Position numbers and translations under genes: made by a program | NCBI GenBank assembly: GCA_947476335.1 | Contig: CANJQH010000007.1 | Location: 1 to 64,000 of the forward strand | Origin: Anaerolineae bacterium | GTDB lineage: Bacteria > Chloroflexota > Anaerolineae > J036 > Brachytrichaceae | DNA: 64,000 nucleotides | Reading direction: 5' to 3' | Shown: positions 1 to 64,000 of the stretch, piece after piece | Layout of the letters: every line of letters starts with the position of its first letter | Position numbering within the stretch: the stretch's first letter is position 1 | Notes under the pieces: generated by a model | What the model was told of the DNA's origin: nothing | The model's input: only the letters and a program-made list of their open reading frames with translations | The model's database searches: none

Positions 1-31
1 GATGTCGACAACAACCCAAAAGACAATTACG

Positions 32-143
32 GTAACTACTCAGGCCCAAATCAGTATTTCCCGTGAAACACAGTATTCTCTCCCCCGAAGGGGGAGAGAA
101 TACTGTGTTTCACGTTGGAAAAATGGCTGGCCTGAGTAGTTAC
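32..143 (+). mobile_element. Element A, intact 112-bp copy
   Basis: The ends are the inverted repeats GTAACTACTCAGGCC and its complement. The core is a perfect 23-bp-arm hairpin with a CCCCC-GAA-GGGGG tip. It is flanked by the exact 8-bp direct repeat CAATTACG at 24-31 and 144-151, which is a target-site duplication. It has no coding capacity. It lies upstream of the phytoene synthase gene. Confidence 0.93.
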
Positions 144-178
144 CAATTACGTAAACGACATTCACCATTCAAATTTCT

Positions 179-1084
179 ATGCTCGACTCGCTGCGCCCCT
201 CCCGCTCCGAGCCCGCACCGTCGAACCTGCAGCACGCGTTCCGGTTGTGCGATCGCATCACGCGTGAGCACTCCAAGTCGTTCTTTTTCAGCACTGCATT
301 TCTGCCGTCGGCCAAGCGCCGCGCGATCCGCGCGTTTTACGCATTTTGCCGGCGCACTGACGACATCGTCGACGTAATGCCATTGCGCAGCGCCGAAACG
401 CTGGCGCAATGGCGCGCCGCTGCCCAGAGGCCCGCCAACGAACAGACCGACCCAGTGCTGCTGGCATGGGCCACAGTGCGCCAACAATTCGATGTGCCGC
501 AGCGCTACATCGAAGAGCTTGTCGACGGCTGTGAGATGGATCTGACCATCAACCGCTACGCGACCTGGGAGCAGCTGCGCCGCTACTGCTACTGCGTCGC
601 CAGCACCGTCGGGCTCATTTCCATGCATATCATCGGCCTGCGGCCAGACGCTTCTCGCGAGCGAGCAATGGCGCTGGCGGAGGACCTCGGCGTAGCGCTG
701 CAGCTCACGAACATCCTGCGCGACGTCGGCGAGGACATCGGCCGCGGGCGCATTTATCTGCCGCAAGAAGATCTGGCGCGCTTCCACTACTCCGACGACG
801 ACGTGCGCCACGGTGTCATCGACGGCCGCTTCAGGGCGCTCCTGCGCTTTGAAATGGATCGCGCCGATGCGCTCTACGACCGCAGCTGCAGTGGCATTCC
901 GCTGCTCAGCTCTGATGGCCGACTCGCCGTCTCCGCAGCAGCAACGCTCTACCGCGGCATCCTCGGCAAGATTCACTTGAACGACTACGACGTATACAAC
1001 CGCCGCGCCTACCTGTCACAGACCGAAAAAATGCAGCGCCTGCCAGGCATTTACCTCAACGTCATGCGCATGGGGGACGGATGA
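179..1084 (+). CDS. crtB: Phytoene synthase (squalene/phytoene synthase family)
   Basis: This 301-residue protein should condense two geranylgeranyl diphosphates to phytoene, the first committed step of C40 carotenoid synthesis. The first aspartate-rich motif is visible as RRTDDIVD near residues 58-65 and the second as LTNILRDVGEDIGRGRIYLP near residue 180. Length fits the family. The stop codon overlaps the start of the next gene in an ATGA (1081-1084), so the two carotenoid genes are translationally coupled. No Shine-Dalgarno sequence precedes the ATG. A squalene synthase role is possible, but the carotenoid neighbour and the prenyl synthase at 9.2 kb favour phytoene. Confidence 0.92.
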   Translation: MLDSLRPSRSEPAPSNLQHAFRLCDRITREHSKSFFFSTAFLPSAKRRAIRAFYAFCRRTDDIVDVMPLRSAETLAQWRAAAQRPANEQTDPVLLAWATVRQQFDVPQRYIEELVDGCEMDLTINRYATWEQLRRYCYCVASTVGLISMHIIGLRPDASRERAMALAEDLGVALQLTNILRDVGEDIGRGRIYLPQEDLARFHYSDDDVRHGVIDGRFRALLRFEMDRADALYDRSCSGIPLLSSDGRLAVSAAATLYRGILGKIHLNDYDVYNRRAYLSQTEKMQRLPGIYLNVMRMGDG

Positions 1085-2046
1085 GCGCTGCGGCAAAAAA
1101 GCTGCGGCCAGGCGTGCTGCTGTTTGGCGCATACCTCGCTGCAATGATGATCTACTGCCTTGTCCGACTGAGCGCCCGCAGCGAACTCATCATGCCGGCC
1201 ACCGCAGCAACGATCGCGTTGTGGCTGGCATGCGCCATTGTCGCAGCGCTAGAGCGCGTGCAGATGCGGCGCACTCTACTTATGCTGGCCAGCGGCTTCG
1301 GCGTCGCTCTGTGCTTCGAATACCTCGGCAGCAGCCACGGCCTCATCTTCGGCGACTACGACTACACCGACCTGCTCGGTCCGCGCATGCTCGGCGATGT
1401 GCCGGTGCTGATCCCAGCCGCGTGGTTCATGATGCTTTACCCATGCTGGGAGATCGCCGCCGTGCTGACACAGCAGATCACCGCCCACAGGCGCACTGCG
1501 CGCATCGTTATCGCTGCCGCGGCGATGACCGCATGGGATCTCAGCCTTGATCCGCGCATGGTCGCCGATGGCGCCTGGATCTGGCCGCATGGCGGCGCGT
1601 ACTTCGGCGTGCCACTCAGCAATTTCGTCGGCTGGTTCGTCACTGCGGCAACGATATTTATCGTGTGGACGCAGATCGACCGACGCGCATCGGCCCACTC
1701 AGGTGGACGGCTCAACCTGCCAATCGCGCTGTACGTCACAACATGGCTGGGCGAAGCAGGCGCCAATGCCATGTTCTGGAGCGGCGCACAGGTCGGCCTG
1801 ATCGTCTTCACCGGAATGGGGCTGTTCGCCGCACCAGCGCTGTGGCTATGCGGCGGCTACGACCTGCTGCGACGCACTGTCAGTGGCAGAGCCGATGCGG
1901 GTGCGCTGCTCGAACGCATCGGCCCATTTGCGCGCTTCAGCCCGCTGAAACCCCGTTCGATTGCCATCGACGTGCCGCAGAACCAGATACGAGCCGCCGC
2001 CGCGACGACCGTTGAACATAACAGCCAGATGCACGCTGGCGAATAG
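1081..2046 (+). CDS. Carotenoid biosynthesis membrane protein, CruF/DUF422 family
   Basis: This 321-residue polytopic membrane protein has about seven to eight hydrophobic segments. The stretch around residues 80-120 (EYLGSSHG, FGDYDY, LGDVPVLIPAAWFMM) is typical of the Caroten_synth family, whose studied members are CruF-type 1',2'-hydratases of carotenoid end groups. It starts inside the stop codon of the phytoene synthase gene. The last codons and the stop (GAATAG, 2041-2046) lie in the truncated element A copy that follows, so the native C terminus has probably been replaced by repeat sequence. The exact reaction cannot be told from sequence. Confidence 0.85.
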   Translation: MSAAAKKLRPGVLLFGAYLAAMMIYCLVRLSARSELIMPATAATIALWLACAIVAALERVQMRRTLLMLASGFGVALCFEYLGSSHGLIFGDYDYTDLLGPRMLGDVPVLIPAAWFMMLYPCWEIAAVLTQQITAHRRTARIVIAAAAMTAWDLSLDPRMVADGAWIWPHGGAYFGVPLSNFVGWFVTAATIFIVWTQIDRRASAHSGGRLNLPIALYVTTWLGEAGANAMFWSGAQVGLIVFTGMGLFAAPALWLCGGYDLLRRTVSGRADAGALLERIGPFARFSPLKPRSIAIDVPQNQIRAAAATTVEHNSQMHAGE

Positions 2047-2086
2047 TGTGTTTCGCGTTGGAAAAATGGCTGGCCCGAGTAGTTAC
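2041..2086 (+). repeat. Element A, right-half fragment
   Basis: This is the right half of element A, from the hairpin arm GAATAGTGTGTTTCG through GGAAAAATGGCTGG to the terminal repeat with one mismatch (CCCGAGTAGTTAC). The left half is missing. The fragment supplies the stop codon of the preceding carotenoid gene. Confidence 0.85.
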
Positions 2087-2191
2087 GCCGGATCCATATA
2101 CGCCCGGTTCTTATCGATTTTCGCCGTTATGGCAAGTGTAAACGTCGAGTAGTCGTCTGCCAGCCGACAGCTTCCCGGCAAAGCTGCGCCC

Positions 2192-2197
2192 TATAAT
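2192..2197 (+). promoter_or_regulatory. TATAAT, likely -10 element
   Basis: A perfect TATAAT lies 14 bases before the ATG at 2212. No convincing -35 is seen and there is no Shine-Dalgarno sequence, so the transcript would be leaderless or nearly so. Confidence 0.5.
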
Positions 2198-2211
2198 TCA
2201 CTTTCCCCAAC

Positions 2212-3813
2212 ATGGCTGACACTCCGATTCGTGATCGTATTCAGGCGACCAAATTTCCAGCGCAGAAAAAGCGCCGCCAGATGCTGCCTGCGCTCGTGAC
2301 TGCGCTATTTGCATGCCTGATGGCGACATTGATCGCCGGTTCCGGCCTGCTCGGTGCGCGTGACGGCCAGCGCGAACTGGCAGTGCGGCGCACAGCGACG
2401 ATCGAGTCGCTGATCAGCCAGCGCTTCAACAACGGGCTGCGCCTGCTCAACGAGGGAAATTACGCACTCGCACAAGCCAATCTGGAAGAAGTGCTGCGTT
2501 ACCAGCAGGGTAACCATGGTGCGCGCGACCTGCTGGCCACGGCCATCGCCGGCCAGGTCCCCACCGCCACCCCGCTGCCAAAGCCGACGGCGACGGCTGT
2601 GGTCATCGACAAAGCAGCGCTTCTGAAGCAGGCCCGCGCCGCGGCCAATACCCAGGACTGGGACGCCACCATCGCGCTCACTGATCAGTTGATAGCGGTC
2701 GATAACAAATTTCAGTTCGACACCGTCGCCGATTTGCGCTACGAGGCATTCGTACAGCGCGGATTGGCGGAAATCAACAACGGCGCCGCCGCCGATCTGG
2801 AATCCGGCATTTTTGACCTGGACCAGGCCGCCGCCATTCGCGCCCTGCCCGCCAACGCAGCCGGCGCACACGCCGTCGCCGTGCGCTATCAAACTGCGGT
2901 GCAATACATCGGCGCAGACTGGGATGCGGCCATTCGTCTATTGAAGGAAATTCCCGGCGGCTACCGCGACGTCGCCGCGCAGCTGCGCAACGCCTACATC
3001 GCCGCAGCCGAATCGTATGCCAACGCTGGCAACTGGTGCGAAGCCAAGCGCCGCTACGACGAGGCTGGCAAGGCACTTTCCATACAGTCACTGGAGCAAA
3101 AAGCCAGCGACGCAGCCAGCCGCTGCACCGCCAGCGGCGGCGCGCTTAGCGAATTTACCGTCCTGCCGGCCATGGGCGTCTCCGGCAACATCTCTTTCCG
3201 CGCAACCGACGCCGCCGGCTTCTATCAGAACTATGCGTATGACGCCGCACGCGCCGGTGTGTTCACACAGAGCCTCGGCTTCAGCGGCGCCGGCATCTAT
3301 TCCCCTGACGGTTCCCGCTACGTACTGAGCGAAAGTGGACAGATCATCGTGCACGGCGCCGGCCAATCCGCCATCGTCGCCGCCGGAATCGATCCGCAGT
3401 GGGGTCCGGGCGGGATTATCGCGTTCCAAGGCTGCACAGACGGCATCTGCGGCATCCACCTTGTCAACCCTGACGTGCCCAACAGCCTGCGACGCATTAC
3501 CTCATCCAGCGGCGACATCGGATACCGCTGGTCACCAGCCGGCGATCAACTGGCGTTCACCGCCAATCACACCGGCGCATGGGAGATTTTCGCTATCAGC
3601 ATTGCCGGCGACATCCGCCCGCTGACAACGCTGGGTTCGGCCAGCGGCGCACCCAGCTGGTCGCCAAATGGCGCACAGATTGCCTTCATCTCCAACCGCG
3701 ACGGCGGCTTCGGGCTGTTCGCCATGAACGCCGACGGCAGTGGACTGCAGAAGCTGGTCGATTTTGGAGCAGCCAATGCAGACTGGCAGGGCGCCACTGT
3801 ATGGGTGCCTTGA
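2212..3813 (+). CDS. Membrane-anchored TPR-like protein with TolB-type (PD40) propeller repeats
   Basis: The protein has 533 residues. A membrane segment near residues 28-48 anchors it. The middle (about 70-310) is alanine-rich and helical with TPR-like spacing, interrupted near residue 120 by a proline/threonine linker. The last 200 residues contain WD40-like TolB repeats, seen as YRWSPAGDQLAF and PSWSPNGAQIAF followed by SNRDGGFGLFAMNADGSG. Such proteins are usually extracytoplasmic scaffolds; no enzyme motif is visible. A TATAAT lies just upstream of the start. The gene stands alone, followed by an element A fragment. Confidence 0.75.
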   Translation: MADTPIRDRIQATKFPAQKKRRQMLPALVTALFACLMATLIAGSGLLGARDGQRELAVRRTATIESLISQRFNNGLRLLNEGNYALAQANLEEVLRYQQGNHGARDLLATAIAGQVPTATPLPKPTATAVVIDKAALLKQARAAANTQDWDATIALTDQLIAVDNKFQFDTVADLRYEAFVQRGLAEINNGAAADLESGIFDLDQAAAIRALPANAAGAHAVAVRYQTAVQYIGADWDAAIRLLKEIPGGYRDVAAQLRNAYIAAAESYANAGNWCEAKRRYDEAGKALSIQSLEQKASDAASRCTASGGALSEFTVLPAMGVSGNISFRATDAAGFYQNYAYDAARAGVFTQSLGFSGAGIYSPDGSRYVLSESGQIIVHGAGQSAIVAAGIDPQWGPGGIIAFQGCTDGICGIHLVNPDVPNSLRRITSSSGDIGYRWSPAGDQLAFTANHTGAWEIFAISIAGDIRPLTTLGSASGAPSWSPNGAQIAFISNRDGGFGLFAMNADGSGLQKLVDFGAANADWQGATVWVP

Positions 3814-3845
3814 AGAAGAGGGGAATAGTAGATACGTAGATAAAC

Positions 3846-3932
3846 GTAACTGCTCAGGCCAGCCATTTTTCCAACGCGAAACACGCGATTCCTTCCCCAG
3901 AAGGGGAAGGGATCGCGTGTTTCGCGGGAAAC
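3846..3932 (-). repeat. Element A, copy truncated on one side
   Basis: It is read as GTAACTGCTCAGGCC, CAGCCATTTTTCCAACG, then the full hairpin in a variant form (CGAAACACGCGATTCCTTCCCC with nearly matching right arm), ending at GCGGGAAAC. The other terminal repeat is lost and no target duplication can be found. Confidence 0.85.
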
Positions 3933-3939
3933 CGTCCAT

Positions 3940-3982
3940 CTACCAACCCTCTACCAACCCTCTACCAACCCTCTGCCAACCA
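3940..3982. repeat. Short tandem repeat, 11-bp unit
   Basis: CTACCAACCCT is repeated three times, followed by a diverged fourth unit (CTGCCAACCAT). It lies directly after the broken edge of the element A fragment. Confidence 0.8.
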
Positions 3983-4006
3983 TCCACTATCTACTTGCTT
4001 CTCCGA

Positions 4007-5143
4007 CTACCTCTTCTCCAGATACAGCCGCAGCGCCGCCTGGTTTGTCATTTCGAGATACTCGACGCGGATCGTGTGCATACCGGGCGTGAGGGCGACA
4101 TCAGATACGAATGTGCGATACGACTGTTCGCGCCATTCATTCAGCACAGGCACGTCATCCACAAAGACGCGTATACCATCATCAACCTGAGCGACCACGC
4201 GGTAGTTTCCACCGACATATTCGCGCGTCTGAACGAAGCGAGCGCTCCAGTTGTCCTTCTGCACACTTGAAGCCGGTGAACCATAGCCCCAGTTGAAATT
4301 CAGCTCACGGGCACGGGCAACGCGCACAGGCGAACCGCTCAAGTCCATATTATTGAAGTAATCGGCGCTCCAGTCGGTGCTCGGCGGGGGCGGATTGCCG
4401 CTGGTCGGCGCATCACCGACCTTGTAGTAATTGAACTTCACAACCGAGACGCCAGTCTTTTCCACGTAGTCGATACGCACTTGGCGCGTACCGGCACCGA
4501 CCTCGACGTCGATTGCCTTGGCCGACTCTCCTTCAAAGCCGAACTGATCCAGCACCAAATTCCCATCGACATAAAGCCGAAAGCCGTCATCGGCCTGCAC
4601 ACCAAAGCGATATACGCCAGCGGCAAAGGCGACATTGCGCGTCCAACGCGCCGAAAAATTGTCGGCGAACACGCGCGCAGGGTCCGGCGACCCGAAACCC
4701 CAGTTGAAATTCACGGCAGCGTCGGTGCGGCTAAGCGCCGGCGTGCCCGACTGATTCGTATTGTTCCAGAATTCGGCCGACCATGGTCCAGCGGCGGCAG
4801 GCGGAGGTGCGCCATGTGCGCCCGGCCCCCCCGACGATGGTGGAGGAGGTGGCGGCGGTGCAACAATCGTCGGAATGCACAGGCGCTGACCGATATAAAT
4901 CGTAGTTGTGCGCAGACCATTGGCGCGCCGCAGCGCCATGACATCTGTACGATAGCGAATCGCCAGCTCACCGAGCTGATCTCCGTTGCGCGCCACATAC
5001 CAGCGGCACACAGTCGCTGCGGGCGGGGCCGCGGAAACAGCACCCGGCGCAGTGGCGATTGTCATCGCCAGCACACCCGTAACCACTGCGGTTGCGAAGC
5101 GCTGCATGCGCCTGCCGTTTGATCCACTCACTTGTGTTGTCAT
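4007..5143 (-). CDS. Exported LysM protein with two PA14-like domains
   Basis: This 378-residue protein has a signal peptide (TAVVTGVLAMTIATAPGAVSA), one LysM domain near residues 45-90 (WYVARNGDQLGELAIRYRTDVMAL, then IYIGQRLCIP), a proline-rich linker near 94-118, and two tandem PA14-like beta domains. The PA14 pair is recognisable from the repeated NFNWGFGSPDP and NFNWGYGSPAS and from VQADDGFRLYVDGNLVLDQF and AQVDDGIRVFVDDVPVLNEW. LysM suggests attachment to a cell-wall glycan, and PA14 domains bind carbohydrate. It is probably a surface carbohydrate-binding protein. No catalytic domain is present. Confidence 0.85.
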   Translation of the reverse strand: MTTQVSGSNGRRMQRFATAVVTGVLAMTIATAPGAVSAAPPAATVCRWYVARNGDQLGELAIRYRTDVMALRRANGLRTTTIYIGQRLCIPTIVAPPPPPPPSSGGPGAHGAPPPAAAGPWSAEFWNNTNQSGTPALSRTDAAVNFNWGFGSPDPARVFADNFSARWTRNVAFAAGVYRFGVQADDGFRLYVDGNLVLDQFGFEGESAKAIDVEVGAGTRQVRIDYVEKTGVSVVKFNYYKVGDAPTSGNPPPPSTDWSADYFNNMDLSGSPVRVARARELNFNWGYGSPASSVQKDNWSARFVQTREYVGGNYRVVAQVDDGIRVFVDDVPVLNEWREQSYRTFVSDVALTPGMHTIRVEYLEMTNQAALRLYLEKR

Positions 5144-5537
5144 CGTGTACCTCTTGGATTGCCGAACTCCGCAGGAATTCTAGCAGCGACAGATACTTAG
5201 AGATAACAGGCAAAAGATTGAGAAAACGCTCTGTTTTACAAATAGATGCTTGTGCACGGAGCAACACGGACCGTTTTATGCAGAGGAGTGAAGAAGCCGC
5301 GGCGGCACCACGACGGACGACCCCACGCACGAACCCCGTGCTGAGCGCCGAAGGCCCGACGCTGCCCCAGCCCGGACCCTCGGTCCATGCGACAGCCGCC
5401 GACGCCCGACGCAGAGACAATTTCTGGGCGATATAATTCATGCGTCCCAGCTCCAGCGAATTCGACATGCGCAGTGGAAATATCCCGCCGTGTGTGTACG
5501 TCGCTGGTCCGTGTGAGTCTAAAGAGAGGTAACTCGA
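5144..5537. other. 394-bp intergenic region, divergent promoter zone
   Basis: No gene is evident. The region separates two divergent exported-protein genes. It holds a TATAAT hexamer at 5432-5437 about 100 bases before the plus-strand start, and a GC-rich stretch (5290-5410) with no clear coding frame. Confidence 0.5.
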
Positions 5538-7430
5538 ATGCATTTCCTAAACCGTGCCGCTGCGATCGCCGCTGCGAGCACTCTCCTACTGACAGCCTGC
5601 GGCGCAGTGCCAGCAAACGTACCGACTGCGACGGCGGTTCAGGCCACGCCGACGGCCGGCGACATTATGCCGACGGCCACAGCCGCACCGGCCACGCCTG
5701 ATGCCACAGCTGCTGCTGCCGCTGCTGCCGCTGCTGCAGCCGTCAGCGTCAGCGACGCACCACGCCCATATGCGAAGTTGTCACCCGCCGAACGCGGCAA
5801 CATCGCCACACAACCCCCGGCGCTGTCCATCGACGTGACGAAGAAATATATCGCCACGATCTCAACTGCCAAGGGAAACATCGTCGTCGAACTCGATCCG
5901 TCCGCCGCACCAAATACGGTGAACAACTTCGTGTATCTGGCGAACAACGGCTTCTATGACGGGCTGATCTTTCACCGCGTCGAGCCCGGCTTCGTCATTC
6001 AGGGCGGCGACCCGGCCGGCAACGGCGCAGGCGGCCCCGGTTATGACGTTCCGCCTGAAATCAAGCTGAAGCACATCGATGGCGCCATCGCCATGGCGCG
6101 CACCGGCGGCCCGCCCGAGACCACGCCCAACAGCGGCAGCCAGTTCTATATCACGCTCGGCGCGCAGCCCAACCTCGACAACAATTACACTTCCTTCGGC
6201 CACACGCTTTCGGGCATGGACGTGGCCAAGCAGATCGCCATCGGCGACAAAATCGAACGCATCGACGTCGTCACTGCGGATGGATCCGCCGTGGCCACAG
6301 CACCGCTGCTGCCGACCGCGCCGCCACCGCCGACGCCCGCTCCCGTCATCGCCAGCTGCAACGCGGTGCAGACCAATGTCACCGCAGATGACCATGTGCG
6401 CGGCAACCCGAAGGCGGCCACCACCATCATCGAATACGCCGACCTGCAGTGCCCCTCGTGCGCTGCGCTCAACCCGAGCATCAACACGATCTATCAGGCA
6501 GTCAGTGACACCGTGCGCTTCGTCTACCGGCATTTCCCGCTGGTCACCGTGCACGACAAGGCATTCACCGCCGCACTCGGCGCCGAAGCCGCGCAGAAAC
6601 AAGGCAAGTTCCAGGAGTTCGTCGACGCACTCTATGAGCGCCAGTCGGTCTGGGCGACGCTGCCGGCCGAAAATTTCACGGACACGCTCAAAGCGCTGGC
6701 AGGCGAGCTGTCCATGAATTCGGATCAGTTCATCACCGACCTGTCCAGCCCGGAAACAGCCGCACGTGTGCAGCACGATATAGACAGCGGCAACACGATG
6801 CAGGTCGCCAGCACGCCGTCGCTGTACGTCGACGGACAGCCTCTGACGCCCGCCGCGCTCGCCGACACAGCCGTGATCACCGAACTGCACGCCTACGCAA
6901 AACAGCGCCAGGATGCACTCGGCGCAGACGCCGCACGCAACGATGTCAGTTTCAAAAATCCTGAGACGGTCACCGAGAAGAACAGCCTCTACGTGCTCAC
7001 CGTCAAGACCTCCAAGGGCGACATCGAAATGACCATCGACACGGCACTGGCGCCGCTCAACGCCAACGCCGTAGTATTCCTGGCGCAGAAGGGTTATTAC
7101 GACAACTCACCCGTCATCGCAAATACAGCCGAAGTCAGCGCCGTAATCTTCAGCAGCACGCAGGCACAGGGCAACCCCGGCTTCGACTGCTCCAGTGAAG
7201 GCCAAAAGAGCGACTTCTCGAAGCCTGGAACGATCGCGCTGAATCCGCTCGGCGCAGCTCGCAATACGACCGAACTGGTGATCATGTACGGAGCCGGCGA
7301 ACGCTTCAACGGGCAGCTCACGGCTGTCGGCCGCATCACGGCCGGCCTCGAGATCGCCCAGTCGCTGCAGGCGGCCACCAAAGATCAAAAAGCTGACCGC
7401 ATCATCTCGGTGACGGTCCGCAAAGTCTGA
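5538..7430 (+). CDS. Lipoprotein with cyclophilin, DsbA-like and second cyclophilin-like domains
   Basis: The protein has 630 residues. A lipobox (LLLTAC) ends the signal peptide, so it is anchored outside the membrane. An alanine-rich linker precedes a full cyclophilin-type peptidyl-prolyl isomerase domain at about 105-245 (FHRVEPGFVIQGGDP, NSGSQFYITLG). A thioredoxin-fold DsbA-like domain follows at about 275-455, with C305-P-S-C308 and the cis-proline region STPSLYVDG. The C-terminal third is a diverged cyclophilin-like domain lacking the FHR and SQF catalytic motifs. The start is supported by AGAGAGG upstream. It probably combines disulfide exchange with prolyl isomerisation on exported proteins. 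Confidence 0.85.
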   Translation: MHFLNRAAAIAAASTLLLTACGAVPANVPTATAVQATPTAGDIMPTATAAPATPDATAAAAAAAAAAAVSVSDAPRPYAKLSPAERGNIATQPPALSIDVTKKYIATISTAKGNIVVELDPSAAPNTVNNFVYLANNGFYDGLIFHRVEPGFVIQGGDPAGNGAGGPGYDVPPEIKLKHIDGAIAMARTGGPPETTPNSGSQFYITLGAQPNLDNNYTSFGHTLSGMDVAKQIAIGDKIERIDVVTADGSAVATAPLLPTAPPPPTPAPVIASCNAVQTNVTADDHVRGNPKAATTIIEYADLQCPSCAALNPSINTIYQAVSDTVRFVYRHFPLVTVHDKAFTAALGAEAAQKQGKFQEFVDALYERQSVWATLPAENFTDTLKALAGELSMNSDQFITDLSSPETAARVQHDIDSGNTMQVASTPSLYVDGQPLTPAALADTAVITELHAYAKQRQDALGADAARNDVSFKNPETVTEKNSLYVLTVKTSKGDIEMTIDTALAPLNANAVVFLAQKGYYDNSPVIANTAEVSAVIFSSTQAQGNPGFDCSSEGQKSDFSKPGTIALNPLGAARNTTELVIMYGAGERFNGQLTAVGRITAGLEIAQSLQAATKDQKADRIISVTVRKV

Positions 7431-7442
7431 CGCGCACTGCGC

Positions 7443-7835
7443 ATGTTTACACACGTCCTCCATCCGCGCTTCAGCGACATCGACGTCTACGGCCACGTGA
7501 ACAACGCGGTCTATCTGACGTATTTCGAAGAAGCGCGGGTGGCGTTCGGCAATATAGCCGGCCTGCGGCGGCTGTATTCGCGCACCTGCAGCACCATCGT
7601 CGCGCACGCCGAGGTCGACTACAAGGCACCGGCATTCCTCGGGGATGAGCTGCACATCGATGTCGCGACCGGCACGGTCGGTCGCAGTTCTTTCGAATAT
7701 CAGTACGAAGTGCGCCGGCCGGCGAGTGGCACCCGCATCGCCATCGGCCGCACCGTGCAGGTCTGCTTCAACTTCGAGCTCGGCGCCGTCGTGCGTGTGC
7801 CCGAAGAATGGCGCAGTCTGCTGACCAGTTCATAA
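7443..7835 (+). CDS. Acyl-CoA thioesterase, hotdog fold (YbgC/FadM type)
   Basis: This 130-residue protein begins with HPRFSDIDVYGHVNNAVYLTYFEEAR, the classic N-terminal signature of 4-hydroxybenzoyl-CoA-thioesterase-like enzymes, including the catalytic aspartate (SDIDVYGH) and the HVNN turn. Length is normal. It starts 12 bases after the preceding lipoprotein gene and may be cotranscribed with it. The acyl-CoA substrate cannot be predicted. Confidence 0.82.
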   Translation: MFTHVLHPRFSDIDVYGHVNNAVYLTYFEEARVAFGNIAGLRRLYSRTCSTIVAHAEVDYKAPAFLGDELHIDVATGTVGRSSFEYQYEVRRPASGTRIAIGRTVQVCFNFELGAVVRVPEEWRSLLTSS

Positions 7836-7877
7836 CTTCACGTGACGTGCCACCTTGCGGCATTTCATCTGTAGATG

Positions 7878-7931
7878 CCCCAAATTGCACCTTTCTCCTT
7901 CTCCAAAAAGAAGCAATAGTGCAATTCGGGG
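7878..7931. promoter_or_regulatory. Inverted repeat upstream of carA
   Basis: CCCCAAATTGCAC (7878-7890) pairs with GTGCAATTCGGGG (7919-7931) with one mismatch, giving a 13-bp stem around a 28-base pyrimidine/purine-rich loop, 43 bases before the carA start. It may be a terminator for the thioesterase gene or a leader structure for carA. Confidence 0.5.
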
Positions 7932-7974
7932 AGATGACAAGCGCAAGGTAATCAATCACGTTCTCTTCCACACT

Positions 7975-9129
<1,155 letters not shown>

Positions 9130-9131
9130 TC

Positions 9132-9173
9132 GCTCTCCCCTTCGAGCTCTCCCCTTCGAGCTCTCCCCTTCGA
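9132..9173. repeat. Three tandem 14-bp units downstream of carA
   Basis: GCTCTCCCCTTCGA is present three times in a row, then GGAAGAGATCAGGCCATTCGGGGAG, so the units can pair with the downstream GGGGAG. It may act as a terminator-like region between carA and the prenyl synthase gene. Confidence 0.75.
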
Positions 9174-9228
9174 GGAAGAGATCAGGCCATTCGGGGAGTA
9201 ATCAACGGATAAAACGCAGCTTAACTTT

Positions 9229-10248
9229 ATGAACCTCGCCGCACAATTCGAAACCTGGCTTCCACGCATCGAAACAGAGATGATCGATGTGGTCGAGACA
9301 TGCTTCAGCCCCATGCCGGCTGAACTGCGCACGATGCTGCTCTACCACCTCGGCTTTGCAGACGCACAGGGTGCGCCGGCGCGCATTAGCGCTGGCAAGC
9401 GCATTCGCCCAATGCTCGTGCTACTCGGCTGTCAGGCGGCCGGCGGCGATCCGATGCACGCGCTGCCAGCAGCGGCGGCAGTCGAGCTGATGCACAATTT
9501 TTCACTGATCCACGATGACATCGAGGACGGCGACGAGCTGCGGCGCGGTCGGCCGACGCTGTGGAAGGTATGGGGCATCGCACAGGCCATCAACAGCGGC
9601 GACGCGATGTTCGCGATGTCGCACCTGGCGCTGCTGCGCTGCAGCCTGCGCGGCGTGGATCCTGTGCGCGTCGTGCGCGCCATGGGCGTCTTTGGCCGCA
9701 CCAATGTGCACCTCACCGCCGGGCAGCACCTCGACATCGGCTTCGAAACGCGCTCCGACGTGAGCGGCGCCGAATACGGCATCATGATTGAAGGCAAAAC
9801 CGCCGCGCTGATCCGCGCCTCGCTCGAAATCGGTGCCATCCTTGGCGGCGGCAACGACGCTCAGATCGCCGCACTTGGCGAGTTCGGTCGCTGCCTTGGC
9901 CTTTCTTTTCAGCTGCAGGACGATGTGCTCGGCATCTGGGGCGACCCACAACAGACGGGCAAAGCCGGCAGTGATCTCATCCATCGCAAGAAGACGCTGC
10001 CGACGATCTTCGCAGCCGAACAGGATCCGATTGTGCGCGACGAATATATGCGCGCCCTGTCCGTCAGCGAAGCCGACGCTGCGATCCTGCGCGAACGCAT
10101 CACCATCGCCGGCGGTCGCGCGCACACCGAAGCCGCAGCCGAAGCCGCGTACCGCAACGGGCAGAACGCACTCAACGCCGCCGGTTCGTCACCTGCTGTT
10201 GCGCTGCTTGAAGAACTTGCCCGCAGCCTGCTCGGCCGCAGTACGTAG
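9229..10248 (+). CDS. Polyprenyl diphosphate synthase (GGPP/FPP type)
   Basis: The 339-residue protein is a trans-isoprenyl diphosphate synthase. The first aspartate-rich motif is DDIED at D96 followed by LRRGRPT, and the second is QLQDDVLGIWGD at D231 with the expected K near HRKKT. These are the magnesium and allylic substrate sites. Chain length is not certain, but a product of C15-C20 fits the short family length and the phytoene synthase at 0.2 kb. The spacing of about 100 bases from carA suggests separate expression. Confidence 0.9.
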   Translation: MNLAAQFETWLPRIETEMIDVVETCFSPMPAELRTMLLYHLGFADAQGAPARISAGKRIRPMLVLLGCQAAGGDPMHALPAAAAVELMHNFSLIHDDIEDGDELRRGRPTLWKVWGIAQAINSGDAMFAMSHLALLRCSLRGVDPVRVVRAMGVFGRTNVHLTAGQHLDIGFETRSDVSGAEYGIMIEGKTAALIRASLEIGAILGGGNDAQIAALGEFGRCLGLSFQLQDDVLGIWGDPQQTGKAGSDLIHRKKTLPTIFAAEQDPIVRDEYMRALSVSEADAAILRERITIAGGRAHTEAAAEAAYRNGQNALNAAGSSPAVALLEELARSLLGRST

Positions 10249-10280
10249 ATATTGCCTATACGAAACAGCACGCAGCAAAT

Positions 10281-10712
10281 CTAACGCGAAGCATCACTCG
10301 GAAATCGCCGCATACAAATCACCGGCAGGCCAAAAAACCTGCCGGCCGCGCGCTTGCGACGCAACATTTCCGGCAACTCGGCGCCGTCCACCTCGACAAA
10401 CCCGAAACGCGCATAAAAATTGCGCAACCGCTCGGCGCACAGCAAATACAAATCGCCCACTTCCCACGCGAGCAGCGCATTCACCAGCCGTGACGCAATA
10501 CCGCGATGACGATGCGTCTGCGCCACCACCATGCTGCTCAACTCACGGCCGTCGTGATGCACACGAACCTGCACACAGCCAACGATCCACTCGCCATCGC
10601 ACGCCACAAGAAACCGCCGCCAGTCCAGCCCCGTCGGGACCAGCCCCGCCCACACTACCAGCGACACGATGCTCGACCGATCCGCAGCCGTCGCCACACG
10701 AATCTGAATCAT
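10281..10712 (-). CDS. GNAT-family N-acetyltransferase
   Basis: This 143-residue protein begins IRVATAADRSSI and has the acetyl-CoA-binding segment VVAQTHRHRGIASRLV (Q/RxxGxG/A type) and a C-terminal LRNFYARFGFVEV, as in GNAT enzymes. The start at 10712 is chosen because it matches the domain edge; an in-frame ATG at 10733 would add seven residues and collide with the divergent hydrolase gene. The acceptor substrate is unknown. Confidence 0.8.
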   Translation of the reverse strand: MIQIRVATAADRSSIVSLVVWAGLVPTGLDWRRFLVACDGEWIVGCVQVRVHHDGRELSSMVVAQTHRHRGIASRLVNALLAWEVGDLYLLCAERLRNFYARFGFVEVDGAELPEMLRRKRAAGRFFGLPVICMRRFPSDASR

Positions 10713-10731
10713 GGCATGATTGTCGCGCATC

Positions 10732-11628
10732 ATGAACTATACCGATCCCATGCGCTTCGCCGACGCGCTCGCCCCTTTTGCACATTCGGTCACAATCTCA
10801 AACGGCACGCACGTCACCTACGCCGACTCCGCACCCGCCAGCCACATGGAAACAGTGCTGCTCGTACATGGCCTGCAAGATGAAGCAGACACCTGGCGCT
10901 CGGTTTTCACACCCCTCGCTCGCTCCCACCGCGTCGTCGCACCCGACTTGCCTGGCTTCGGACGCAGCAACAAACCACACCGACGCTACGACATCGGCTT
11001 CTTCGCCGATTCACTGCTCGCACTGCTCGACACGCTGCAAATCGAACGCGCACACCTCGTCGGCAATTCACTCGGCGCGATGATCTGCGAATATCTCGCG
11101 CTCACACAACCTGCCCGCGCACATTCGCTGACGCTGGTCGACGGCACGCTGATCATTTCCGCACCGCCGCCGACAACGCCCGGTGCGCTGCTGCGTTCAA
11201 TTTTTGCCGACTGGTTCGACCGCCGCTTTTTCGCCCAGCTGCGCCGCTCACCCGACGCCGCCTTCGCTACGCTCCACCCCTATTACGCCGCCCTCGACGC
11301 ACTGCCCGCCGCCGAACGCGCCTTCCTCTACCAGCGCGTCAATGAGCGCGTCTGGGACGAACAACAACGCCTCGCTGCACTTTCCACGCGCAACTCACTG
11401 ACAACGTTTGTGCTGCGCAATACGAACCGCATGCGCGCACTCGCCACAAAATCAACCGTGCCCACCACGGTGATCTGGGGTGCATCGGACCGCCTGCTGC
11501 CACGCGCCAACGGCGTCGCGCGCGCAGCACTGCAACCAGGCGCACGATTCTTCGAAATTACCAATGCCGGCCACCTGCCCCACCAGGAGCAGCCAGAAGC
11601 ATTTCTGCAGGCGCTGCAGCTCAGCTGA
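10732..11628 (+). CDS. Alpha/beta hydrolase
   Basis: This 298-residue protein has the fold's hallmarks: oxyanion region VHGLQDEADTW, nucleophile elbow GNSLGAM with S113, acid D in WGASDRLLP and the histidine in NAGHLPHQEQPE. Small-molecule esterase, lactonase or C-C hydrolase functions are all possible. The ATG at 10732 is preferred over a TTG 12 bases upstream. It diverges from the acetyltransferase gene across a spacing of about 20 bases. Confidence 0.85.
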   Translation: MNYTDPMRFADALAPFAHSVTISNGTHVTYADSAPASHMETVLLVHGLQDEADTWRSVFTPLARSHRVVAPDLPGFGRSNKPHRRYDIGFFADSLLALLDTLQIERAHLVGNSLGAMICEYLALTQPARAHSLTLVDGTLIISAPPPTTPGALLRSIFADWFDRRFFAQLRRSPDAAFATLHPYYAALDALPAAERAFLYQRVNERVWDEQQRLAALSTRNSLTTFVLRNTNRMRALATKSTVPTTVIWGASDRLLPRANGVARAALQPGARFFEITNAGHLPHQEQPEAFLQALQLS

Positions 11629-11977
11629 GCGGCATCAGGCCGTGCGGCGATGGTCGATCATCACCCAAATCCGAATCTGAGCCGGAGTCCGAGCCGGAAT
11701 CTGAGTCGTCCATCCCGCTGCCGTCGCCAAAGAGCGAATCGATGCGCGCCTGCTCTCGCCCAGCGTCATAGCCGATGATGAACATCGTCTTGCTCAGCGC
11801 ACGCAGCGTCACCATAAATGGCTCGCGCGCATCTTCCTTCGCGTACTGCCACGCCGCATTTTCACCCGTCAGATGAATACGATCGACATGCTCCATGATT
11901 TCGGCTGCGACGACTTCGTCGATCGGCATGTCGCCCAGCACACGTTCCAGCCACTTTACAAACTCTGACTGCGTCAT
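11621..11977 (-). CDS. Small hypothetical protein with acidic Ser-Asp tail
   Basis: The protein has 118 residues from the chosen start; an upstream in-frame start would give 132. The first 85 residues look like a helical cytoplasmic domain (FVKWLERVLGDMPIDEVVAAEI). The tail is a low-complexity run DDSDSGSDSGSDSDLGDD, encoded by an imperfect tandem repeat. Its last 8 bases overlap the convergent hydrolase gene. No family is recognised. Confidence 0.6.
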   Translation of the reverse strand: MTQSEFVKWLERVLGDMPIDEVVAAEIMEHVDRIHLTGENAAWQYAKEDAREPFMVTLRALSKTMFIIGYDAGREQARIDSLFGDGSGMDDSDSGSDSGSDSDLGDDRPSPHGLMPLS

Positions 11978-12043
11978 AGGAGCGGAGTGTACATCTGAGT
12001 TCCGAGTAGCTCTGGGCATCTTGACATCGACGTACGCACCCGT

Positions 12044-12071
12044 TCTCTCTACTTGGGTTTAACCGCTCCCA
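12044..12071 (+). repeat. Dispersed 28-bp motif, copy 1
   Basis: TTCTCTCTACTTGGGTTTAA followed by CCGCTCCC recurs at 17164-17192 and, inverted and more diverged, at 28709-28738. It may be the end of an unidentified mobile element. Confidence 0.6.
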
Positions 12072-12133
12072 CACTCCCGGTTTCGTCAGCCTTCGTCAGG
12101 TACATTCGCAACACACCGTGCGACGCTGTCTGC

Positions 12134-13045
12134 ATGACCACTTCCCACACAACCAGCGTCTGGCGCAGCAACTCGCTGCATCGCACCATATACAGCACAC
12201 TCGGATGTGAGCTGAACCTGCCGCTGCACTGGATCATTCACGTTGACGGGCGCCGCATCATGGCAGAACCGCCGCAATCGAGCACAGACGCAGCCCATCT
12301 TTCCGCACCGGCATATGAATTTGCCTCGCGCACTCTGCAGCGAAACAGCGCCGATCAACTCGAACGCACCTGCGCTGAAATTCTTCAGCGTGAGCACGCG
12401 CGCAGCATCCGCCGCCATCTCATTAACCATCCGCGCACCGGCCTGCTCTTCGAAGCAATTTCCGCACCGGCAAAAGCACCGCCGCTTTTTATTTGCCTGC
12501 TGGCGGAAACGACGGACGACGAAGAAACATGCATCCTGCATCTCTTCCGCGACCGGCTCGACGATGCGGCGTACGTACGCGCGCACGCCCATCGCATCTG
12601 GCGCAAGGCGCAGCCACACCCGGCTCCGCTGCTTTCAACGCACCGCCGCTGGGTCAGTGAAAGTGCTGGCATACAAATCGGCTGGCCGAAAACATGGCTG
12701 GTCGACGCAGATTCCGCCGATCAACTCACAGTGCGTCCACGTCGACGCAGCCGTAGCCGTCCCAGCCTCCTCGTCAAGATCGACACGAGCGACGAACGTG
12801 CACGCAGCCTCACAGAACTGGCCGCACGCATCGGATGGACAACGCATTTTTGGCAGCCAACGCGCATCGGCAACCGCGCCGGCCTCTGCACCGACACAAA
12901 TTTCGATGGAACCAGCTTCGTGCGCTTTCTACTGCCGGAACCGACAACCCACGCCGCCGTCTTCGCTCAGATCAGCCTTGCACCGCACGAATCCCCACTC
13001 GCCGATGCACTGCAATCGGATTTTCACTGGTCGAGTATTGACTAA
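12134..13045 (+). CDS. Hypothetical protein
   Basis: This 303-residue protein is soluble in appearance and shows no motif I recognise. It is rich in Arg, His and Ala. The frame is open from a TTG at 12053, but that start lies inside the dispersed 28-bp motif, so the ATG at 12134 is preferred. Acidic and basic stretches alternate (ETTDDEETCIL, RPRRRSRSRPS). It converges on the YdjM-like gene with a 17-base gap. Confidence 0.6.
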   Translation: MTTSHTTSVWRSNSLHRTIYSTLGCELNLPLHWIIHVDGRRIMAEPPQSSTDAAHLSAPAYEFASRTLQRNSADQLERTCAEILQREHARSIRRHLINHPRTGLLFEAISAPAKAPPLFICLLAETTDDEETCILHLFRDRLDDAAYVRAHAHRIWRKAQPHPAPLLSTHRRWVSESAGIQIGWPKTWLVDADSADQLTVRPRRRSRSRPSLLVKIDTSDERARSLTELAARIGWTTHFWQPTRIGNRAGLCTDTNFDGTSFVRFLLPEPTTHAAVFAQISLAPHESPLADALQSDFHWSSID

Positions 13046-13062
13046 ACGACTCAATATGCTCT

Positions 13063-14007
13063 TCAAGCCTCATCCTCCGCCGCAGATTCGCGCTGCTCAC
13101 TGTGCAGCAGCGATGCGCGCAGCCGGCGCCGGACGTAGCGCATACCGAGCAGCACGCCCGGCGCCACCACCACGCCGAGCAGATACGGCACGCCGTCGAG
13201 CACAGGCGCATCCGTCGCGCGGTCGAGGTTGAACAAGATCAGCGCCAGTGATGTCCACACCGTCAGAAAATTCGGAATCGCATCTCCGGAATGCAGCAGC
13301 TTAAGGCCACGCGCCCGATCGCGCGTAAACGGCCAGAATAAATTTGACCCCATATATCCGAGCTGATCTTCGAGCACATGCACGGTGAAGCCCAGAGCGC
13401 TGACGATGCCGGCGCTTGGGCCAAACAACAGCCAAGCCAGCACACCGCACAGCAACGCGATCATGAGCGAATGCGACCACGTCCGATGCCACGGCAGAAA
13501 TTCGATCCGCACCATGCCGAGCGCATCCGGCGCCAGCAGCAGCGCCGGCCCGCCAAGTTCGCCGGCTTCCAACTCACCGTCGTAGGCATAGTCGAAATCA
13601 CCGGCAGTTGCGCACGCGCCGCAGTCGCGGAATTTCACATGCACCCGACGTGCGGCAGCGTCGAAACGCACCGTCCACGTCGCCCAGTCAATTACACCCA
13701 GCCGCCGCGAATGCAGCTGAATCACCCGCGGCATTCCGGACGACTGCGCCAGCGCGATTTGCCCAGCGACAGCGTTCGCCAGTGCAGCTGCGACAGCCGC
13801 AGGATCCGACGCAGCATCCGGCGGAGGCTGCACATCAGCCTGCCGCCGCTGCAAAAAGCGTGCAAAGCGAAAATCGAGAAAATCGGGCAGCATGGCACAG
13901 GCACCCGCCAGCGGAATCCAGAGCGCGCCAGCGGCAGCGGCCTCGACAACGCCCGGAACGAACGTGGCAGCGCACAGGCCCGACGCAAAATGAGCAATGC
14001 CTTTCAT
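13063..14007 (-). CDS. YdjM/YbcI-like membrane-bound metal-dependent hydrolase
   Basis: The 314-residue protein begins MKGIAHFASGLCAATF and has PDFLDF, WHRTWSHSL and a membrane stretch ending GFTVHVLEDQLGYMGSNLFWPF, the pattern of histidine/aspartate ligands on membrane helices typical of the DUF457/YdjM family. Some family members are annotated as phospholipase-like or LexA-regulated, but function is not established. The start is set by the family N terminus. It is divergent from the chromate-transporter-like gene, sharing a 100-base region with paired palindromes. Confidence 0.75.
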   Translation of the reverse strand: MKGIAHFASGLCAATFVPGVVEAAAAGALWIPLAGACAMLPDFLDFRFARFLQRRQADVQPPPDAASDPAAVAAALANAVAGQIALAQSSGMPRVIQLHSRRLGVIDWATWTVRFDAAARRVHVKFRDCGACATAGDFDYAYDGELEAGELGGPALLLAPDALGMVRIEFLPWHRTWSHSLMIALLCGVLAWLLFGPSAGIVSALGFTVHVLEDQLGYMGSNLFWPFTRDRARGLKLLHSGDAIPNFLTVWTSLALILFNLDRATDAPVLDGVPYLLGVVVAPGVLLGMRYVRRRLRASLLHSEQRESAAEDEA

Positions 14008-14050
14008 GCGCGCGAGCATAGCGGCGCATATGGCAGATCGGTACCCATTC

Positions 14051-14083
14051 GTGCGACGCACAGGTGGGTGCGACGCACAGGTG
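14051..14083. promoter_or_regulatory. Tandem palindromic operator candidate
   Basis: The 11-bp palindrome GTGCGACGCAC occurs twice (14051-14061 and 14068-14078) within a 16-bp direct repeat, with a half-site (GTCGCAC) near 14091. It lies between the divergent YdjM-like gene and the chrA-like gene, 25-57 bases before the latter's ATG. The 17-base spacing suits dimeric repressor binding. Confidence 0.6.
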
Positions 14084-14107
14084 CATTCCGTCGCACAATC
14101 AGCGCTT

Positions 14108-15238
14108 ATGATGCTCCGGGTGTCGCATTCGTTGAGTGTTTCTGAACTGGCGCTCTATTTTCTGCGCCTCGGCATCATCGGCTTCGGTGGCCCGCCGGCG
14201 CACATCGCACTGATGCGCACCGACCTCGTCGAAAAGCGCTGCTGGCTCACATCCGAACAATTTGCAACCGACCTCACCACGGCGAATCTGCTGCCAGGGC
14301 CAACCTCAACTGAAATGGCCATTTACATCGGCTATCGCATGCGCGGGCCACTCGGCGCGCTCATCTCCGGCTGGTGCTTCATCCTGCCAGCGGCACTGCT
14401 CGTCGGACTACTGGCCTGGGCATATGTGACATGGGGTGGACTAAGCTGGATGCAGCATCTGCTCTACGGCGTAAAGCCAGTAGCTTTCGCACTAGTGCTT
14501 CACGGCCTGCTGCAAATGGTGCGCACTACACCATGGACGCCACCGCATGCAGTAATTCTTCTGACCGCCTTCGCACTCCTGCAGTGGACTGCGATCGACG
14601 TCTTGCTAATCTTCCTGCTCGCAGGCATGGCAGCGTTACCATCGCTGCGCAAAACGACACCAGCGACATTGTTCATCTCAGCCACCACTATCACAAGCAC
14701 AAGCATCGTCGCAGCACCGCTTTTGTCCGTACTGTGGGAATTTCTCAAAATCGGCACCGTCATCTACGGCGGCGGCTTCGCACTCATCGGCGTGCTGCAA
14801 CAGACGATCGTCATCCGCCTTGGCTGGCTGACGCAACAACAATTGCTGGATGCCATCGCAGTCGGTCAGAGCACACCCGGACCGGTCTTCACCACAGCGA
14901 CATTCATCGGCTATCTCGTCGGGGGTGCGTCGGGCGCGGCGCTCGCTACCATCGGCATTTTCGCTCCAGCATTCGTCTTCGTGCTCGCCGAAAATCTGCT
15001 GTTGTCTCGCCTGAAACAGGCGCCACAAATGCGCCGGTTTCTACAGGGAGTCAATATCGCAGTGATCGCCAGCCTGGTGCACGCGGCCATTGCACTTGGC
15101 AGCAGCGCACTCATCGACCCGATTGCCTTACTGCTGTGTGCAGCAGCGTTCGGCGCGCTGTGGTGGAAAAAAATCGACGCCCACTGGCTAGTGGGCGTCG
15201 GTGTGCTGGTCGGCCTTAGTCGACTCGCAATATTTTGA
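14108..15238 (+). CDS. chrA: Chromate-transporter family protein, two-domain ChrA type
   Basis: This 376-residue membrane protein has two homologous halves, each beginning with the CHR signature: FGGPPAHIALM and LPGPTSTEMAIYIGY in the first, YGGGFALIGVLQQTIV and QSTPGPVFTTATFIGY in the second. Such proteins export chromate using membrane potential, though many uncharacterised members may carry other anions. The ATG at 14108 gives the usual length. Its 3' end overlaps greA by 23 bases in convergent orientation. Confidence 0.87.
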   Translation: MMLRVSHSLSVSELALYFLRLGIIGFGGPPAHIALMRTDLVEKRCWLTSEQFATDLTTANLLPGPTSTEMAIYIGYRMRGPLGALISGWCFILPAALLVGLLAWAYVTWGGLSWMQHLLYGVKPVAFALVLHGLLQMVRTTPWTPPHAVILLTAFALLQWTAIDVLLIFLLAGMAALPSLRKTTPATLFISATTITSTSIVAAPLLSVLWEFLKIGTVIYGGGFALIGVLQQTIVIRLGWLTQQQLLDAIAVGQSTPGPVFTTATFIGYLVGGASGAALATIGIFAPAFVFVLAENLLLSRLKQAPQMRRFLQGVNIAVIASLVHAAIALGSSALIDPIALLLCAAAFGALWWKKIDAHWLVGVGVLVGLSRLAIF

Positions 15239-15692
15239 ATGCAGATGCGCCACCGGGAGTGTTCACCTTCACCTTCACCCCGGCGCGCTTGCCCATCAGC
15301 ACGTTGCCAAGCGGTGACACATTTGAAATTTTGCCTTCAACGGGGTTGGCCTCGGCCGGTCCGACAACCTGGAAAGTTTCTTCCTCGGTGTACCCCTCTT
15401 CGCATACAGTGACACGACTTCCCATGCGCACTTCACCGTCACCACCGACTTCGCTGATGATTTCAGCGCTTTTCAGCATACGCTCAAGCGAAAGAATTTT
15501 GCCTTCGAGAAAACTCTGTTCTTCCTTGGCTGCCGTGTAATCGGCGTTTTCAGAAAGATCTCCCTGCTGAATAGCTGCACGCAAGCGATCGGCAAGCTCG
15601 ACCTTTCTGACGTCCGTTAGAAACTTAAGTTCATCGCGCAATTTCTGTGCGCCTTCCGCAGTAAGGTATGTCTTGTTGTCCGATGCGTCCAT
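15216..15692 (-). CDS. greA: Transcription elongation factor GreA
   Basis: The 158-residue protein has the full GreA architecture: an N-terminal coiled-coil hairpin (LTAEGAQKLRDEL to SLERMLKSAE) with the acidic tip GDLSENADYTAAKEEQ that acts in RNA polymerase's secondary channel, and the C-terminal FKBP-like domain (ISNVSPLGNVLMGKRAG). It rescues backtracked polymerase. The start is fixed by family length; the long upstream open frame runs through element C and is spurious. Confidence 0.95.
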   Translation of the reverse strand: MDASDNKTYLTAEGAQKLRDELKFLTDVRKVELADRLRAAIQQGDLSENADYTAAKEEQSFLEGKILSLERMLKSAEIISEVGGDGEVRMGSRVTVCEEGYTEEETFQVVGPAEANPVEGKISNVSPLGNVLMGKRAGVKVKVNTPGGASAFKILRVD

Positions 15693-15734
15693 GCGGAGAA
15701 TTCTAATCCAGCCATACCGAATTCCGTAACAGAG

Positions 15735-15918
15735 GGGTGCATTCGCCAAAAGGGGCAAACTTTCGGCCGCCGGCGATCGGCACTGAACTGATTGGAATCC
15801 TCGAAACGCGCTATCTCCCTCCCCCTTCGGGGGAGGGAGATAGCGCGTTTCGAGGGACTTACCAACGATGGGCCACGCGATGGCGGATGACCAAATCCCC
15901 TTTTTGGCGAATGCACCC
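15735..15918. mobile_element. Element C, 184-bp element with 9-bp target duplication
   Basis: The ends are inverted repeats GGGTGCATTCGCCAAAA (left) and the complement with two extra bases on the right. Flanks are the exact 9-bp direct repeat GTAACAGAG (15726-15734 and 15919-15927). The centre (15799-15854) is a perfect 26-bp-arm hairpin, CCTCGAAACGCGCTAT down to CCCCCTTCGGGGG, resembling the element A hairpin. Immediately right lies another GTAACAGAG plus GGGTGCATCCGG, a remnant of a second end. It has no coding capacity. Confidence 0.85.
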
Positions 15919-16024
15919 GTAACAGAGTAACAGAGGGGTGCATCCGGAATAAATGACACGAGTCACCTGCGAGTGTGATGTCATTCACTGCCAATCCTCA
16001 GCTTACAGACATACGATATTCGGC

Positions 16025-17065
16025 ATGATTTGGTTGCTGAACCGCAGATCCCTGGCCGTAATTTTCGGTATGGTCGCACTCATTGCCTTTTCCACAGCGC
16101 CCGCCCTTGCGGCCGGCCGCAAGCCATCTGATGTGCCGTCCGGCGACACAGTGCGTGTGACGCAAGTGCTCGACGCGGCCACCATCGAGGTCACCCTGAA
16201 CGGCGTGCCGACGCTTGTGCGCTATCTGGGTATCACAACGCCGACAAATTCTGAATGCCTCGCACAACAAGCTGCGCAGGCCAACACCACGCTGGTAAAC
16301 GGCAAGCTGGTGCGGCTTGAGCGCGATGCAACCGACAAAGACGATCAGGGCCGCCTGCTCCGTTACGTCTACGTGCTGGACGGGCGCATGGCAGAAGAAG
16401 AGCTGCTCGCAGCCGGCTTGGCGCGCGCCAACGCCGTCGAGCCGAACGTCAAATACACGCGCGGCCTCACCGCGATCGAATCCGGCGCAGTCGCAAAAAA
16501 AATCGGCGGCTGGGCGCGCTGCGGCTGGCAGACCATCGCCACCGCACCGCGCAATGACGGCTGCATCATCGTCGAAGTAGAGCGCCTGATGGAGCGCCGC
16601 GCTGACCTGCCGGAACTCGCTCGTGTAAAGCCGGGAGACTGCGTGTTTATTCATAAAGCCGTAAACGCCGCCAGCCCGGAATGGGCTGGTGAGTACATCT
16701 TCCAGCCGGCCGGCACGGTGGTTACACCCAGCACGATGTACGTGCGCTGGAAGGATTCGTTCATGCTGATGAGCCTTGAGAAAGACGGCATCGTCTACGC
16801 CAACGTCGTGCGTGACAGTTATAAGAAGCGCATCATGCCGTGGGAGAACGGCAACTGGGACACCGTCCCAGGCAGCACACGCGTCGGCCAGCAGGTGCTC
16901 ACACCAGACACCGCAGACGCATCGATTCTGGTGCTTCCCAACCCGCGCACTTTTCTTTTCCGCGATCTGGGCAACGGCAAATGGCAGGCACTCGTCGACG
17001 TCTTCCTCTACCGCAGCGGCGACGCACGCGCGCCGCGCTACACGATCGACGGCATCGTCGAATAA
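16025..17065 (+). CDS. Secreted staphylococcal-nuclease-like protein, probably catalytically altered
   Basis: This 346-residue protein has a signal peptide (MVALIAFSTAPALAAG) and an SNase-like OB-fold at about 40-175. Family landmarks are VRYLGITTPT (R66), DDQGRLLRYVYV and EEELLAAGLARA. In active SNases the first motif reads R-x-L-x-V/I-D-T-P-E; here the Asp and Glu are both Thr (T71, T74), so calcium binding and catalysis are probably lost. The C-terminal half (about 180-346) is an unrecognised, probably beta-rich domain. The ATG at 16025 begins the signal peptide; the upstream open frame is unsupported. Confidence 0.78.
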   Translation: MIWLLNRRSLAVIFGMVALIAFSTAPALAAGRKPSDVPSGDTVRVTQVLDAATIEVTLNGVPTLVRYLGITTPTNSECLAQQAAQANTTLVNGKLVRLERDATDKDDQGRLLRYVYVLDGRMAEEELLAAGLARANAVEPNVKYTRGLTAIESGAVAKKIGGWARCGWQTIATAPRNDGCIIVEVERLMERRADLPELARVKPGDCVFIHKAVNAASPEWAGEYIFQPAGTVVTPSTMYVRWKDSFMLMSLEKDGIVYANVVRDSYKKRIMPWENGNWDTVPGSTRVGQQVLTPDTADASILVLPNPRTFLFRDLGNGKWQALVDVFLYRSGDARAPRYTIDGIVE

Positions 17066-17106
17066 CACTCTGAACATACAGATTTTTCGTGCAGATAAAG
17101 AGTCCA

Positions 17107-17159
17107 CGAAACACGACATCACCCGCCGCCCTTTGGGCGATGGGTGATGTCGTGTTTCG
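17107..17159. repeat. Perfect-arm hairpin after the nuclease-like gene
   Basis: CGAAACACGACATCACCC pairs with GGGTGATGTCGTGTTTCG around a GCCGCCCTTTGGGCGAT tip. It begins and ends like the element A hairpin (CGAAACAC/GTGTTTCG) but has different internal bases and no element A ends nearby. It could serve as a terminator. Confidence 0.75.
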
Positions 17160-17163
17160 CAGA

Positions 17164-17192
17164 TTTCTCTCTACTCGGGTTTAGCCACTCCC
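17164..17192 (+). repeat. Dispersed 28-bp motif, copy 2
   Basis: TTTCTCTCTACTCGGGTTTA followed by GCCACTCCC matches the copy at 12044-12071 with few changes. Confidence 0.6.
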
Positions 17193-17302
17193 CAGGCCAG
17201 ACTGCACCCATCAAAAAAAATGCGCGACAATCACGGCCGCTAAAAACCATGCGTCATGCGAAAAAAATTTGCCTGATGTTTTCAATCAAGAGGTAACCGA
17301 AC

Positions 17303-18109
17303 GTGATTGTTGTAAAAGTCGGCGGCAGCGCCGGAATCGACTACGACTTGTTCTGCGACGATATCGCGCAACTGGTAACAGCAGGCGAGCATGTTGTGCT
17401 GATTCACGGTGGCTCTCACGAGACCAATGTCATCAGTGAAAAGCTCGGCAAACCACCGCGGATTCTCACATCATCGCAGGGCTACACTTCGCGCTACACA
17501 GATTCGGAGACGCTGGATATCTTCGCCATGGTCTACGCCGGCAAGATGAACACGCGCATCGTCGAACGTCTGCAGAAACGCGGAGTCAACGCCGTCGGCC
17601 TGAGCGGCATCGATGGCCGCCTGCTGGAAGGCACGCGCAAAGCCAGCGTACGCGCCGTCATCGATGGCAAACAGGTGCTCGTACGCGACGATTTCACCGG
17701 CAAGGTCGAAAAAGTCAACGCCAGCCTGCTGCACCTGCTGCTCGATGCCGGCTACACGCCGGTGCTCACCCCGCCGGCTGTCAGCTACGAAGGTGAAGCG
17801 ATCAACGTCGACGGCGACCGCGCGGCTGCGATGGTGGCAGCGGCGCTCGGCGCAAAACAGCTGATCATTCTTTCAAACGTCCCCGGCCTGCTGCGCAGCT
17901 TTCCCGACGAAAGTACGCTGATCCGCGACATCCGCTACGCCGACCTCGAGCAGGCGCTCGGGTTTGCCGAAGGCCGTATGAAAAAGAAAGTACTCGGCGC
18001 CACCGAAGCCATCGCCGCCGGCGTGGAACAGGTCATATTCGGCGACGCGCGCCGCGCACGGCCAATCTGGAATTCGATGAACGGCGAAGGCACTGTCATT
18101 CATAAGTGA
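17303..18109 (+). CDS. lysZ: [LysW]-aminoadipate/glutamate kinase, LysZ type
   Basis: This 268-residue amino-acid kinase begins MIVVKVGGSAGI and has the substrate and ATP sites HGGSHETN, GLSGIDGRLLEG, EAINVDGDRAA and GRMKKKVLGA. The insert RKASVRAVIDGKQVLVRDD is typical of LysZ enzymes, which phosphorylate aminoadipate or glutamate carried on LysW, rather than of ArgB. It starts with GTG after a good AAGAGG ribosome site. LysW, LysX and LysY genes are not nearby, so it is an orphan here. An acetylglutamate kinase role remains possible. Confidence 0.85.
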   Translation: MIVVKVGGSAGIDYDLFCDDIAQLVTAGEHVVLIHGGSHETNVISEKLGKPPRILTSSQGYTSRYTDSETLDIFAMVYAGKMNTRIVERLQKRGVNAVGLSGIDGRLLEGTRKASVRAVIDGKQVLVRDDFTGKVEKVNASLLHLLLDAGYTPVLTPPAVSYEGEAINVDGDRAAAMVAAALGAKQLIILSNVPGLLRSFPDESTLIRDIRYADLEQALGFAEGRMKKKVLGATEAIAAGVEQVIFGDARRARPIWNSMNGEGTVIHK

Positions 18110-18127
18110 TGAGCGGTACTTATAAAG

Positions 18128-18322
18128 TCAGGCCTCGATTGATATTTCCCGTAACTACTCAGGCCAGCTATTTTTCCAACGCGAAACACACTATTCTCTC
18201 CCCCGAAGGGGGAGAGAATAGTGTGTTTCGCGGGAAATACTGATTTGGGCCTGAGTAGTTACTATTTCCCGCATTACACGCACCTGTTTCGCGTTGAAAA
18301 ACCGACTGACCTGAGTAGCTAC
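18128..18322. repeat. Old element A copy interrupted by a younger copy
   Basis: The outer sequence (GTCAGGCC... at 18127-18142 and GCATTACACGCACCTGTTTC... to GACCTGAGTAGCTAC at 18308-18322) is a diverged element A. The intact copy at 18151-18262 sits within it, and the host bases TATTTCCC are duplicated on either side. The old copy has lost its hairpin. Confidence 0.85.
18151..18262 (-). mobile_element. Element A, intact 112-bp copy (nested)
   Basis: It has complete terminal repeats and hairpin (CGAAACACACTATTCTC arms, CCCCC-GAA-GGGGG tip). The exact 8-bp flanks TATTTCCC lie at 18143-18150 and 18263-18270. It is inserted into an older element A copy. Confidence 0.95.
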
Positions 18323-18414
18323 GATAAATAACAACGCATAACCGACGACGGCAAGGATAAAAGGGGCATCCGGACAGGCACCTGCTCATCCGGCACAAAT
18401 ATGCTCACAAACTC

Positions 18415-19389
18415 ATGGACCTGTCTTTAATTCTTACAAACCTGCTGAATCCGCCGGTGCTGTTCTTTTTTCTCGGCATCGCAGCGGTACTCGTCAAATC
18501 AGATCTGGAAATCCCACAGCCGCTGCCGAAGTTTTTCTCGCTGTATCTGCTGTTCTCGATCGGATTCAAAGGCGGCATCGAACTCAATCACAGCGGCATG
18601 GACGGTCACGTGCTGTATACGCTCGTCGCTGCGATGGGCATGTCGCTGCTGACGCCACTGTGGCTCTTTCCGCTGCTGCGGCGCCGCTTCGACATCTCCA
18701 ACGCTGCGGCGATTGCGGCGACGTACGGCTCGATCAGCGCCGTCACGTTCATCACGGCCTCGGCGCTGCTCGAGCAGATCGGCATACCGGCGAGCGGCCA
18801 CATGGTGGCAGTGATGGCGCTGATGGAATCACCGGCGATCATCGCCGCGATTGTGCTGGCGCGCCGGGCCGGCGTCAGCAGCGGCAACACTGAAAGCCAC
18901 GGCACAGCCGGGCTGTTGCGCGAGGCGCTGTTCAACGGCTCGGTGCTGCTGCTGCTCGGCAGCCTCGCCATCGGCATGATCACCGGCGCGCGCGGCGCGA
19001 AGGCACTGTATCCGTTCACCAGTGACATTTTTCAAGGATTCCTGAGCCTCTTCCTGCTCGAAATGGGCATCTCGTCGGCGCGCCGCTTCAAAGACCTGCG
19101 CATCTTCGGCATTCGGCCGCTCGTCGTCGCCGTCGGCATTCCGCTGGTAAACGCCACGCTCGGCATCAGCCTGGCCTGGCTCGGCGGGCTCAGCCGCGGA
19201 GATGCGCTGATCTTCACCGTGCTGTGCGCCAGTGCATCCTACATCGCCGTGCCCGCTGTCATGCGCATGTCGCTGCCAGAATCCAACCCCGGACTCTTCG
19301 TGCCGATGGCGCTGGCGATCACGTTCCCTTTCAACGTCGCCATCGGCATTCCACTCTATCTGGGCATCATCGAGCGGCTCTGGCGATAG
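18415..19389 (+). CDS. sbtA: SbtA-family sodium-dependent bicarbonate transporter
   Basis: The 324-residue protein has about ten membrane segments in two inverted halves. Family features include FFFLGIAAVLVKSDLEIP, LFSIGFKGG, TYGSISAVTF, GHMVAVMALMESPAI and CASASYIAVPAVMR. Cyanobacterial SbtA takes up bicarbonate with sodium; non-cyanobacterial members are less studied. No SbtB (PII-like) partner gene is adjacent. A TATGCT hexamer lies 9 bases before the ATG. It follows the nested element A cluster. Confidence 0.87.
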   Translation: MDLSLILTNLLNPPVLFFFLGIAAVLVKSDLEIPQPLPKFFSLYLLFSIGFKGGIELNHSGMDGHVLYTLVAAMGMSLLTPLWLFPLLRRRFDISNAAAIAATYGSISAVTFITASALLEQIGIPASGHMVAVMALMESPAIIAAIVLARRAGVSSGNTESHGTAGLLREALFNGSVLLLLGSLAIGMITGARGAKALYPFTSDIFQGFLSLFLLEMGISSARRFKDLRIFGIRPLVVAVGIPLVNATLGISLAWLGGLSRGDALIFTVLCASASYIAVPAVMRMSLPESNPGLFVPMALAITFPFNVAIGIPLYLGIIERLWR

Positions 19390-19406
19390 GCTGGATTTCA
19401 GATTTC

Positions 19407-19456
19407 GTAACGACTCAAGCTGATCAGTGTTTCACGGGAAATGCTGATCCTTGGCC
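19407..19456. repeat. Element A remnant without hairpin
   Basis: GTAACGACTCAAGC, CAGTGTTTCACGGGAAATGCTGAT and TTGGCCT match parts of element A; the core hairpin and one terminus are lost. Confidence 0.6.
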
Positions 19457-19514
19457 TCATCGGCGGCGGCAACCCCAACTCACAATCACCAGCAAAAACA
19501 CATTCCGTTTGTAA

Positions 19515-21203
19515 TCAGCTCGCAGCCACGTCCCGCAACAGCTCCGGCAGGTACTGCAGCAAGTCACCGGCGAGCATGCCAGCCTCACCATGCGTCGCAC
19601 GCCAGCGCTCACCGGCACGTCCATGCAGATACGCGCCGCACACTGCAGCATCGAACGGCTTCACGCCCTGCGACAACATGCCAAGGATACATCCGGCAAG
19701 CACGTCGCCCGTGCCAGCCGTGGCCATCGCCGGGTTCGCAAACGGCATCACCACCGCGCGCCCTTCCGGCGCCGCAATGACCGTATGCGGCCCCTTCAGC
19801 AACACCACGTGCCCCCATTCCGCCGCATAGCGCAGCGCGATGCCGATGTGATCGCGTTGCACATCGCGCAGCGACGTGCGCGTCAATCGCGACATCTCGC
19901 CGTCGTGCGGCGTCAGCACCGTGCGCGGCGGCAGCAGCTCGTGCCAGTTGTCACGTTTTGCCAACAGATTCAGACCGTCGGCATCCACCACCAAACGCCC
20001 TTCCAGATCGGCTCCAACTGCCTGCAGGAACTGAAAAACAAATTCGCCTGCGGTCTCAGCCTGGCTCATTCCCGGCCCCATCAACACAGGCGCGCGGTTC
20101 CCGCTGATCGACATCCAACGCGTGATCACCGGCACCGATTCCGGCGTCATCGCACCTGGAGATTCATGCAGCGTAATGAACGTCGCCTCACGAATCACAA
20201 CCGCTGCAATAGCCTTGACACTCATCGGCACCGCCAACGTCACCACACCAGCACCGGCACGGTACGCCGCAGTCGCCGAAAGCGCTGGCGCTCCGACAAA
20301 ATCGTCACAGCCGCCGATCACCAGCGGACGTCCGTGCGTGCCCTTGTTGGCGTTCTTCAGCCGCACCGGCAGGAGCGGCGCAACCAGCGCATCATCGGCC
20401 AGCATCGCCGTGGGCACTGGCAGATCAACTGGTGCTGCATCATCGTCGCGCCGATGTGTACCGATGCCGATATCCACCACGACAAGCTCACCGCACGCCG
20501 CAGCGGCCGGATAGCTGTAATGACCGCGCTTCGGCGCGTGAAAAGTGATGGTCAAATCTGCAGGTACCACAGCCACATCGATCTCGCCAGTGTCAAAATT
20601 CATGCCGCTGACGCCGTCGAGCGCGACAAGCAGCGGCAGACGATCAACGCGCAACATGTCGCGCACGTTGGCCACTTCGTTCAAAATATCGCGTAAATCG
20701 CCCTCGATCGGCCGCGATACCCCGGAACCAAGCAGCGCATCGACGACGACGTCCGCACGCAACAGCAGCGACCACAGATCGCCGAGCCGCTGCAGCCGCC
20801 CTTCGCCGCTGGCTTCAACGCCATCGATGTAAATGCCGTCAGCAATCAGATCTTTCAATGTGGCCCGCACATAATCGGTAATCGGGCTGGGTGTGCGCCG
20901 CGCATTGACAACCAGCATATAAATCTGCGGCATCACGCCGAGCCGCGCCAATTCCTTGGCGCAGGCCAGCCCATCACCGCCGTTGTTGCCTTTGCCACAC
21001 AGCACCAGAACGCGCGTCTCCGACGGCGCGCGCGGATTAAAGCGTGGCGAGCGGCGAATCTGGTCGAAGATCACCCGCGCCGCCGCCTGTCCGGCGTTGC
21101 GCATCATCTGCGCATAGGTCGGATTCGCAACGTGATCGGCTCGTCGCTCGATCTCGCGCATCTCAGCCGTCGTCACGATCGGGGTCTGGTTCTTCACTGC
21201 CAT
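19515..21203 (-). CDS. nnr: Bifunctional NAD(P)HX epimerase/dehydratase
   Basis: This 562-residue protein repairs hydrated NAD(P)H. The N-terminal YjeF_N epimerase domain (about 1-240) has VLCGKGNNGGDGL. The C-terminal ADP-dependent dehydratase domain (about 265-560), of ribokinase-like fold, has VVDADGLNLLA, TPHDGEMSRL, LLKGPHTVI and ATAGTGDVLAG with the catalytic aspartate. The start at 21203 follows a weak AAAAGA and fits the family. It is monocistronic and bounded by element A derivatives on both sides. Confidence 0.93.
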   Translation of the reverse strand: MAVKNQTPIVTTAEMREIERRADHVANPTYAQMMRNAGQAAARVIFDQIRRSPRFNPRAPSETRVLVLCGKGNNGGDGLACAKELARLGVMPQIYMLVVNARRTPSPITDYVRATLKDLIADGIYIDGVEASGEGRLQRLGDLWSLLLRADVVVDALLGSGVSRPIEGDLRDILNEVANVRDMLRVDRLPLLVALDGVSGMNFDTGEIDVAVVPADLTITFHAPKRGHYSYPAAAACGELVVVDIGIGTHRRDDDAAPVDLPVPTAMLADDALVAPLLPVRLKNANKGTHGRPLVIGGCDDFVGAPALSATAAYRAGAGVVTLAVPMSVKAIAAVVIREATFITLHESPGAMTPESVPVITRWMSISGNRAPVLMGPGMSQAETAGEFVFQFLQAVGADLEGRLVVDADGLNLLAKRDNWHELLPPRTVLTPHDGEMSRLTRTSLRDVQRDHIGIALRYAAEWGHVVLLKGPHTVIAAPEGRAVVMPFANPAMATAGTGDVLAGCILGMLSQGVKPFDAAVCGAYLHGRAGERWRATHGEAGMLAGDLLQYLPELLRDVAAS

Positions 21204-21262
21204 TCTTTTCACCGAAAATCTCACCCACACGCAACTGAATCAATGACCAGTCGCAAATCATC

Positions 21263-21323
21263 GTAACTACTCAGGCCAGCTAGTTTTCCTACGCGAAACA
21301 CTGATTTGGGCCTGAGTAGGCAC
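21263..21323 (-). mobile_element. Element A derivative lacking the hairpin (61 bp)
   Basis: Both ends are present (GTAACTACTCAGGCC and CCTGAGTAGGCAC) with CCTACGCGAAACAC joined directly to TGATTTGGG, so the central hairpin is deleted. Flanks AAATCATC (21255-21262) and AAATAATC (21324-21331) match at 7 of 8 positions and probably represent the old target duplication. Confidence 0.85.
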
Positions 21324-21585
21324 AAATAATCACAATGCGTAAGAGTGTACTTTGGAAAGGAGTTTTTCATCGTGCAAAAGAAGCTGAACTTTTTTCTCTT
21401 CCGACCTCTTTTAGCTCTTTTAGCTCTTTTTTTTCTTCCAAACCTTTTTATCTCCCAATTCGCCCTTCCCTTCGCATTTTTCACTTCACACCAAACGTCG
21501 GGCGCCCATACGAAAAGCGTGACTAAATCCGAGCAGAGAAATTCACGAATCACACAACGACCGCGCGGTGATAATAAAGTCTTCC
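21324..21585. other. AT-rich intergenic stretch with T tracts
   Basis: This region is far richer in A and T than its surroundings, with CTTTTAGCTCTTTTAGCTC and a run of eight T. A strong GGAAAGGAG lies nine bases before a GTG at 21372 that opens a hydrophobic frame (LLALLALFFLPNLF), but the frame runs into the next gene and is not called. Confidence 0.5.
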
Positions 21586-22686
21586 ATGCAAAATCACACA
21601 GAAAATGCCCCGCACGCAGGAGCGCGCGCGCTTCTGGCTTTCGCTATGCTACTGCTCACTGCATGCAGCAGTTCAAGCGCCCCGCCCGCCGCCAGCGCTG
21701 CACAGACCGGCATGAACGGCGTGAAGGCGCACGTCGTCGGGCGCAGCGCCGCACTGAGCCGCGCAGCAGCGGCGCTGCGCACTGCAGCACAGGCTTACCT
21801 GGAACTCGGGCGCACGACAAATTTCGACTACGCCGCACTCGCCGAAAAAAGCAACAAAGATGTGCTCAAGCGTATTCTTGAAGCGCGCGAAGCCTGGCGC
21901 AATGCCTCCACCGCATACGCTCAAATGGAAGGCATCGTCGCAGGCGTACCTGCACTGGCAGACTTCGACCTGATCCTGGACACCGGCACCTCCGAAGAGG
22001 AAGGGGACGAGAGCGTCGTCCCCTTCGACCTGAAACTGCCCGATGGCCGCACACTGCCGAAGCCGGGCAACCTGTTCGGTGTCCTTGAAGGGACGCTGTG
22101 GGGCACCGTGGCGAAATACCACGGCACGGGCAACGTCAAACTGGATCTGGACGGAGACGGCGCCGTCGGCTTCGGCGATGTGCTGCCCGACGCAAACGTG
22201 CTGGTGGGCGCGGCGGATGCGCTCGTTGATTACGTCGGCCAGCTCGAACGCGCCGCAGGCGAATGGCAGCCGACCGACAAAGACGCCTATCTCGCACTGA
22301 CGATCATGCTGCCGAGCATCGGCGATTACTTCACCGCCTGGAAGGAATCGCGCTTCGTCGCCGGCGACGACAGTGCACACACCGACTACGTGGCAATCTC
22401 ACGCGTCACCGACCTCGATGCGGTGATGATGAGCCTGAAAATTCTTTTTGCCGGCGTCGAGCCACAACTCAACCAGATCGATGCCCAGTCCGCGGGCAAA
22501 CTCAACACCGAACTCAATGCCCTCGCCGATGTCGTTTCCCAAACAGCCAAAGCCGAGGCCGATGGCAAGCACTTCACACCAGCCGAAGCCAGCGCGCTCG
22601 CCGATCGCGCCATGCGGAGCGGTGAGCAGATGGCCGATATCGTGACCACACTCGCACAAAAAACCGGTATCAAACTAGACGAATAG
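21586..22686 (+). CDS. Lipoprotein, possibly imelysin/EfeO-like
   Basis: This 366-residue protein has a signal peptide ending in the lipobox LLTAC, so it is anchored outside the membrane. The mature part is helical. The segment GNLFGVLEGTLWGT recalls the conserved GxHxxE...LWG region of imelysin/EfeO proteins but lacks the histidine, so the assignment is weak. A calcium-loop-like DLDGDGAVGFGDVL sits near residue 190. The ATG at 21586 is chosen over a GTG six codons upstream because it directly precedes the signal peptide. No iron-uptake genes are nearby. Confidence 0.6.
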   Translation: MQNHTENAPHAGARALLAFAMLLLTACSSSSAPPAASAAQTGMNGVKAHVVGRSAALSRAAAALRTAAQAYLELGRTTNFDYAALAEKSNKDVLKRILEAREAWRNASTAYAQMEGIVAGVPALADFDLILDTGTSEEEGDESVVPFDLKLPDGRTLPKPGNLFGVLEGTLWGTVAKYHGTGNVKLDLDGDGAVGFGDVLPDANVLVGAADALVDYVGQLERAAGEWQPTDKDAYLALTIMLPSIGDYFTAWKESRFVAGDDSAHTDYVAISRVTDLDAVMMSLKILFAGVEPQLNQIDAQSAGKLNTELNALADVVSQTAKAEADGKHFTPAEASALADRAMRSGEQMADIVTTLAQKTGIKLDE

Positions 22687-23002
22687 GCCGGAACACCGCC
22701 CACATTTTCTGCCCTGGACAGACGCATCCGCTGACTCTTAGGGGCGGATTGCCCACACGAAAAGCTTCAGCCTCACAGGGCAGTCTTTCTTTTCAGCCAT
22801 GGGCTCACACATCTTCAGTGCTGTGCCCATGGCGACGGGCGGCGCACGGGCGAAGGAAAATCGCGCAAATTTCACTGCAAAGCCGAGATCGCAGATTTTC
22901 TTTCATGTATCAATCCGCGGTATCTGTCCCTCTTCGCGTGCTTCGCGTGAAAAATCTTCTCTTTGCTGAAGTCTGCCGCAACCGCCGAATGCGCCCGAAT
23001 CG
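22687..23002. other. 316-bp intergenic region with hairpin relic (element E)
   Basis: No gene is seen. A stem GCCATGGGC (22796-22804)/GCCCATGGC (22825-22833) follows AGGGCAGTCTTTCTTTTCA. The same leader with a differently spelled stem occurs at 42802-42858. The rest has no recognisable content. Confidence 0.55.
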
Positions 23003-23010
23003 AAAAATCG

Positions 23011-23122
23011 GTAACTGCTCAGGCCAGCCATTTTTCCAACGCCAAACACACTATTCTCTCCCCCTTCGGGGAAGAGAATAGTGTGTTTGGCGGGAAATAT
23101 TGATTTGGGCCTGAGTAGTTAC
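23011..23122 (-). mobile_element. Element A, intact 112-bp copy
   Basis: It has complete ends and a hairpin with a compensated change (CCAAACAC paired with GTGTTTGG instead of CGAAACAC/GTGTTTCG). Exact 8-bp flanks AAAAATCG lie at 23003-23010 and 23123-23130. Confidence 0.94.
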
Positions 23123-23144
23123 AAAAATCGATATAACACTTTTA

Positions 23145-23161
23145 GATAGTGATACACTATC
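23145..23161. promoter_or_regulatory. Small palindrome upstream of the helicase gene
   Basis: GATAGTG and CACTATC flank a 3-base centre, 130 bases before the helicase start. It could be an operator; no regulator gene is adjacent. Confidence 0.35.
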
Positions 23162-23290
23162 GCGCCCCGCTTCGACCACGGTTTACAAGTGCGCCAGCGT
23201 GATTGCTGCGGAAACGGATTTCGGCGCACCATTCAGCATGTCCTGCAAACGCAGTTCGGCATTCCTGCCTTACCATCGTTTCCGCCGGAC

Positions 23291-24631
23291 ATGAGCACAG
23301 GTAACTACTTGACATTCGATCGATTTCAGCTTGACGCGCTCTTGCTTCGTGCCGTGCACGACGCCGGCTATACCACTCCTACGCCCATTCAGGCCGGATC
23401 CATTCCGGTCGCAATGACCGGTACCGACCTCATCGGCACCGCACAAACCGGCACAGGCAAGACCGCCGCATTTGTTCTGCCGCTTCTGCAGCATCTACTG
23501 CAAAAGCCCGAGCGCCGCGGCACCCGCGCGCTTATCCTCTGCCCGACGCGTGAGCTCGCCGAGCAGATTCACGACAGCATCCGCATGTTCGCACGCCATA
23601 CGCGCATGCGCAGCGCCACCGTATACGGCGGCGTCGGCATGGGCATGCAGGAACGCGCCCTCCGCAACGGCACCGAAATCATCGTTGCCTGCCCCGGCCG
23701 CCTGCTCGACCATATCGGCCAGCGCAACGTGGATTTCACCAACGTCGACCACCTCGTGCTTGACGAAGCCGACCGCATGTTCGATATGGGCTTCCTGCCA
23801 CAGGTGAAGCGTATCGTGGCGCTGCTTCCCAAGGAACGACAGACGCTGCTGTTCTCCGCCACCATGACGCGTGAAGTTGAAGACCTCACTCATCACGTGC
23901 TCCGCAATCCGCATCGCATCACGATCGGTTTGCAGAAGCCGGCGGCCACCGTGGCACATGCGCTCTATCCGGTGCCGCAGGCGCTCAAGACGCAGATGCT
24001 CATCGGCCTGCTCCGTCACACCAACGCCTTCTCGATGCTCGTCTTCACGCGCACCAAGCACCGCGCAGACCGACTGTCGCGCGTGCTCGACAAGGCCGGC
24101 TTTCCGTCGGCTGCGCTGCACGGCGATCGCTCGCAGGGCCAGCGCCAGCGCGCGCTTGACAGCTTCAAACGCGGCGACCTGCAGGTGCTCGTCGCAACGG
24201 ATATCGCCTCACGCGGCCTCGACATCGAATCGGTGTCGCACGTCATCAACTTCGACGTGCCGGCCACACCCGAGGATTACATCCACCGCATCGGCCGTAC
24301 CGGGCGCGCCGAGCGCACCGGTGACGCATTCACGCTCATCACCTCCGAAGATCGTGAAATCGTACGCGACATCGAGCGCACACTCGGCAAGCCGATTGAA
24401 CGCCGCACACTGCCGGAGTTCGATTACAACGCCATCGCATCCGATGCGCCGGCGCGCGACGTCCCCCTCACCGAAGGTGCACGGCCGTCGATCGACGACC
24501 GACCGCGCAACAACGAAAATCGCCCGCAGTCGCGACCGCAATCACAGCGGCCCTTCACGACAGGCAGCCCAGACTCCCGCAGCCGCTCGCCCGAAGGCGC
24601 ACGCCCCAGCGGCCCGCGCCGCCGCCGCTGA
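23291..24631 (+). CDS. DEAD-box RNA helicase, RhlE-like
   Basis: This 446-residue protein has every DEAD-box motif in order: FDRFQLDALLLRAV and the Q motif TPTPIQ, Walker A AQTGTGKT, PTRELAEQI, DEAD in VLDEADRMFDMGF, SAT in LFSATM, and HRIGRTGRAERTG. A basic, Arg/Pro/Ser-rich tail of about 75 residues probably contacts RNA. It unwinds short RNA duplexes, likely in ribosome assembly or cold adaptation. The ATG at 23291 is selected by the family N terminus; the 34 codons upstream have no similarity. Confidence 0.93.
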   Translation: MSTGNYLTFDRFQLDALLLRAVHDAGYTTPTPIQAGSIPVAMTGTDLIGTAQTGTGKTAAFVLPLLQHLLQKPERRGTRALILCPTRELAEQIHDSIRMFARHTRMRSATVYGGVGMGMQERALRNGTEIIVACPGRLLDHIGQRNVDFTNVDHLVLDEADRMFDMGFLPQVKRIVALLPKERQTLLFSATMTREVEDLTHHVLRNPHRITIGLQKPAATVAHALYPVPQALKTQMLIGLLRHTNAFSMLVFTRTKHRADRLSRVLDKAGFPSAALHGDRSQGQRQRALDSFKRGDLQVLVATDIASRGLDIESVSHVINFDVPATPEDYIHRIGRTGRAERTGDAFTLITSEDREIVRDIERTLGKPIERRTLPEFDYNAIASDAPARDVPLTEGARPSIDDRPRNNENRPQSRPQSQRPFTTGSPDSRSRSPEGARPSGPRRRR

Positions 24632-24689
24632 TTTTTAGTTGCCACACCTTCGGCCCTAACTGCCGATTGCCGACATACGGTCCTTGGGC

Positions 24690-24695
24690 TATAAC
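24690..24695 (+). promoter_or_regulatory. TATAAC, likely -10 element
   Basis: This hexamer lies 9 bases before the E1-alpha ATG, again suggesting a leaderless or near-leaderless transcript. Confidence 0.4.
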
Positions 24696-24704
24696 GGGGA
24701 CCGT

Positions 24705-25676
24705 ATGACTGCTGCACAACTTCCGCTCGCCGCACGCCAAAAGGCGCTGCGCAGCATGCTCGAAATTCGCATCGCCGAAGACCGCATCCAGGAGATGTTC
24801 ATGGCAAACCTGGTCCGAGGCACAGCTCATCTATGCATCGGCCAGGAAGCCTGCTCCACCGGCATGGCCGCCGCACTCCGCCCAGGTGACACGGTCACGT
24901 GTACCTACCGCGGCCACGGACACGCACTCGCGCTCGGCATGGGCCTGCGCGACCTCATGTCTGAAATGCTCGGTAAAGCTGCCGGCTGCTGCAAAGGCAA
25001 AGGCGGCAGCATGCACATGACCGATGCCAGCATCGGCCTGCTGGGTGCAAACGCCATCGTCGGCGCACAGATCCCCATCGCCGTCGGCGCCGCACTCACC
25101 GCACAGGTGAAAGGCCTGCCGTACATCGCGCTCACGCTCTTCGGCGAAGGCGCAACCAACATCGGCGCATTTCACGAATCGCTCAATATGGCAGCTGTGA
25201 TGAAGCTGCCGGTGCTGTTCTGCTGTGAAAACAACGTCTACGGCGAATACAGCGTCTGGAGCAAAACCACTCCGCTGCAGGACATCGCCGAACGCGCACA
25301 TTCCTACAATATGCCCGGCATCATTGTCGATGGCCAGGATGCCGAAGCTGTGCACGACGCCGTCGCCGCCGCCGCTGCGCGCGCGCGCGCAGGCGAGGGC
25401 CCGACACTGATCGAATTCAAGACCTATCGCTACAAGGGCCACTCGCGCAACGATACTGCGCCATACCGCCCCGCCGGCGAGCTTGACCGCTGGCTGGCGC
25501 GTGATCCGATTCAAATCCTCAAGGCACGCATGATTGCCGACGGCCAGCTCGACGAGGCCGAATTCGAGGAACTGCAGCACGCCGCCCAGGTCGCCGTCGC
25601 CGACGCCGTCGATTTTGCCATGGCCGCACCCTTCCCCTCCCTCGACGAACTCACTCGCGATATTCTGGTGGATTAA
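24705..25676 (+). CDS. 2-oxoacid (pyruvate/acetoin) dehydrogenase E1 alpha subunit
   Basis: This 323-residue protein binds thiamine diphosphate through FGEGATNIGAFHESLNMAA...CCENN (GDG-type motif with E for D) and has the phosphorylation-loop-like region YRYKGHSRND. It decarboxylates a 2-oxoacid together with the beta subunit encoded next. Pyruvate is the likely substrate, but acetoin cannot be excluded. No E2 or E3 gene lies in the window. A TTG seven codons upstream is possible, but the ATG fits the family. Confidence 0.9.
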   Translation: MTAAQLPLAARQKALRSMLEIRIAEDRIQEMFMANLVRGTAHLCIGQEACSTGMAAALRPGDTVTCTYRGHGHALALGMGLRDLMSEMLGKAAGCCKGKGGSMHMTDASIGLLGANAIVGAQIPIAVGAALTAQVKGLPYIALTLFGEGATNIGAFHESLNMAAVMKLPVLFCCENNVYGEYSVWSKTTPLQDIAERAHSYNMPGIIVDGQDAEAVHDAVAAAAARARAGEGPTLIEFKTYRYKGHSRNDTAPYRPAGELDRWLARDPIQILKARMIADGQLDEAEFEELQHAAQVAVADAVDFAMAAPFPSLDELTRDILVD

Positions 25677-25703
25677 CCCGCTGAATTTACAAAGACACTC
25701 CTG

Positions 25704-25793
25704 TTCAGCCTCAGAGCAGTATTTTCCGCGAAATACGCTGTCCATTCCGCCTTCAGTAAGAGAGACAGCGCGTTTCACAATGGGGAATTGACC
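25704..25793. repeat. Old element A copy between E1 alpha and E1 beta
   Basis: CAGTATTTTCCGCGAAATAC, GCTGTCCATTCCGCCTTC, GAGAGACAGCGCGTTTCAC and TGGGGAATTGACC follow the element A order with many substitutions. The hairpin is partly preserved (GCTGTC/GACAGC) and the termini are gone. Confidence 0.7.
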
Positions 25794-25823
25794 AGCATGA
25801 ACAGGGGCAAAAGGACAACTCTC

Positions 25824-26813
25824 ATGCCCGAACTTACCTACCGCGAAGCAGTGTGTAAAGCGCTGGCGGACGAACTGCGCAGTGATCCCGATGTGATTTT
25901 CTTCGGCGAAGACGTCGGCGAAGCCGGTGGCGTGTTCAAAGTCACCCCAGGTCTGTACGAAGAATTCGGACCCAATCGCGTCCGCGACACTCCAATCTCC
26001 GAACAGGCCATCCTCGGTTCCGCCCTCGGCGCCGCCATCACCGGACTGCGCCCCGTCGCCGAACTCATGTTCGCCGACTTCATCCCGGTGGCGATGGACC
26101 AGATCGTCAACCAGATCGCCAAGTACCGCTATATGAGCGGCGGCCGGCTCCGCACGCCACTGACCGTGCGCGCTGCACAAGGCGGCGGCGTCGGATTCGG
26201 CACACAGCACTCGCAATGCGCCGAATCCTGGCTCGCCAGCTTCCCCGGCATCAAAGTCGTCTCACCAGCCGACCCGGCAGAGGCCTATGGACTACTGCGC
26301 GGTGCCATCCGCGACGACAACCCAGTCTTCGTCCTCGAGCACAAACTGCTCTACAGCATGAAGGGCGAAGTTGCCGCCGATGCCGGTCCGATTACACTCG
26401 GCAAGGCGCGCATCGTGCGCCCCGGAAAACACGTCACTGTCGTCGCACTGCAGCTCATGCTGCAACGTGCGGTCGAAGCAGCGAACCTGCTGGCCACCGA
26501 AGGCATCGACGTCGAAGTCATCGATCTGCGCTGCGTGTCTCCGCTCGACCGCGCCACCGTGCTCACATCTCTCGAAAAAACCGGACGCATAGTGGTCGTT
26601 GAAGAGTCGCCCTCCGGTGCAGGATGGGGCGGCGACATCGCCTCGCTGGCGGCCGACGAGGGCGTCTATTTCCTCGATGCACCCGTCAAGCGCGTCAACA
26701 TGGGCATGACGCTCACACCGTACTCGCCGCCGCTCGAAGACGCCGCCGTGCCAACCACAGCGCGCATCACCGATGCAATTCGCAGCGTAATGCACGGCTA
26801 CCGCAGAAGCTGA
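25824..26813 (+). CDS. 2-oxoacid dehydrogenase E1 beta subunit
   Basis: The 329-residue protein starts MPELTYREAVCKALADEL and has FGEDVGEAGGVFKVT, DTPISEQAILGSALGAA and the C-terminal transketolase domain (VIDLRCVSPLDRATV, VVEESPSGAGWGG) typical of PdhB/AcoB. It pairs with the alpha subunit 150 bases upstream. AAGGA before the ATG at 25824 supports this start. The stop codon TGA shares its last two bases with the target duplication of the next element A copy. Confidence 0.92.
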   Translation: MPELTYREAVCKALADELRSDPDVIFFGEDVGEAGGVFKVTPGLYEEFGPNRVRDTPISEQAILGSALGAAITGLRPVAELMFADFIPVAMDQIVNQIAKYRYMSGGRLRTPLTVRAAQGGGVGFGTQHSQCAESWLASFPGIKVVSPADPAEAYGLLRGAIRDDNPVFVLEHKLLYSMKGEVAADAGPITLGKARIVRPGKHVTVVALQLMLQRAVEAANLLATEGIDVEVIDLRCVSPLDRATVLTSLEKTGRIVVVEESPSGAGWGGDIASLAADEGVYFLDAPVKRVNMGMTLTPYSPPLEDAAVPTTARITDAIRSVMHGYRRS

Positions 26814-26819
26814 CAAAAA

Positions 26820-26931
26820 GTAACTACTCAGGCCCAAATCAGTATTTCCCGCGAAACACACTATTCTCTCCCCCTTCGGAGGAGAGAATAGTGTGTTTCG
26901 CGTTGGAAAAATGGCTGGCCTGAGTAGTTAC
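26820..26931 (+). mobile_element. Element A, intact 112-bp copy
   Basis: It has complete ends and hairpin, with one mismatch at the tip (CCCCCTTCGGAGG). Flanks GACAAAAA (26812-26819) and GACAAAAG (26932-26939) match at 7 of 8 positions. The left flank begins inside the stop codon of the E1 beta gene. Confidence 0.93.
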
Positions 26932-26976
26932 GACAAAAGACACCAGACGACGGACGACAAGCAACTGACCATCGTC

Positions 26977-27999
26977 TTATCGTGCCCGAAACAGCAAAAC
27001 CGGCACATCTGAATGCCGCACCACGCGCTCCGAGACGCTGCCAAGCAGGAAGCGCCGCAGGCCGCTGCGGCCGTGCGTACTCATCGCGATGATGTCAACA
27101 TGCTCATCACGTGCAACATCAAGGATGATCGTCGCCGGATCGCCCAGCAATACGAGCGTGCGAGTCGGCACCCCCCTATGCTGCACAGACGCGCCGGTAT
27201 TTTCGATGTACTCATTCGCCACCTGCTGCTGATAAACATCCGACGCATGCATCGGTTCAAACATCTCGCCGTGAAGCAGCGTTGGCTGAAGAATCGGCAT
27301 CGGCTCTGCCATATATCCACGCTCTCCAGGCGCGACACGCAGCAGCAGAATTTCAGCAGCACACGCCTGTGCAATCTCCTGCACTTTCGGCAATACCGCC
27401 GCCGCCAGCTCTGACCCATCCAACGGCACGAGAATGTGTTTCAACTTCGGCGTCTCGCGCACCACATCCTGCGCACGCACCAGCAGCACCGGCACCTCCG
27501 CATGGCGTGTCACCCGATCCGCCACGCTGCCCAGCACAAAGCGCCCAAGACCGCCACGACCATGCGTCGTCATTGCAATCATGTCGACCGCCTCCTGCTG
27601 TGCCACATCCAGCACAGTTTCGGCAATCACACCCGGCTGCAGAATCGTACGCACTACGAAGCCTTCGCTCAACAGCTGCACCTGCAGCGCATCAAGCTCG
27701 ACTGCTGCCTGCTCAACCTCATGCTCAATGCGCGGATCTGCATGTGGCGGCGCATCAGGAATAAACATGCGATCCCCCAGCGTCGGCTGATATGGGCTGC
27801 TGCCCAGCGGATGTCTCCGCTCACCAAGCACAGCCGCAACGTCCTCCGGCGTCAGCATCACACCAGTCGGCTGCGACGTGACGCGCAGCAAAACCAATTC
27901 GGCAGCCTGCTCCCCGCAGCGCGCGATGTACTTCGCATACGGCAACGACTGCTGAGACAACAAGGATCCATCCAACGGTACGAGAATTCGCTTGAACAT
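26977..27999 (-). CDS. Tandem universal stress protein (UspA x2)
   Basis: The 340-residue protein contains two Usp domains, about 1-165 and 190-340. Each starts with ILVPLDGS and ends with the nucleotide-binding motif (THGRGGLGRFVLGS in the first, THGRSGLRRFLLGS in the second) followed by RHxxVPVLLxRA. Both retain the G-x2-G-x9-G-S pattern, so both probably bind ATP. Such tandem proteins are common in stress-adapted bacteria; the partner or signal is unknown. Confidence 0.92.
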   Translation of the reverse strand: MFKRILVPLDGSLLSQQSLPYAKYIARCGEQAAELVLLRVTSQPTGVMLTPEDVAAVLGERRHPLGSSPYQPTLGDRMFIPDAPPHADPRIEHEVEQAAVELDALQVQLLSEGFVVRTILQPGVIAETVLDVAQQEAVDMIAMTTHGRGGLGRFVLGSVADRVTRHAEVPVLLVRAQDVVRETPKLKHILVPLDGSELAAAVLPKVQEIAQACAAEILLLRVAPGERGYMAEPMPILQPTLLHGEMFEPMHASDVYQQQVANEYIENTGASVQHRGVPTRTLVLLGDPATIILDVARDEHVDIIAMSTHGRSGLRRFLLGSVSERVVRHSDVPVLLFRAR

Positions 28000-28038
28000 T
28001 CAGCTTCCTCCCGCCGGCAACGACAACACCGCCGGCGA

Positions 28039-28044
28039 TACTAT
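28039..28044 (+). promoter_or_regulatory. TACTAT, likely -10 element
   Basis: It lies 5 bases before the ATG at 28050 in the gap between divergent genes, a spacing that would start the transcript at or near the initiation codon. Confidence 0.4.
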
Positions 28045-28049
28045 CAACC

Positions 28050-28565
28050 ATGCCACTTCCGAAACAATCGCTCGCAGACGCGCTACGCCACACATCTGCA
28101 CTTTCAAAAGACGGACAGTTCGCAGCCGCCGCAGCCGAGTACGCCGCCCTCGCCGCCGAAGCGGAAAAAGTTCGGAACCGCCGCCGCGCCGCAAACACAC
28201 ACGCACTCGCCGCACTCGACTTCGCCACCGCGCGCGAACCGAATGCAGCCATGCAACACGCACGCGCCGCATTCAAAGAATTCTTCGACCTGCGCCTGTA
28301 TCAGCGCGCACCGACGTTTTATCTGTCTCTGCTGCGCATCGCCGATGAGCGCAAACTTATCCGCCTCGTGGATGCTCTGCGTACAGAATTCAGCGCACAG
28401 ATAGTCATATACACCGCTGAAGCACGCAAAGAATCCTTCCCTGAGACAAAACTTCCAGCCACATGCCCGGGCTGCGGCCTGGCCATGCGGCCAGAGCTGG
28501 TCGACTGGATCTCCGACGCGCGCGCAGAATGTGATTTCTGCGGCACAGTCATGGACGCACAGTAA
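28050..28565 (+). CDS. Small protein with helical repeats and C-terminal zinc ribbon
   Basis: This 171-residue protein has an N-terminal 110-residue helical, TPR-like part (alanine-rich pairs of helices) and a C-terminal rubredoxin-type zinc ribbon with CPGC and CDFC. Function is unknown; the ribbon suggests nucleic-acid or protein binding. It is divergent from the UspA gene. An intact element A follows the stop codon after three bases. Confidence 0.7.
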   Translation: MPLPKQSLADALRHTSALSKDGQFAAAAAEYAALAAEAEKVRNRRRAANTHALAALDFATAREPNAAMQHARAAFKEFFDLRLYQRAPTFYLSLLRIADERKLIRLVDALRTEFSAQIVIYTAEARKESFPETKLPATCPGCGLAMRPELVDWISDARAECDFCGTVMDAQ

Positions 28566-28576
28566 CTTCTGTTGAA

Positions 28577-28688
28577 GTAACTGCTCAGGCCAGCTATTTT
28601 TCCAACGCGAAACACACTATTGTCTCCCCCTTCGGGGGAGACAATAGTGTGTTTCGCGGGAAATACTGATTTGGGCCTGAGTAGTTAC
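28577..28688 (-). mobile_element. Element A, intact 112-bp copy
   Basis: It has complete ends and a hairpin carrying a compensated pair (CTATTGTCTC/GAGACAATAG). Exact flanks CTGTTGAA lie at 28569-28576 and 28689-28696. Confidence 0.95.
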
Positions 28689-28708
28689 CTGTTGAAGCAT
28701 TAGCTACA

Positions 28709-28738
28709 GGAGTGGCCCCAACCCTAAGTAGAGAGAAA
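28709..28738 (-). repeat. Dispersed 28-bp motif, copy 3 (inverted)
   Basis: GGAGTGGCCCCAACCCTAAG followed by TAGAGAGAAA is the diverged reverse complement of the motifs at 12044 and 17164. Confidence 0.5.
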
Positions 28739-28925
28739 CCTATACCTGCTAAGAACTATGCCGTTGATACAGTGATCGCGAGCAAGTGCAAAGAATCCGG
28801 CTGAGCAATACACGCCTTCAGTACATCAATTCGACTCCGAAGGTGCGCCCGTCGTTTCGGCCAAAGCGTGCGCCAATGGAACGGCTCCAGCTGCACGGCA
28901 CTACGGATATCGTCGACGAATCACC

Positions 28926-31157
28926 TTACCTCGCGTGCTCGAGCAGCTCCGCCACCTTCAGCAAACTCATCCACCACTGTTCCTTCGGTCGATCAAAAGT
29001 CATGTCTCCAAGGTCGTAAAAATTTTTCAGCGGCGTCATCACTACATCACCATGCTGATGGCCGATCATGACTGCATCACGACGACCATACGCAAACTGC
29101 TCACCAAAAAAACCTACTGCACGTGCCGCCAACTGCGTCGCTCGTACGCGGTCTTCCGGGCTCGGATCTCCGCCCTGCTGCATATGGCCAAGCACGGTAT
29201 TGCGCACATCGAAGTGCGCACCGCCCTCTTCTTCGAACATCGCGCACATGAACGGCGTTGTATACAGCTTGTTCGCTGCTTCGTTGCGAACCATCAACGA
29301 CAAGCGATTGCCCTTCTCGAAGCTCTCAATCATGCGCGCCAGATCGCGCTGCAGATCCGCCATGCAGATACCCTGCTCGTGCGTATAGATGTGCTCAGCA
29401 CCGGAAGCGAGTCCGGCCATCACAGCGAGATAGCCACAGTAGTGACCCATTACTTCCACCACGAATGCGCGATGCTGTGATGCAATCGCCGACTGCTTGA
29501 TCATGTCAATCACGCGCACAATGGCGTTCAATGCCGTATCCGCACCCACACTGAAATCCGATCCTGGCAGGTTGTTGTCGATGGAAACCGGTAGACAAAC
29601 GATTGGAATATCCAGTTCCGGATGCAGCACACGCGCAGCGCGCAGCGTATCTGCAGCCACATAACCACTCCAGCCGCCGATGACGATCAGGCCGTCAATC
29701 GCGTGCGCCTGCATCTGCCCTGCGCACAGCGCAATTTCATCGGCCGTCGGCAAATGCCGATTTGTGCCGAGTAGCGCTCCACCTTGCGGCCCCCAGCCAT
29801 CGACGCTGCCCCAATTAAAAGGCTCGATATTGCCCGCGGCAAGGCCGATGAATCCATTGCGCACCGCATGCACATCATGCCCATGCTCAAGCGCAAGCCG
29901 CACCACCGCCCGCACCGCCGTGTTCATCCCAGGTGCCGGCGCACCGCCGTGCATCACCGCGATACGCCGCCCACCACGTGATCCCTGGTCCGGCAGCGCA
30001 CGCGCCATCGCCTCAAATACTTCGTGCAACTCAGCGAAGTCCGCACCACGCAGCTGCATCACACGCTCAAAATTGCCCGCCGCCACAGCCTGCGGAACAG
30101 CACGAGTCTCGGCCACACAGTGCATCAGCGGCGCGCGCACTATGCGATTGTTCTGTATGCCGATCAAACATGGCTCACTCGACGGCGATGTACCCAGCAA
30201 CAACTCCACCGCTTCAACACCAAGCAGCGAACTCATCCAGCGGTCGTACGCACTCGGTGCACCACCACGCTGCACGTGGCCGAGGATCGTCACGCGCACT
30301 TCCACGTTCAGCTGCTCTTCGAGGATGTGCTGCACAGCCTCGCTCGTAATCGGCCGGCCAGCACGATCGCGCGCACCTTCGGCCACCACCACGATGCTGT
30401 CGCGACGCCCGGCCGCACGCCCGGCGCGCAGCAACGCACACATCTGATCTTCCCAGCCGTCCTGCGGCGGAATTTCTGGCAGCAGCACCCAGTCGGCCCC
30501 ACCAGCGATGGCGCCGGCCAACGCCAAATAGCCGCAGTTGCGGCCCATCACTTCGATGATGAACGTGCGCTGATGACTCGCCGCCGTGCTCGAAATCGCA
30601 TCGATGGCCTCGATGATGCGATGCAGCGCCGTGTCCGCACCAATCGTCATATCAGTGCCGCAGAAGTCGTTGTCAATCGAACCCACCAGGCCGACGATGC
30701 CAAGCTGTGGATGCGCATCCGCCAGCGCACGCGGGATGCGCCCACCCGCGACAAGTTCATCCAGCAGGCCCGGCCACTCACGGCGAAAAGTATCGGCGCC
30801 AGTCAGGCTGCCATCACCGCCGATGACGACGATGCGATCGATGCCATGCACAAGCAGATTCTGCGCCGCACTCAACCGGCCAGCTCGCTCACGAAACGCC
30901 GGGCAACGTGCAGTGCCGATGATGGTGCCGCCACGCTGCAGAATGCCGGCGGTATCACGCCACTTCATTGGCCGAATTGCGTCACCCCCATCGACCATGC
31001 CCTGATACCCTTCACGAATCGCGAACACTTTCGCGCCACGATTCAGCGCACTGCGCACCACAGCGCGCACCGCCGCATTCATTCCAGGCGCATCGCCGCC
31101 GCTCGTCAATACACCGATCGAAATTGCTTCGTGCTCACGTTCAATTGAAGAATCCAT
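28926..31157 (-). CDS. Two-domain (eukaryote-like) 6-phosphofructokinase
   Basis: This 743-residue protein has two PfkA domains in tandem, as in eukaryotic ATP-PFK; bacterial enzymes normally have one of about 320 residues. The N-terminal half keeps the catalytic set: GGDAPGMN (20-27), GGDGS (113-117), SIDND (160-164, with the base Asp) and MGRNCGYLA. The C-terminal half (from about 395) keeps the fold (GGAPAPGMN, GADTALN, MGHYCGYLA) but has GGWSG for GGDGS and SIDNN for SIDND, so it is probably a non-catalytic, regulatory half. It catalyses fructose 6-phosphate to fructose 1,6-bisphosphate in glycolysis. Whether ATP or PPi is the donor is not tested; GGDGS favours ATP. Confidence 0.92.
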   Translation of the reverse strand: MDSSIEREHEAISIGVLTSGGDAPGMNAAVRAVVRSALNRGAKVFAIREGYQGMVDGGDAIRPMKWRDTAGILQRGGTIIGTARCPAFRERAGRLSAAQNLLVHGIDRIVVIGGDGSLTGADTFRREWPGLLDELVAGGRIPRALADAHPQLGIVGLVGSIDNDFCGTDMTIGADTALHRIIEAIDAISSTAASHQRTFIIEVMGRNCGYLALAGAIAGGADWVLLPEIPPQDGWEDQMCALLRAGRAAGRRDSIVVVAEGARDRAGRPITSEAVQHILEEQLNVEVRVTILGHVQRGGAPSAYDRWMSSLLGVEAVELLLGTSPSSEPCLIGIQNNRIVRAPLMHCVAETRAVPQAVAAGNFERVMQLRGADFAELHEVFEAMARALPDQGSRGGRRIAVMHGGAPAPGMNTAVRAVVRLALEHGHDVHAVRNGFIGLAAGNIEPFNWGSVDGWGPQGGALLGTNRHLPTADEIALCAGQMQAHAIDGLIVIGGWSGYVAADTLRAARVLHPELDIPIVCLPVSIDNNLPGSDFSVGADTALNAIVRVIDMIKQSAIASQHRAFVVEVMGHYCGYLAVMAGLASGAEHIYTHEQGICMADLQRDLARMIESFEKGNRLSLMVRNEAANKLYTTPFMCAMFEEEGGAHFDVRNTVLGHMQQGGDPSPEDRVRATQLAARAVGFFGEQFAYGRRDAVMIGHQHGDVVMTPLKNFYDLGDMTFDRPKEQWWMSLLKVAELLEHAR

Positions 31158-31207
31158 AGCTCAATTTTTTGAAAGTTAAAAGTAGATGGTCACAGTAGAT
31201 ATTCCTA

Positions 31208-31297
31208 AGTGAGTCGCCAAAAGTTCTGGCGGCAGATTCGCCTCCCCCGCTTTGCGGGGGAGGCGAATCTGCCGGACAAAACTTATGGACAGGAACT
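31208..31297 (+). mobile_element. Element B, 90-bp copy
   Basis: Imperfect inverted ends are AGTGAGTCGCCAAAAGTT and, on the complement, AGTTCCTGTCCATAAGTT. A perfect 21-bp-arm hairpin (31230-31250/31254-31274, CGGCAGATTCGCCTCCCCCGC) lies inside. The dinucleotide TA flanks both sides, as expected for Tc1/mariner-IS630-type insertion. Confidence 0.85.
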
Positions 31298-31299
31298 TA

Positions 31300-31369
31300 G
31301 TCACCGTCCATAATTTCTCGGACCAGTCAGTTGTCCAACACGAAAAATTGAGATGCCTGAGTAGCTGCA
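31300..31369. repeat. Degenerate element A remnant
   Basis: GACCAGTCAGTTGTCCAACACG and GATGCCTGAGTAGCTGC follow element A with many changes. It adjoins the element B copy. Confidence 0.5.
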
Positions 31370-31402
31370 TCCACTGTAGATATTCGCTGTAACTATCCAC
31401 CC

Positions 31403-33088
31403 TCATGCACTCAACAGCAGCAGCACCGCCTGCGCCAGCAGAATTTTCGCCACCATGGCGACAGGATACACGGTGGCATAGGCAAGTGCAGGCAGATCAT
31501 TGCCCGTCTGATCACTCGCAAATGACAAGACGGCCGGATTCGTCTGCAAGCCGGCAAGCATCCCGATCAGCAGGCTCATCGGTGTTTTGAAAACGCGATG
31601 ACCAATCCAGAGCAAAATGAACGCAGTCACGGCCGTCACCACAGCACCTGCGAAAAACAACGCCATGCCACCGCTGCTCAGCAGCGTGCTGACAAATGCG
31701 TAGCCCGCGCGCGTTCCAACACCCGCAAGAAAAAGCACCATGCCGAACTGCCGCAGCGTCAGGTTCGCGCTGTACGGCACGCTCCACACCAATCGCCCGC
31801 TGCGTTCAAGCGCACCAAGCACGAGTGCGACGAGCAGCGGGCCGCCTGCAATGCCCAGTCGAAAAGACGCACCGCCAGGCAGAGGAATTGGCACCGTGCC
31901 GAGCAGCAAGCCGAACACAAGGCCGGCACTGAACGTCAGCACGTCGATCTCACTCAGTGCACGATACGAATCACCAAGGAATTCGCTCACTTCACGCATG
32001 CGATCGCGCAGCGCGACAACGCGTACACGATCACCAGGTTCGAGCACGGTCGCACCCGTCGCCAGCAATTCGATATCGCCGCGTCGCACGCGCGTGATCA
32101 ACGCACCGAAGCGCGTCTGCAAACCAAGCTCATCCAGCCGCCGCCCGAGCACGGCCGGGTTCGACACGAAGATGCGCCGAAAGTCGATCACCGTCCGATC
32201 GAGCGCAAGCTGTTCATCGACCGCTGTGCCCAGCGCAGCCACGACGGCGTCGAGATCGTCACGCACGCCGATTACCATGAGCAGATCACCAGCCGCAATG
32301 CGCGTGCCGCCGCTCACGAGGCCCAGTTCTTCAGCATGACGAATGCGCGAAAACACCACGCGCCAGCCAAAGCGCGCAATCAGATCCTGGACGGTCATAC
32401 CAACGACGTCCAGATTTTCAACACGCACTGTGCACGAGAGCAGCTCCTCACCGGAAGCGCCCAGGTCGCGCAGTTTGCGCGCTTCGGCCGCGTAGTCGGG
32501 CTTCCATGCGCGCTGCGCCAGTTGAATCGCCACGATCATGCCGAGCACGCCCATCGGATACGCGATCGAATAGCCAATGATCGGCTCAATCGCCATGCGC
32601 TCGCGCAGCTCCGGCGACGCAAGACGACCAATCTGTTCAACCACTCCCGCCAACGCTGGCGTGTTCGTCAGGCTTCCGGCAAAAAGACCAGCGCTCTGCG
32701 CAGCAGGCAGGCGCAGCACAAGCGCAGTCGCAACAACCAGCCCGGCGGCCAGCAACAGCGTGACCAGCACAAGTGCCACATCACGCAGCCCGCCGCGGCG
32801 CATCGCACGAAAAAAACCCGGCCCACTGCTCAACCCTATCGTGTACACAAATAACACCAGCCCAAGCTGCATCACCAACTCCGGCAGCTTCAGTACCGGA
32901 TCGATCGCACCGACAGCGAGGCCGACGAACAACACCGCCGCCACGCCGAGGCTCGTCCCACCGATGCGCACCGCACCGAGCGGATACCCGATTCCTGCAA
33001 CGAGAAACAGCAGCAGCAGCGGATTCGCCGCAAGCAGCGCCACGAAATCGTTCCACATGATCAGCAACATTACCACCGGCAGGGACAT
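31403..33088 (-). CDS. AspT/YidE-family membrane exchanger with two TrkA_C domains
   Basis: This 561-residue protein has the duplicated AspT-type architecture: about five membrane helices (residues 10-170), two RCK/TrkA_C domains (about 205-375; VENLDVVGMTVQDL, LEPGDRVRVVAL), then a second set of helices with GLVFGLLLGTVPIPLP and GMLAGLQTNPAVLSF. Relatives exchange aspartate for alanine, or are putative transporters. The start at 33088 is inferred from where membrane homology begins; 33070 and 33058 are alternatives. It is divergent from the enolase-superfamily gene. Confidence 0.85.
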   Translation of the reverse strand: MSLPVVMLLIMWNDFVALLAANPLLLLFLVAGIGYPLGAVRIGGTSLGVAAVLFVGLAVGAIDPVLKLPELVMQLGLVLFVYTIGLSSGPGFFRAMRRGGLRDVALVLVTLLLAAGLVVATALVLRLPAAQSAGLFAGSLTNTPALAGVVEQIGRLASPELRERMAIEPIIGYSIAYPMGVLGMIVAIQLAQRAWKPDYAAEARKLRDLGASGEELLSCTVRVENLDVVGMTVQDLIARFGWRVVFSRIRHAEELGLVSGGTRIAAGDLLMVIGVRDDLDAVVAALGTAVDEQLALDRTVIDFRRIFVSNPAVLGRRLDELGLQTRFGALITRVRRGDIELLATGATVLEPGDRVRVVALRDRMREVSEFLGDSYRALSEIDVLTFSAGLVFGLLLGTVPIPLPGGASFRLGIAGGPLLVALVLGALERSGRLVWSVPYSANLTLRQFGMVLFLAGVGTRAGYAFVSTLLSSGGMALFFAGAVVTAVTAFILLWIGHRVFKTPMSLLIGMLAGLQTNPAVLSFASDQTGNDLPALAYATVYPVAMVAKILLAQAVLLLLSA

Positions 33089-33185
33089 CGAAGTTCGAAG
33101 AAGATTCTCCACAGTCGTCGGCGGTCTGTACTCATCCGTCCTCCACTTCCCCTCCCACCTCATCGGTGCCACAATCCCACCATCT

Positions 33186-34325
33186 ATGGCACTCAAATTT
33201 CGCAAGTTTCGCGTTTTCGAAGTCGTGGTTCCAGCACGCCGAGACATCTTGTCCGCACAGATGAAGGGCCGTATATATTCCGGCAGCATCACCTGGGACC
33301 AGCTCTCGCTGCACCTCATTGAAGCCGAGACCGACGCCGGCTTCGTCGCTGTCGGCGAATCGCCGCGCGGCACCTCGCATGCCATGGTCGAAGCAACGCT
33401 GCGCGATCTGCTCAGCCGTGACCTCACCGCGCACACCCCGGCCACGATGTGGATGGCCGACGGCGATCTGCCGCAGAGCTACCCAAACTGGTCGTGGCAG
33501 ATGCAGCCGCAGCTGAGCTATCTGCTCATGGAATCGCTGTGGCTCGATGCTGCCGGCAAAGCCGCCGGCATGCCCGCGCATCAACTGCTCGGCGGCGCGG
33601 TGCGCGATCGTGTGCTGACGGACTTCTGGGCCAACCGCCCCGATGCGCCGACCATGCTCACACTGATCCGTGAAGCGATCGACCGCGGCCTGCATGGCAT
33701 CAAGATGAAAAGCGATAGCACCGGCGACACCGCGCGCGCACTCATCGAAATCGCCGGCGACCTGCCGGCCGGCTTCCGCGTCACCATCGACCCAATGAAC
33801 TCCTGGCGCAGTCTGCGTGAAAGCGCACGCTGGCTCGAAGCACTCTCGAAACTGCCGATCGACATCCAGCTCGAAGATCCTTTTCCCTATCTCGCCACAG
33901 ACGACTGGCGCCAGGCGCGCACCTTCAAGCCACTCACCATCGTCTGCCACGCGCGCTCCGAACACGATTTCCGCATCGCACTCGACAAGGAACTCTCCGA
34001 CGCCTACAACCTCGCCGGCGGCGGCGCATTCAATTTCCAGCAGCTCGCGCACATCGCTGAGTTCTACAGCAAAGACTGCTGGCAGGGCAGCGCACTCGAA
34101 CTCGGCGTCGCCCAGCACGTGCGCCTGCACGCCGCCTCCGCCGCGCGCGCCTGCGTGCTTGCCAGCGATCTGCAAAGCGAATGGGTGCGCGAACACACGC
34201 TCGTCACCCAGCGCATGCAGTACGTCGATGGCCACGCCATCGTCCCCCAACGCCCAGGCCTCGGCGTCGAACTCGATCACGCAGCCATCCAGAAATACCT
34301 GCGCAGCCAGTGGGAAGTGGCGTAA
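33186..34325 (+). CDS. Enolase-superfamily enzyme (mandelate racemase/muconate lactonizing type)
   Basis: The 379-residue protein has an N-terminal capping domain and a barrel with the K-x-K catalytic motif (GIKMKSDS) and metal ligands in TIDPMNSW and IQLEDPFPY. The reaction is probably abstraction of a proton alpha to a carboxylate, with dehydration of a sugar acid a good guess from the rhamnose genes that follow. Substrate is not assignable. An ATG begins MALKFRKFRVFEV. It opens a co-directional block that runs to rhaB. Confidence 0.8.
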   Translation: MALKFRKFRVFEVVVPARRDILSAQMKGRIYSGSITWDQLSLHLIEAETDAGFVAVGESPRGTSHAMVEATLRDLLSRDLTAHTPATMWMADGDLPQSYPNWSWQMQPQLSYLLMESLWLDAAGKAAGMPAHQLLGGAVRDRVLTDFWANRPDAPTMLTLIREAIDRGLHGIKMKSDSTGDTARALIEIAGDLPAGFRVTIDPMNSWRSLRESARWLEALSKLPIDIQLEDPFPYLATDDWRQARTFKPLTIVCHARSEHDFRIALDKELSDAYNLAGGGAFNFQQLAHIAEFYSKDCWQGSALELGVAQHVRLHAASAARACVLASDLQSEWVREHTLVTQRMQYVDGHAIVPQRPGLGVELDHAAIQKYLRSQWEVA

Positions 34326-34400
34326 ATGATTGCGGATTTTAGATTTCAGATTTCTGATTTGGCCCGCACCCACATCAGCCACGGCCGCGAGTGCGTCAAT

Positions 34401-34428
34401 CTGAAATCTGAAATCTGAAATCTGAAAT
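34401..34428. repeat. Four tandem 7-bp units
   Basis: CTGAAAT is repeated four times and is complementary to ATTTCAGATTTCTGATTT upstream (34343-34360), so a long imperfect stem can form after the enolase-family gene. An element A copy is inserted at its right edge. Confidence 0.75.
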
Positions 34429-34431
34429 AGG

Positions 34432-34543
34432 GTAACTACTCAGGCCAGCCAGTTTTCCAACGCGAAACACGCTATTCCTTCCCCCTTCGGAGGAAGGAAT
34501 AGCGTGTTTCGCAGGAAATACTGATTTGGGCCTGAGTAGTTAC
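34432..34543 (-). mobile_element. Element A, intact 112-bp copy
   Basis: It has complete ends and a hairpin with several compensated changes (CACGCTATTCCTTCC/GGAAGGAATAGCGTG). Exact flanks GAAATAGG lie at 34424-34431 and 34544-34551. Confidence 0.95.
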
Positions 34544-34607
34544 GAAATAGGTAATTTCATCTCCCACTTGCACAATCAGCGTTCGCAGGGTTGAATAGAG
34601 CTTGCAT

Positions 34608-35342
34608 ATGGCAAAACTTACTCCTCGCCCGCAGGGCAACTTTTCGTACCTCCCCGGCAGCGGCACATACTGTCGCGGCGTCGTCGCCGATAAGGGCTAC
34701 ACGCTTGCACACGCCACTCTCCGCACACCGCTGCCGCTCGCGCAGGGCTTCAAGGCCATCGCTGAGCATTTGGCCTCCATCGGCCGACCAGCCGAGGCGT
34801 TCTGCGGCGCCGAACTACGCATCGCCGAACCCTTCACAGCTGAAGCGTTCGCTACGTTCAACACGACATACATCAAACTGCTCGACAAGCATGGACTGCG
34901 CGACGGCGAAAACGCCACAGCCACGCGCACCAATGTCGCCATCAGTGGCGACATCGCGCCAAAGTCGCCGAGCGTCTTCGCGTTCACTTACACCATCCCC
35001 GGCGTGCGCACCGGCGGCCGCAAGAGCTTTATCGGCTCCGGCCTTGGCGAAGGAAAAATTCAGGTCGGCAAGTCGACACCCAAAGCCATGGCGGCAAAAG
35101 CCGCTGACGTCATGGGTGCGCTGAACGGGCAGCTCGAATCACTCGGCACGAAGTGGAGCGATGTCAGCCACACGACGATGTACACCGTACGCTCCGTCGA
35201 CTCATACGTGCACACCGTCGTGCTCGCCGGCATGGGCCCGGCCGCACGCAACGGCCTGCACTGGTTCTTCGCCGCACCGCCAATCCTCGATCTCGAATTC
35301 GAAGTCGACATCCGCGGCGTTGCGCAGGAGCTCTTCCTGTGA
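34608..35342 (+). CDS. RidA-like protein (uncertain)
   Basis: This 244-residue soluble protein has a C-terminal half (KAADVMGALNGQLESLGTKWSDVSHTTMYTVRSVDSY to LDLEFEVDIRGVAQE) that reads like a RidA/YjgF domain: a helix, 'W.DV..TTMYTV' and a closing strand with the beta-bulge. The N-terminal half could be a second diverged domain. RidA enzymes hydrolyse reactive imines. The ATG at 34608 is used; a TTG two codons upstream also fits. The stop overlaps the next gene in GTGA. Confidence 0.6.
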   Translation: MAKLTPRPQGNFSYLPGSGTYCRGVVADKGYTLAHATLRTPLPLAQGFKAIAEHLASIGRPAEAFCGAELRIAEPFTAEAFATFNTTYIKLLDKHGLRDGENATATRTNVAISGDIAPKSPSVFAFTYTIPGVRTGGRKSFIGSGLGEGKIQVGKSTPKAMAAKAADVMGALNGQLESLGTKWSDVSHTTMYTVRSVDSYVHTVVLAGMGPAARNGLHWFFAAPPILDLEFEVDIRGVAQELFL

Positions 35343-35986
35343 TCTCGAGCCGGCCGCTGCCGCGCTTCACGGTTCCGCGCATCGCGCCCGACCATGAACT
35401 TGACTGGGCACAGCTTCCGGCGCTGCCGCCGCTGCTGCTCGCCGACGGCAGCGGTCCGGCTCGCCAGCAGACGAAAGTGCGCATGTGTCACGACGGCAAA
35501 CTCCTGCGCGTGCGCTTCGACTGCACCGATGCGTCGATCTGGGGAAATTTCCTGAAACGAGATGATCCGATCTACGAAGAGGAAGCCGTCGAAGTTTTTC
35601 TCGCGCCTGGCGTCGATGATCCGCTGCGTTACTTTGAATTTGAAATCTCACCCGACGGCGTGCTCTGGGATGGCATCATCGAAAACCCAACGCTCGACGG
35701 TGCACAGTTCAGCGGCAATGTCGCCTGGAACTGCGCTGGCATTCACTGGAAGGCGCAGCGCAACGACTCGCAAAATATCTGGCACGTCTGGCTCGCTTTA
35801 CCGCTGCGCGAACTCGCCGGCAGTGACGCCGTCCCGCCAATCTGGCGCGCCAATTTTTATCGCATCGATCGGCCTTTTCAAAACAGCGACCCGGCCCGCG
35901 CCGAATTCAGCTGCTGGTCGCCTACGCTCACATCACCCGCTTCGTTTCATCAGCCGCAACGCTTCGGCATACTCGAATTTGCGTAA
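35339..35986 (+). CDS. Carbohydrate-binding family 9-like protein
   Basis: The 215-residue protein has the CBM9-like pattern: start of the domain at VPRIAPDHELDWAQ, then LLRVRFDCTDASIWGNFLKRDDPIYEEEAVEVFL, YFEFEISPDGVLWD and FYRIDRP near the end. No signal peptide is visible, which is common in this subfamily. The start is a GTG that overlaps the previous stop (35339-35342), implying coupling. It may recognise sugars in the catabolic block, but ligand is unknown. Confidence 0.75.
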   Translation: MISSRPLPRFTVPRIAPDHELDWAQLPALPPLLLADGSGPARQQTKVRMCHDGKLLRVRFDCTDASIWGNFLKRDDPIYEEEAVEVFLAPGVDDPLRYFEFEISPDGVLWDGIIENPTLDGAQFSGNVAWNCAGIHWKAQRNDSQNIWHVWLALPLRELAGSDAVPPIWRANFYRIDRPFQNSDPARAEFSCWSPTLTSPASFHQPQRFGILEFA

Positions 35987-36074
35987 CCTCGCCCTCGCCG
36001 GGCAACGCTCGGTCGACACGTCCGCGCACCAATCACAATCGCTGTTGAATACCATTCTCAGAGCGAACAACACC

Positions 36075-37592
36075 ATGACACTTCTCATCACCGGAGCCGA
36101 CAGCACGCTCGGCCGCGCACTCACAGCCACGCTGGCCGGCACAATTCAAGTACGCGCCATCAGCGCGTACGACGGCGACCTGCGCGATCCGCAATTCGTC
36201 GAACAAGTGCTGCAGGGCATCAACAGCGTCGTGCATCTCGCACCATTCGTCACACGCATGCCGAATGTGCTCGACAGCTTCGACCTCGCCGCACGCGGCA
36301 CGCATCATCTGGCGGCTTTGTCCGCAAAGCTCGGCGTGAAGCGCTTCGTGCTCGCCAGCAGCCTGGCACTTTTTCGGCCCGAAGATGCCGCGCAATTCCG
36401 TGTGAACGAGTCATTCCGCCCACGCCCAACCACCGATCCAGATCACCTCTGCTCGTGGCTCGGCGAGGTGTCTACGCGCGAAACCGTGCGCGTAAACGGC
36501 CTCTCCACAGCATGCCTGCGCTTTGGCGAAATCGTCGACGACGCGGCCATTGCCGCAGCCATTGCCGCAGCGGCACAGCCTAGCGCAGCCTGGCTCCACG
36601 TCGACGACGCCGTGCACGCTATTCAGCGTGCGCTCGAAATTGAGATCAAGGGCTGGTACATTGCACATATCAGCGCCGGGCCAGATGCGCTCGTCATCCC
36701 CGGCCGCGCAAAGAGTGAGCCGTTCAATTTCGTCGCATCTAAGACACTGCCGAAGGGCAGCCTCACCGTGACCCCGCGCACTTTCGCGCAGATCCCGCCC
36801 ATCGGCCGCCCGGTGCGCAACGTCGCCATCCTCGGCGCCGGCGGCCCGCTCGGCACAGCGATCACAGACGAACTGGCAAAGAGTTACACCCTGCGCCTGT
36901 GCGACCTCAAGCCCGTCGAAGAGCTGCTCGAAACGCTCAAACCACAGGCGCCCGGTGCCCCACTGCCGACGCCGCCCGCCGCACCACACGAGTGGCGCGC
37001 CGTCGATGTGCGCGACCCACAGCAGGTGCTCGCCGCGTGCGAAGGCATGGACGCCATCATCAACGTCACCGTCATCCGCAACGACGTGGCCGGCTGCTTC
37101 CAGGTGAACATGAATGGCGCCTACAACGTCATGCAGGCGGCGCTGACACATCGCATTCACCGCGTCGTTCATACAGGCCCGTACCAGGTGGTGTCAAAAG
37201 GCGCAGCCAGCTACGAGTGGGATTACGAGCTGCGCGAAGATATGCCGCCCCGCCCCGGCATCGAGTGGCTCTATCTGCTCAGCAAACTGTGCGGCCAGGA
37301 AATTGTGAAAATCATCGCGCGTCAGCATGGCTTCAGCGTGCCCGCACTGAATTTCGCCACGTTCGTGAATCACGAAGTCCCCTACGGCGAGAACATCAAT
37401 CCGCTCAGCGTCTCCTGGCAAGACTCCGCGCGCGCCATTCGCAACGCGCTTGAAGTCGAAAGCCTGCCCACACCGTTCGAACTTTTCCATATCGGCACAG
37501 ACCTGCCGCACGACAACTTCGTCAACGAAAAACCCAAACGGCTGCTCGGCTGGAAGCCGCAGCATTCGCTTGATAATTTCTATCGGCGCTGA
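36075..37592 (+). CDS. Tandem NAD-dependent epimerase/dehydratase (double SDR)
   Basis: The 505-residue protein is made of two extended SDR domains. The first starts LLITGADSTLGRAL, has the usual VVHLAP stretch, but has no YxxxK (WLGEV at that place). The second starts about residue 255 with AILGAGGPLGTAI and has the catalytic tyrosine-lysine pair in WLYLLSKLCG. So the C-terminal half is probably active and the N-terminal half is probably structural or degenerate. Sugar or sugar-nucleotide oxidation/epimerisation is likely in this context. The ATG at 36075 begins directly at the Rossmann fold. Confidence 0.82.
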   Translation: MTLLITGADSTLGRALTATLAGTIQVRAISAYDGDLRDPQFVEQVLQGINSVVHLAPFVTRMPNVLDSFDLAARGTHHLAALSAKLGVKRFVLASSLALFRPEDAAQFRVNESFRPRPTTDPDHLCSWLGEVSTRETVRVNGLSTACLRFGEIVDDAAIAAAIAAAAQPSAAWLHVDDAVHAIQRALEIEIKGWYIAHISAGPDALVIPGRAKSEPFNFVASKTLPKGSLTVTPRTFAQIPPIGRPVRNVAILGAGGPLGTAITDELAKSYTLRLCDLKPVEELLETLKPQAPGAPLPTPPAAPHEWRAVDVRDPQQVLAACEGMDAIINVTVIRNDVAGCFQVNMNGAYNVMQAALTHRIHRVVHTGPYQVVSKGAASYEWDYELREDMPPRPGIEWLYLLSKLCGQEIVKIIARQHGFSVPALNFATFVNHEVPYGENINPLSVSWQDSARAIRNALEVESLPTPFELFHIGTDLPHDNFVNEKPKRLLGWKPQHSLDNFYRR

Positions 37593-37610
37593 ATTCACGC
37601 CTACTGGTTT

Positions 37611-37655
37611 GGCCTGAATCGTTAACGTGACTCGGCAAGGTAGCAAGTCGCGCTG
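37611..37655. repeat. Remnants of element A end and element D ends
   Basis: GGCCTGAATCGTTAAC resembles the right terminus of element A. It runs into TTAACGTGACT and GGTAGCAAGTCGCG, which match the two ends of element D with the interior gone. Confidence 0.5.
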
Positions 37656-37745
37656 AGTTCCTGTCCATAAGTTTTGTCCGGCAGATTCGCCTCCCCCGCA
37701 AAGTGGGGGAGGCGAATCTGCCGCCAGAACTTTTGGCGACTCACT
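37656..37745 (-). mobile_element. Element B, 90-bp copy
   Basis: The copy is inverted relative to the one at 31208. Right flank is TA (37746-37747) and left flank is TG, so one side of the expected TA duplication has mutated. The 21-bp hairpin arms have one mismatch at the tip. It ends 18 bases before the creatininase-family gene. Confidence 0.85.
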
Positions 37746-37763
37746 TAGTTACGGAGAAATTCA

Positions 37764-38570
37764 ATGCAACTCGGAAACATCCCCTGGACGCAGGTCGCGG
37801 AACACACACACAAAGTCATCGTCGTGCCAATTGGTTCGTTCGAACAGCACGGCCACCACCTGCCATTACTGACCGACAGCATGATCGGCAGTGAAATCGC
37901 ACACCGCGCTGAAGCCGAACTCGGCGACGCCGCCATGTTCCTGCCCATGCTCTACATCGGCGCGTCAGACCATCACCTCGGCTTCCCCGGCACGATCAGC
38001 CTGAGCATGGAGGTATACACAAAAGCGCTGATTGATCTCGTCGAAAGTCTGATCGGCGCAGGCTTCCGCAAGATCTTCCTGCTGAACTCGCACGCCGGAA
38101 ACATCGTGCCGGCCGGCACCGCGCTGTACGAAGTGAACCTGCGCTACCACGAGGAAGTGCCCGATATGTGGCTTACCTTCGCCAGCTGGTTCGACCTGGC
38201 GCGCGAACAGGTGGCCGTGCTCGAAGGCATGGAACAGCAGAACGTGCTGCACGCCTGCGAGTGGGAAACCAGCATCATCCTGCGCTCGCACGGCGACCTC
38301 GTGCAACGCAAAAACGTGAAGACTGCGCGCACACCGTTCAAGTCGGACTTCTACAGCCCCGACCAAAGCGGCCGCTCGCGCGTCAGCGTGACGAAAACCA
38401 TTCGTCAAATGACCCCCACCGGCGCACTTGGCCGCCCTGACCTCGCCTCCGAAGAAAAAGGCGAACGCATTTTGCAGGTCGCTGTCGCCGAAGTCGTTGC
38501 CTTCGTGCGCGAATTCGACGGCTGGCAGCCGGCTAAGCCGCGCGCAGTGAACACCAAACCCGGCTTCTAA
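37764..38570 (+). CDS. Creatininase-family amidohydrolase
   Basis: This 268-residue protein shows the metal-site signature VPIGSFEQHGHHLPLLTD, then DHHLGFPGTISL and LNSHAGN, as in creatininase and related lactam/amide hydrolases such as MftE. It probably needs two divalent metals. The natural substrate is unknown; placement before rhamnose genes suggests a sugar-acid lactone or amide. A GGAG eight bases before the ATG supports the start, and it lies directly after an element B copy. Confidence 0.85.
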   Translation: MQLGNIPWTQVAEHTHKVIVVPIGSFEQHGHHLPLLTDSMIGSEIAHRAEAELGDAAMFLPMLYIGASDHHLGFPGTISLSMEVYTKALIDLVESLIGAGFRKIFLLNSHAGNIVPAGTALYEVNLRYHEEVPDMWLTFASWFDLAREQVAVLEGMEQQNVLHACEWETSIILRSHGDLVQRKNVKTARTPFKSDFYSPDQSGRSRVSVTKTIRQMTPTGALGRPDLASEEKGERILQVAVAEVVAFVREFDGWQPAKPRAVNTKPGF

Positions 38571-38576
38571 AAAGCC

Positions 38577-38634
38577 GCAACTACTCAGGCATAAGTCGAT
38601 ATTTCCCGCGATATAGACCGGCCTGAATATTGAT
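38577..38634. repeat. Degenerate element A remnant
   Basis: GCAACTACTCAGGC, GATATTTCCCGCGA and GGCCTGAA keep the order of element A without the hairpin. It begins 6 bases after the creatininase-family stop codon. Confidence 0.65.
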
Positions 38635-38649
38635 AAAAAGCCAGGTTTG

Positions 38650-38680
38650 CGGTTGACGAACCGTCAGGTTTCGTCAACCG
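38650..38680. promoter_or_regulatory. Long palindrome upstream of the rhamnose genes
   Basis: CGGTTGACGAACC, loop GTCA, then GGTTTCGTCAACCG forms a 13-bp stem with one bulged base. It lies about 210 bases before rhaM and 80 bases after the creatininase-family gene. It may be an operator for the rhamnose genes or a terminator; the run of five T begins only about 20 bases downstream, which weakens the terminator reading. Confidence 0.5.
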
Positions 38681-38890
38681 TGGCCACACCGAAATGCGTT
38701 TTTAAAACACTGCACGTAAACTGCTGCGTAGCTATTTTTATAAGACGCAACGGCCTAGCTCTTTTCAGCTCTTTTCAGATCTGAAGCGAATCGATCCTGC
38801 CAAAATCAACAGGAATTTAAAATTCGTAGAAATTGAAAATAGATGAACAAAAGCCAAGCAACTGCGAAAAAACTGCGTGAGGTAATTCCT

Positions 38891-39214
38891 GTGAACAGAA
38901 TCGGATTCCTGCTGAAAGTCAAGAAAGAGTTGATCCCCGAATACGTCGAGCATCACAAGCAAGTGTGGCCCGAAATGCTTGATGCTCTGCGCCGCACCGG
39001 CTGGCACAACTACTCAATCTTCATGCGCGAAGACGGCATGCTCTTTGGCTATTTTGAAACGCCCGAAAGCTTCGAGGTCGCCAAACAAAAAATGGCCGCC
39101 GAACCGATCAACGCCAAGTGGCAGGATTTCATGGCGCCATACTTCGAAGGAGCCGGCGACACGCACGCAGATGCGATGATGGGCGACCTCGTCGAGGTCT
39201 TTCACCTGGATTAA
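38891..39214 (+). CDS. rhaM: L-rhamnose mutarotase
   Basis: This 107-residue protein interconverts alpha and beta anomers of L-rhamnose before isomerisation. Family features are FLLKVKKELIPEYVEHHKQVWPEM near the start, and YSIF and FGYFETPESFE in the middle. The GTG at 38891 is chosen because AGGT lies seven bases upstream and the domain begins there; an ATG at 38843 would add 16 residues with no family counterpart. It is followed after 6 bases by rhaI. Confidence 0.88.
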   Translation: MNRIGFLLKVKKELIPEYVEHHKQVWPEMLDALRRTGWHNYSIFMREDGMLFGYFETPESFEVAKQKMAAEPINAKWQDFMAPYFEGAGDTHADAMMGDLVEVFHLD

Positions 39215-39220
39215 CACGAA

Positions 39221-40474
39221 ATGGCTGCACAATCTCACGCATCCGCCTACGCCGTCCTCGCGGAACAACTGGCCGCCGAAGGCCTGAACGTCGAACAGAT
39301 CAAGACCGCGCTCAAGGCGCAGCGCATCGAGACGCCGTCGTGGGGCTACGCCAACAGCGGCACGCGCTTCAAGGCCTTCTCATGGCCCGGCGCCGCGCGC
39401 ACGACGCGCGAAAAGCTCGACGATGCCGCCACCGTGCACAAATACACCGGCATCGCTCCGACCGTGGCCGTGCACATTCCGTGGGACAAGCCCGAGGACG
39501 GCGACTACGTGGCCATGGGCCAGTACGCACAGTCGCAGGGCGTGCGCATCGGCGCCGTCAACCCCAACGTCTTCCAGGACGAAGCCTATCGCCTCGGCTC
39601 GCTCGGTCACCCGCACAGCGCCGCGCGCGAAATGGCGCTCGACCATCTCGTCGAGTGCTGCGACATCATGGGCAAAACCGGCAGCGACCTGCTCAGCCTG
39701 TGGTTCGCCGACGGCACCAACTACGCCGGCCAGGACGACCTGCGCGCGCGCAAGCGCCGCTTCGAAGAAGGCCTCTCGGTCGTTTATAAGAACATGCCCG
39801 CCGGCGGCCGCATGCTCATCGAATACAAGTTCTTTGAGCCGGCCTTTTATTCCACCGACATCCCCGACTGGGGCACGGCCTATGCCTGGTGCCTCAAGCT
39901 CGGCCCGCAGGCGCAAGTGCTGGTCGACCTCGGCCATCACGCGCACGGCGTCAACATCGAACAGATCGTGGCGTTCCTGCTCGACGAAGGCCGCCTCGGC
40001 GGCTTCCACTTCAACAACCGCAAGTACGCCGACGACGACCTGATCGTGGGCAGCGTCAACCCGTACGAACTCTTCCTGATCTACAACGAACTCACCGGCG
40101 CCGCGCTCGGCACGAATGAGCCGTCGCGCAGCTGCGCCGCCGACGTGGCGTACATGATTGATCAGTCGCACAACATCGAGGGCAAGATCGGCGCGATGAT
40201 TCTGTCCGTGCTGAACTGCCAGGAAGCCTACGCCCGCTCGCTGTGCGTGCCGCGCGCAAAGGTCGCCGCGCTGCAGGCGGACGGCAACGTGCTCGGCGCG
40301 CATCACGCGCTCACCGAGGCCTTCCGCACCGACGTGCGCCCGCTGCTCGCGCAGGTGCGCGAAGAGCTCGGCGTGCCGACCAACCCAATCGCCGCCTACT
40401 TCGCCTCCGGCCACGACGCACAGATCGCCGCGGCCCGCGGCACAGCCACCGCTGGCGGCGGCTATCAGAGCTGA
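39221..40474 (+). CDS. rhaI: L-rhamnose isomerase, RhaI (Pseudomonas) type
   Basis: The 417-residue protein converts L-rhamnose to L-rhamnulose. It has the xylose-isomerase-like barrel features of Rha[13 protein letters not shown] near residue 40, metal/substrate residues in [29 protein letters not shown] and [16 protein letters not shown], and [13 protein letters not shown]. It is distinct from the enterobacterial RhaA family. It is cotranscribed with rhaM and rhaB. Confidence 0.92.
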
Positions 40475-40486
40475 ACCCACGGCACA

Positions 40487-40527
40487 GCGCTTCGTTCGAT
40501 CACCGGATTCCGGATCGAGCGAAGCGC
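40487..40527 (+). promoter_or_regulatory. Hairpin between rhaI and rhaB
   Basis: GCGCTTCGTTCGATC pairs with GATCGAGCGAAGCGC (14 of 15) across an 11-base loop, ending 10 bases before the rhaB ATG. In the mRNA it could block the rhaB ribosome site or stabilise the upstream message. No T tract follows. Confidence 0.6.
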
Positions 40528-40537
40528 GGCGCTGCCC

Positions 40538-42025
40538 ATGTTTGAGATGAGCGAAATCACCGTCGCCGCCGTCGACCTCGGCGCCGAAAGCGGTCGCGTC
40601 ATGCGCGCCGCCTTCGACGGCCACACACTACGCCTGAGCGAGGCGCATCGCTTCCCGAATCAGGCCGTGCGCCTCGCCGTCGGCGAACGCATCAGCCTGC
40701 ACTGGGATGTGCTGCGCCTGTTCCACGAGATCAAGCAGGGCATCGGCCGCGCCGCCCATCAGGGCACAATCGCCGCCGTCGGCCTCGATACGTGGGGCGT
40801 CGACTTCGCGCTGCTCGACGAACGCGACCGGCTGATCGGCAATCCGCACTGCTATCGCGACCCGCGCACCGACGGCGTGCTTGAATCGCTCACCCGCCGG
40901 CTGCCGCGCGCCGAAATCTTCGAACGCACCGGCATCCAGTTCCTGTCCTTTAACACGCTCTATCAGGTCGCCGCAATGGCGAACGCACGCGACCCACAGC
41001 TCGACACGGCGCGCACGTTCCTGACGATTCCGGACCTGTTCAACTTCTGGCTGAGCGGCGCCAAAGCGTGCGAATTTTCGAACGCCACCACCACGCAGAT
41101 GTACGACACGCGCGCCGGCGACTGGGCGCGCGGCATGCTGGCGCAGGCCGGCATTCCCAGCCACTTCCTGCCCGCGGTCGTCGCACCCGGAACCGTGCTG
41201 GGCGACATGCAGCGCGCCGTTGCCGAGGAGCTGGGCGTGGCGCGCGTGCCGATCATCGCGCCGGCCTGCCATGACACCGGCTCAGCCGTCGCCGGCGCGC
41301 CGCTGCGCTCGCGCCACGCCGCCTACATCAGCAGCGGCACCTGGTCGCTGGTGGGCGCCGAATCCTCGGCGCCGGTGATCAATCCGAAGGCGCTGGCGAA
41401 CAACTTCACCAACGAAGGCGGCGTCGGCGGCACATCGCGCGTGCTGAAGAACGTGATGGGCTTGTGGCTGCTGCAGGAGTCGCGCCGCACATGGGCAGCC
41501 GAAGGGCGCGAGTACGGCTACGCCGAACTCGCCGCGCTCGCCGCGGACGCGACGCCGTTCGCCCACATCATCGACCCGGACGACGCAGCGTTCCTCGCAC
41601 CGGGCGACATGCCGGCGCGCATCCGCACATGGTGCGCCGATCGCGGCCTGCCGCAGCCGAACACGGTCGCAGAAATGGCGCGCTGCATCTTCGACAGCCT
41701 GGCGCTGAAATATCGCCTCGTCATCGACGCGCTCGCCGACATGCTCGGCTACTCCCTCGACACCGTGCACGTCGTCGGCGGCGGCTCACAGAACGAGCTG
41801 CTCTGCCAGCTCACCGCCGACGTCGCCGGCCGGCCAGTCGTCGCCGGTCCGGTGGAAGCCACCGCCATCGGCAACGCGCTCGTGCAGTTGATCGCACTCG
41901 GCGCCGTGTCCGATCTCGACGAGGGTCGGGCGATGGTCGCCAGCTCGTTCGCCGCGAAGACGTACGAACCGCGCCCGGATGCAAGGGTGGAAGAGGCGTA
42001 CGCGAGGTTCTGCGGACTGGGATAG
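40538..42025 (+). CDS. rhaB: Rhamnulokinase
   Basis: This 495-residue FGGY-family kinase phosphorylates L-rhamnulose. [13 protein letters not shown] is the N-terminal phosphate-binding motif, [12 protein letters not shown] the substrate region, [15 protein letters not shown] and SSGTWSLVG the second domain motifs, and [25 protein letters not shown] the adenosine site. Length is normal. The aldolase gene (rhaD) is absent from the window, so the pathway is completed elsewhere. Confidence 0.93.
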
Positions 42026-42061
42026 GGAGAGGGCGGAGAACGCGAAGGCGGCGAAAAGACG

Positions 42062-42195
42062 CCGGGCCTGCTCGATCTCGGCGATGCGCAGGTTTCCCAC
42101 GATCTGCGCCGGGCTATGTCGTTTGCCTTTCACTTGTTCGTCTCCGTGCCTCTCGTTGACGCCGGAGACTGTAATTCAACCTGGCACCATTTCAG
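42062..42195 (-). pseudogene. IS3-family transposase 5' remnant
   Basis: On the minus strand, a terminus-like CCCCCTGAAATGGTGCCAGG (about 42176-42195) is followed by an open frame reading KGKRHSPAQIVGNLRIAEIEQAR (42062-42133). This is the usual N terminus of an IS3-family OrfA (K-RHSPEQI-x-KLREAE). Homology then stops at the edge of rhaB. Only this end of the insertion sequence survives. Confidence 0.6.
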
Positions 42196-42560
42196 GGGGC
42201 CGGATCAGTCTTCCACCGCCCCGAACGGTCGTCCACGTAGCGCACGTTCCCCGCCGCGTCATACCAGTAGTGCAGCGACAGCTTCGTCGCCGCCCCGTCC
42301 CGGTCGTCGTCCGGACACGTCGCCGCCGTCGTGATCACGCACGTCTGCCGCAGTCGCCCGTAGTGCTGCTGCCCCCAGTTCTGCGTCTCCTGCCCGTAGT
42401 ACCGCCAGTGCTGCGTCGTCCCGTTCCCGTACCCTACGCTGTTCCGCTGCCCCAGCCCGTTGTACGTCGCGTTCGCCGCCAGCGTCCGCTGATCACCCGC
42501 CCCCGCGCGTCGTATCCGTTCGACCGCGTCACCGCGCTCCCGGCACCCAGGGCGGCGCAC
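42192..42560 (-). pseudogene. RHS/YD-repeat protein fragment
   Basis: The frame reads NATYNGLGQRNSVGYGNGTT, then HYWYDAAGNVRYVDDRSGRW, typical YD repeats of RHS-type surface/toxin proteins. A neighbouring frame upstream holds NGYDARGRVIS, implying a frameshift near 42510. The fragment ends where the IS3 remnant begins, so an insertion probably broke the gene. No start, toxin domain or immunity gene is left. Confidence 0.7.
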
Positions 42561-42801
42561 CTTCGGTGCTGTGCCCCGGGCTGGGACGCAACCGCTCCTT
42601 CGGAGCTCAGTGCCAGCACGCCGCTGCGGATCGCACCTTCGGCGCTCATGTTCAGCCGAAAGCGCTGCACTATTGCGAATAACATCTCAGTAAGAGCCTC
42701 GCCCCAGACTGAAGAGCAGATCCGAACGCCGTGTTTGAAATCAGCTGTCGTCCACGGACCGCCAGCGCCAACGGCGCGGTGGTTGGGCCATGAGCCCTGA
42801 A

Positions 42802-42858
42802 AGGGCGGTCTGTCTTTTCAGCCCGGGGCGATGCACCGCAGGTGCGCAAGCCCCGGGT
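42802..42858 (+). repeat. Element E hairpin relic, copy 2
   Basis: AGGGCGGTCTGTCTTTTCA precedes a stem GCCCGGGGC/GCCCCGGGT. The leader matches the one at 22777, while the stem has a different but still paired sequence. Confidence 0.5.
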
Positions 42859-42942
42859 GAACGCGTTGTGCGCTGAACGGCGGCGGTATGACGTCAGCGT
42901 CATGACGTACATGCAGACGAGGCAAGTGTCTAACAGGCTCTA

Positions 42943-43032
42943 AGTGAGTCGCCAAAAGTTCTGGCGGCAGATTCGCCTCCCCCGCAAAGCGGGGGAGGCA
43001 AATCTGCCGGACAAAACTTATGGACAGGAACT
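42943..43032 (+). mobile_element. Element B, 90-bp copy
   Basis: It is nearly identical to the copy at 31208, with TA on both sides (42941-42942 and 43033-43034). The hairpin arms differ at one position. It lies just upstream of the AT-rich acetyltransferase gene. Confidence 0.88.
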
Positions 43033-43086
43033 TAGCATTGGCGCTATCGCTGGTTGTGCAAGACCTCTTGCGTAAATAATTGCTTT

Positions 43087-43581
43087 ATGACTCTGCAGAT
43101 AAAACCACTCGACGAATTGATGGCGCGTGAAATGGTTGCATGGCGCTATGAGTCGCCATACGATGTCTATAACTTTTCAAGCGACGAAGCAGCAATAGCG
43201 GATGTTGTGAAGTACTACGCTGATTCTAAAAATAGTGCGTATGCCATGACAGATAGCGAGCATGGATTGATTGGCTTTTGCAGTTTTGGTGAAGACGCCA
43301 AAGTCGGAGGCGGCGACTACACCGTTGATGCCCTCGACCTAGGCATGGGCATTCGACCCGATATGACCGGACAAGGAAATGGAACAGTTTTTGCATTGAA
43401 AACGGTCGATTTCGCGATTGCGCGTTTTAAGCCGAATCGATTACGTGTAGCGGTAGCAAAGTTCAATCGACGAGCACAGAAAGTTTGGCAAAACATCGGA
43501 TTTGTGATGACAGTCGAGTTTACGAGCACGTTTGACGGCAGTCAGTATGTCATGATGGTGCACGAGGTGATGCAGCTATAG
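43087..43581 (+). CDS. GNAT-family N-acetyltransferase, atypical composition
   Basis: This 164-residue protein has the GNAT pattern GMGIRPDMTGQGNGTVFALKTVDFA (acetyl-CoA loop), then RLRVAVAKFNRRAQKVWQNIGFV. The ATG at 43087 is the likely start. Compared with neighbours, the gene is clearly poorer in GC and uses AT-ending codons, and it sits beside RHS, IS3 and element B relics, so recent acquisition is likely. The acceptor is unknown. Confidence 0.8.
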   Translation: MTLQIKPLDELMAREMVAWRYESPYDVYNFSSDEAAIADVVKYYADSKNSAYAMTDSEHGLIGFCSFGEDAKVGGGDYTVDALDLGMGIRPDMTGQGNGTVFALKTVDFAIARFKPNRLRVAVAKFNRRAQKVWQNIGFVMTVEFTSTFDGSQYVMMVHEVMQL

Positions 43582-43692
43582 GGTGGCATCGGCACGCCAA
43601 TATGGCTGGCAGCGGACGTCCATGGCCAACAGCACTTGAGCGGGATGCCACCTTCCGCGTCTTCTCCTCGCCTGTCATACAATCCTGCTTCG

Positions 43693-45003
43693 ATGGACTC
43701 TCTATTTCATGCAATTGATACGCTGCGCTTCCCTCGTGAACTGCCCGCTACGCTGCTCGAAGTGAAGCAGACCTTCGAAGCCGAACGCGTCGCCGACGTC
43801 GAAGCCGCCACCGTCGCCGCCCTCGAAAATTCCGGCATGCTCGCGCGCATTGCGCCCGGACAGTCGGTCGCCGTCGGCGTCGGCAGCCGCGGCATCACCA
43901 ACATCGCGCGCATCACGAAGGCCGCCGTGGCACGTCTGCAGACGCACGGCGCAAAGCCGTTCGTCGTCGCCGCGATGGGCTCACACGGCGGCGCCACCGC
44001 CGAAGGGCAGCGCGAAATGCTGGCGTCGCTCGGCGTCACCGAAGCCAGCGCCGGCTGTGAACTGCGCATCACGATGGACGTGCGCCAAATCGGCCAGCTG
44101 CCCGACGGCCCACCCCTCTACATGGACGAGTTCAGCGCCGCCGCCGATCATTCGATCCTCCTCAGCCGCGTCAAGCCGCACACCGATTTCCGCGCCGCAC
44201 TCGAAAGCGGCCCGAGCAAGATGACCGTCATCGGCTTTGGCAAACAGAAAGGCGCACAGGCCATGCACGCCTACGGCGGCAACGGCTTCCGCAGATTCCT
44301 CGCCGACGCAGCGCGCATATACGAGGCAAATACGAATTTCCTCGGCGCCGTCTGCATCCTCGAAAACGCCTACGATGAAACCGGCCACATCGCCGGCCTA
44401 TCCGCTGCGCAGGTCGGCACCGACGCCGAAGCACAGCTGCAGGCGAAGTCGAAATCCATGATGGCCAGCATTCCGTTCGACGACCTCGACGTGCTCGTCG
44501 TCCGCCGCATGGGCAAGAACATCAGCGGCGCCGGCATGGACCCCAATATCCTCAAGCGCCTGCTCGTCCCACGCGAACCCGAACCGCACGGCGGCCCGGC
44601 CGTCATCGTCACGCTCGACCTGACGGACGAAACGCACGGCAACTGCGCAGGTCTCGGCCTGGCCAACATCATCACCAAGCGCCTGTTGCAGAAAATTGAC
44701 TTCCACGCGTTCTACGTTAACGGCATCACCAGCGGCACCTTCGGCGTCTATCGCGGCGCCATGCCGCTCGTCATGCACGACGACCAGCGCGCGCTCGAAG
44801 TCGCCTCGCACATGTGCGGCGTGCCGCAGCCGCCCAACGTGCGTATGGCTCTGATCCGCGACACGCTCACCGTCGACCGCATGTGGGTCTCGCCCGCCCT
44901 GCGCGCCGAGGTGGAGGCGCATCCGCGCCTGTCAATCGAACGCGAAGTGCCACTCTCGTTCGACGCCAACGGCGCAATGGCGAGCCCGTGGCAGATCGGC
45001 TGA
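43693..45003 (+). CDS. LarA-like (DUF2088) protein
   Basis: The 436-residue protein has the N-terminal LarA-type Rossmann-like segment VAVGVGSRGITNIARITKAAV followed by KPFVVAAMGSHGGATAEGQREML, and SRVKPHTDFRAALESGPSKM in the middle. Relatives include the nickel-pincer lactate racemase, but this subfamily is mostly uncharacterised and no cofactor-synthesis genes (larB, larC, larE) are near. The ATG at 43693 is preferred; TACAAT lies 9 bases upstream of it. Confidence 0.75.
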   Translation: MDSLFHAIDTLRFPRELPATLLEVKQTFEAERVADVEAATVAALENSGMLARIAPGQSVAVGVGSRGITNIARITKAAVARLQTHGAKPFVVAAMGSHGGATAEGQREMLASLGVTEASAGCELRITMDVRQIGQLPDGPPLYMDEFSAAADHSILLSRVKPHTDFRAALESGPSKMTVIGFGKQKGAQAMHAYGGNGFRRFLADAARIYEANTNFLGAVCILENAYDETGHIAGLSAAQVGTDAEAQLQAKSKSMMASIPFDDLDVLVVRRMGKNISGAGMDPNILKRLLVPREPEPHGGPAVIVTLDLTDETHGNCAGLGLANIITKRLLQKIDFHAFYVNGITSGTFGVYRGAMPLVMHDDQRALEVASHMCGVPQPPNVRMALIRDTLTVDRMWVSPALRAEVEAHPRLSIEREVPLSFDANGAMASPWQIG

Positions 45004-45012
45004 TCGCAGAAG

Positions 45013-45110
45013 AGAGTAGAGAGTCAGAGTAGGCGGCAACTGCAGTCGTTCATCGTCAGCGGGCAACAGCTGACGCTCGACGTCCGGTGTTCACTCTGAC
45101 TCTCTACTCT
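45013..45110. repeat. 18-bp perfect inverted repeat around a 62-base spacer
   Basis: AGAGTAGAGAGTCAGAGT (45013-45030) and its exact complement (45093-45110) lie between the LarA-like gene and the envelope operon. It could be a terminator or a small mobile element. No flanking duplication was found. Confidence 0.75.
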
Positions 45111-45143
45111 GAGTCTCTACTTCTGCCATCCGTCATCGAATCC

Positions 45144-47126
45144 ATGCGCTCTCCCCTCCGCCGTTCCCTGCCGCTGCTGCTGATCATGCTGATCGGCGCG
45201 GCACTGCGGCTGTGCCACATCGGCGCGCTCCCGCCAGGCCTCTATCACGATGAGGCCTTCTATGGCCTCGACGCCGCCGGCGTGCTCAATGGCAATCTCG
45301 CCATCTGGTTCCCAGCCAACAACGGCCGCGAAGGGTTGTTTATCTATCTGCTCGCCGCGTCGGTCGCCGCGCTCGGCCACACCGCGCTGGCGCTGCGGCT
45401 GACGGCCGCGCTCATCGGCATTGCCACGATCGCCGCAGTCTACGCAGCCGCGCGCGCGATGTTTTCGCAACGCGTCGGCGTGCTCGCCGCCGCCATCATC
45501 GCCACGACGTTCTGGCATGTGGCGCTCAGCCGCGTCGCCTTCCGCGCCATCACGCTGCCACTTGTGCTCAGCATCACGGCGGCGCTGCTCTTCGCCGCGC
45601 TGCGCGCACGCGGCCGCCGCCGCACCGCACTTGCTTTCGCCTGCGGCCTCACCTTCGGAGCAACGTTCTACACATACGCGTCCGGGCAATTCATCGCGCC
45701 GCTCTTCGTCCTCACAGGAATCAGCCTGTTCGTGATTTCCCGCGCACGCGTGAAAGCGAACGCTCGTGCGATCGCCGCCGCATGCGCCGGCGCACTCCTG
45801 GTCCTTGCACCTTTTCTGATCTGGCTCAGCGGCCACACCGATCTATATTTCGCGCGCGCCGGCCAGGTCTCGGTGTTGAACGCCGCGATCAATGGCGGCG
45901 ATCTCGCCGGCACACTGCTGCGCAACACACTGCGCGTGCTCGGCATGTTCACGTTTACAGGTGATCGCATCTGGCGCCACAACGATTCGCTGCGCCCGGT
46001 CTTCACCGATTTCATTGCGCTCACCTTCCTCATCGGCGCGCTCGCACTCACCATGCGCACATGGAAACAGCGCACCGCTCCCGTTGCCGCCGACGCGCTT
46101 GCTGCGCCATTCGCGCTGGTGTGGCTGCTGATCTTTCTCGCGCCGAGCGCACTCGCCGAAGACGCACCGCATTTTCTGCGCGCGATCGGCGCACTGCCCG
46201 CCGCCTGCATCGTCGCCGCCGTCGGACTCGAAGCTGCCCTCAAATGGGCCTCGCGCCGCGGCCTGCTCGTCGGCCTCGCGCGCGGGCCGCTCTATCGCCG
46301 CGTCTCACCGCCGGCGCTGCTCGCCACCGCCGCCCTCATCGTCAGCGGAGTGCGCACGTACACCGATTACTTCGACGTCTACGCCAAGCGCGACGTCGTC
46401 GCCTACTGGCTCGAAGCGCAAAACACCGCGCTCGCGGCGGAAGTAACCGGCGCACCGGGCGACGTGTGGCTCGATCAACGCCTGGCTTCGGACAATGCCA
46501 CACTCGACTTCCTCGCCGCGCGATCCTTCACACCGTTCGATCCGGCCACGCCGCCGCCCGACCTCAGCGCACGTTCGTCGTTCACCGCGATCTTCGATCC
46601 GAACCACAACTGGGACGCGCTGCGCCGCACACTGCCGACGCCCGCTCACATCTCGATTCACGAAGGGCCCCTCGCGCAGGGCGATCTCGATCCGCAGCCG
46701 CGCCGTTCGTTTATCGCCATCTCAGTCCAGCCAGCGCGCTCAGTCGACGCACGCGTCACCGCCGAATTCGACCAAGGCATTCGCCTGCTCGACGCACGTG
46801 TGCTCACCAGCACAACGCCCGGCCACTACGCAGTCGAACTACTCTGGGATTCGAACGCGCCGATCGACGCCGACTACGCCGTTTTCGCGCATTTGAACGC
46901 CGGCGAAAATCTGGTCGCACAACACGACGGCAGCCCAGCCAACGGCCGCATGCCCATGAACACATGGCGCCCCGGCCAACAAATCGTCGACGTGCACGAA
47001 ATGGATGCTGCAACGACACCCGACACAATCACCGTTGGAATCTATCGGCGCGAAGACGGCATACGCCTCAACGTCACGCGCGCCGACGGGACGAAGGCGG
47101 ATTACGTTATCATTCCGCTCCGTTGA
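45144..47126 (+). CDS. GT39/ArnT-like membrane glycosyltransferase
   Basis: The 660-residue protein has about 11-12 membrane helices in the first 420 residues and an extracytoplasmic C-terminal domain. The first external loop holds the GT-C catalytic acidic motif in GLYHDEAFYGLDAAG, and NNGREGLFIYLLA follows. Such enzymes transfer sugars from polyprenyl-phosphate donors to cell-surface acceptors. The ATG at 45144 starts the basic stretch before the first helix. It opens an operon with the next three genes. Confidence 0.82.
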   Translation: MRSPLRRSLPLLLIMLIGAALRLCHIGALPPGLYHDEAFYGLDAAGVLNGNLAIWFPANNGREGLFIYLLAASVAALGHTALALRLTAALIGIATIAAVYAAARAMFSQRVGVLAAAIIATTFWHVALSRVAFRAITLPLVLSITAALLFAALRARGRRRTALAFACGLTFGATFYTYASGQFIAPLFVLTGISLFVISRARVKANARAIAAACAGALLVLAPFLIWLSGHTDLYFARAGQVSVLNAAINGGDLAGTLLRNTLRVLGMFTFTGDRIWRHNDSLRPVFTDFIALTFLIGALALTMRTWKQRTAPVAADALAAPFALVWLLIFLAPSALAEDAPHFLRAIGALPAACIVAAVGLEAALKWASRRGLLVGLARGPLYRRVSPPALLATAALIVSGVRTYTDYFDVYAKRDVVAYWLEAQNTALAAEVTGAPGDVWLDQRLASDNATLDFLAARSFTPFDPATPPPDLSARSSFTAIFDPNHNWDALRRTLPTPAHISIHEGPLAQGDLDPQPRRSFIAISVQPARSVDARVTAEFDQGIRLLDARVLTSTTPGHYAVELLWDSNAPIDADYAVFAHLNAGENLVAQHDGSPANGRMPMNTWRPGQQIVDVHEMDAATTPDTITVGIYRREDGIRLNVTRADGTKADYVIIPLR

Positions 47127-47128
47127 AC

Positions 47129-48607
47129 ATGAAAATGAGTCTGACGCGCCTCATCGCCTGCACTGTACTGTTCATTGCCAGCACCGGATTTCATGGCGCA
47201 CAAGCGCAGTCCGCGCCTCTGCTCGATGAAGGCTTCGAAGGCACCTTCCAAAACGACGCCGCTGGCGGCGTCGACTGCGCACAAGGTGGATGCAATGTGC
47301 CGGCCGGCTGGGGCGTGTGGTTCACCAAACGAACCGACGCCGACGCCGCTGGCATAAACCTGCAGCCAAAGTACGAGCAGACTCGCACAGCAGGCCGCGT
47401 GCGCGGTGGCTCCGCAGCGCTGCGCATCTTCAGCGATCAAGGCACGCACACAGGCGGCGTCTATCGCGTCGTACAAAATATGACGCCCGGCGCACGACTG
47501 GTGCTCACCGCATTCGGCCTTGCCTACAGCACCAACGACGATAGCCCGATTTCAACGCGCCCCTCGCGCGACGTGCGGATGAAAATCGGCGTCGATCCGC
47601 TCGGCGGAGATGGCGGTAAGGCCAATCCCTTCAGCCCACAAATTATCTGGTCCGCTGAACAAGGCCCGCTCGACGCGTACAAACCGTTCACCGTGGAAGT
47701 CGAAGCGAAGTCCAGCACCGTCGTCATCTATCTCTTCTCGACGATGCGTGATCCGGTGCGCCATAACGATGTGTTCTGGGACGATGTGCGCATCTCACTG
47801 GCACAGCCAAATGCCACACCCACCAGCGCTCCTTCACAAGCAACGCCTGATCCGGCCGCAGTCACACCCACCGCAGCACCGGCCGCCGTCGCACCTTCCA
47901 CCGACGTCACCGTGACGGTCGAAAGCGGCGGCACGCTGCTTGGCATCGCGTTCGACAATGGCATCACCCTTGAAGAACTGCAAAAGCTGAATCCCGATGT
48001 TGCTCCGGAAACGCTGCAAGTCGGCCAGGTGCTCGTCATCAAGAAGGGTGTGCCGTCCGCCGCCGCTGAACCTGGAACTACCCCAGAGCCGGGCGCAGCA
48101 GGAACCGCAGTCGCTCCCTCCGATGTGCTCACCGGTACGCCCACAGTCGGCGCCGCCTGTGTGCAGGCGTACTTTGATGACGACGGCAACGGCGAACGCG
48201 CTGAACGGGGTGAAGACCTCGTACCACAGATTCTCTTCACCCTCTCACGCGATGGCACCATGCTCTCGACATACACCAGCACCGGCGTCGACGAACCGTA
48301 CTGCTTTGAAAATCTTGACAACGGCCAGTACGTCGTCGCCGCCACTGTGCTGCAGATATATCAGCCATCTACGCCTATCAACGATACGATCCGTATCCGC
48401 GGCGGTCGCACCTTCTTCTCTATCGGCATCCGCAGAATCGCAGATGCAGCGGTCAACGTGAGCGCGACAGCGACGCCAACTACGAAGACTGCGATCGTCA
48501 GCACGGAAAACGCCGTCGCCATCGTCGCTGTAATTGGCGGCCTGCTCATGATCTTCGGACTAATCGGCTTCGTCGTCTCGGCAGCGCTGCGACGCAAACG
48601 GTTGTGA
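47129..48607 (+). CDS. Exported LysM protein with C-terminal membrane anchor
   Basis: This 492-residue protein has a signal peptide (LIACTVLFIASTGFHGAQAQ), an N-terminal beta domain (about 30-235), a Thr/Pro/Ala linker, a LysM domain near 262-310 (VTVESGGTLLGIAFDNGITLEELQKLN), a SdrD-like beta domain (about 350-430, YFDDDGNGERAERGED) and a final membrane helix with RRKR outside it. It likely binds wall glycan. It starts 2 bases after the previous stop and overlaps the next gene at GTGA. Confidence 0.8.
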   Translation: MKMSLTRLIACTVLFIASTGFHGAQAQSAPLLDEGFEGTFQNDAAGGVDCAQGGCNVPAGWGVWFTKRTDADAAGINLQPKYEQTRTAGRVRGGSAALRIFSDQGTHTGGVYRVVQNMTPGARLVLTAFGLAYSTNDDSPISTRPSRDVRMKIGVDPLGGDGGKANPFSPQIIWSAEQGPLDAYKPFTVEVEAKSSTVVIYLFSTMRDPVRHNDVFWDDVRISLAQPNATPTSAPSQATPDPAAVTPTAAPAAVAPSTDVTVTVESGGTLLGIAFDNGITLEELQKLNPDVAPETLQVGQVLVIKKGVPSAAAEPGTTPEPGAAGTAVAPSDVLTGTPTVGAACVQAYFDDDGNGERAERGEDLVPQILFTLSRDGTMLSTYTSTGVDEPYCFENLDNGQYVVAATVLQIYQPSTPINDTIRIRGGRTFFSIGIRRIADAAVNVSATATPTTKTAIVSTENAVAIVAVIGGLLMIFGLIGFVVSAALRRKRL

Positions 48608-51345
48608 ACCGAACCACGCGCACCGCCCTGCTGCTGCTTGCATGCGCGTGTGCCGCAGCATCGCTCGGCATCTGGCTCGCCGACGGCCTGCTGAGCACGC
48701 GCGCCGGCGGCGACAGCCCGTTTCTCCTTTTTCGCACCTTCGAACTCTCAACATCCATCGGCGACGGCGCACTGCCAGGTCGCTGGATGCCCGACGCCGC
48801 TTTTGGCCTCGGCTACCCATTTTTCGTCTATTACGCCGCACTCCCGTACTACCTCGCCGCCGTCGTTGCAATGACCGGCCTCTCCGTCGTCAGCGCAATC
48901 AAGATCACACAGACGCTCGGCGTGATCGCCGCCGCCGCCGGCATGTACGGCTTTGCACGCAAATGGCTGCCCTCACACGGCGCAGCGCTCGCTGCCGTCG
49001 CCTACACCACCGCACCCTTTCACCTTGCCAACGTCTACGTGCGCGGCGATTCGCTCTCCGAATTCTGGGCCTTCGTCTGGTTTCCGCTCATTCTATGGAC
49101 GCTGTCCGAACGGCCGCAGCAGCCAGGCAATCGCATCACGCTCGTCCTGCCCGCGCTGCCGCTTGCCGCGCTCGTGCTGACCCACAACGTCTCAGCGCTG
49201 CTCTTCGCACCGTTCATCGTGGCATGGCTGTTGCCCGATCTTGCATCGCTGTTGCGTACGCCGCGCGCACTGCTGCGTCACATCGTCGAACTTGCCATAC
49301 CTGCGCTGCTCGCGATCGCGCTCAGCGCATGGTTCTGGCTGCCCGCGCTCGGCGAAAGCGCGCAGGCGCAGCTCAGTGAACAGACCAGCGGCTATTTCAA
49401 TTTCGCCAACCACTTCCGCACGTTCGATTTTTGTGCTCCGAGCACGCTGCAGAATTCCTGCCCTGAACGTCCCATCGACCAAATTCCACTTGTTCAAACC
49501 ACGCTCTTCGCCGACGCCGCACCGCCGCACGCCTTCGCGATGGGTCTGCTGCAAACGCTGGCCACACTCGTCGGTGCCGTGCTGTGGCTGCGTCGAGATT
49601 CCTCAGAAAAAACGAGGCGTCCACTGCGCGTCCCGCTGCTATTCGCCGGCGCCACGCTGATGATCACGGTGCTTTCAGAACCCATTTGGCGCGCCTCGCC
49701 GCTGCTGCAGCTCGCACAATTCCCATGGCGCATGCTGTCGGTACAAGCGCTCTTCGGCAGCCTTCTCATCGGCGCAATCGGCGCGCGCGCAAGCAAAGCC
49801 AGCGCAACAGCCGCAGCCGGCGTCTGCCTCCTACTCATCGCATCCATTGTGCCGCTGACCACGCGCATCGAATCGCTGCACATCAGCCAGGACGATCTCA
49901 ATCCGCGCACGCTGCAGCTGTTCGAGTGGTACTCCGGCATCATCGGCACCACCATTCGCGCCGAATATCTGCCGGCCACCGTGCAGCCTGTTCCAGCGAT
50001 CGGACCGGATCTGCTCGGACAGCCCCGCCGCGCACTCATCGCGCAAGACGGCTTTCCGTCAGATGCGCTTGATTCGCAGTTGCTCACCATCGAGACGGAC
50101 GCGCAGGTATGGCGCATCGACGTGCACACCGACAAGCTCACGATGGCGCTGCCGCTGCTGTATTCACCCGCATGGGAAGCGATTGATCTCGATAACGGAG
50201 CCGGCGTGCCGCTCGCGGCTTATCACGGGTCCGGCTGGGTGCAGCTCGAACTGCCGCGTGGTCGACATCACATCATGCTGCGCTACGCCGGCACGGTGCT
50301 GCAGCGCACCGCGCAGAACGCATCGCTCATCGCATTCGCCATCACTACGCTGCTGCTGCTCAGCGCATTGCCACGAATGCCCCGCGAAGCTGTGCGGCGC
50401 AGCGGCCTCGTTGCGCTCACATTCATCGTCGCCATCGCTGTGCCCATCTTCGCTGAACGCCTGATTCATCGCCGTGCCGTCGTGCCGCCCAGTGGCGATT
50501 TCGTCGACTTCGCACAGCAGCCGTTCGTGCATCGCGGCGGCATGACGCTCACTCACGACGATTCACACGCCGAACTCGTCGGCGCAGTCGTCGAACCATC
50601 CACGCTGCGTGCAGGCGAACTCTTCACACTCACACTGCAATGGCGCACAGACACGATCGCGCCGCTCGAACTCGTGCAAGAACTTCCATCTTCAAGCGAG
50701 CGCTTCGACCTGTTCAAACATAGCCGCGAACGCAGCCCGGTGCAGTCGATCGTCAGCACACACATCGCACCGCGCGATGCGCTGCCCGGCCCACTGCTGC
50801 TCATGCTCGTGCCAGTCGAAGGCTGGAGCGTCAATCGCAACGAAGCCAACGTCGCCGGCAAGACCGGCCCCGGCGTAACCCTCATCGGGCCAATCGTGTA
50901 CGACACGCCGATCAACATCCCCACAGAAATCACAGCGCGCTTCGCCAACGGCATTCGTGCGCACTCGATCGACTGGCTGCAGCCGGACGGCGAGCGCATC
51001 TGCTTCCGCGCGCGATGGTCGCGCAACGGCGCCGTGAATCGGGCTGATGCGCTCAACGTCTCCTTCAAACTCTTCGGCTCAGACGGCCGGCTCATCGCTC
51101 AGGCTGATGGCCAGCCACAGCAGGGTCTCGCACCAACCTGGTCATGGCTCGACGACGTCGTCGTCGCCGACAGCCGCTGCGTGCACGTCATTGATCCGCA
51201 GCACTCACTCAGTGATCGCGAAAAGTACAGGCTGGAGATCACGTGGTATCGGTTATTCGACATGCAGAGCACCGGGCAGGCCGTACTGCACGGACGCGCC
51301 GACGCAGCCGAGGGCGCCGTCAACGTCGTGGAGGCTCAGCCATGA
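48604..51345 (+). CDS. Large polytopic membrane protein, GT-C/YfhO-like
   Basis: This 913-residue protein has a dozen or so membrane helices in the first 450 residues, an extracytoplasmic beta-rich part, one more helix near 585-605, and a C-terminal domain. The first loop (DSPFLLFRTFELSTSIGDGALPGRWMPDAAFGLGYPFFVYY) is characteristic of YfhO-like and '6-PTS-related transmembrane' proteins, thought to be GT-C-fold glycosyltransferases. The GTG start overlaps the previous stop (48604-48607) and the stop overlaps the next ATG. Confidence 0.72.
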   Translation: MNRTTRTALLLLACACAAASLGIWLADGLLSTRAGGDSPFLLFRTFELSTSIGDGALPGRWMPDAAFGLGYPFFVYYAALPYYLAAVVAMTGLSVVSAIKITQTLGVIAAAAGMYGFARKWLPSHGAALAAVAYTTAPFHLANVYVRGDSLSEFWAFVWFPLILWTLSERPQQPGNRITLVLPALPLAALVLTHNVSALLFAPFIVAWLLPDLASLLRTPRALLRHIVELAIPALLAIALSAWFWLPALGESAQAQLSEQTSGYFNFANHFRTFDFCAPSTLQNSCPERPIDQIPLVQTTLFADAAPPHAFAMGLLQTLATLVGAVLWLRRDSSEKTRRPLRVPLLFAGATLMITVLSEPIWRASPLLQLAQFPWRMLSVQALFGSLLIGAIGARASKASATAAAGVCLLLIASIVPLTTRIESLHISQDDLNPRTLQLFEWYSGIIGTTIRAEYLPATVQPVPAIGPDLLGQPRRALIAQDGFPSDALDSQLLTIETDAQVWRIDVHTDKLTMALPLLYSPAWEAIDLDNGAGVPLAAYHGSGWVQLELPRGRHHIMLRYAGTVLQRTAQNASLIAFAITTLLLLSALPRMPREAVRRSGLVALTFIVAIAVPIFAERLIHRRAVVPPSGDFVDFAQQPFVHRGGMTLTHDDSHAELVGAVVEPSTLRAGELFTLTLQWRTDTIAPLELVQELPSSSERFDLFKHSRERSPVQSIVSTHIAPRDALPGPLLLMLVPVEGWSVNRNEANVAGKTGPGVTLIGPIVYDTPINIPTEITARFANGIRAHSIDWLQPDGERICFRARWSRNGAVNRADALNVSFKLFGSDGRLIAQADGQPQQGLAPTWSWLDDVVVADSRCVHVIDPQHSLSDREKYRLEITWYRLFDMQSTGQAVLHGRADAAEGAVNVVEAQP

Positions 51346-52103
51346 AAGCAGTACGATTCATGCCGCTCGCCGCGCTGATGCTGCTTGCATCCGGCTGCGC
51401 GCTGCGACCACCGCAGGTGCTGCGCATCGCGCTGGTCGCGCCATTCGAAGGCCGCACACGCCGCATCGGCTACGACGCTTTCCCAGCGCTGCGCATCGCC
51501 GTGCGCAATGCAATCACAGCCGATCCAGCGCGTGCTGTGCAAATCGAATTCGTCGCGTACAACGACGACGGTGATCCAGCAACTGCCCAGCGCGTCGCAC
51601 ACAGCGTTGCAATCGATCCGCAGGTCGTCGCCGTGATCGGGAATTTACAACTCAGCACCACGCTCGCCGCACTCAATGTCTACACCACTGCAGGACTTCC
51701 CGTGCTTGCACCCGCCGTGCCCTCGTCACAGCTTCCCGATGATCCTTTGCTCTTCCGCATGGGCCCAGGCACACAAGCGATGACGGCGATCCAATGCGTC
51801 GGCTGCGCCGTCGTCGGTGCGCCGGAGCCCGATGCGCTGCCAGCCGCAGTGCGCGCGCTCGCGAAATTCAAAGACGTGTCGCTCGGCGCTGCACCCACCG
51901 CCGATTCCGTCGTCGCATACGATGCCGCAGCACTGCTGCTCGCCGCCATCCACGACGCAGCATCCACAGGGCCCGTCGATCGCACCACCGTGGCACAAGC
52001 GCTGCAGCGTGTACGATTTGAAGGCCTGACCGGAACGATTCACTTCGATGAGCACGGCATATGGCCGGAAGCGCCCGCATATGTGCGTTCTCGATCACGC
52101 TGA
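51342..52103 (+). CDS. Truncated branched-chain amino acid-type binding lipoprotein
   Basis: The 253-residue protein has a signal peptide with lipobox LLASGC and resembles type I periplasmic binding proteins (LRIALVAPFEG, IEFVAYNDDGDPATAQRVAHSV, VVAVIGNLQLSTTLAAL, and near the end SVVAYDAAALLLAAI and GLTGTIHFDEHG). Family proteins have about 350-400 residues. Here the central section is missing: the N-terminal lobe runs from MGPGTQAMTAIQC straight into the C-terminal lobe. It may bind no ligand. It starts in an ATGA overlap. Confidence 0.7.
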   Translation: MKAVRFMPLAALMLLASGCALRPPQVLRIALVAPFEGRTRRIGYDAFPALRIAVRNAITADPARAVQIEFVAYNDDGDPATAQRVAHSVAIDPQVVAVIGNLQLSTTLAALNVYTTAGLPVLAPAVPSSQLPDDPLLFRMGPGTQAMTAIQCVGCAVVGAPEPDALPAAVRALAKFKDVSLGAAPTADSVVAYDAAALLLAAIHDAASTGPVDRTTVAQALQRVRFEGLTGTIHFDEHGIWPEAPAYVRSRSR

Positions 52104-52116
52104 TGCGGATTACATC

Positions 52117-52905
52117 GTGAAGTTATTCCTGCGCCGCCTGTTCGGATTCGACTATGCCGACCATATTTCTCTGCCGAAGCAGACCCGCACGGGTCTGACA
52201 TATTTTTATAGGGACGCAGTGTTTGCATTTTTTTCTGACGCGTCCTCGGCCAACTACATTAATCTTTTTCTCGTGTCGCTGAAAGCGAGCAACACTCAGA
52301 TCGGTTTCCTCACCACTTTCGTGCAAATTCTGACCGCGCTCGCGCCATTGCCAAGAGCAACGATCGCCGAACGCACCAGCCGTTATCGGGCCAATATCCT
52401 CGCGCCAGCATTCGTCGCACGCATAGGCTGGTTCGCACTTGCACTGCTCCCCTTCCTCTCACTCGGCCCGGCAGCTGTGACAGCCGCGATCACCATCTTC
52501 GGCGCCCGCATATTTCTGATGGCGTGGTTGAGCGCACCATGGACGGCATTCGTTGGCCGTCTGGTTCCTGCATATGTGAGCTACATGGCCACGCGCAACT
52601 TCGGCGGCGGCCTCGCCACGACGCCAACAATGGGCATCCCTATCGTCATCCTCGCCGGATCGCTGTGGTCGGGCCACGAATTGTCCAGCTTCAATACGCT
52701 GCTCACTGTCACACCCGAAAACGGCCGCGCAAATTTCATCGCACTGCATATGTTCGCCATCTCGCTCTTTGCCGCCGTCGGGCCGGCCATCGGCGACGCA
52801 CTCGTCGACACGATCGGCTTCTTCCCATTCTTCGCTGTCTCAGTGACGCTGCGGCTGGCAGTTGGCATTCTCCAGAATGTACTCACCAGACCCAACCCAT
52901 CATGA
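52117..52905 (+). CDS. MFS transporter paralogue with internal in-frame deletion
   Basis: The 262-residue product is a close paralogue of the next gene (LRRLFGFDYAD, ANYINLFLVSLKASNTQIGFL, RNFGGGLAT, MGIPIVILAGSLWSGHELSSFN) but lacks about 161 residues between RNFGGGLAT and TPTMGIPIV, which removes the middle membrane helices. Start and stop are intact, but transport is unlikely. The GTG at 52117 matches the paralogue's start; an ATG at 52048 would overlap the previous gene. Its stop overlaps the next ATG. Confidence 0.75.
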   Translation: MKLFLRRLFGFDYADHISLPKQTRTGLTYFYRDAVFAFFSDASSANYINLFLVSLKASNTQIGFLTTFVQILTALAPLPRATIAERTSRYRANILAPAFVARIGWFALALLPFLSLGPAAVTAAITIFGARIFLMAWLSAPWTAFVGRLVPAYVSYMATRNFGGGLATTPTMGIPIVILAGSLWSGHELSSFNTLLTVTPENGRANFIALHMFAISLFAAVGPAIGDALVDTIGFFPFFAVSVTLRLAVGILQNVLTRPNPS

Positions 52906-54182
52906 TTTCAACATTGCGCCGGCTCTTCGGCTTCGACTACGCCGACGGTCATAATCTTCCGCCACGCACACGACGCGGGCTGACTTTTTTTTACTGGGAC
53001 GCCGTCTTCGCACTGTTGTCTGACTCGTCGTCAGTCAATTACGTGAACCTGTTCCTCGTTTCGTTAAAAGCGACGAATGCACAAATCGGTTTTCTCGCAA
53101 CGATCGTACAGATCGTGAGTGCAATTGCTCCGCTTGGAGGCGGCGCAGTCGCTGAGCGCACCGGCCACTATCGGGCGAACATCCTCAAGCCATCGTTCAT
53201 CGCGCGCCTGTTCTGGTTCATGCTGGCGCTGCTGCCGTTCATGCCCCTCGGGCCGGCAGCAATAACGATTTCGATCACCATCTTCGCCGTGCGCGCGTTT
53301 TTCTTCGCATGGCTGCAAGCGCCATGGACAGCGTTCGTCGGCAAGCTCGTACCAACGGAAATTCGCGCCAGCTATCTTTCAATGCGCAATTTCGGCGGCG
53401 GCCTCGCCACCATCATCGGCACCATGCTCGCCGGCTGGATCGTCACTATCATTGGTCCACCAGGTGGCTATCAGGTCATCTTTGTCATCTCGGGCATCAT
53501 CGGCATGGCGGCACAGTGGGCGTTTTCGAACATCCCCTTCGAAGAGCCACAGCTCGCAGCGCAGCCAGCGCCGCGATTCAAGCTCCGACGCATCATCGAC
53601 AACACCATGGAAATGCTGCGGCGCTATCCAACGTTCGCACGCCTGCTCGTGTGCGACTGCGCACTCGCACTTGCCGTCGGCATCGGCGGCCCATTCATTC
53701 AGGTCTACCAGGTGCGCGTGCTCGGCTTCAGTGCGGGTATCGTCGGCCTGATGGTGTCAGGCGAAATCGCCATGAACATCATCATGCAACGCGTGTATGG
53801 CTCATACGTAATCCCACGCTTCGGCGAGCTGCGCGTGATGCGCTTCCTGCGACCGCTCACCAGCCTCGTCCCATTCGCATGGCTGTTCGCCACGACACCG
53901 GCCATGGGCATCCCGATCGTGATGCTCGCCGGAACACTCTGGTCCGGCCACGAACTTTCAAGCTTCAACACACAGCTGCACCTTACGCCGGAAGCAGGTC
54001 GTGCAAATTTCATCGCACTACACATGTTCGCCGTCTCGCTCTTCGCCGCCATCGGGCCGGCCATTGGCGGCGCACTCGTCGACACCATCGGCTTCTTCCC
54101 GCTCTTCGCTGTGTCGGCGGCACTGCGCGTCGGCGCAGGCATTCTGCTGAACGTGATGTTCAAACACAAGACGGCACACTGA
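52902..54182 (+). CDS. Major facilitator superfamily transporter
   Basis: The 426-residue protein has about 12 membrane segments. It begins MISTLRRLFGFDYAD with FFYWDAVFALLSDSSSVNYVNLFLV as the first helix and has a conserved loop SMRNFGGGLATIIGTMLAGW. No substrate motif is visible. The ATG at 52902 overlaps the stop of the truncated paralogue. The stop TGA shares two bases with the target duplication of the following element A copy. Confidence 0.83.
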   Translation: MISTLRRLFGFDYADGHNLPPRTRRGLTFFYWDAVFALLSDSSSVNYVNLFLVSLKATNAQIGFLATIVQIVSAIAPLGGGAVAERTGHYRANILKPSFIARLFWFMLALLPFMPLGPAAITISITIFAVRAFFFAWLQAPWTAFVGKLVPTEIRASYLSMRNFGGGLATIIGTMLAGWIVTIIGPPGGYQVIFVISGIIGMAAQWAFSNIPFEEPQLAAQPAPRFKLRRIIDNTMEMLRRYPTFARLLVCDCALALAVGIGGPFIQVYQVRVLGFSAGIVGLMVSGEIAMNIIMQRVYGSYVIPRFGELRVMRFLRPLTSLVPFAWLFATTPAMGIPIVMLAGTLWSGHELSSFNTQLHLTPEAGRANFIALHMFAVSLFAAIGPAIGGALVDTIGFFPLFAVSAALRVGAGILLNVMFKHKTAH

Positions 54183-54188
54183 AAAAAT

Positions 54189-54300
54189 GTAACTACTCAG
54201 GCCCAAATCAGTATTTCCCGCGAAACACACTATTCTCTCCCCCTTCGGGGGAGAGAATAGTGTGTTTCGCGTTGGAAAAATGGCTGGCCTGAGTAGTTAC
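54189..54300 (+). mobile_element. Element A, intact 112-bp copy
   Basis: It has complete ends and a perfect hairpin with the CCCCC-TTC-GGGGG tip. Exact flanks GAAAAAAT lie at 54181-54188 and 54301-54308. The left flank begins inside the MFS stop codon. Confidence 0.95.
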
Positions 54301-54351
54301 GAAAAAATTACGATCGCGCCCGCTGACGCCAAATGCACTCCACTCACGCTG

Positions 54352-54357
54352 CATAAT
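54352..54357 (+). promoter_or_regulatory. CATAAT, likely -10 element
   Basis: It lies 6 bases before the ATG at 54364, so transcription would begin at the initiation codon. No Shine-Dalgarno sequence is present. Confidence 0.45.
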
Positions 54358-54363
54358 CGTCGC

Positions 54364-55488
54364 ATGCCGAATCCGCTGACTTCCATCCCGCCGCGCCGGG
54401 CTGCACAGTACGGCCTCGCATTCATCACGGCAACGCTGGCGCTGTGGATTTTCATGCAGGCCGGCAATGCAATGACGCCATTCATCATCGGTCTGGTCGT
54501 CACCTGGCTGCTCGGTTCAATCGTCAATCGCCTCGCCGCATTCATGCCCCGCTGGGCTGCAGTCTTCATCGTCTATGCCACGTGCGCGCTCGTCTTTGGA
54601 TTGCTGCTGGTCTTTCTCGTGCCTGCATTCGTCAATCAAGTACAGCGCCTGCGGGCAAATATCCCTTCGCTCGAAGCGCTCCAGCGCTGGTCCACACAAA
54701 GAGTCGCTGACTATCACACGATCACGCCTGATGCGCTCGAACCGCTCGTCGAACAAGGACTGCACTCAGTACTCACATCGCTGCAATCGAACTTCAGTAC
54801 GCTCGTGCGCAATGCGCTGTCGTTTGCCATCGGGCAAATCACACATCTGATCGGCATCCTTACATTTCTTCTCGGCCTGTTCATTCTGCCCATCTGGGTT
54901 TTCTATCTGCTCAACGAGCAGAAAAAAGTCGTCACATTTTTAAACCACCTGATGAAATTTCAACTGCGCGCCGACGTCTGGCATATCTGGCGCGTGATCG
55001 ACCGGTCCCTCAGCGCCTATCTGCGCGGCCAGCTCACACTCGGCGCAATCATCGGCATTGCCGTCGGCTGCTCGCTCAGCATCGCTGATTTGGTGCCCGG
55101 TATCGAAATCGACTACATTCTGTTGCTCGCGCTGTGGGCCGGCCTGTGCGAACTCATCCCCATGGTTGGCGCACTGCTCGGTCTAATCCCCGGCGTCATC
55201 GTCGCATTCGTACTTGGCGGGCCAGTCTCAGGCATCGTCGTCGCCATCATCTACATCGTCATTCAACAGATCGAAAACAATCTGCTCGTGCCACGCGTGA
55301 TCGGCAACGCCGTCGGCGTACACCCAGCCATCCTCACAGTCACACTCGTCGCAGGTGCATCAATCTTCGGCCTGCCCGGCGTCATCCTTGCCGCACCCAC
55401 GACCGCCATCACACGCGATCTGTATCTGTATGCCTATCGCCGTCTTGGCGGCGCTACAGCCGACGAGGCGATGAAATCCATTTCGTAG
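54364..55488 (+). CDS. AI-2E family (PerM/YhhT-like) transporter
   Basis: This 374-residue protein has about eight membrane segments with a soluble helical domain after the third (about 100-150) and the family motifs ILPIWVFYLLNEQKK, RGQLTLGAIIGIAVG, ELIPMVGALLGLIPGV and IQQIENNLLVPRVIGNAVG. Relatives export AI-2, act in Na+/H+ exchange or are unknown. The ATG at 54364 is the start; the open frame upstream reads through element A and is artefactual. Confidence 0.87.
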   Translation: MPNPLTSIPPRRAAQYGLAFITATLALWIFMQAGNAMTPFIIGLVVTWLLGSIVNRLAAFMPRWAAVFIVYATCALVFGLLLVFLVPAFVNQVQRLRANIPSLEALQRWSTQRVADYHTITPDALEPLVEQGLHSVLTSLQSNFSTLVRNALSFAIGQITHLIGILTFLLGLFILPIWVFYLLNEQKKVVTFLNHLMKFQLRADVWHIWRVIDRSLSAYLRGQLTLGAIIGIAVGCSLSIADLVPGIEIDYILLLALWAGLCELIPMVGALLGLIPGVIVAFVLGGPVSGIVVAIIYIVIQQIENNLLVPRVIGNAVGVHPAILTVTLVAGASIFGLPGVILAAPTTAITRDLYLYAYRRLGGATADEAMKSIS

Positions 55489-55497
55489 GCGCACGCA

Positions 55498-55536
55498 GGA
55501 GCGAGGCTTGACTCGCCCACACGCCGGCCTCGCTCC
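55498..55536. terminator. Hairpin between convergent AI-2E transporter and surE genes
   Basis: GGAGCGAGGC (55498-55507) pairs exactly with GCCTCGCTCC (55527-55536). It lies 10 bases after the transporter stop and 44 bases before the surE stop, and can serve both directions. No long T run is adjacent. Confidence 0.6.
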
Positions 55537-55579
55537 CGTCACAGCATCAAAAGCCTTAAAAAATAACTGTGAAAAATTT

Positions 55580-56368
55580 CTAGCGGCGCTGCGCATCCCA
55601 ATGCTCCAGCGCCGTCAACTCGCGCACCAGCGGCGTCACCGACACCACGCGATCGATCGCCAGCGCACGCACATCAGAATCCACCTCGCTGCCATCTGCG
55701 ATCTTATCGACGCGCAGGCTGTGCGGCTGCGACCAGTCGCGTGAGCCTGTCGACGACCACTGGTAGTAATTCATACGGCTTTGCCGCGTCCAGCGCACTT
55801 CCGTGCTTTCATCCGCGTCCGATGGCACGTTCACGTTGTAAACGCCCACAGCTGAAGGCCAGCCATTTGCCAGCACTTCCTCAACAAGTCCACGCACCAC
55901 ATGCTGCGTTGGTCGCCAATTCAACTGCGGCAATTCGTCGCTGTGGTTCAACGACATCGGCGTCTCTAGCGAAACCGCGATCGCTGGCACGCCGAATGCA
56001 GCAGCTTCCATCGCCGCGCCCACCGTTCCGCCAGTGCTCAGCGCATACCCAATATTTTCACCGTAGTTGATCCCACTCAAACACAGATCGGGACGCCGCG
56101 GCGCAATTTCGAGAATGCCGTGCAACACCGATAGCGACGGAGTCCCAACCACCCCATGCGCCACATGCGGAATACCGCCGAGCATTACTTCAATTTTGTG
56201 AATCACACCGCCGCCAGCCGGCCGCCGCTTTGCACGGCTCATGCTCGTCTGCTGATCAAACGGCGCGGAAATCACAATGTCAGCGATGTCGAGCACGCAC
56301 TCCGCCAGCGCATGCAATCCGGGCGAACGCACACCGTCGTCGTTGGAAATGAGAATCAATGGTCGCAT
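55580..56368 (-). CDS. surE: 5'/3'-nucleotidase SurE
   Basis: The 262-residue protein begins MRPLILISNDDG, the metal-binding start of SurE, and has PFDQQTSMSRA, the conserved SGINYGENIGYALSTGGTVGAAMEAA and PAIAVSLE. It removes phosphate from nucleoside monophosphates and is linked with survival in stationary phase. It is divergent from the cytochrome c maturation operon across a 70-base gap. Confidence 0.92.
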   Translation of the reverse strand: MRPLILISNDDGVRSPGLHALAECVLDIADIVISAPFDQQTSMSRAKRRPAGGGVIHKIEVMLGGIPHVAHGVVGTPSLSVLHGILEIAPRRPDLCLSGINYGENIGYALSTGGTVGAAMEAAAFGVPAIAVSLETPMSLNHSDELPQLNWRPTQHVVRGLVEEVLANGWPSAVGVYNVNVPSDADESTEVRWTRQSRMNYYQWSSTGSRDWSQPHSLRVDKIADGSEVDSDVRALAIDRVVSVTPLVRELTALEHWDAQRR

Positions 56369-56420
56369 TGCGCACGAAGTGTACGGGAAAATCTGTCAAA
56401 GATAGATCATGACGCCGTGC

Positions 56421-56426
56421 TATATT
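56421..56426 (+). promoter_or_regulatory. TATATT, likely -10 element of the ccm operon
   Basis: It lies 12 bases before the ccmF ATG in the divergent region with surE. Confidence 0.4.
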
Positions 56427-56438
56427 GCTCGCGTCACT

Positions 56439-58439
56439 ATGCTAACTGATCTTGGTCACCTCTCAGTCTGGCTCGCACTGGTCTTCTGCGCATATGCAGC
56501 AATCGTCTCGATCATCGGCGCATCACGCAATGACGATCGGCTCGTGCAAAGCGCGCGCTACGCCGCATTGTTGACGCTCCCTCTCGTGTTGATCGGATGT
56601 CTTGGCCTGTGGTACGCGCTCTTCACACATGACTTCGGTGTGAAATATGTCACAGAAGTCTCCAGCCTTGCCACGCCGATGATCTTTCGCTTCACCGCAC
56701 TCTGGGGCGCGCAGGCAGGATCAATCTTGTTCTGGTGCTTGATCATGAGCCTGTTCGTCGCCACGGTCATGCTGCGCAATTGGAAAAATGAAAAAGCACT
56801 GCTTCCGTATGTAACCCTCGCCAGCGTGCTCGTGCTCGGATTTTTCATCGGGCTCGAGCTGTTACTCGCAAACGCATTCATACGGCTCGACTTTCCGCCG
56901 GCAGACGGACGCGGCCTCAACCCGTTGCTGCGCCACCCGGGCATGATCATTCACCCACCAATGCTCTATGCCGGATACACCGGCATGCTGCCGTCGTTCG
57001 CGTTCTGCATCGCTTCGCTCGCTACGCGCCGCACAGACAACCTGTGGCTGACAGCGTCACGGCGCTGGACGCTTTTCGGCTGGGTGCTGCTCACCGCCGG
57101 CCTCATTCTCGGCGGACGCTGGGCGCACGACGTGCTCGGCTGGGGCGGCTACTGGGGCTGGGATCCGAGCGAGAACATGCCCTTCATCACATGGCTCCTC
57201 TGCACCGCTTTTCTGCACTCGCAGATGATTCAAGAAAAACGCGGCATGTTCAAAAATTGGAATGTGTTCCTGATGCTGGTGACCTTCGCCAGCATGTTCT
57301 TCGGAACCGCATTCATCCGCAGCGGCCTGCTCACCAGCGTGCACGCGTTCGCCGCTTCCAACATCGGCCCGTGGTTCATGGGCGCGATGGCACTCATGCT
57401 GATCGGATCCACCGCACTATGGCTGACGCGTCTCGACACGCTGAAGAGTGAGAACAACCTCGACGCAGCATTTTCGCGCGAAGGAATCTTCCTGCTGCAG
57501 AACGTGCTCTTCGTCAGCACCGCATTTACAGTATTCATCGGCACGATTTTCCCGATCCTCAGCGAAGGCATCGGCGGAAAGAAAATCACCGTCGGCCCGC
57601 CATTCTTCGATCAGGTCGCCGGCCCGCAAATGATGATCCTTGTGTTTCTGATGGGCGTCGCACCACTGCTGGCCTGGGCCCGCGCCAGTGCACGCGCCGT
57701 TGGTCGCATGGTCATCGTGCCGCTCCTCGTCGCCGTCGCCGTCGTCGGGTTATTCCTGGTGAGCGGGCGCACTCAGCCGCTGCCGCTGTTTGGAATATTT
57801 CTCTGCGCATACACTCTCGCGCAGACCCTCCTCGAATACGTGCGCGGCGTACAGGCGCGCATGAACAGCATGAACGAAAATATCGGCGTCGCGCTCTGGC
57901 GACTATTGCAGCGCAACCAGCGCCGCTACGGCGGTTATTTCGTACACATCGGTGTCGTGTTAATCGCAGTCGGCGCACTCGGCAAAGGCTTCTACGGCTT
58001 TGATCACATTCGCAACGTGCAGCTCAACGAGACCTTCACCGTCGGCGACTACACGTTCACATACCGCGGCATCGCTCCGGCCACATGCGAATTCGAAGAC
58101 TGCCAAACCACACAGGCAGCCCTGCTCGTACAAACAACGGACGGCCGCACACTTGGCGGCGTATACCCACATCGCGATTACTACCCAATACAGCAACACA
58201 CCGCCACCATCGCTGATATCTCCGGCTCATTCAACGAAGAGGTGTACGTATTGCTCGGCGGCTGGGACAAAGGCGGCGCAACCGCATCTTTCCACGTCTA
58301 CATCAATCCGTTTATCAACTGGATCTGGGCAGGCGGCATCATCATGGTGCTCGGCTTCATGCTAACTTTCTGGCGCTTCGAAACGACGCCGGTTACGTCA
58401 ACGGTGCACAAATCTGATGTCGTAGGAGCTGCAGCGTGA
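56439..58439 (+). CDS. ccmF: Cytochrome c maturation protein CcmF
   Basis: The 666-residue protein has about 15 membrane segments and the tryptophan-rich heme-handling signature GWGGYWGWDPSENMPFITWL (residues about 235-255), preceded by HPPMLYAGYTG. It ligates heme to apocytochromes together with CcmH. The start at 56439 is preferred; an ATG ten codons upstream is also in frame. The stop overlaps the ccmH GTG (58436-58439). The ABC exporter, heme-handling and chaperone genes ccmA-E are not in this window. Confidence 0.93.
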   Translation: MLTDLGHLSVWLALVFCAYAAIVSIIGASRNDDRLVQSARYAALLTLPLVLIGCLGLWYALFTHDFGVKYVTEVSSLATPMIFRFTALWGAQAGSILFWCLIMSLFVATVMLRNWKNEKALLPYVTLASVLVLGFFIGLELLLANAFIRLDFPPADGRGLNPLLRHPGMIIHPPMLYAGYTGMLPSFAFCIASLATRRTDNLWLTASRRWTLFGWVLLTAGLILGGRWAHDVLGWGGYWGWDPSENMPFITWLLCTAFLHSQMIQEKRGMFKNWNVFLMLVTFASMFFGTAFIRSGLLTSVHAFAASNIGPWFMGAMALMLIGSTALWLTRLDTLKSENNLDAAFSREGIFLLQNVLFVSTAFTVFIGTIFPILSEGIGGKKITVGPPFFDQVAGPQMMILVFLMGVAPLLAWARASARAVGRMVIVPLLVAVAVVGLFLVSGRTQPLPLFGIFLCAYTLAQTLLEYVRGVQARMNSMNENIGVALWRLLQRNQRRYGGYFVHIGVVLIAVGALGKGFYGFDHIRNVQLNETFTVGDYTFTYRGIAPATCEFEDCQTTQAALLVQTTDGRTLGGVYPHRDYYPIQQHTATIADISGSFNEEVYVLLGGWDKGGATASFHVYINPFINWIWAGGIIMVLGFMLTFWRFETTPVTSTVHKSDVVGAAA

Positions 58440-58915
58440 AAAAGTTGATGCTCGCTGCACTTCTCACTCTGATCGCCATACTCGCGCTGCAGTCCACACC
58501 ACTGCACGCGCAGGGCACATCGCCAGAAATAGACGACGATGTACGCACAGTCGCGAAGAAGCTGAACTGCCCAACCTGCTCGGGCCGCAATCTGGCGGAC
58601 TGTCCGACGGAAACCTGCCTGCAGTGGAAAGGTGAAATTCGCGCGCAGCTTGATTCTGGCAAGTCTACGAATGAAGTAGTAACGTATTTCCAGGATCGCT
58701 TCGGCGCCGGAGTGCTGCAGGAACCGCCCAAAGCCGGCAGCACGCTGCTGCTTTGGCTCGTGCCAATCGGTGCCGCGTTCATATTGATCAGCAGCGGTAT
58801 GCTGGTCGCACAACGCCTTTCGAAAAACAAAGCCGCGACGGTGACACAGCCGACCGCACCAGCGGCCGATGATTTCACAGCGCAAATCGAAGCGCAGATA
58901 AAGGACGCGCTATGA
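58436..58915 (+). CDS. ccmH: Cytochrome c maturation protein CcmH
   Basis: The 159-residue protein has a signal peptide, then KKLNCPTCSGRNLADCPTETC with the redox pair C45-x-x-C48, a short helical bundle (EIRAQLDSGKSTNEVVTYFQDRFG) and a C-terminal membrane helix. It reduces the CxxCH cysteines of apocytochrome c. The family usually reads RCPxCQ; here S replaces Q, and an extra pair of cysteines follows. The GTG start lies in the ccmF stop codon. Confidence 0.92.
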   Translation: MKKLMLAALLTLIAILALQSTPLHAQGTSPEIDDDVRTVAKKLNCPTCSGRNLADCPTETCLQWKGEIRAQLDSGKSTNEVVTYFQDRFGAGVLQEPPKAGSTLLLWLVPIGAAFILISSGMLVAQRLSKNKAATVTQPTAPAADDFTAQIEAQIKDAL

Positions 58916-59457
58916 AATCACGCATCGGCCCGTTCATCATCGCCGGCGTCGCGATCACAGCACTCATAAGCCTCGGATTCGTTGCCATGAACCTCGTCGG
59001 TCAAAAAGGCAATCGCCCCACCGTCGGCTCACAGGCGCCCGATTTCCAACTCGAGCTCTATAAGGATTACCGCGCCGATCTGCCGGAAACGGCACAGCTT
59101 TCAGCGCTGCAAGGCAAGATCGTCGTCATTAATTTCTGGGGATCGTGGTGCCCTGAATGTCACGTCGAAGCCGAAGCACTACAGCGCGTCTATGAAAAAT
59201 TCCGTGGTCGCGATGTGGTCTTCCTCGGCGTCGATTATCTTGATACCGAAACTGAAGCCTACCGCTACCTCACGCGATACGCAATCACATACGCCAATGG
59301 CATCGACGTGCAGCAGAAAATCAGCACGCTCTATCGGATCACCGCTGCGCCAGAGACGTTCATCGTCGGCCGCGACGGCCGCGTATCCGCGGTCATCATC
59401 GGCGGCACGACAGAAGAAGCGCTGTCGCAACAACTCGAATCGGTTCTCGCGCAATGA
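58912..59457 (+). CDS. ccmG: Thiol-disulfide oxidoreductase CcmG/ResA type
   Basis: The 181-residue protein has an N-terminal membrane anchor and a thioredoxin-fold redoxin domain with SWC80-P-E-C83, APDF near residue 43 and the cis-Pro segment ITAAPETFIVGRDG. It passes electrons to CcmH and apocytochromes outside the membrane. The ATGA overlap with ccmH and another with the next gene indicate tight coupling. Confidence 0.92.
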   Translation: MKSRIGPFIIAGVAITALISLGFVAMNLVGQKGNRPTVGSQAPDFQLELYKDYRADLPETAQLSALQGKIVVINFWGSWCPECHVEAEALQRVYEKFRGRDVVFLGVDYLDTETEAYRYLTRYAITYANGIDVQQKISTLYRITAAPETFIVGRDGRVSAVIIGGTTEEALSQQLESVLAQ

Positions 59458-59900
59458 ACATACCTTTCGCACCCAGCACACTCATCCTCGCTCTGGCGCT
59501 GGTGATCCTCTTCGGCGCAATCGTTGCCATTCCACTGCTCGATCGCAAACGTCCCGCCGTCGACCGTCCCAGTCCACTCGATGTTCTCGAACTGGAACGC
59601 GCCACAATCGTGCGCAATGTGCGCGAACTTGATTTTGATCAACGCACCGGCAAAATCTACGACGCAGACTATCTCGCACTGCGCACTCACCAAGTTGAAC
59701 GCGGCGCACATATCCTGCGCGAAATCGCTGCGCTTCGCTCCGCCGAAACCGGCCACGATCATGTTTTCGCGGAGCACGAAATCGAAGAACAGGTTGCACG
59801 CCTGCGTGCACGTGCAACGCGCACATGCGCACGCTGCACCGCCGTCCTGCGGCAGGACGATAAGTTCTGCTCGCAGTGCGGCGAAAAGGTGAAGCCTTGA
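59454..59900 (+). CDS. Membrane-anchored zinc-ribbon protein in ccm operon
   Basis: This 148-residue protein has one N-terminal membrane helix, a charged helical segment (LELERATIVRNVRELDFDQRTGKIYDADYLALRTHQVERG) typical of CcmI-like and related small subunits, and a C-terminal zinc ribbon with CARC and CSQC. It may organise the maturation complex on the cytoplasmic side. It overlaps both neighbours by four bases. Confidence 0.75.
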   Translation: MNIPFAPSTLILALALVILFGAIVAIPLLDRKRPAVDRPSPLDVLELERATIVRNVRELDFDQRTGKIYDADYLALRTHQVERGAHILREIAALRSAETGHDHVFAEHEIEEQVARLRARATRTCARCTAVLRQDDKFCSQCGEKVKP

Positions 59901-61717
59901 AGTTCCAATCCCAAATTGCCTCGCTGCTCGCAGCTACCTGCACCGGCGTACTTCTCATCACGGCGCTCGCCGCATGCTCGACCACAACCGACGCACGTAT
60001 CCGCGCAATCGACCTGAATCAGCCAGCCTCGATTCCCACACCGCCCGCAGATGGCGAAGCCTATCCACTCCTGCCTCCTTCAGCCGAGCGCGGCGCAGCA
60101 CTCTATGCACAGAAGTGCATCGCCTGCCACGGCATCGGCGGCGAAGGCGATGGCTCACGCGCTGCGCAGATTAAGCAGCAGGGCCACCTCGTCGCCAACC
60201 TCGTCATGCTCGCTCGCACGCGCACAGTCAAGCCAAGCGAATGGCATACGACCATCACCGTCGGCCGCATCCAGAATCTGATGCCCGGCTTCAGCGGTTC
60301 GCTCAATGCGCAGAACCGCTGGGACGTGCAAGCCTATGTCTGGTCGCTTGGCACAATCGCAGCTGATCTCGATGCAGGCCGCGCCATCTACGCGCAACAA
60401 TGCGCTACCTGTCACGGCGCCAAAGGCAAGTCCCCCGACGGCAAATTGCAGAACCTCGCCGACGGCCGCTGGCTCTCCGACGAGTCACTGCTCGAAATTG
60501 CCGGCGCCGTCGCCAAAAGTGACGCACACACCAAACTCAAACTCAGCGAAGCGCAGCGCATTCAAGTCGCCAGCGCTGTGCGCGCGCTCGGTTACGTACA
60601 CACTTCTCCCGCAAACCTGCGCCAGACAAAAATCACCGGCTCCGGAGTGCTGGTGCTTCGCGCAATGAATGCTTCCCCCAACGGCAACCAGGCTGTCAAT
60701 GCACCAGTCACACTGCGCGCACTCGACGCCAATGGCGAAGTCTTCTCACGCACCGCACCAGTCGACGCCGCCAACATTGTGACGTTCACCAGTCTGCCGC
60801 AACGCAGTGATTATTTTTATCAGGCCGAACTCGAATACGCCGGCGGTCGCTTCTTCGGTGCACCGACGCAGATGCTCACTACAACCAGCCTGGTCACTGA
60901 TGTAATTCCCTACTACGAGACCACATCCGACCCAGCCGGCATCCGCATCAACAACGTGCTCTTCGCAGTACAGAACCTGACAGAAGGCGAGCTCACCATG
61001 GTCGAAATCTACGAATTCGACTACACAGGTACGCGCGCTTATATCGGCGAGAAGGGCCGCACCCTGAAACTCACTGTGCCTGCCAGTGCGAAGAATGTGC
61101 GCTTCGATGGCCTCGGCCTCGGCAAACGTTTTTTTCAGGAAGGTGATGTGATCTACGACACCGACGTCGTCGGCCCGGGCACGCCCGCGCAGCGCATCAC
61201 GATGATCTACGAGATGCCCTATCGCAACAGCGCCACCATCGATCGCAGAATGCTCTACCCCGTTGATCGTTGGAATGTCTTCCTGCCTGAAACCGAAGGC
61301 TTCCCTGGTACGCCACTGCGTGTGACCGGCGCTGCATCGACACCACTGAAAGACGAAGGCACGCGCGATGCAAACTCGGTCAAGGTGCGCGTCTACTCCG
61401 GCGACAAGCCGACCAGCGACACGCTGCGCTTCGATCTGACCGGCCAGCCGCTTGGCGCAGAAAAGCCAGGCAATGACACCCCCACAGTCGGCATCGCCAT
61501 GATCGGCCTTGCACTCACCCTCGCCATCCTCGCCTTCGTCATCGTACGCGTGCGCCGCATCCGCGATGCGGTGCACACACCCACGCAAAACAAGCAGCAA
61601 CTGCTGCACCAGATCGCCGCACTCGATGACGACTTCAGCCAGGGCAAATTACGCCCCGACGACTATCACACCACGCGCGCGCGCATTCTGGCAACGCTCA
61701 AGGAGATCTGGGAGTAA
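59897..61717 (+). CDS. Diheme cytochrome c lipoprotein with membrane anchor
   Basis: The 606-residue protein has a signal peptide ending at lipobox LAAC, two cytochrome c domains with heme motifs C74-I-A-C-H78 and C169-A-T-C-H173, a beta-rich middle (about 230-520), one membrane helix near 543-560 and a cytoplasmic tail (LLHQIAALDDDFSQGKLRPDDYHTTRARILATL) like that of the preceding gene. It is probably an electron carrier or a heme-insertion client and partner of the ccm system. The TTG at 59897 overlaps the previous stop and has AAAGGTG seven bases upstream. Confidence 0.83.
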   Translation: MKFQSQIASLLAATCTGVLLITALAACSTTTDARIRAIDLNQPASIPTPPADGEAYPLLPPSAERGAALYAQKCIACHGIGGEGDGSRAAQIKQQGHLVANLVMLARTRTVKPSEWHTTITVGRIQNLMPGFSGSLNAQNRWDVQAYVWSLGTIAADLDAGRAIYAQQCATCHGAKGKSPDGKLQNLADGRWLSDESLLEIAGAVAKSDAHTKLKLSEAQRIQVASAVRALGYVHTSPANLRQTKITGSGVLVLRAMNASPNGNQAVNAPVTLRALDANGEVFSRTAPVDAANIVTFTSLPQRSDYFYQAELEYAGGRFFGAPTQMLTTTSLVTDVIPYYETTSDPAGIRINNVLFAVQNLTEGELTMVEIYEFDYTGTRAYIGEKGRTLKLTVPASAKNVRFDGLGLGKRFFQEGDVIYDTDVVGPGTPAQRITMIYEMPYRNSATIDRRMLYPVDRWNVFLPETEGFPGTPLRVTGAASTPLKDEGTRDANSVKVRVYSGDKPTSDTLRFDLTGQPLGAEKPGNDTPTVGIAMIGLALTLAILAFVIVRVRRIRDAVHTPTQNKQQLLHQIAALDDDFSQGKLRPDDYHTTRARILATLKEIWE

Positions 61718-61721
61718 CGCA

Positions 61722-62663
61722 ATGAAAAAACGCATCACCGTCGTCGGCAGTTCGAACGTCGACCTCATCATGAAAATGGACCGCTTGCCGCGCGTAGGCG
61801 AAAGCGTCACCGATGCGGACTTTCGTCAGACCTTCGGCGGCAAAGGCGCAAACCAAGCGTACGCCGCTACACTCGCCGGCCGAACCTCGCCGCCCACGGA
61901 AGTGACGTTCGTGTCGTGCGTCGGCGACGATGCCTACGGCGCTCAGGTCATCGAAAACATGCGCGCAGCCGGCGCCAATGTCGAGCACGTCTTCGTCGAA
62001 CCCGGCGTCGCCACCGGCACCGCGCTGATCATGATCGGCGAAGCCGGTCGCAATTACATTTCAGTCGCGCCCGGTGCCAATTACTGTCTGCGCCCGGAGC
62101 ACGTCGAACGTGCCGCCGCTGCGATCGACGCATGCGATCTGCTCGTCCTGCAGTATGAAGTGCCAGTCGAAACCGGCATCGCCGCCGCCCGCCGCGCACA
62201 CGCGCACGGAATTCCGGTCATGCTCAACCTCGCACCGCCGCGGCCGATCAGCGACGACTTCCTCTCCATGCTCGATTACTTCGTCGTCAACGAAACCGAA
62301 GCCGCCTTCGTACTCGGCTTCGACGTCGACTCAGATAAAAACGTGCGCCGCGCCGCTGCTGCGCTGCTTGCACGCGGACCGCGCAACGTCATCATCACAC
62401 TCGGCGAAAAAGGCGCGTTCGTCGCCACCGGCGATGGACAATCCGCACTCGTGCCCAGCTTCCCTGTCACCGCAATCGACACCACCGCTGCAGGAGATAC
62501 TTTCTGCGGCGCATTCGCCGTGGCCCTGCTCGAAAACCGCCCGCCGCTCGAAGCCGCCCATTTCGCCAATGCCGCCGCCGCCATTACCGTCACTCGCCTC
62601 GGCGCACAGGCAGCCGTGCCCACACGAGAAGAAATCGACGAGTTTCAGATTTCAAGATCCTGA
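61722..62663 (+). CDS. rbsK: Ribokinase-family sugar kinase
   Basis: The 313-residue protein has SSNVDLIMKMDRLPRVGES near the start, FGGKGANQAYAA, and the ATP/catalytic site DTTAAGDTFCGAF. These are characteristic of ribokinase in the PfkB family, which phosphorylates D-ribose. Other sugars cannot be excluded. It starts four bases after the cytochrome gene with AAGGAG and GGGAG upstream, so it may be read from the ccm promoter. Confidence 0.88.
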   Translation: MKKRITVVGSSNVDLIMKMDRLPRVGESVTDADFRQTFGGKGANQAYAATLAGRTSPPTEVTFVSCVGDDAYGAQVIENMRAAGANVEHVFVEPGVATGTALIMIGEAGRNYISVAPGANYCLRPEHVERAAAAIDACDLLVLQYEVPVETGIAAARRAHAHGIPVMLNLAPPRPISDDFLSMLDYFVVNETEAAFVLGFDVDSDKNVRRAAAALLARGPRNVIITLGEKGAFVATGDGQSALVPSFPVTAIDTTAAGDTFCGAFAVALLENRPPLEAAHFANAAAAITVTRLGAQAAVPTREEIDEFQISRS

Positions 62664-62674
62664 TTTCAATTTTC

Positions 62675-62974
62675 GTAACTAACGTGACTTGCTACCGTAG
62701 CTGGACTTTGGCCATTTTCGACGGACGCCACGGCTCGCGCCGGCGTCGCCCGCGGCGGACCCCGCCTCCGGCGCTCATGCTGGACGAAAAAGCGCCGGAG
62801 GCGCGCCGCTTACCCAGCCCGGACCAACGGTCCGGGCGTGGCATGGGCAAATTCGTCGGGGACGCGACGCCGTCGCGACCAGGCCGAAATTCTGCCTACG
62901 GTAGCAAGTCACGTTAACTACTCAGGCCCAGATCAGTGTTTCGCGTTGGAAAAATAGCTGTCCTGAGTAGTTAC
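62675..62974 (+). mobile_element. Element A derivative split by element D
   Basis: GTAACT at 62675-62680 and AACTACTCAGGCC from 62916 onwards are the two parts of an element A left end, separated by element D. The remainder lacks the hairpin (CAGATCAGT joined to GTTTCGCGTTGG) and ends CCTGAGTAGTTAC at 62974. No 8-bp duplication is visible. Confidence 0.8.
62681..62915. mobile_element. Element D, 235-bp element with 20-bp inverted ends
   Basis: AACGTGACTTGCTACCGTAG (62681-62700) is exactly complementary to 62896-62915. The flanks are AACT on both sides (62677-62680 and 62916-62919), a 4-bp target duplication within element A. The GC-rich interior has two small hairpins (CCTCCGGCGCT/AGCGCCGGAGG and CCCGGACC/CGGTCCGGG) and no credible gene. 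Confidence 0.85.
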
Positions 62975-62986
62975 TGAAACTCAAAT

Positions 62987-64000
62987 TCAGAGTTCCCCTG
63001 TCTCACGCATCTTACGCATCCACGCCAGCGCATTCGCCAGCGTCGTCTGCGAACGCGCCGCAGCGCGCTGAGCACGGCAACCATCCAGCATCGACTCCAA
63101 ACGCTCCGGGTCTATGCCACCATGACTGCCAATAAACACCAGGCGCGATTGCCGTGGCCGATCGCCCCACAACGCACCCACCTGCAACGACGCACGCCGC
63201 CCCACCACATGCAGCACGCACTGGTTGTTCGGATATTCCTGCAGATTCAAAAATCCCTTTGAACGATAAATCGTCGCCGGCAGATCCTGCACCACTTCCT
63301 TCAACGCAGCAAACGACAGCGGCTCAGCTACAGAATACGACCACGTGCTGAATACCTGTGAATGATCGTGTTCATGTTCATGGCCATCATCTGCACCAGC
63401 CTCGTGCACATGCACGTCGCGCACCGCGCGCTCAGCCAGCCGCTCCGGGTCGAACTCGCCGACCGACAACACCAGCTCAAGCGGCACATCGGCGTTCGTC
63501 GTCGGATAAATACGCGCCTGCTCAGCAACCGCACAAAGCCAGCTCGTCACTTCAGCCAACTGCTCCGGCGTAACAAGATCAACTTTATTCAGCAGCAAAA
63601 TATCCGCAGCACTAATCTGATCCATCGCCAGCATTTCCTGATCATCACGCAGATCACGAATCTGCTCGGCATCGACTACAGTGAGAATCCCGTCGACGCG
63701 CACATACGGCCGCAGCTCTGGCACGAGAAAAGTCTGCGCCACCGCGAACGGATCCGAAACACCGCTCGTTTCGATCACGATGTACTCCGGCGCGTTGTCG
63801 GACAAAATCACGCGAAAGACTGCGTCTAACAGGTCGTCACGGATCGTGCAACAAATGCAGCCGTTCGACAAGCTGATCGTCTCACCTTCCACTCCGATGA
63901 CCAGCTCCGAATCGATGTTCACAGAGCCAAAATCGTTGACGAGCACAGCCACGCGCAGCCCATGCCTTCCATTCAGGATGCGGTTGAGCAGCGTTGTTTT
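62987..64000 (-). CDS. COG0523 (CobW/ZNG1-like) GTPase, 5' end outside window
   Basis: The 337 residues seen start with KTTLLNRIL, the end of a Walker A P-loop, so only the first few residues lie beyond the window edge. The metal-binding motif GCICC, the switch ETSGVSDPFAVA, the G4 motif LLNKVDL and a histidine-rich loop (HVHEAGADDGHEHEHDH) are visible, and the C-terminal CobW_C domain follows (AEPLSFAALKEVV to WGDRPRQSRLVFIG). Such proteins deliver zinc or cobalt to target enzymes. It is convergent with element A/D debris. Confidence 0.9.
   Translation of the reverse strand, partial: KTTLLNRILNGRHGLRVAVLVNDFGSVNIDSELVIGVEGETISLSNGCICCTIRDDLLDAVFRVILSDNAPEYIVIETSGVSDPFAVAQTFLVPELRPYVRVDGILTVVDAEQIRDLRDDQEMLAMDQISAADILLLNKVDLVTPEQLAEVTSWLCAVAEQARIYPTTNADVPLELVLSVGEFDPERLAERAVRDVHVHEAGADDGHEHEHDHSQVFSTWSYSVAEPLSFAALKEVVQDLPATIYRSKGFLNLQEYPNNQCVLHVVGRRASLQVGALWGDRPRQSRLVFIGSHGGIDPERLESMLDGCRAQRAAARSQTTLANALAWMRKMRETGEL

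What the first reader, a model, noticed from the sequence alone, without database searches (positions are those of the whole stretch)
42939..43036. Element B: 90-bp mariner-like miniature element
Three copies of exactly 90 bp (31208-31297, 37656-37745, 42943-43032) share imperfect inverted ends AGTGAGTCGCCAAAAGTT and AGTTCCTGTCCATAAGTT and a 21-bp-arm hairpin. TA flanks both sides in two copies and one side in the third. TA duplication is typical of IS630/Tc1-mariner elements. The high identity suggests recent movement.
Basis: partly seen in the sequence, partly recalled or inferred. Interest (0 to 1): 0.7.

Follow-up and report, generated by a model that had tools for sequence, protein, structure and literature searches.

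The report
Miniature IS630-type mobile element, ~200 copies
This is a 90-bp, protein-less jumping DNA element that has recently spread to about 200 places in one bacterial genome, almost always into the sequence CTAG, very probably using the enzyme of an IS630-type transposon; such elements are known, but this family is new and its hairpin centre is found in both orientations about equally often.

Summary
Confirmed and extended. The three window copies belong to a family with about 200 copies in the 3.42-Mb assembly (208 left-end and 205 right-end hits, 0 control hits). Of 177 full copies read, 165 are 90 bp, and about half of those are identical apart from the loop. TA flanks both sides in 170/177; the target was CTAG in 158 of those 170. 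Repeat copies in the same genome that lack the element show the uninterrupted CTAG (some 100% identical over 53-54 nt), so insertion with TA duplication is shown directly. The only detected IS630-type (DDE_3) transposase gene lies in a 1167-bp IS with the same target and related ends (13/18 on the left). An IS630 fragment in a same-family genome matches the left end 15/18. The element is a MITE of IS630/Tc1-mariner type, working like pneumococcal RUP. No IS with identical ends was found, so the mobiliser is inferred. Extra: the 3-nt loop is AAA in 90 and TTT in 82 copies, and three copies have the whole core inverted; the loops of the unrelated Element A flip too. Template switching at palindromes, known elsewhere, fits best. 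New member of a known kind.

The parts
42943..43032 (+). Element B copy named in the finding, 90 bp; loop AAA; one stem mismatch (G58A)
42940..42942 (+). CTA: left part of the target, TA = one copy of the duplication
43033..43035 (+). TAG: right part of the target, TA = second copy of the duplication
42943..42960 (+). Left end AGTGAGTCGCCAAAAGTT, related to IS630-type IS ends
43015..43032 (-). Right end AGTTCCTGTCCATAAGTT (read on the minus strand)
42965..43009 (.). Palindromic core: 21-bp arms around a 3-nt loop
31208..31297 (+). Element B copy, loop TTT, flanked CTA/TAG
37656..37745 (-). Element B copy, loop TTT in element orientation, one flank TA changed (CTG on the + strand at 37653-37655), 18 bp upstream of the ATG of ORF 37764-38570

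Best explanation
Element B is a non-autonomous miniature transposon (MITE) of the IS630/Tc1-mariner type. An IS630-family transposase, supplied in trans, binds the ends (shared pattern about AGTnnnTnnCCAnAAG), cuts the 90-bp element out and joins it to the TA of CTAG targets, which duplicates the TA. The element has no transposase gene. It recently spread to about 200 places, tolerated mainly between genes and inside other repeats. Its near-perfect palindromic core is then altered by inversion of the loop or of the whole core, most likely by polymerase template switching between the arms. Shown: copy number, ends, TA duplication, CTAG target, empty paralogous sites, presence of an IS630 element with related ends and the same target, both loop orientations. 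Inferred: mobilisation in trans by that IS or a lost relative, cut-and-paste chemistry, template switching as the cause of the inversions.
For: Copy number about 200. In 177 full copies TA/TA occurs in 170 and CTAG in 158 of those 170, while bases further out show no comparable conservation. In one search, 39 of 104 copies gave a hit across the joined flanks; most are host-repeat copies without the element, and several keep the intact CTAG (copies in L055 and L090 match an empty site in L018 at 53/53 and 54/54 nt). A few of the 39 are self-matches or weak and do not count. A single DDE_3 gene lies in a 1167-bp IS; Pfam DDE_3 at 86.5 bits plus HTH domains. The IS is flanked by CTA/TAG and its left end matches the element 13/18, chance about 3e-5 at a fixed position. 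The IS empty site is found at 95.8% over 118 bp in L009, and L040 carries the element at the same CTAG of another copy of this host repeat. An IS630 fragment in same-family genome G020 has the end AGTGAGTCACCAAAAG, 15/18; IS630 genes in G088 and G185 (54% and 49% protein identity) also have CTA|AGT.. ends nearby. TA duplication by cut-and-paste in the IS630 family and the CTAG preference of IS630 are published (PMC2170065, including its citation of Tenzen and Ohtsubo 1991).
Against: No IS with ends identical to the element was found in the assembly (92.7% complete); the in-genome IS differs at 5 of 18 end bases on the left and its right end is further from the element's right end (9/18). Transposition was not observed. 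Orthologous empty sites could not be compared because no same-genus genome is held.
Confidence: 0.93

Rival explanations
1. The repeat is kept as an RNA-level signal (terminator or mRNA-stabilising hairpin) and spreads by recombination, not transposition.
For: Very stable hairpin on either strand, z -8.6 and -10.6; mostly intergenic, median about 55 bp from the nearest ORF.
Against: Exact TA duplication at CTAG and empty sites; no orientation bias relative to genes, 59 co-oriented, 31 convergent and 23 divergent sites; about 20% of copies lie inside ORFs; no T-run after the hairpin; no Rfam match. A secondary effect on neighbouring genes at single sites is not excluded.
Confidence: 0.03
2. The element is moved by a transposase of another family that also duplicates TA, or by a host enzyme, and the resemblance of its ends to IS630 ends is coincidence.
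For: No IS with identical ends in the genome; the match to the resident IS is partial.
Against: The ends match several IS630-family ends at 13-15 of 18 positions, with the same CTA start; the resident IS630 element uses the same position of the same host repeat; CTAG is the published IS630 preference.
Confidence: 0.04
3. For the loop only: the AAA and TTT forms are two founder lineages that amplified equally, or an assembly effect of a 45-bp palindrome, and there is no recurrent inversion.
For: Several outer variants occur with one loop state only (9A, 22A, 78T, 85T, 88C, 90G); copies lie at contig ends, and a palindrome can confuse short-read assembly.
Against: Other outer variants (16A, 76G, and 3C, 4A, 80A, 89A as pairs) occur with both states; three copies have the whole core inverted; arms exchange sequence (L062, L216); the unrelated Element A has both loops within each common stem type.
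Confidence: 0.35

Closest known systems
RUP (repeat unit of pneumococcus) with IS630-Spn1
   Same: About 100 bp, high copy (107 bp, 108 copies in PMC2229807), ends like those of an IS630-family IS in the same genome, TA-containing target, often inserted in other mobile DNA.
   Different: Different sequence; here the end match to the resident IS is only partial, the target is CTAG, copy number is about 200, and the core is a 45-bp near-perfect palindrome. Functional analogy; common descent was not tested.
Correia/NEMIS elements of Neisseria
   Same: Small, high-copy MITE with terminal inverted repeats and TA at the termini (PMC2229807).
   Different: Different length; sequences were not compared here.
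IS630 and ISY100 (autonomous relatives)
   Same: TA duplication; for IS630 preference for TA in CTAG (PMC2170065 and its reference to Tenzen and Ohtsubo 1991).
   Different: They encode the transposase; element B encodes none.
Spacer inversion by template switching between short inverted repeats (yeast, PMC8604942)
   Same: Loops of 2-5 bp, including gaa/ttc, invert when arms are longer than 9 bp; arms homogenise.
   Different: Here seen across about 170 copies of one bacterial MITE near 1:1 and in a second repeat family; the mechanism was not tested here.

Membership tests
IS630/Tc1-mariner-type MITE | Short, no transposase gene, defined inverted ends | tested here: met
   90 bp in 165 of 177 copies; ends 12/18 alike
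IS630/Tc1-mariner-type MITE | Duplication of a TA target | tested here: met
   170 of 177 copies have TA on both sides; empty paralogous sites with one TA
IS630/Tc1-mariner-type MITE | Ends related to those of an IS630-family element | tested here: met
   Left end 13/18 to the in-genome IS, 15/18 to a same-family IS fragment; identical to neither
IS630/Tc1-mariner-type MITE | Autonomous partner with the same ends in the genome | tested here: inconclusive
   One open DDE_3 gene in an IS with related but not identical ends
IS630/Tc1-mariner-type MITE | Mobilisation by that transposase | not testable with these tools
   Needs a bench assay
IS630/Tc1-mariner-type MITE | Empty orthologous sites in relatives | not testable with these tools
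   No same-genus genome among the relatives held; paralogous sites used instead
REP element | Single palindrome with a tetranucleotide tag and no target duplication (own knowledge) | tested here: not met
   Two conserved ends and TA duplication
Curated RNA family (Rfam) | Covariance model match at the gathering score | tested here: not met
   No match anywhere in the window

The most novel reading that the evidence does not exclude
The palindromic repeats of this genome invert their loops, and sometimes their whole cores, often enough to reach a near 1:1 balance (element B 90:82; Element A about 29:22, within several stem types). The ~200 nearly identical copies would then be a natural record of template-switch inversion in a bacterium, or the inversion would be part of the transposition cycle itself.
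Probability: 0.45. Interest if true: 0.45.

Novelty: new member of a known kind. Interest (0 to 1): 0.33.

Why it matters
It is a clear, recent, high-copy amplification of an IS630-type MITE with directly visible empty sites, useful for studying how small parasitic elements spread and where they are tolerated. The two loop orientations and inverted cores in otherwise near-identical copies offer a natural assay for how palindromes invert in bacteria. The kind of element itself is known.

Tried and rejected
Search for an autonomous IS with identical ends: none in G000. The family was not found in the other 395 genomes of the class sample with up to 3 mismatches, in viral contigs by exact pattern or in plasmids. 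In one search, two matches in G052 were only 23-nt pieces of the hairpin and were not counted. The organism could not be named. Terminator, Rfam and REP readings were considered and rejected. A PDB sequence search of the transposase gave only a weak Sleeping Beauty hit, E 0.057, which is not used as evidence. No structure was predicted.

Full report
Observation. The three copies are at the stated coordinates and exactly 90 bp long. The base-level boundaries are right: the bases just outside are CTA and TAG in two copies; in the third (37656-37745, minus strand) one side reads CTG instead of CTA on the + strand.

Genome-wide census. The window is part of contig C7 of a 3.42-Mb, 125-contig assembly. 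The left end occurs 208 times with up to 3 mismatches and the right end 205 times, with no hit for the reversed control. I read 177 full copies with both flanks (fetched; analysed). The regions were chosen from listed hits, which favours well-preserved copies. 165 are 90 bp, 8 are 89 bp, and the other four are 88, 91 (two) and 47 bp. Of the 165, 88 match the consensus apart from the loop, which indicates recent amplification.

Target. TA is on both sides in 170 of 177 copies, and the four-base site is CTAG in 158, CTAT in 6 and others in 6. In the first 104 copies, positions beyond these show only weak biases, which insertions into other repeats may cause. When the flanks of these 104 copies were joined and compared with the other sequence read, 39 gave a hit across the junction. 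Most are copies of other repeats without the element. In the best cases the empty site is identical over 53-54 nt and carries one CTAG (copies in L055 and L090 against L018). A few of the 39 are matches of the element to itself or weak alignments and are not counted as evidence. Many insertions are in the other repeat of the window, Element A, at GGCTAGCC.

Partner. One DDE_3 (IS630-type) transposase gene was found in the genome. It lies in a 1167-bp IS with an open 367-codon frame. Pfam gives DDE_3 at 86.5 bits and several helix-turn-helix domains. The IS is flanked by CTA and TAG. Its empty site exists in another copy of the same host repeat (95.8% over 118 bp in L009), and L040 carries element B at the same CTAG of a further copy. 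The IS left end matches the element's left end at 13 of 18 positions. A fragmentary IS630 in a same-family genome, G020, matches at 15 of 18. More distant IS630 genes (49-54% protein identity) have ends of a similar pattern. No IS with the element's exact ends was found; the partner may be this IS, a lost element or one in the missing part of the assembly.

Mechanism. The best-supported reading is cut-and-paste transposition in trans by an IS630-family transposase, a chemistry shown for ISY100 (PMC2170065). Binding and excision of these particular ends are inferred.

Context. In a crude ORF model, 115 of 149 testable copies are intergenic, against 149 of 745 random positions in the same stretches. 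There is no orientation bias: 59 sites between co-oriented genes, 31 convergent, 23 divergent. This fits tolerance of insertions between genes, not a terminator function.

Internal inversions. The 3-nt loop is AAA in 90 and TTT in 82 copies; these are reverse complements, as if the loop had been inverted. Whole-genome pattern counts are 98 and 91, with two symmetric places counted in both. Three copies have the core inverted between unchanged outer ends, others mix left- and right-arm sequence (L062, L216), and there are 31- and 47-bp derivatives without the hairpin, still next to CTA. Element A, unrelated in sequence, has its loop as GAA and TTC within each common stem type, and in 49 of 61 copies its outer stem is perfectly complementary despite sequence differences. 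Template switching between inverted-repeat arms is known to invert spacers and homogenise arms (PMC8604942), and fits. Two equal founders or an assembly effect are not excluded.

Distribution. The element was seen only in this genome among 396 of its class. No exact match is in viral contigs and none in plasmids. The scan of named genomes was uninformative.

Verdict. Ordinary in kind, clear in evidence: a new, very recently amplified IS630-type MITE, closest in behaviour to RUP of pneumococcus (PMC2229807). Membership of the IS630-type MITE class rests on tested features; its exact mobiliser is inferred.

Noticed in passing
window 18150-18276, 23010-23136, 26810-26938, 28576-28702, 34431-34557, 54179-54307 and others: Element A, an older, diverged ~126-bp palindromic repeat with ends GTAACTACTCAGGCC; loops in both orientations (GAA/TTC), stems kept complementary in most copies; a frequent target of element B.
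   Followed up: partly
L120 near 1503; L072 near 2973 and 1050: Minimal 31-bp and 47-bp derivatives that lack the hairpin but keep the CTA flank; one 31-bp form is made of two left ends. Could be deletion products or the smallest mobile forms.
   Followed up: no
L039 1370-2536 (G000:C3): Single IS630-family element, 1167 bp with an open 367-codon frame, inserted at a CTAG of a dispersed repeat.
   Followed up: yes
L049 about 1640-1740; L009; L039: A further dispersed repeat containing AGTGCGTCCAGGCAAAACTTGCGGGTCCCCACT, whose ends look like short inverted ends; it may be another miniature element.
   Followed up: no
window 28926-31157 (-): 743-aa 6-phosphofructokinase scoring 987 bits to the eukaryotic-type model TIGR02478; unusual for a bacterium as far as I know.
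   Followed up: no
window 37764-38570 (+): Creatininase/MftE-like ORF, below the NCBIfam cut-offs, with an element B copy 18 bp upstream of its ATG; L-rhamnose isomerase and rhamnulokinase genes follow.
   Followed up: no
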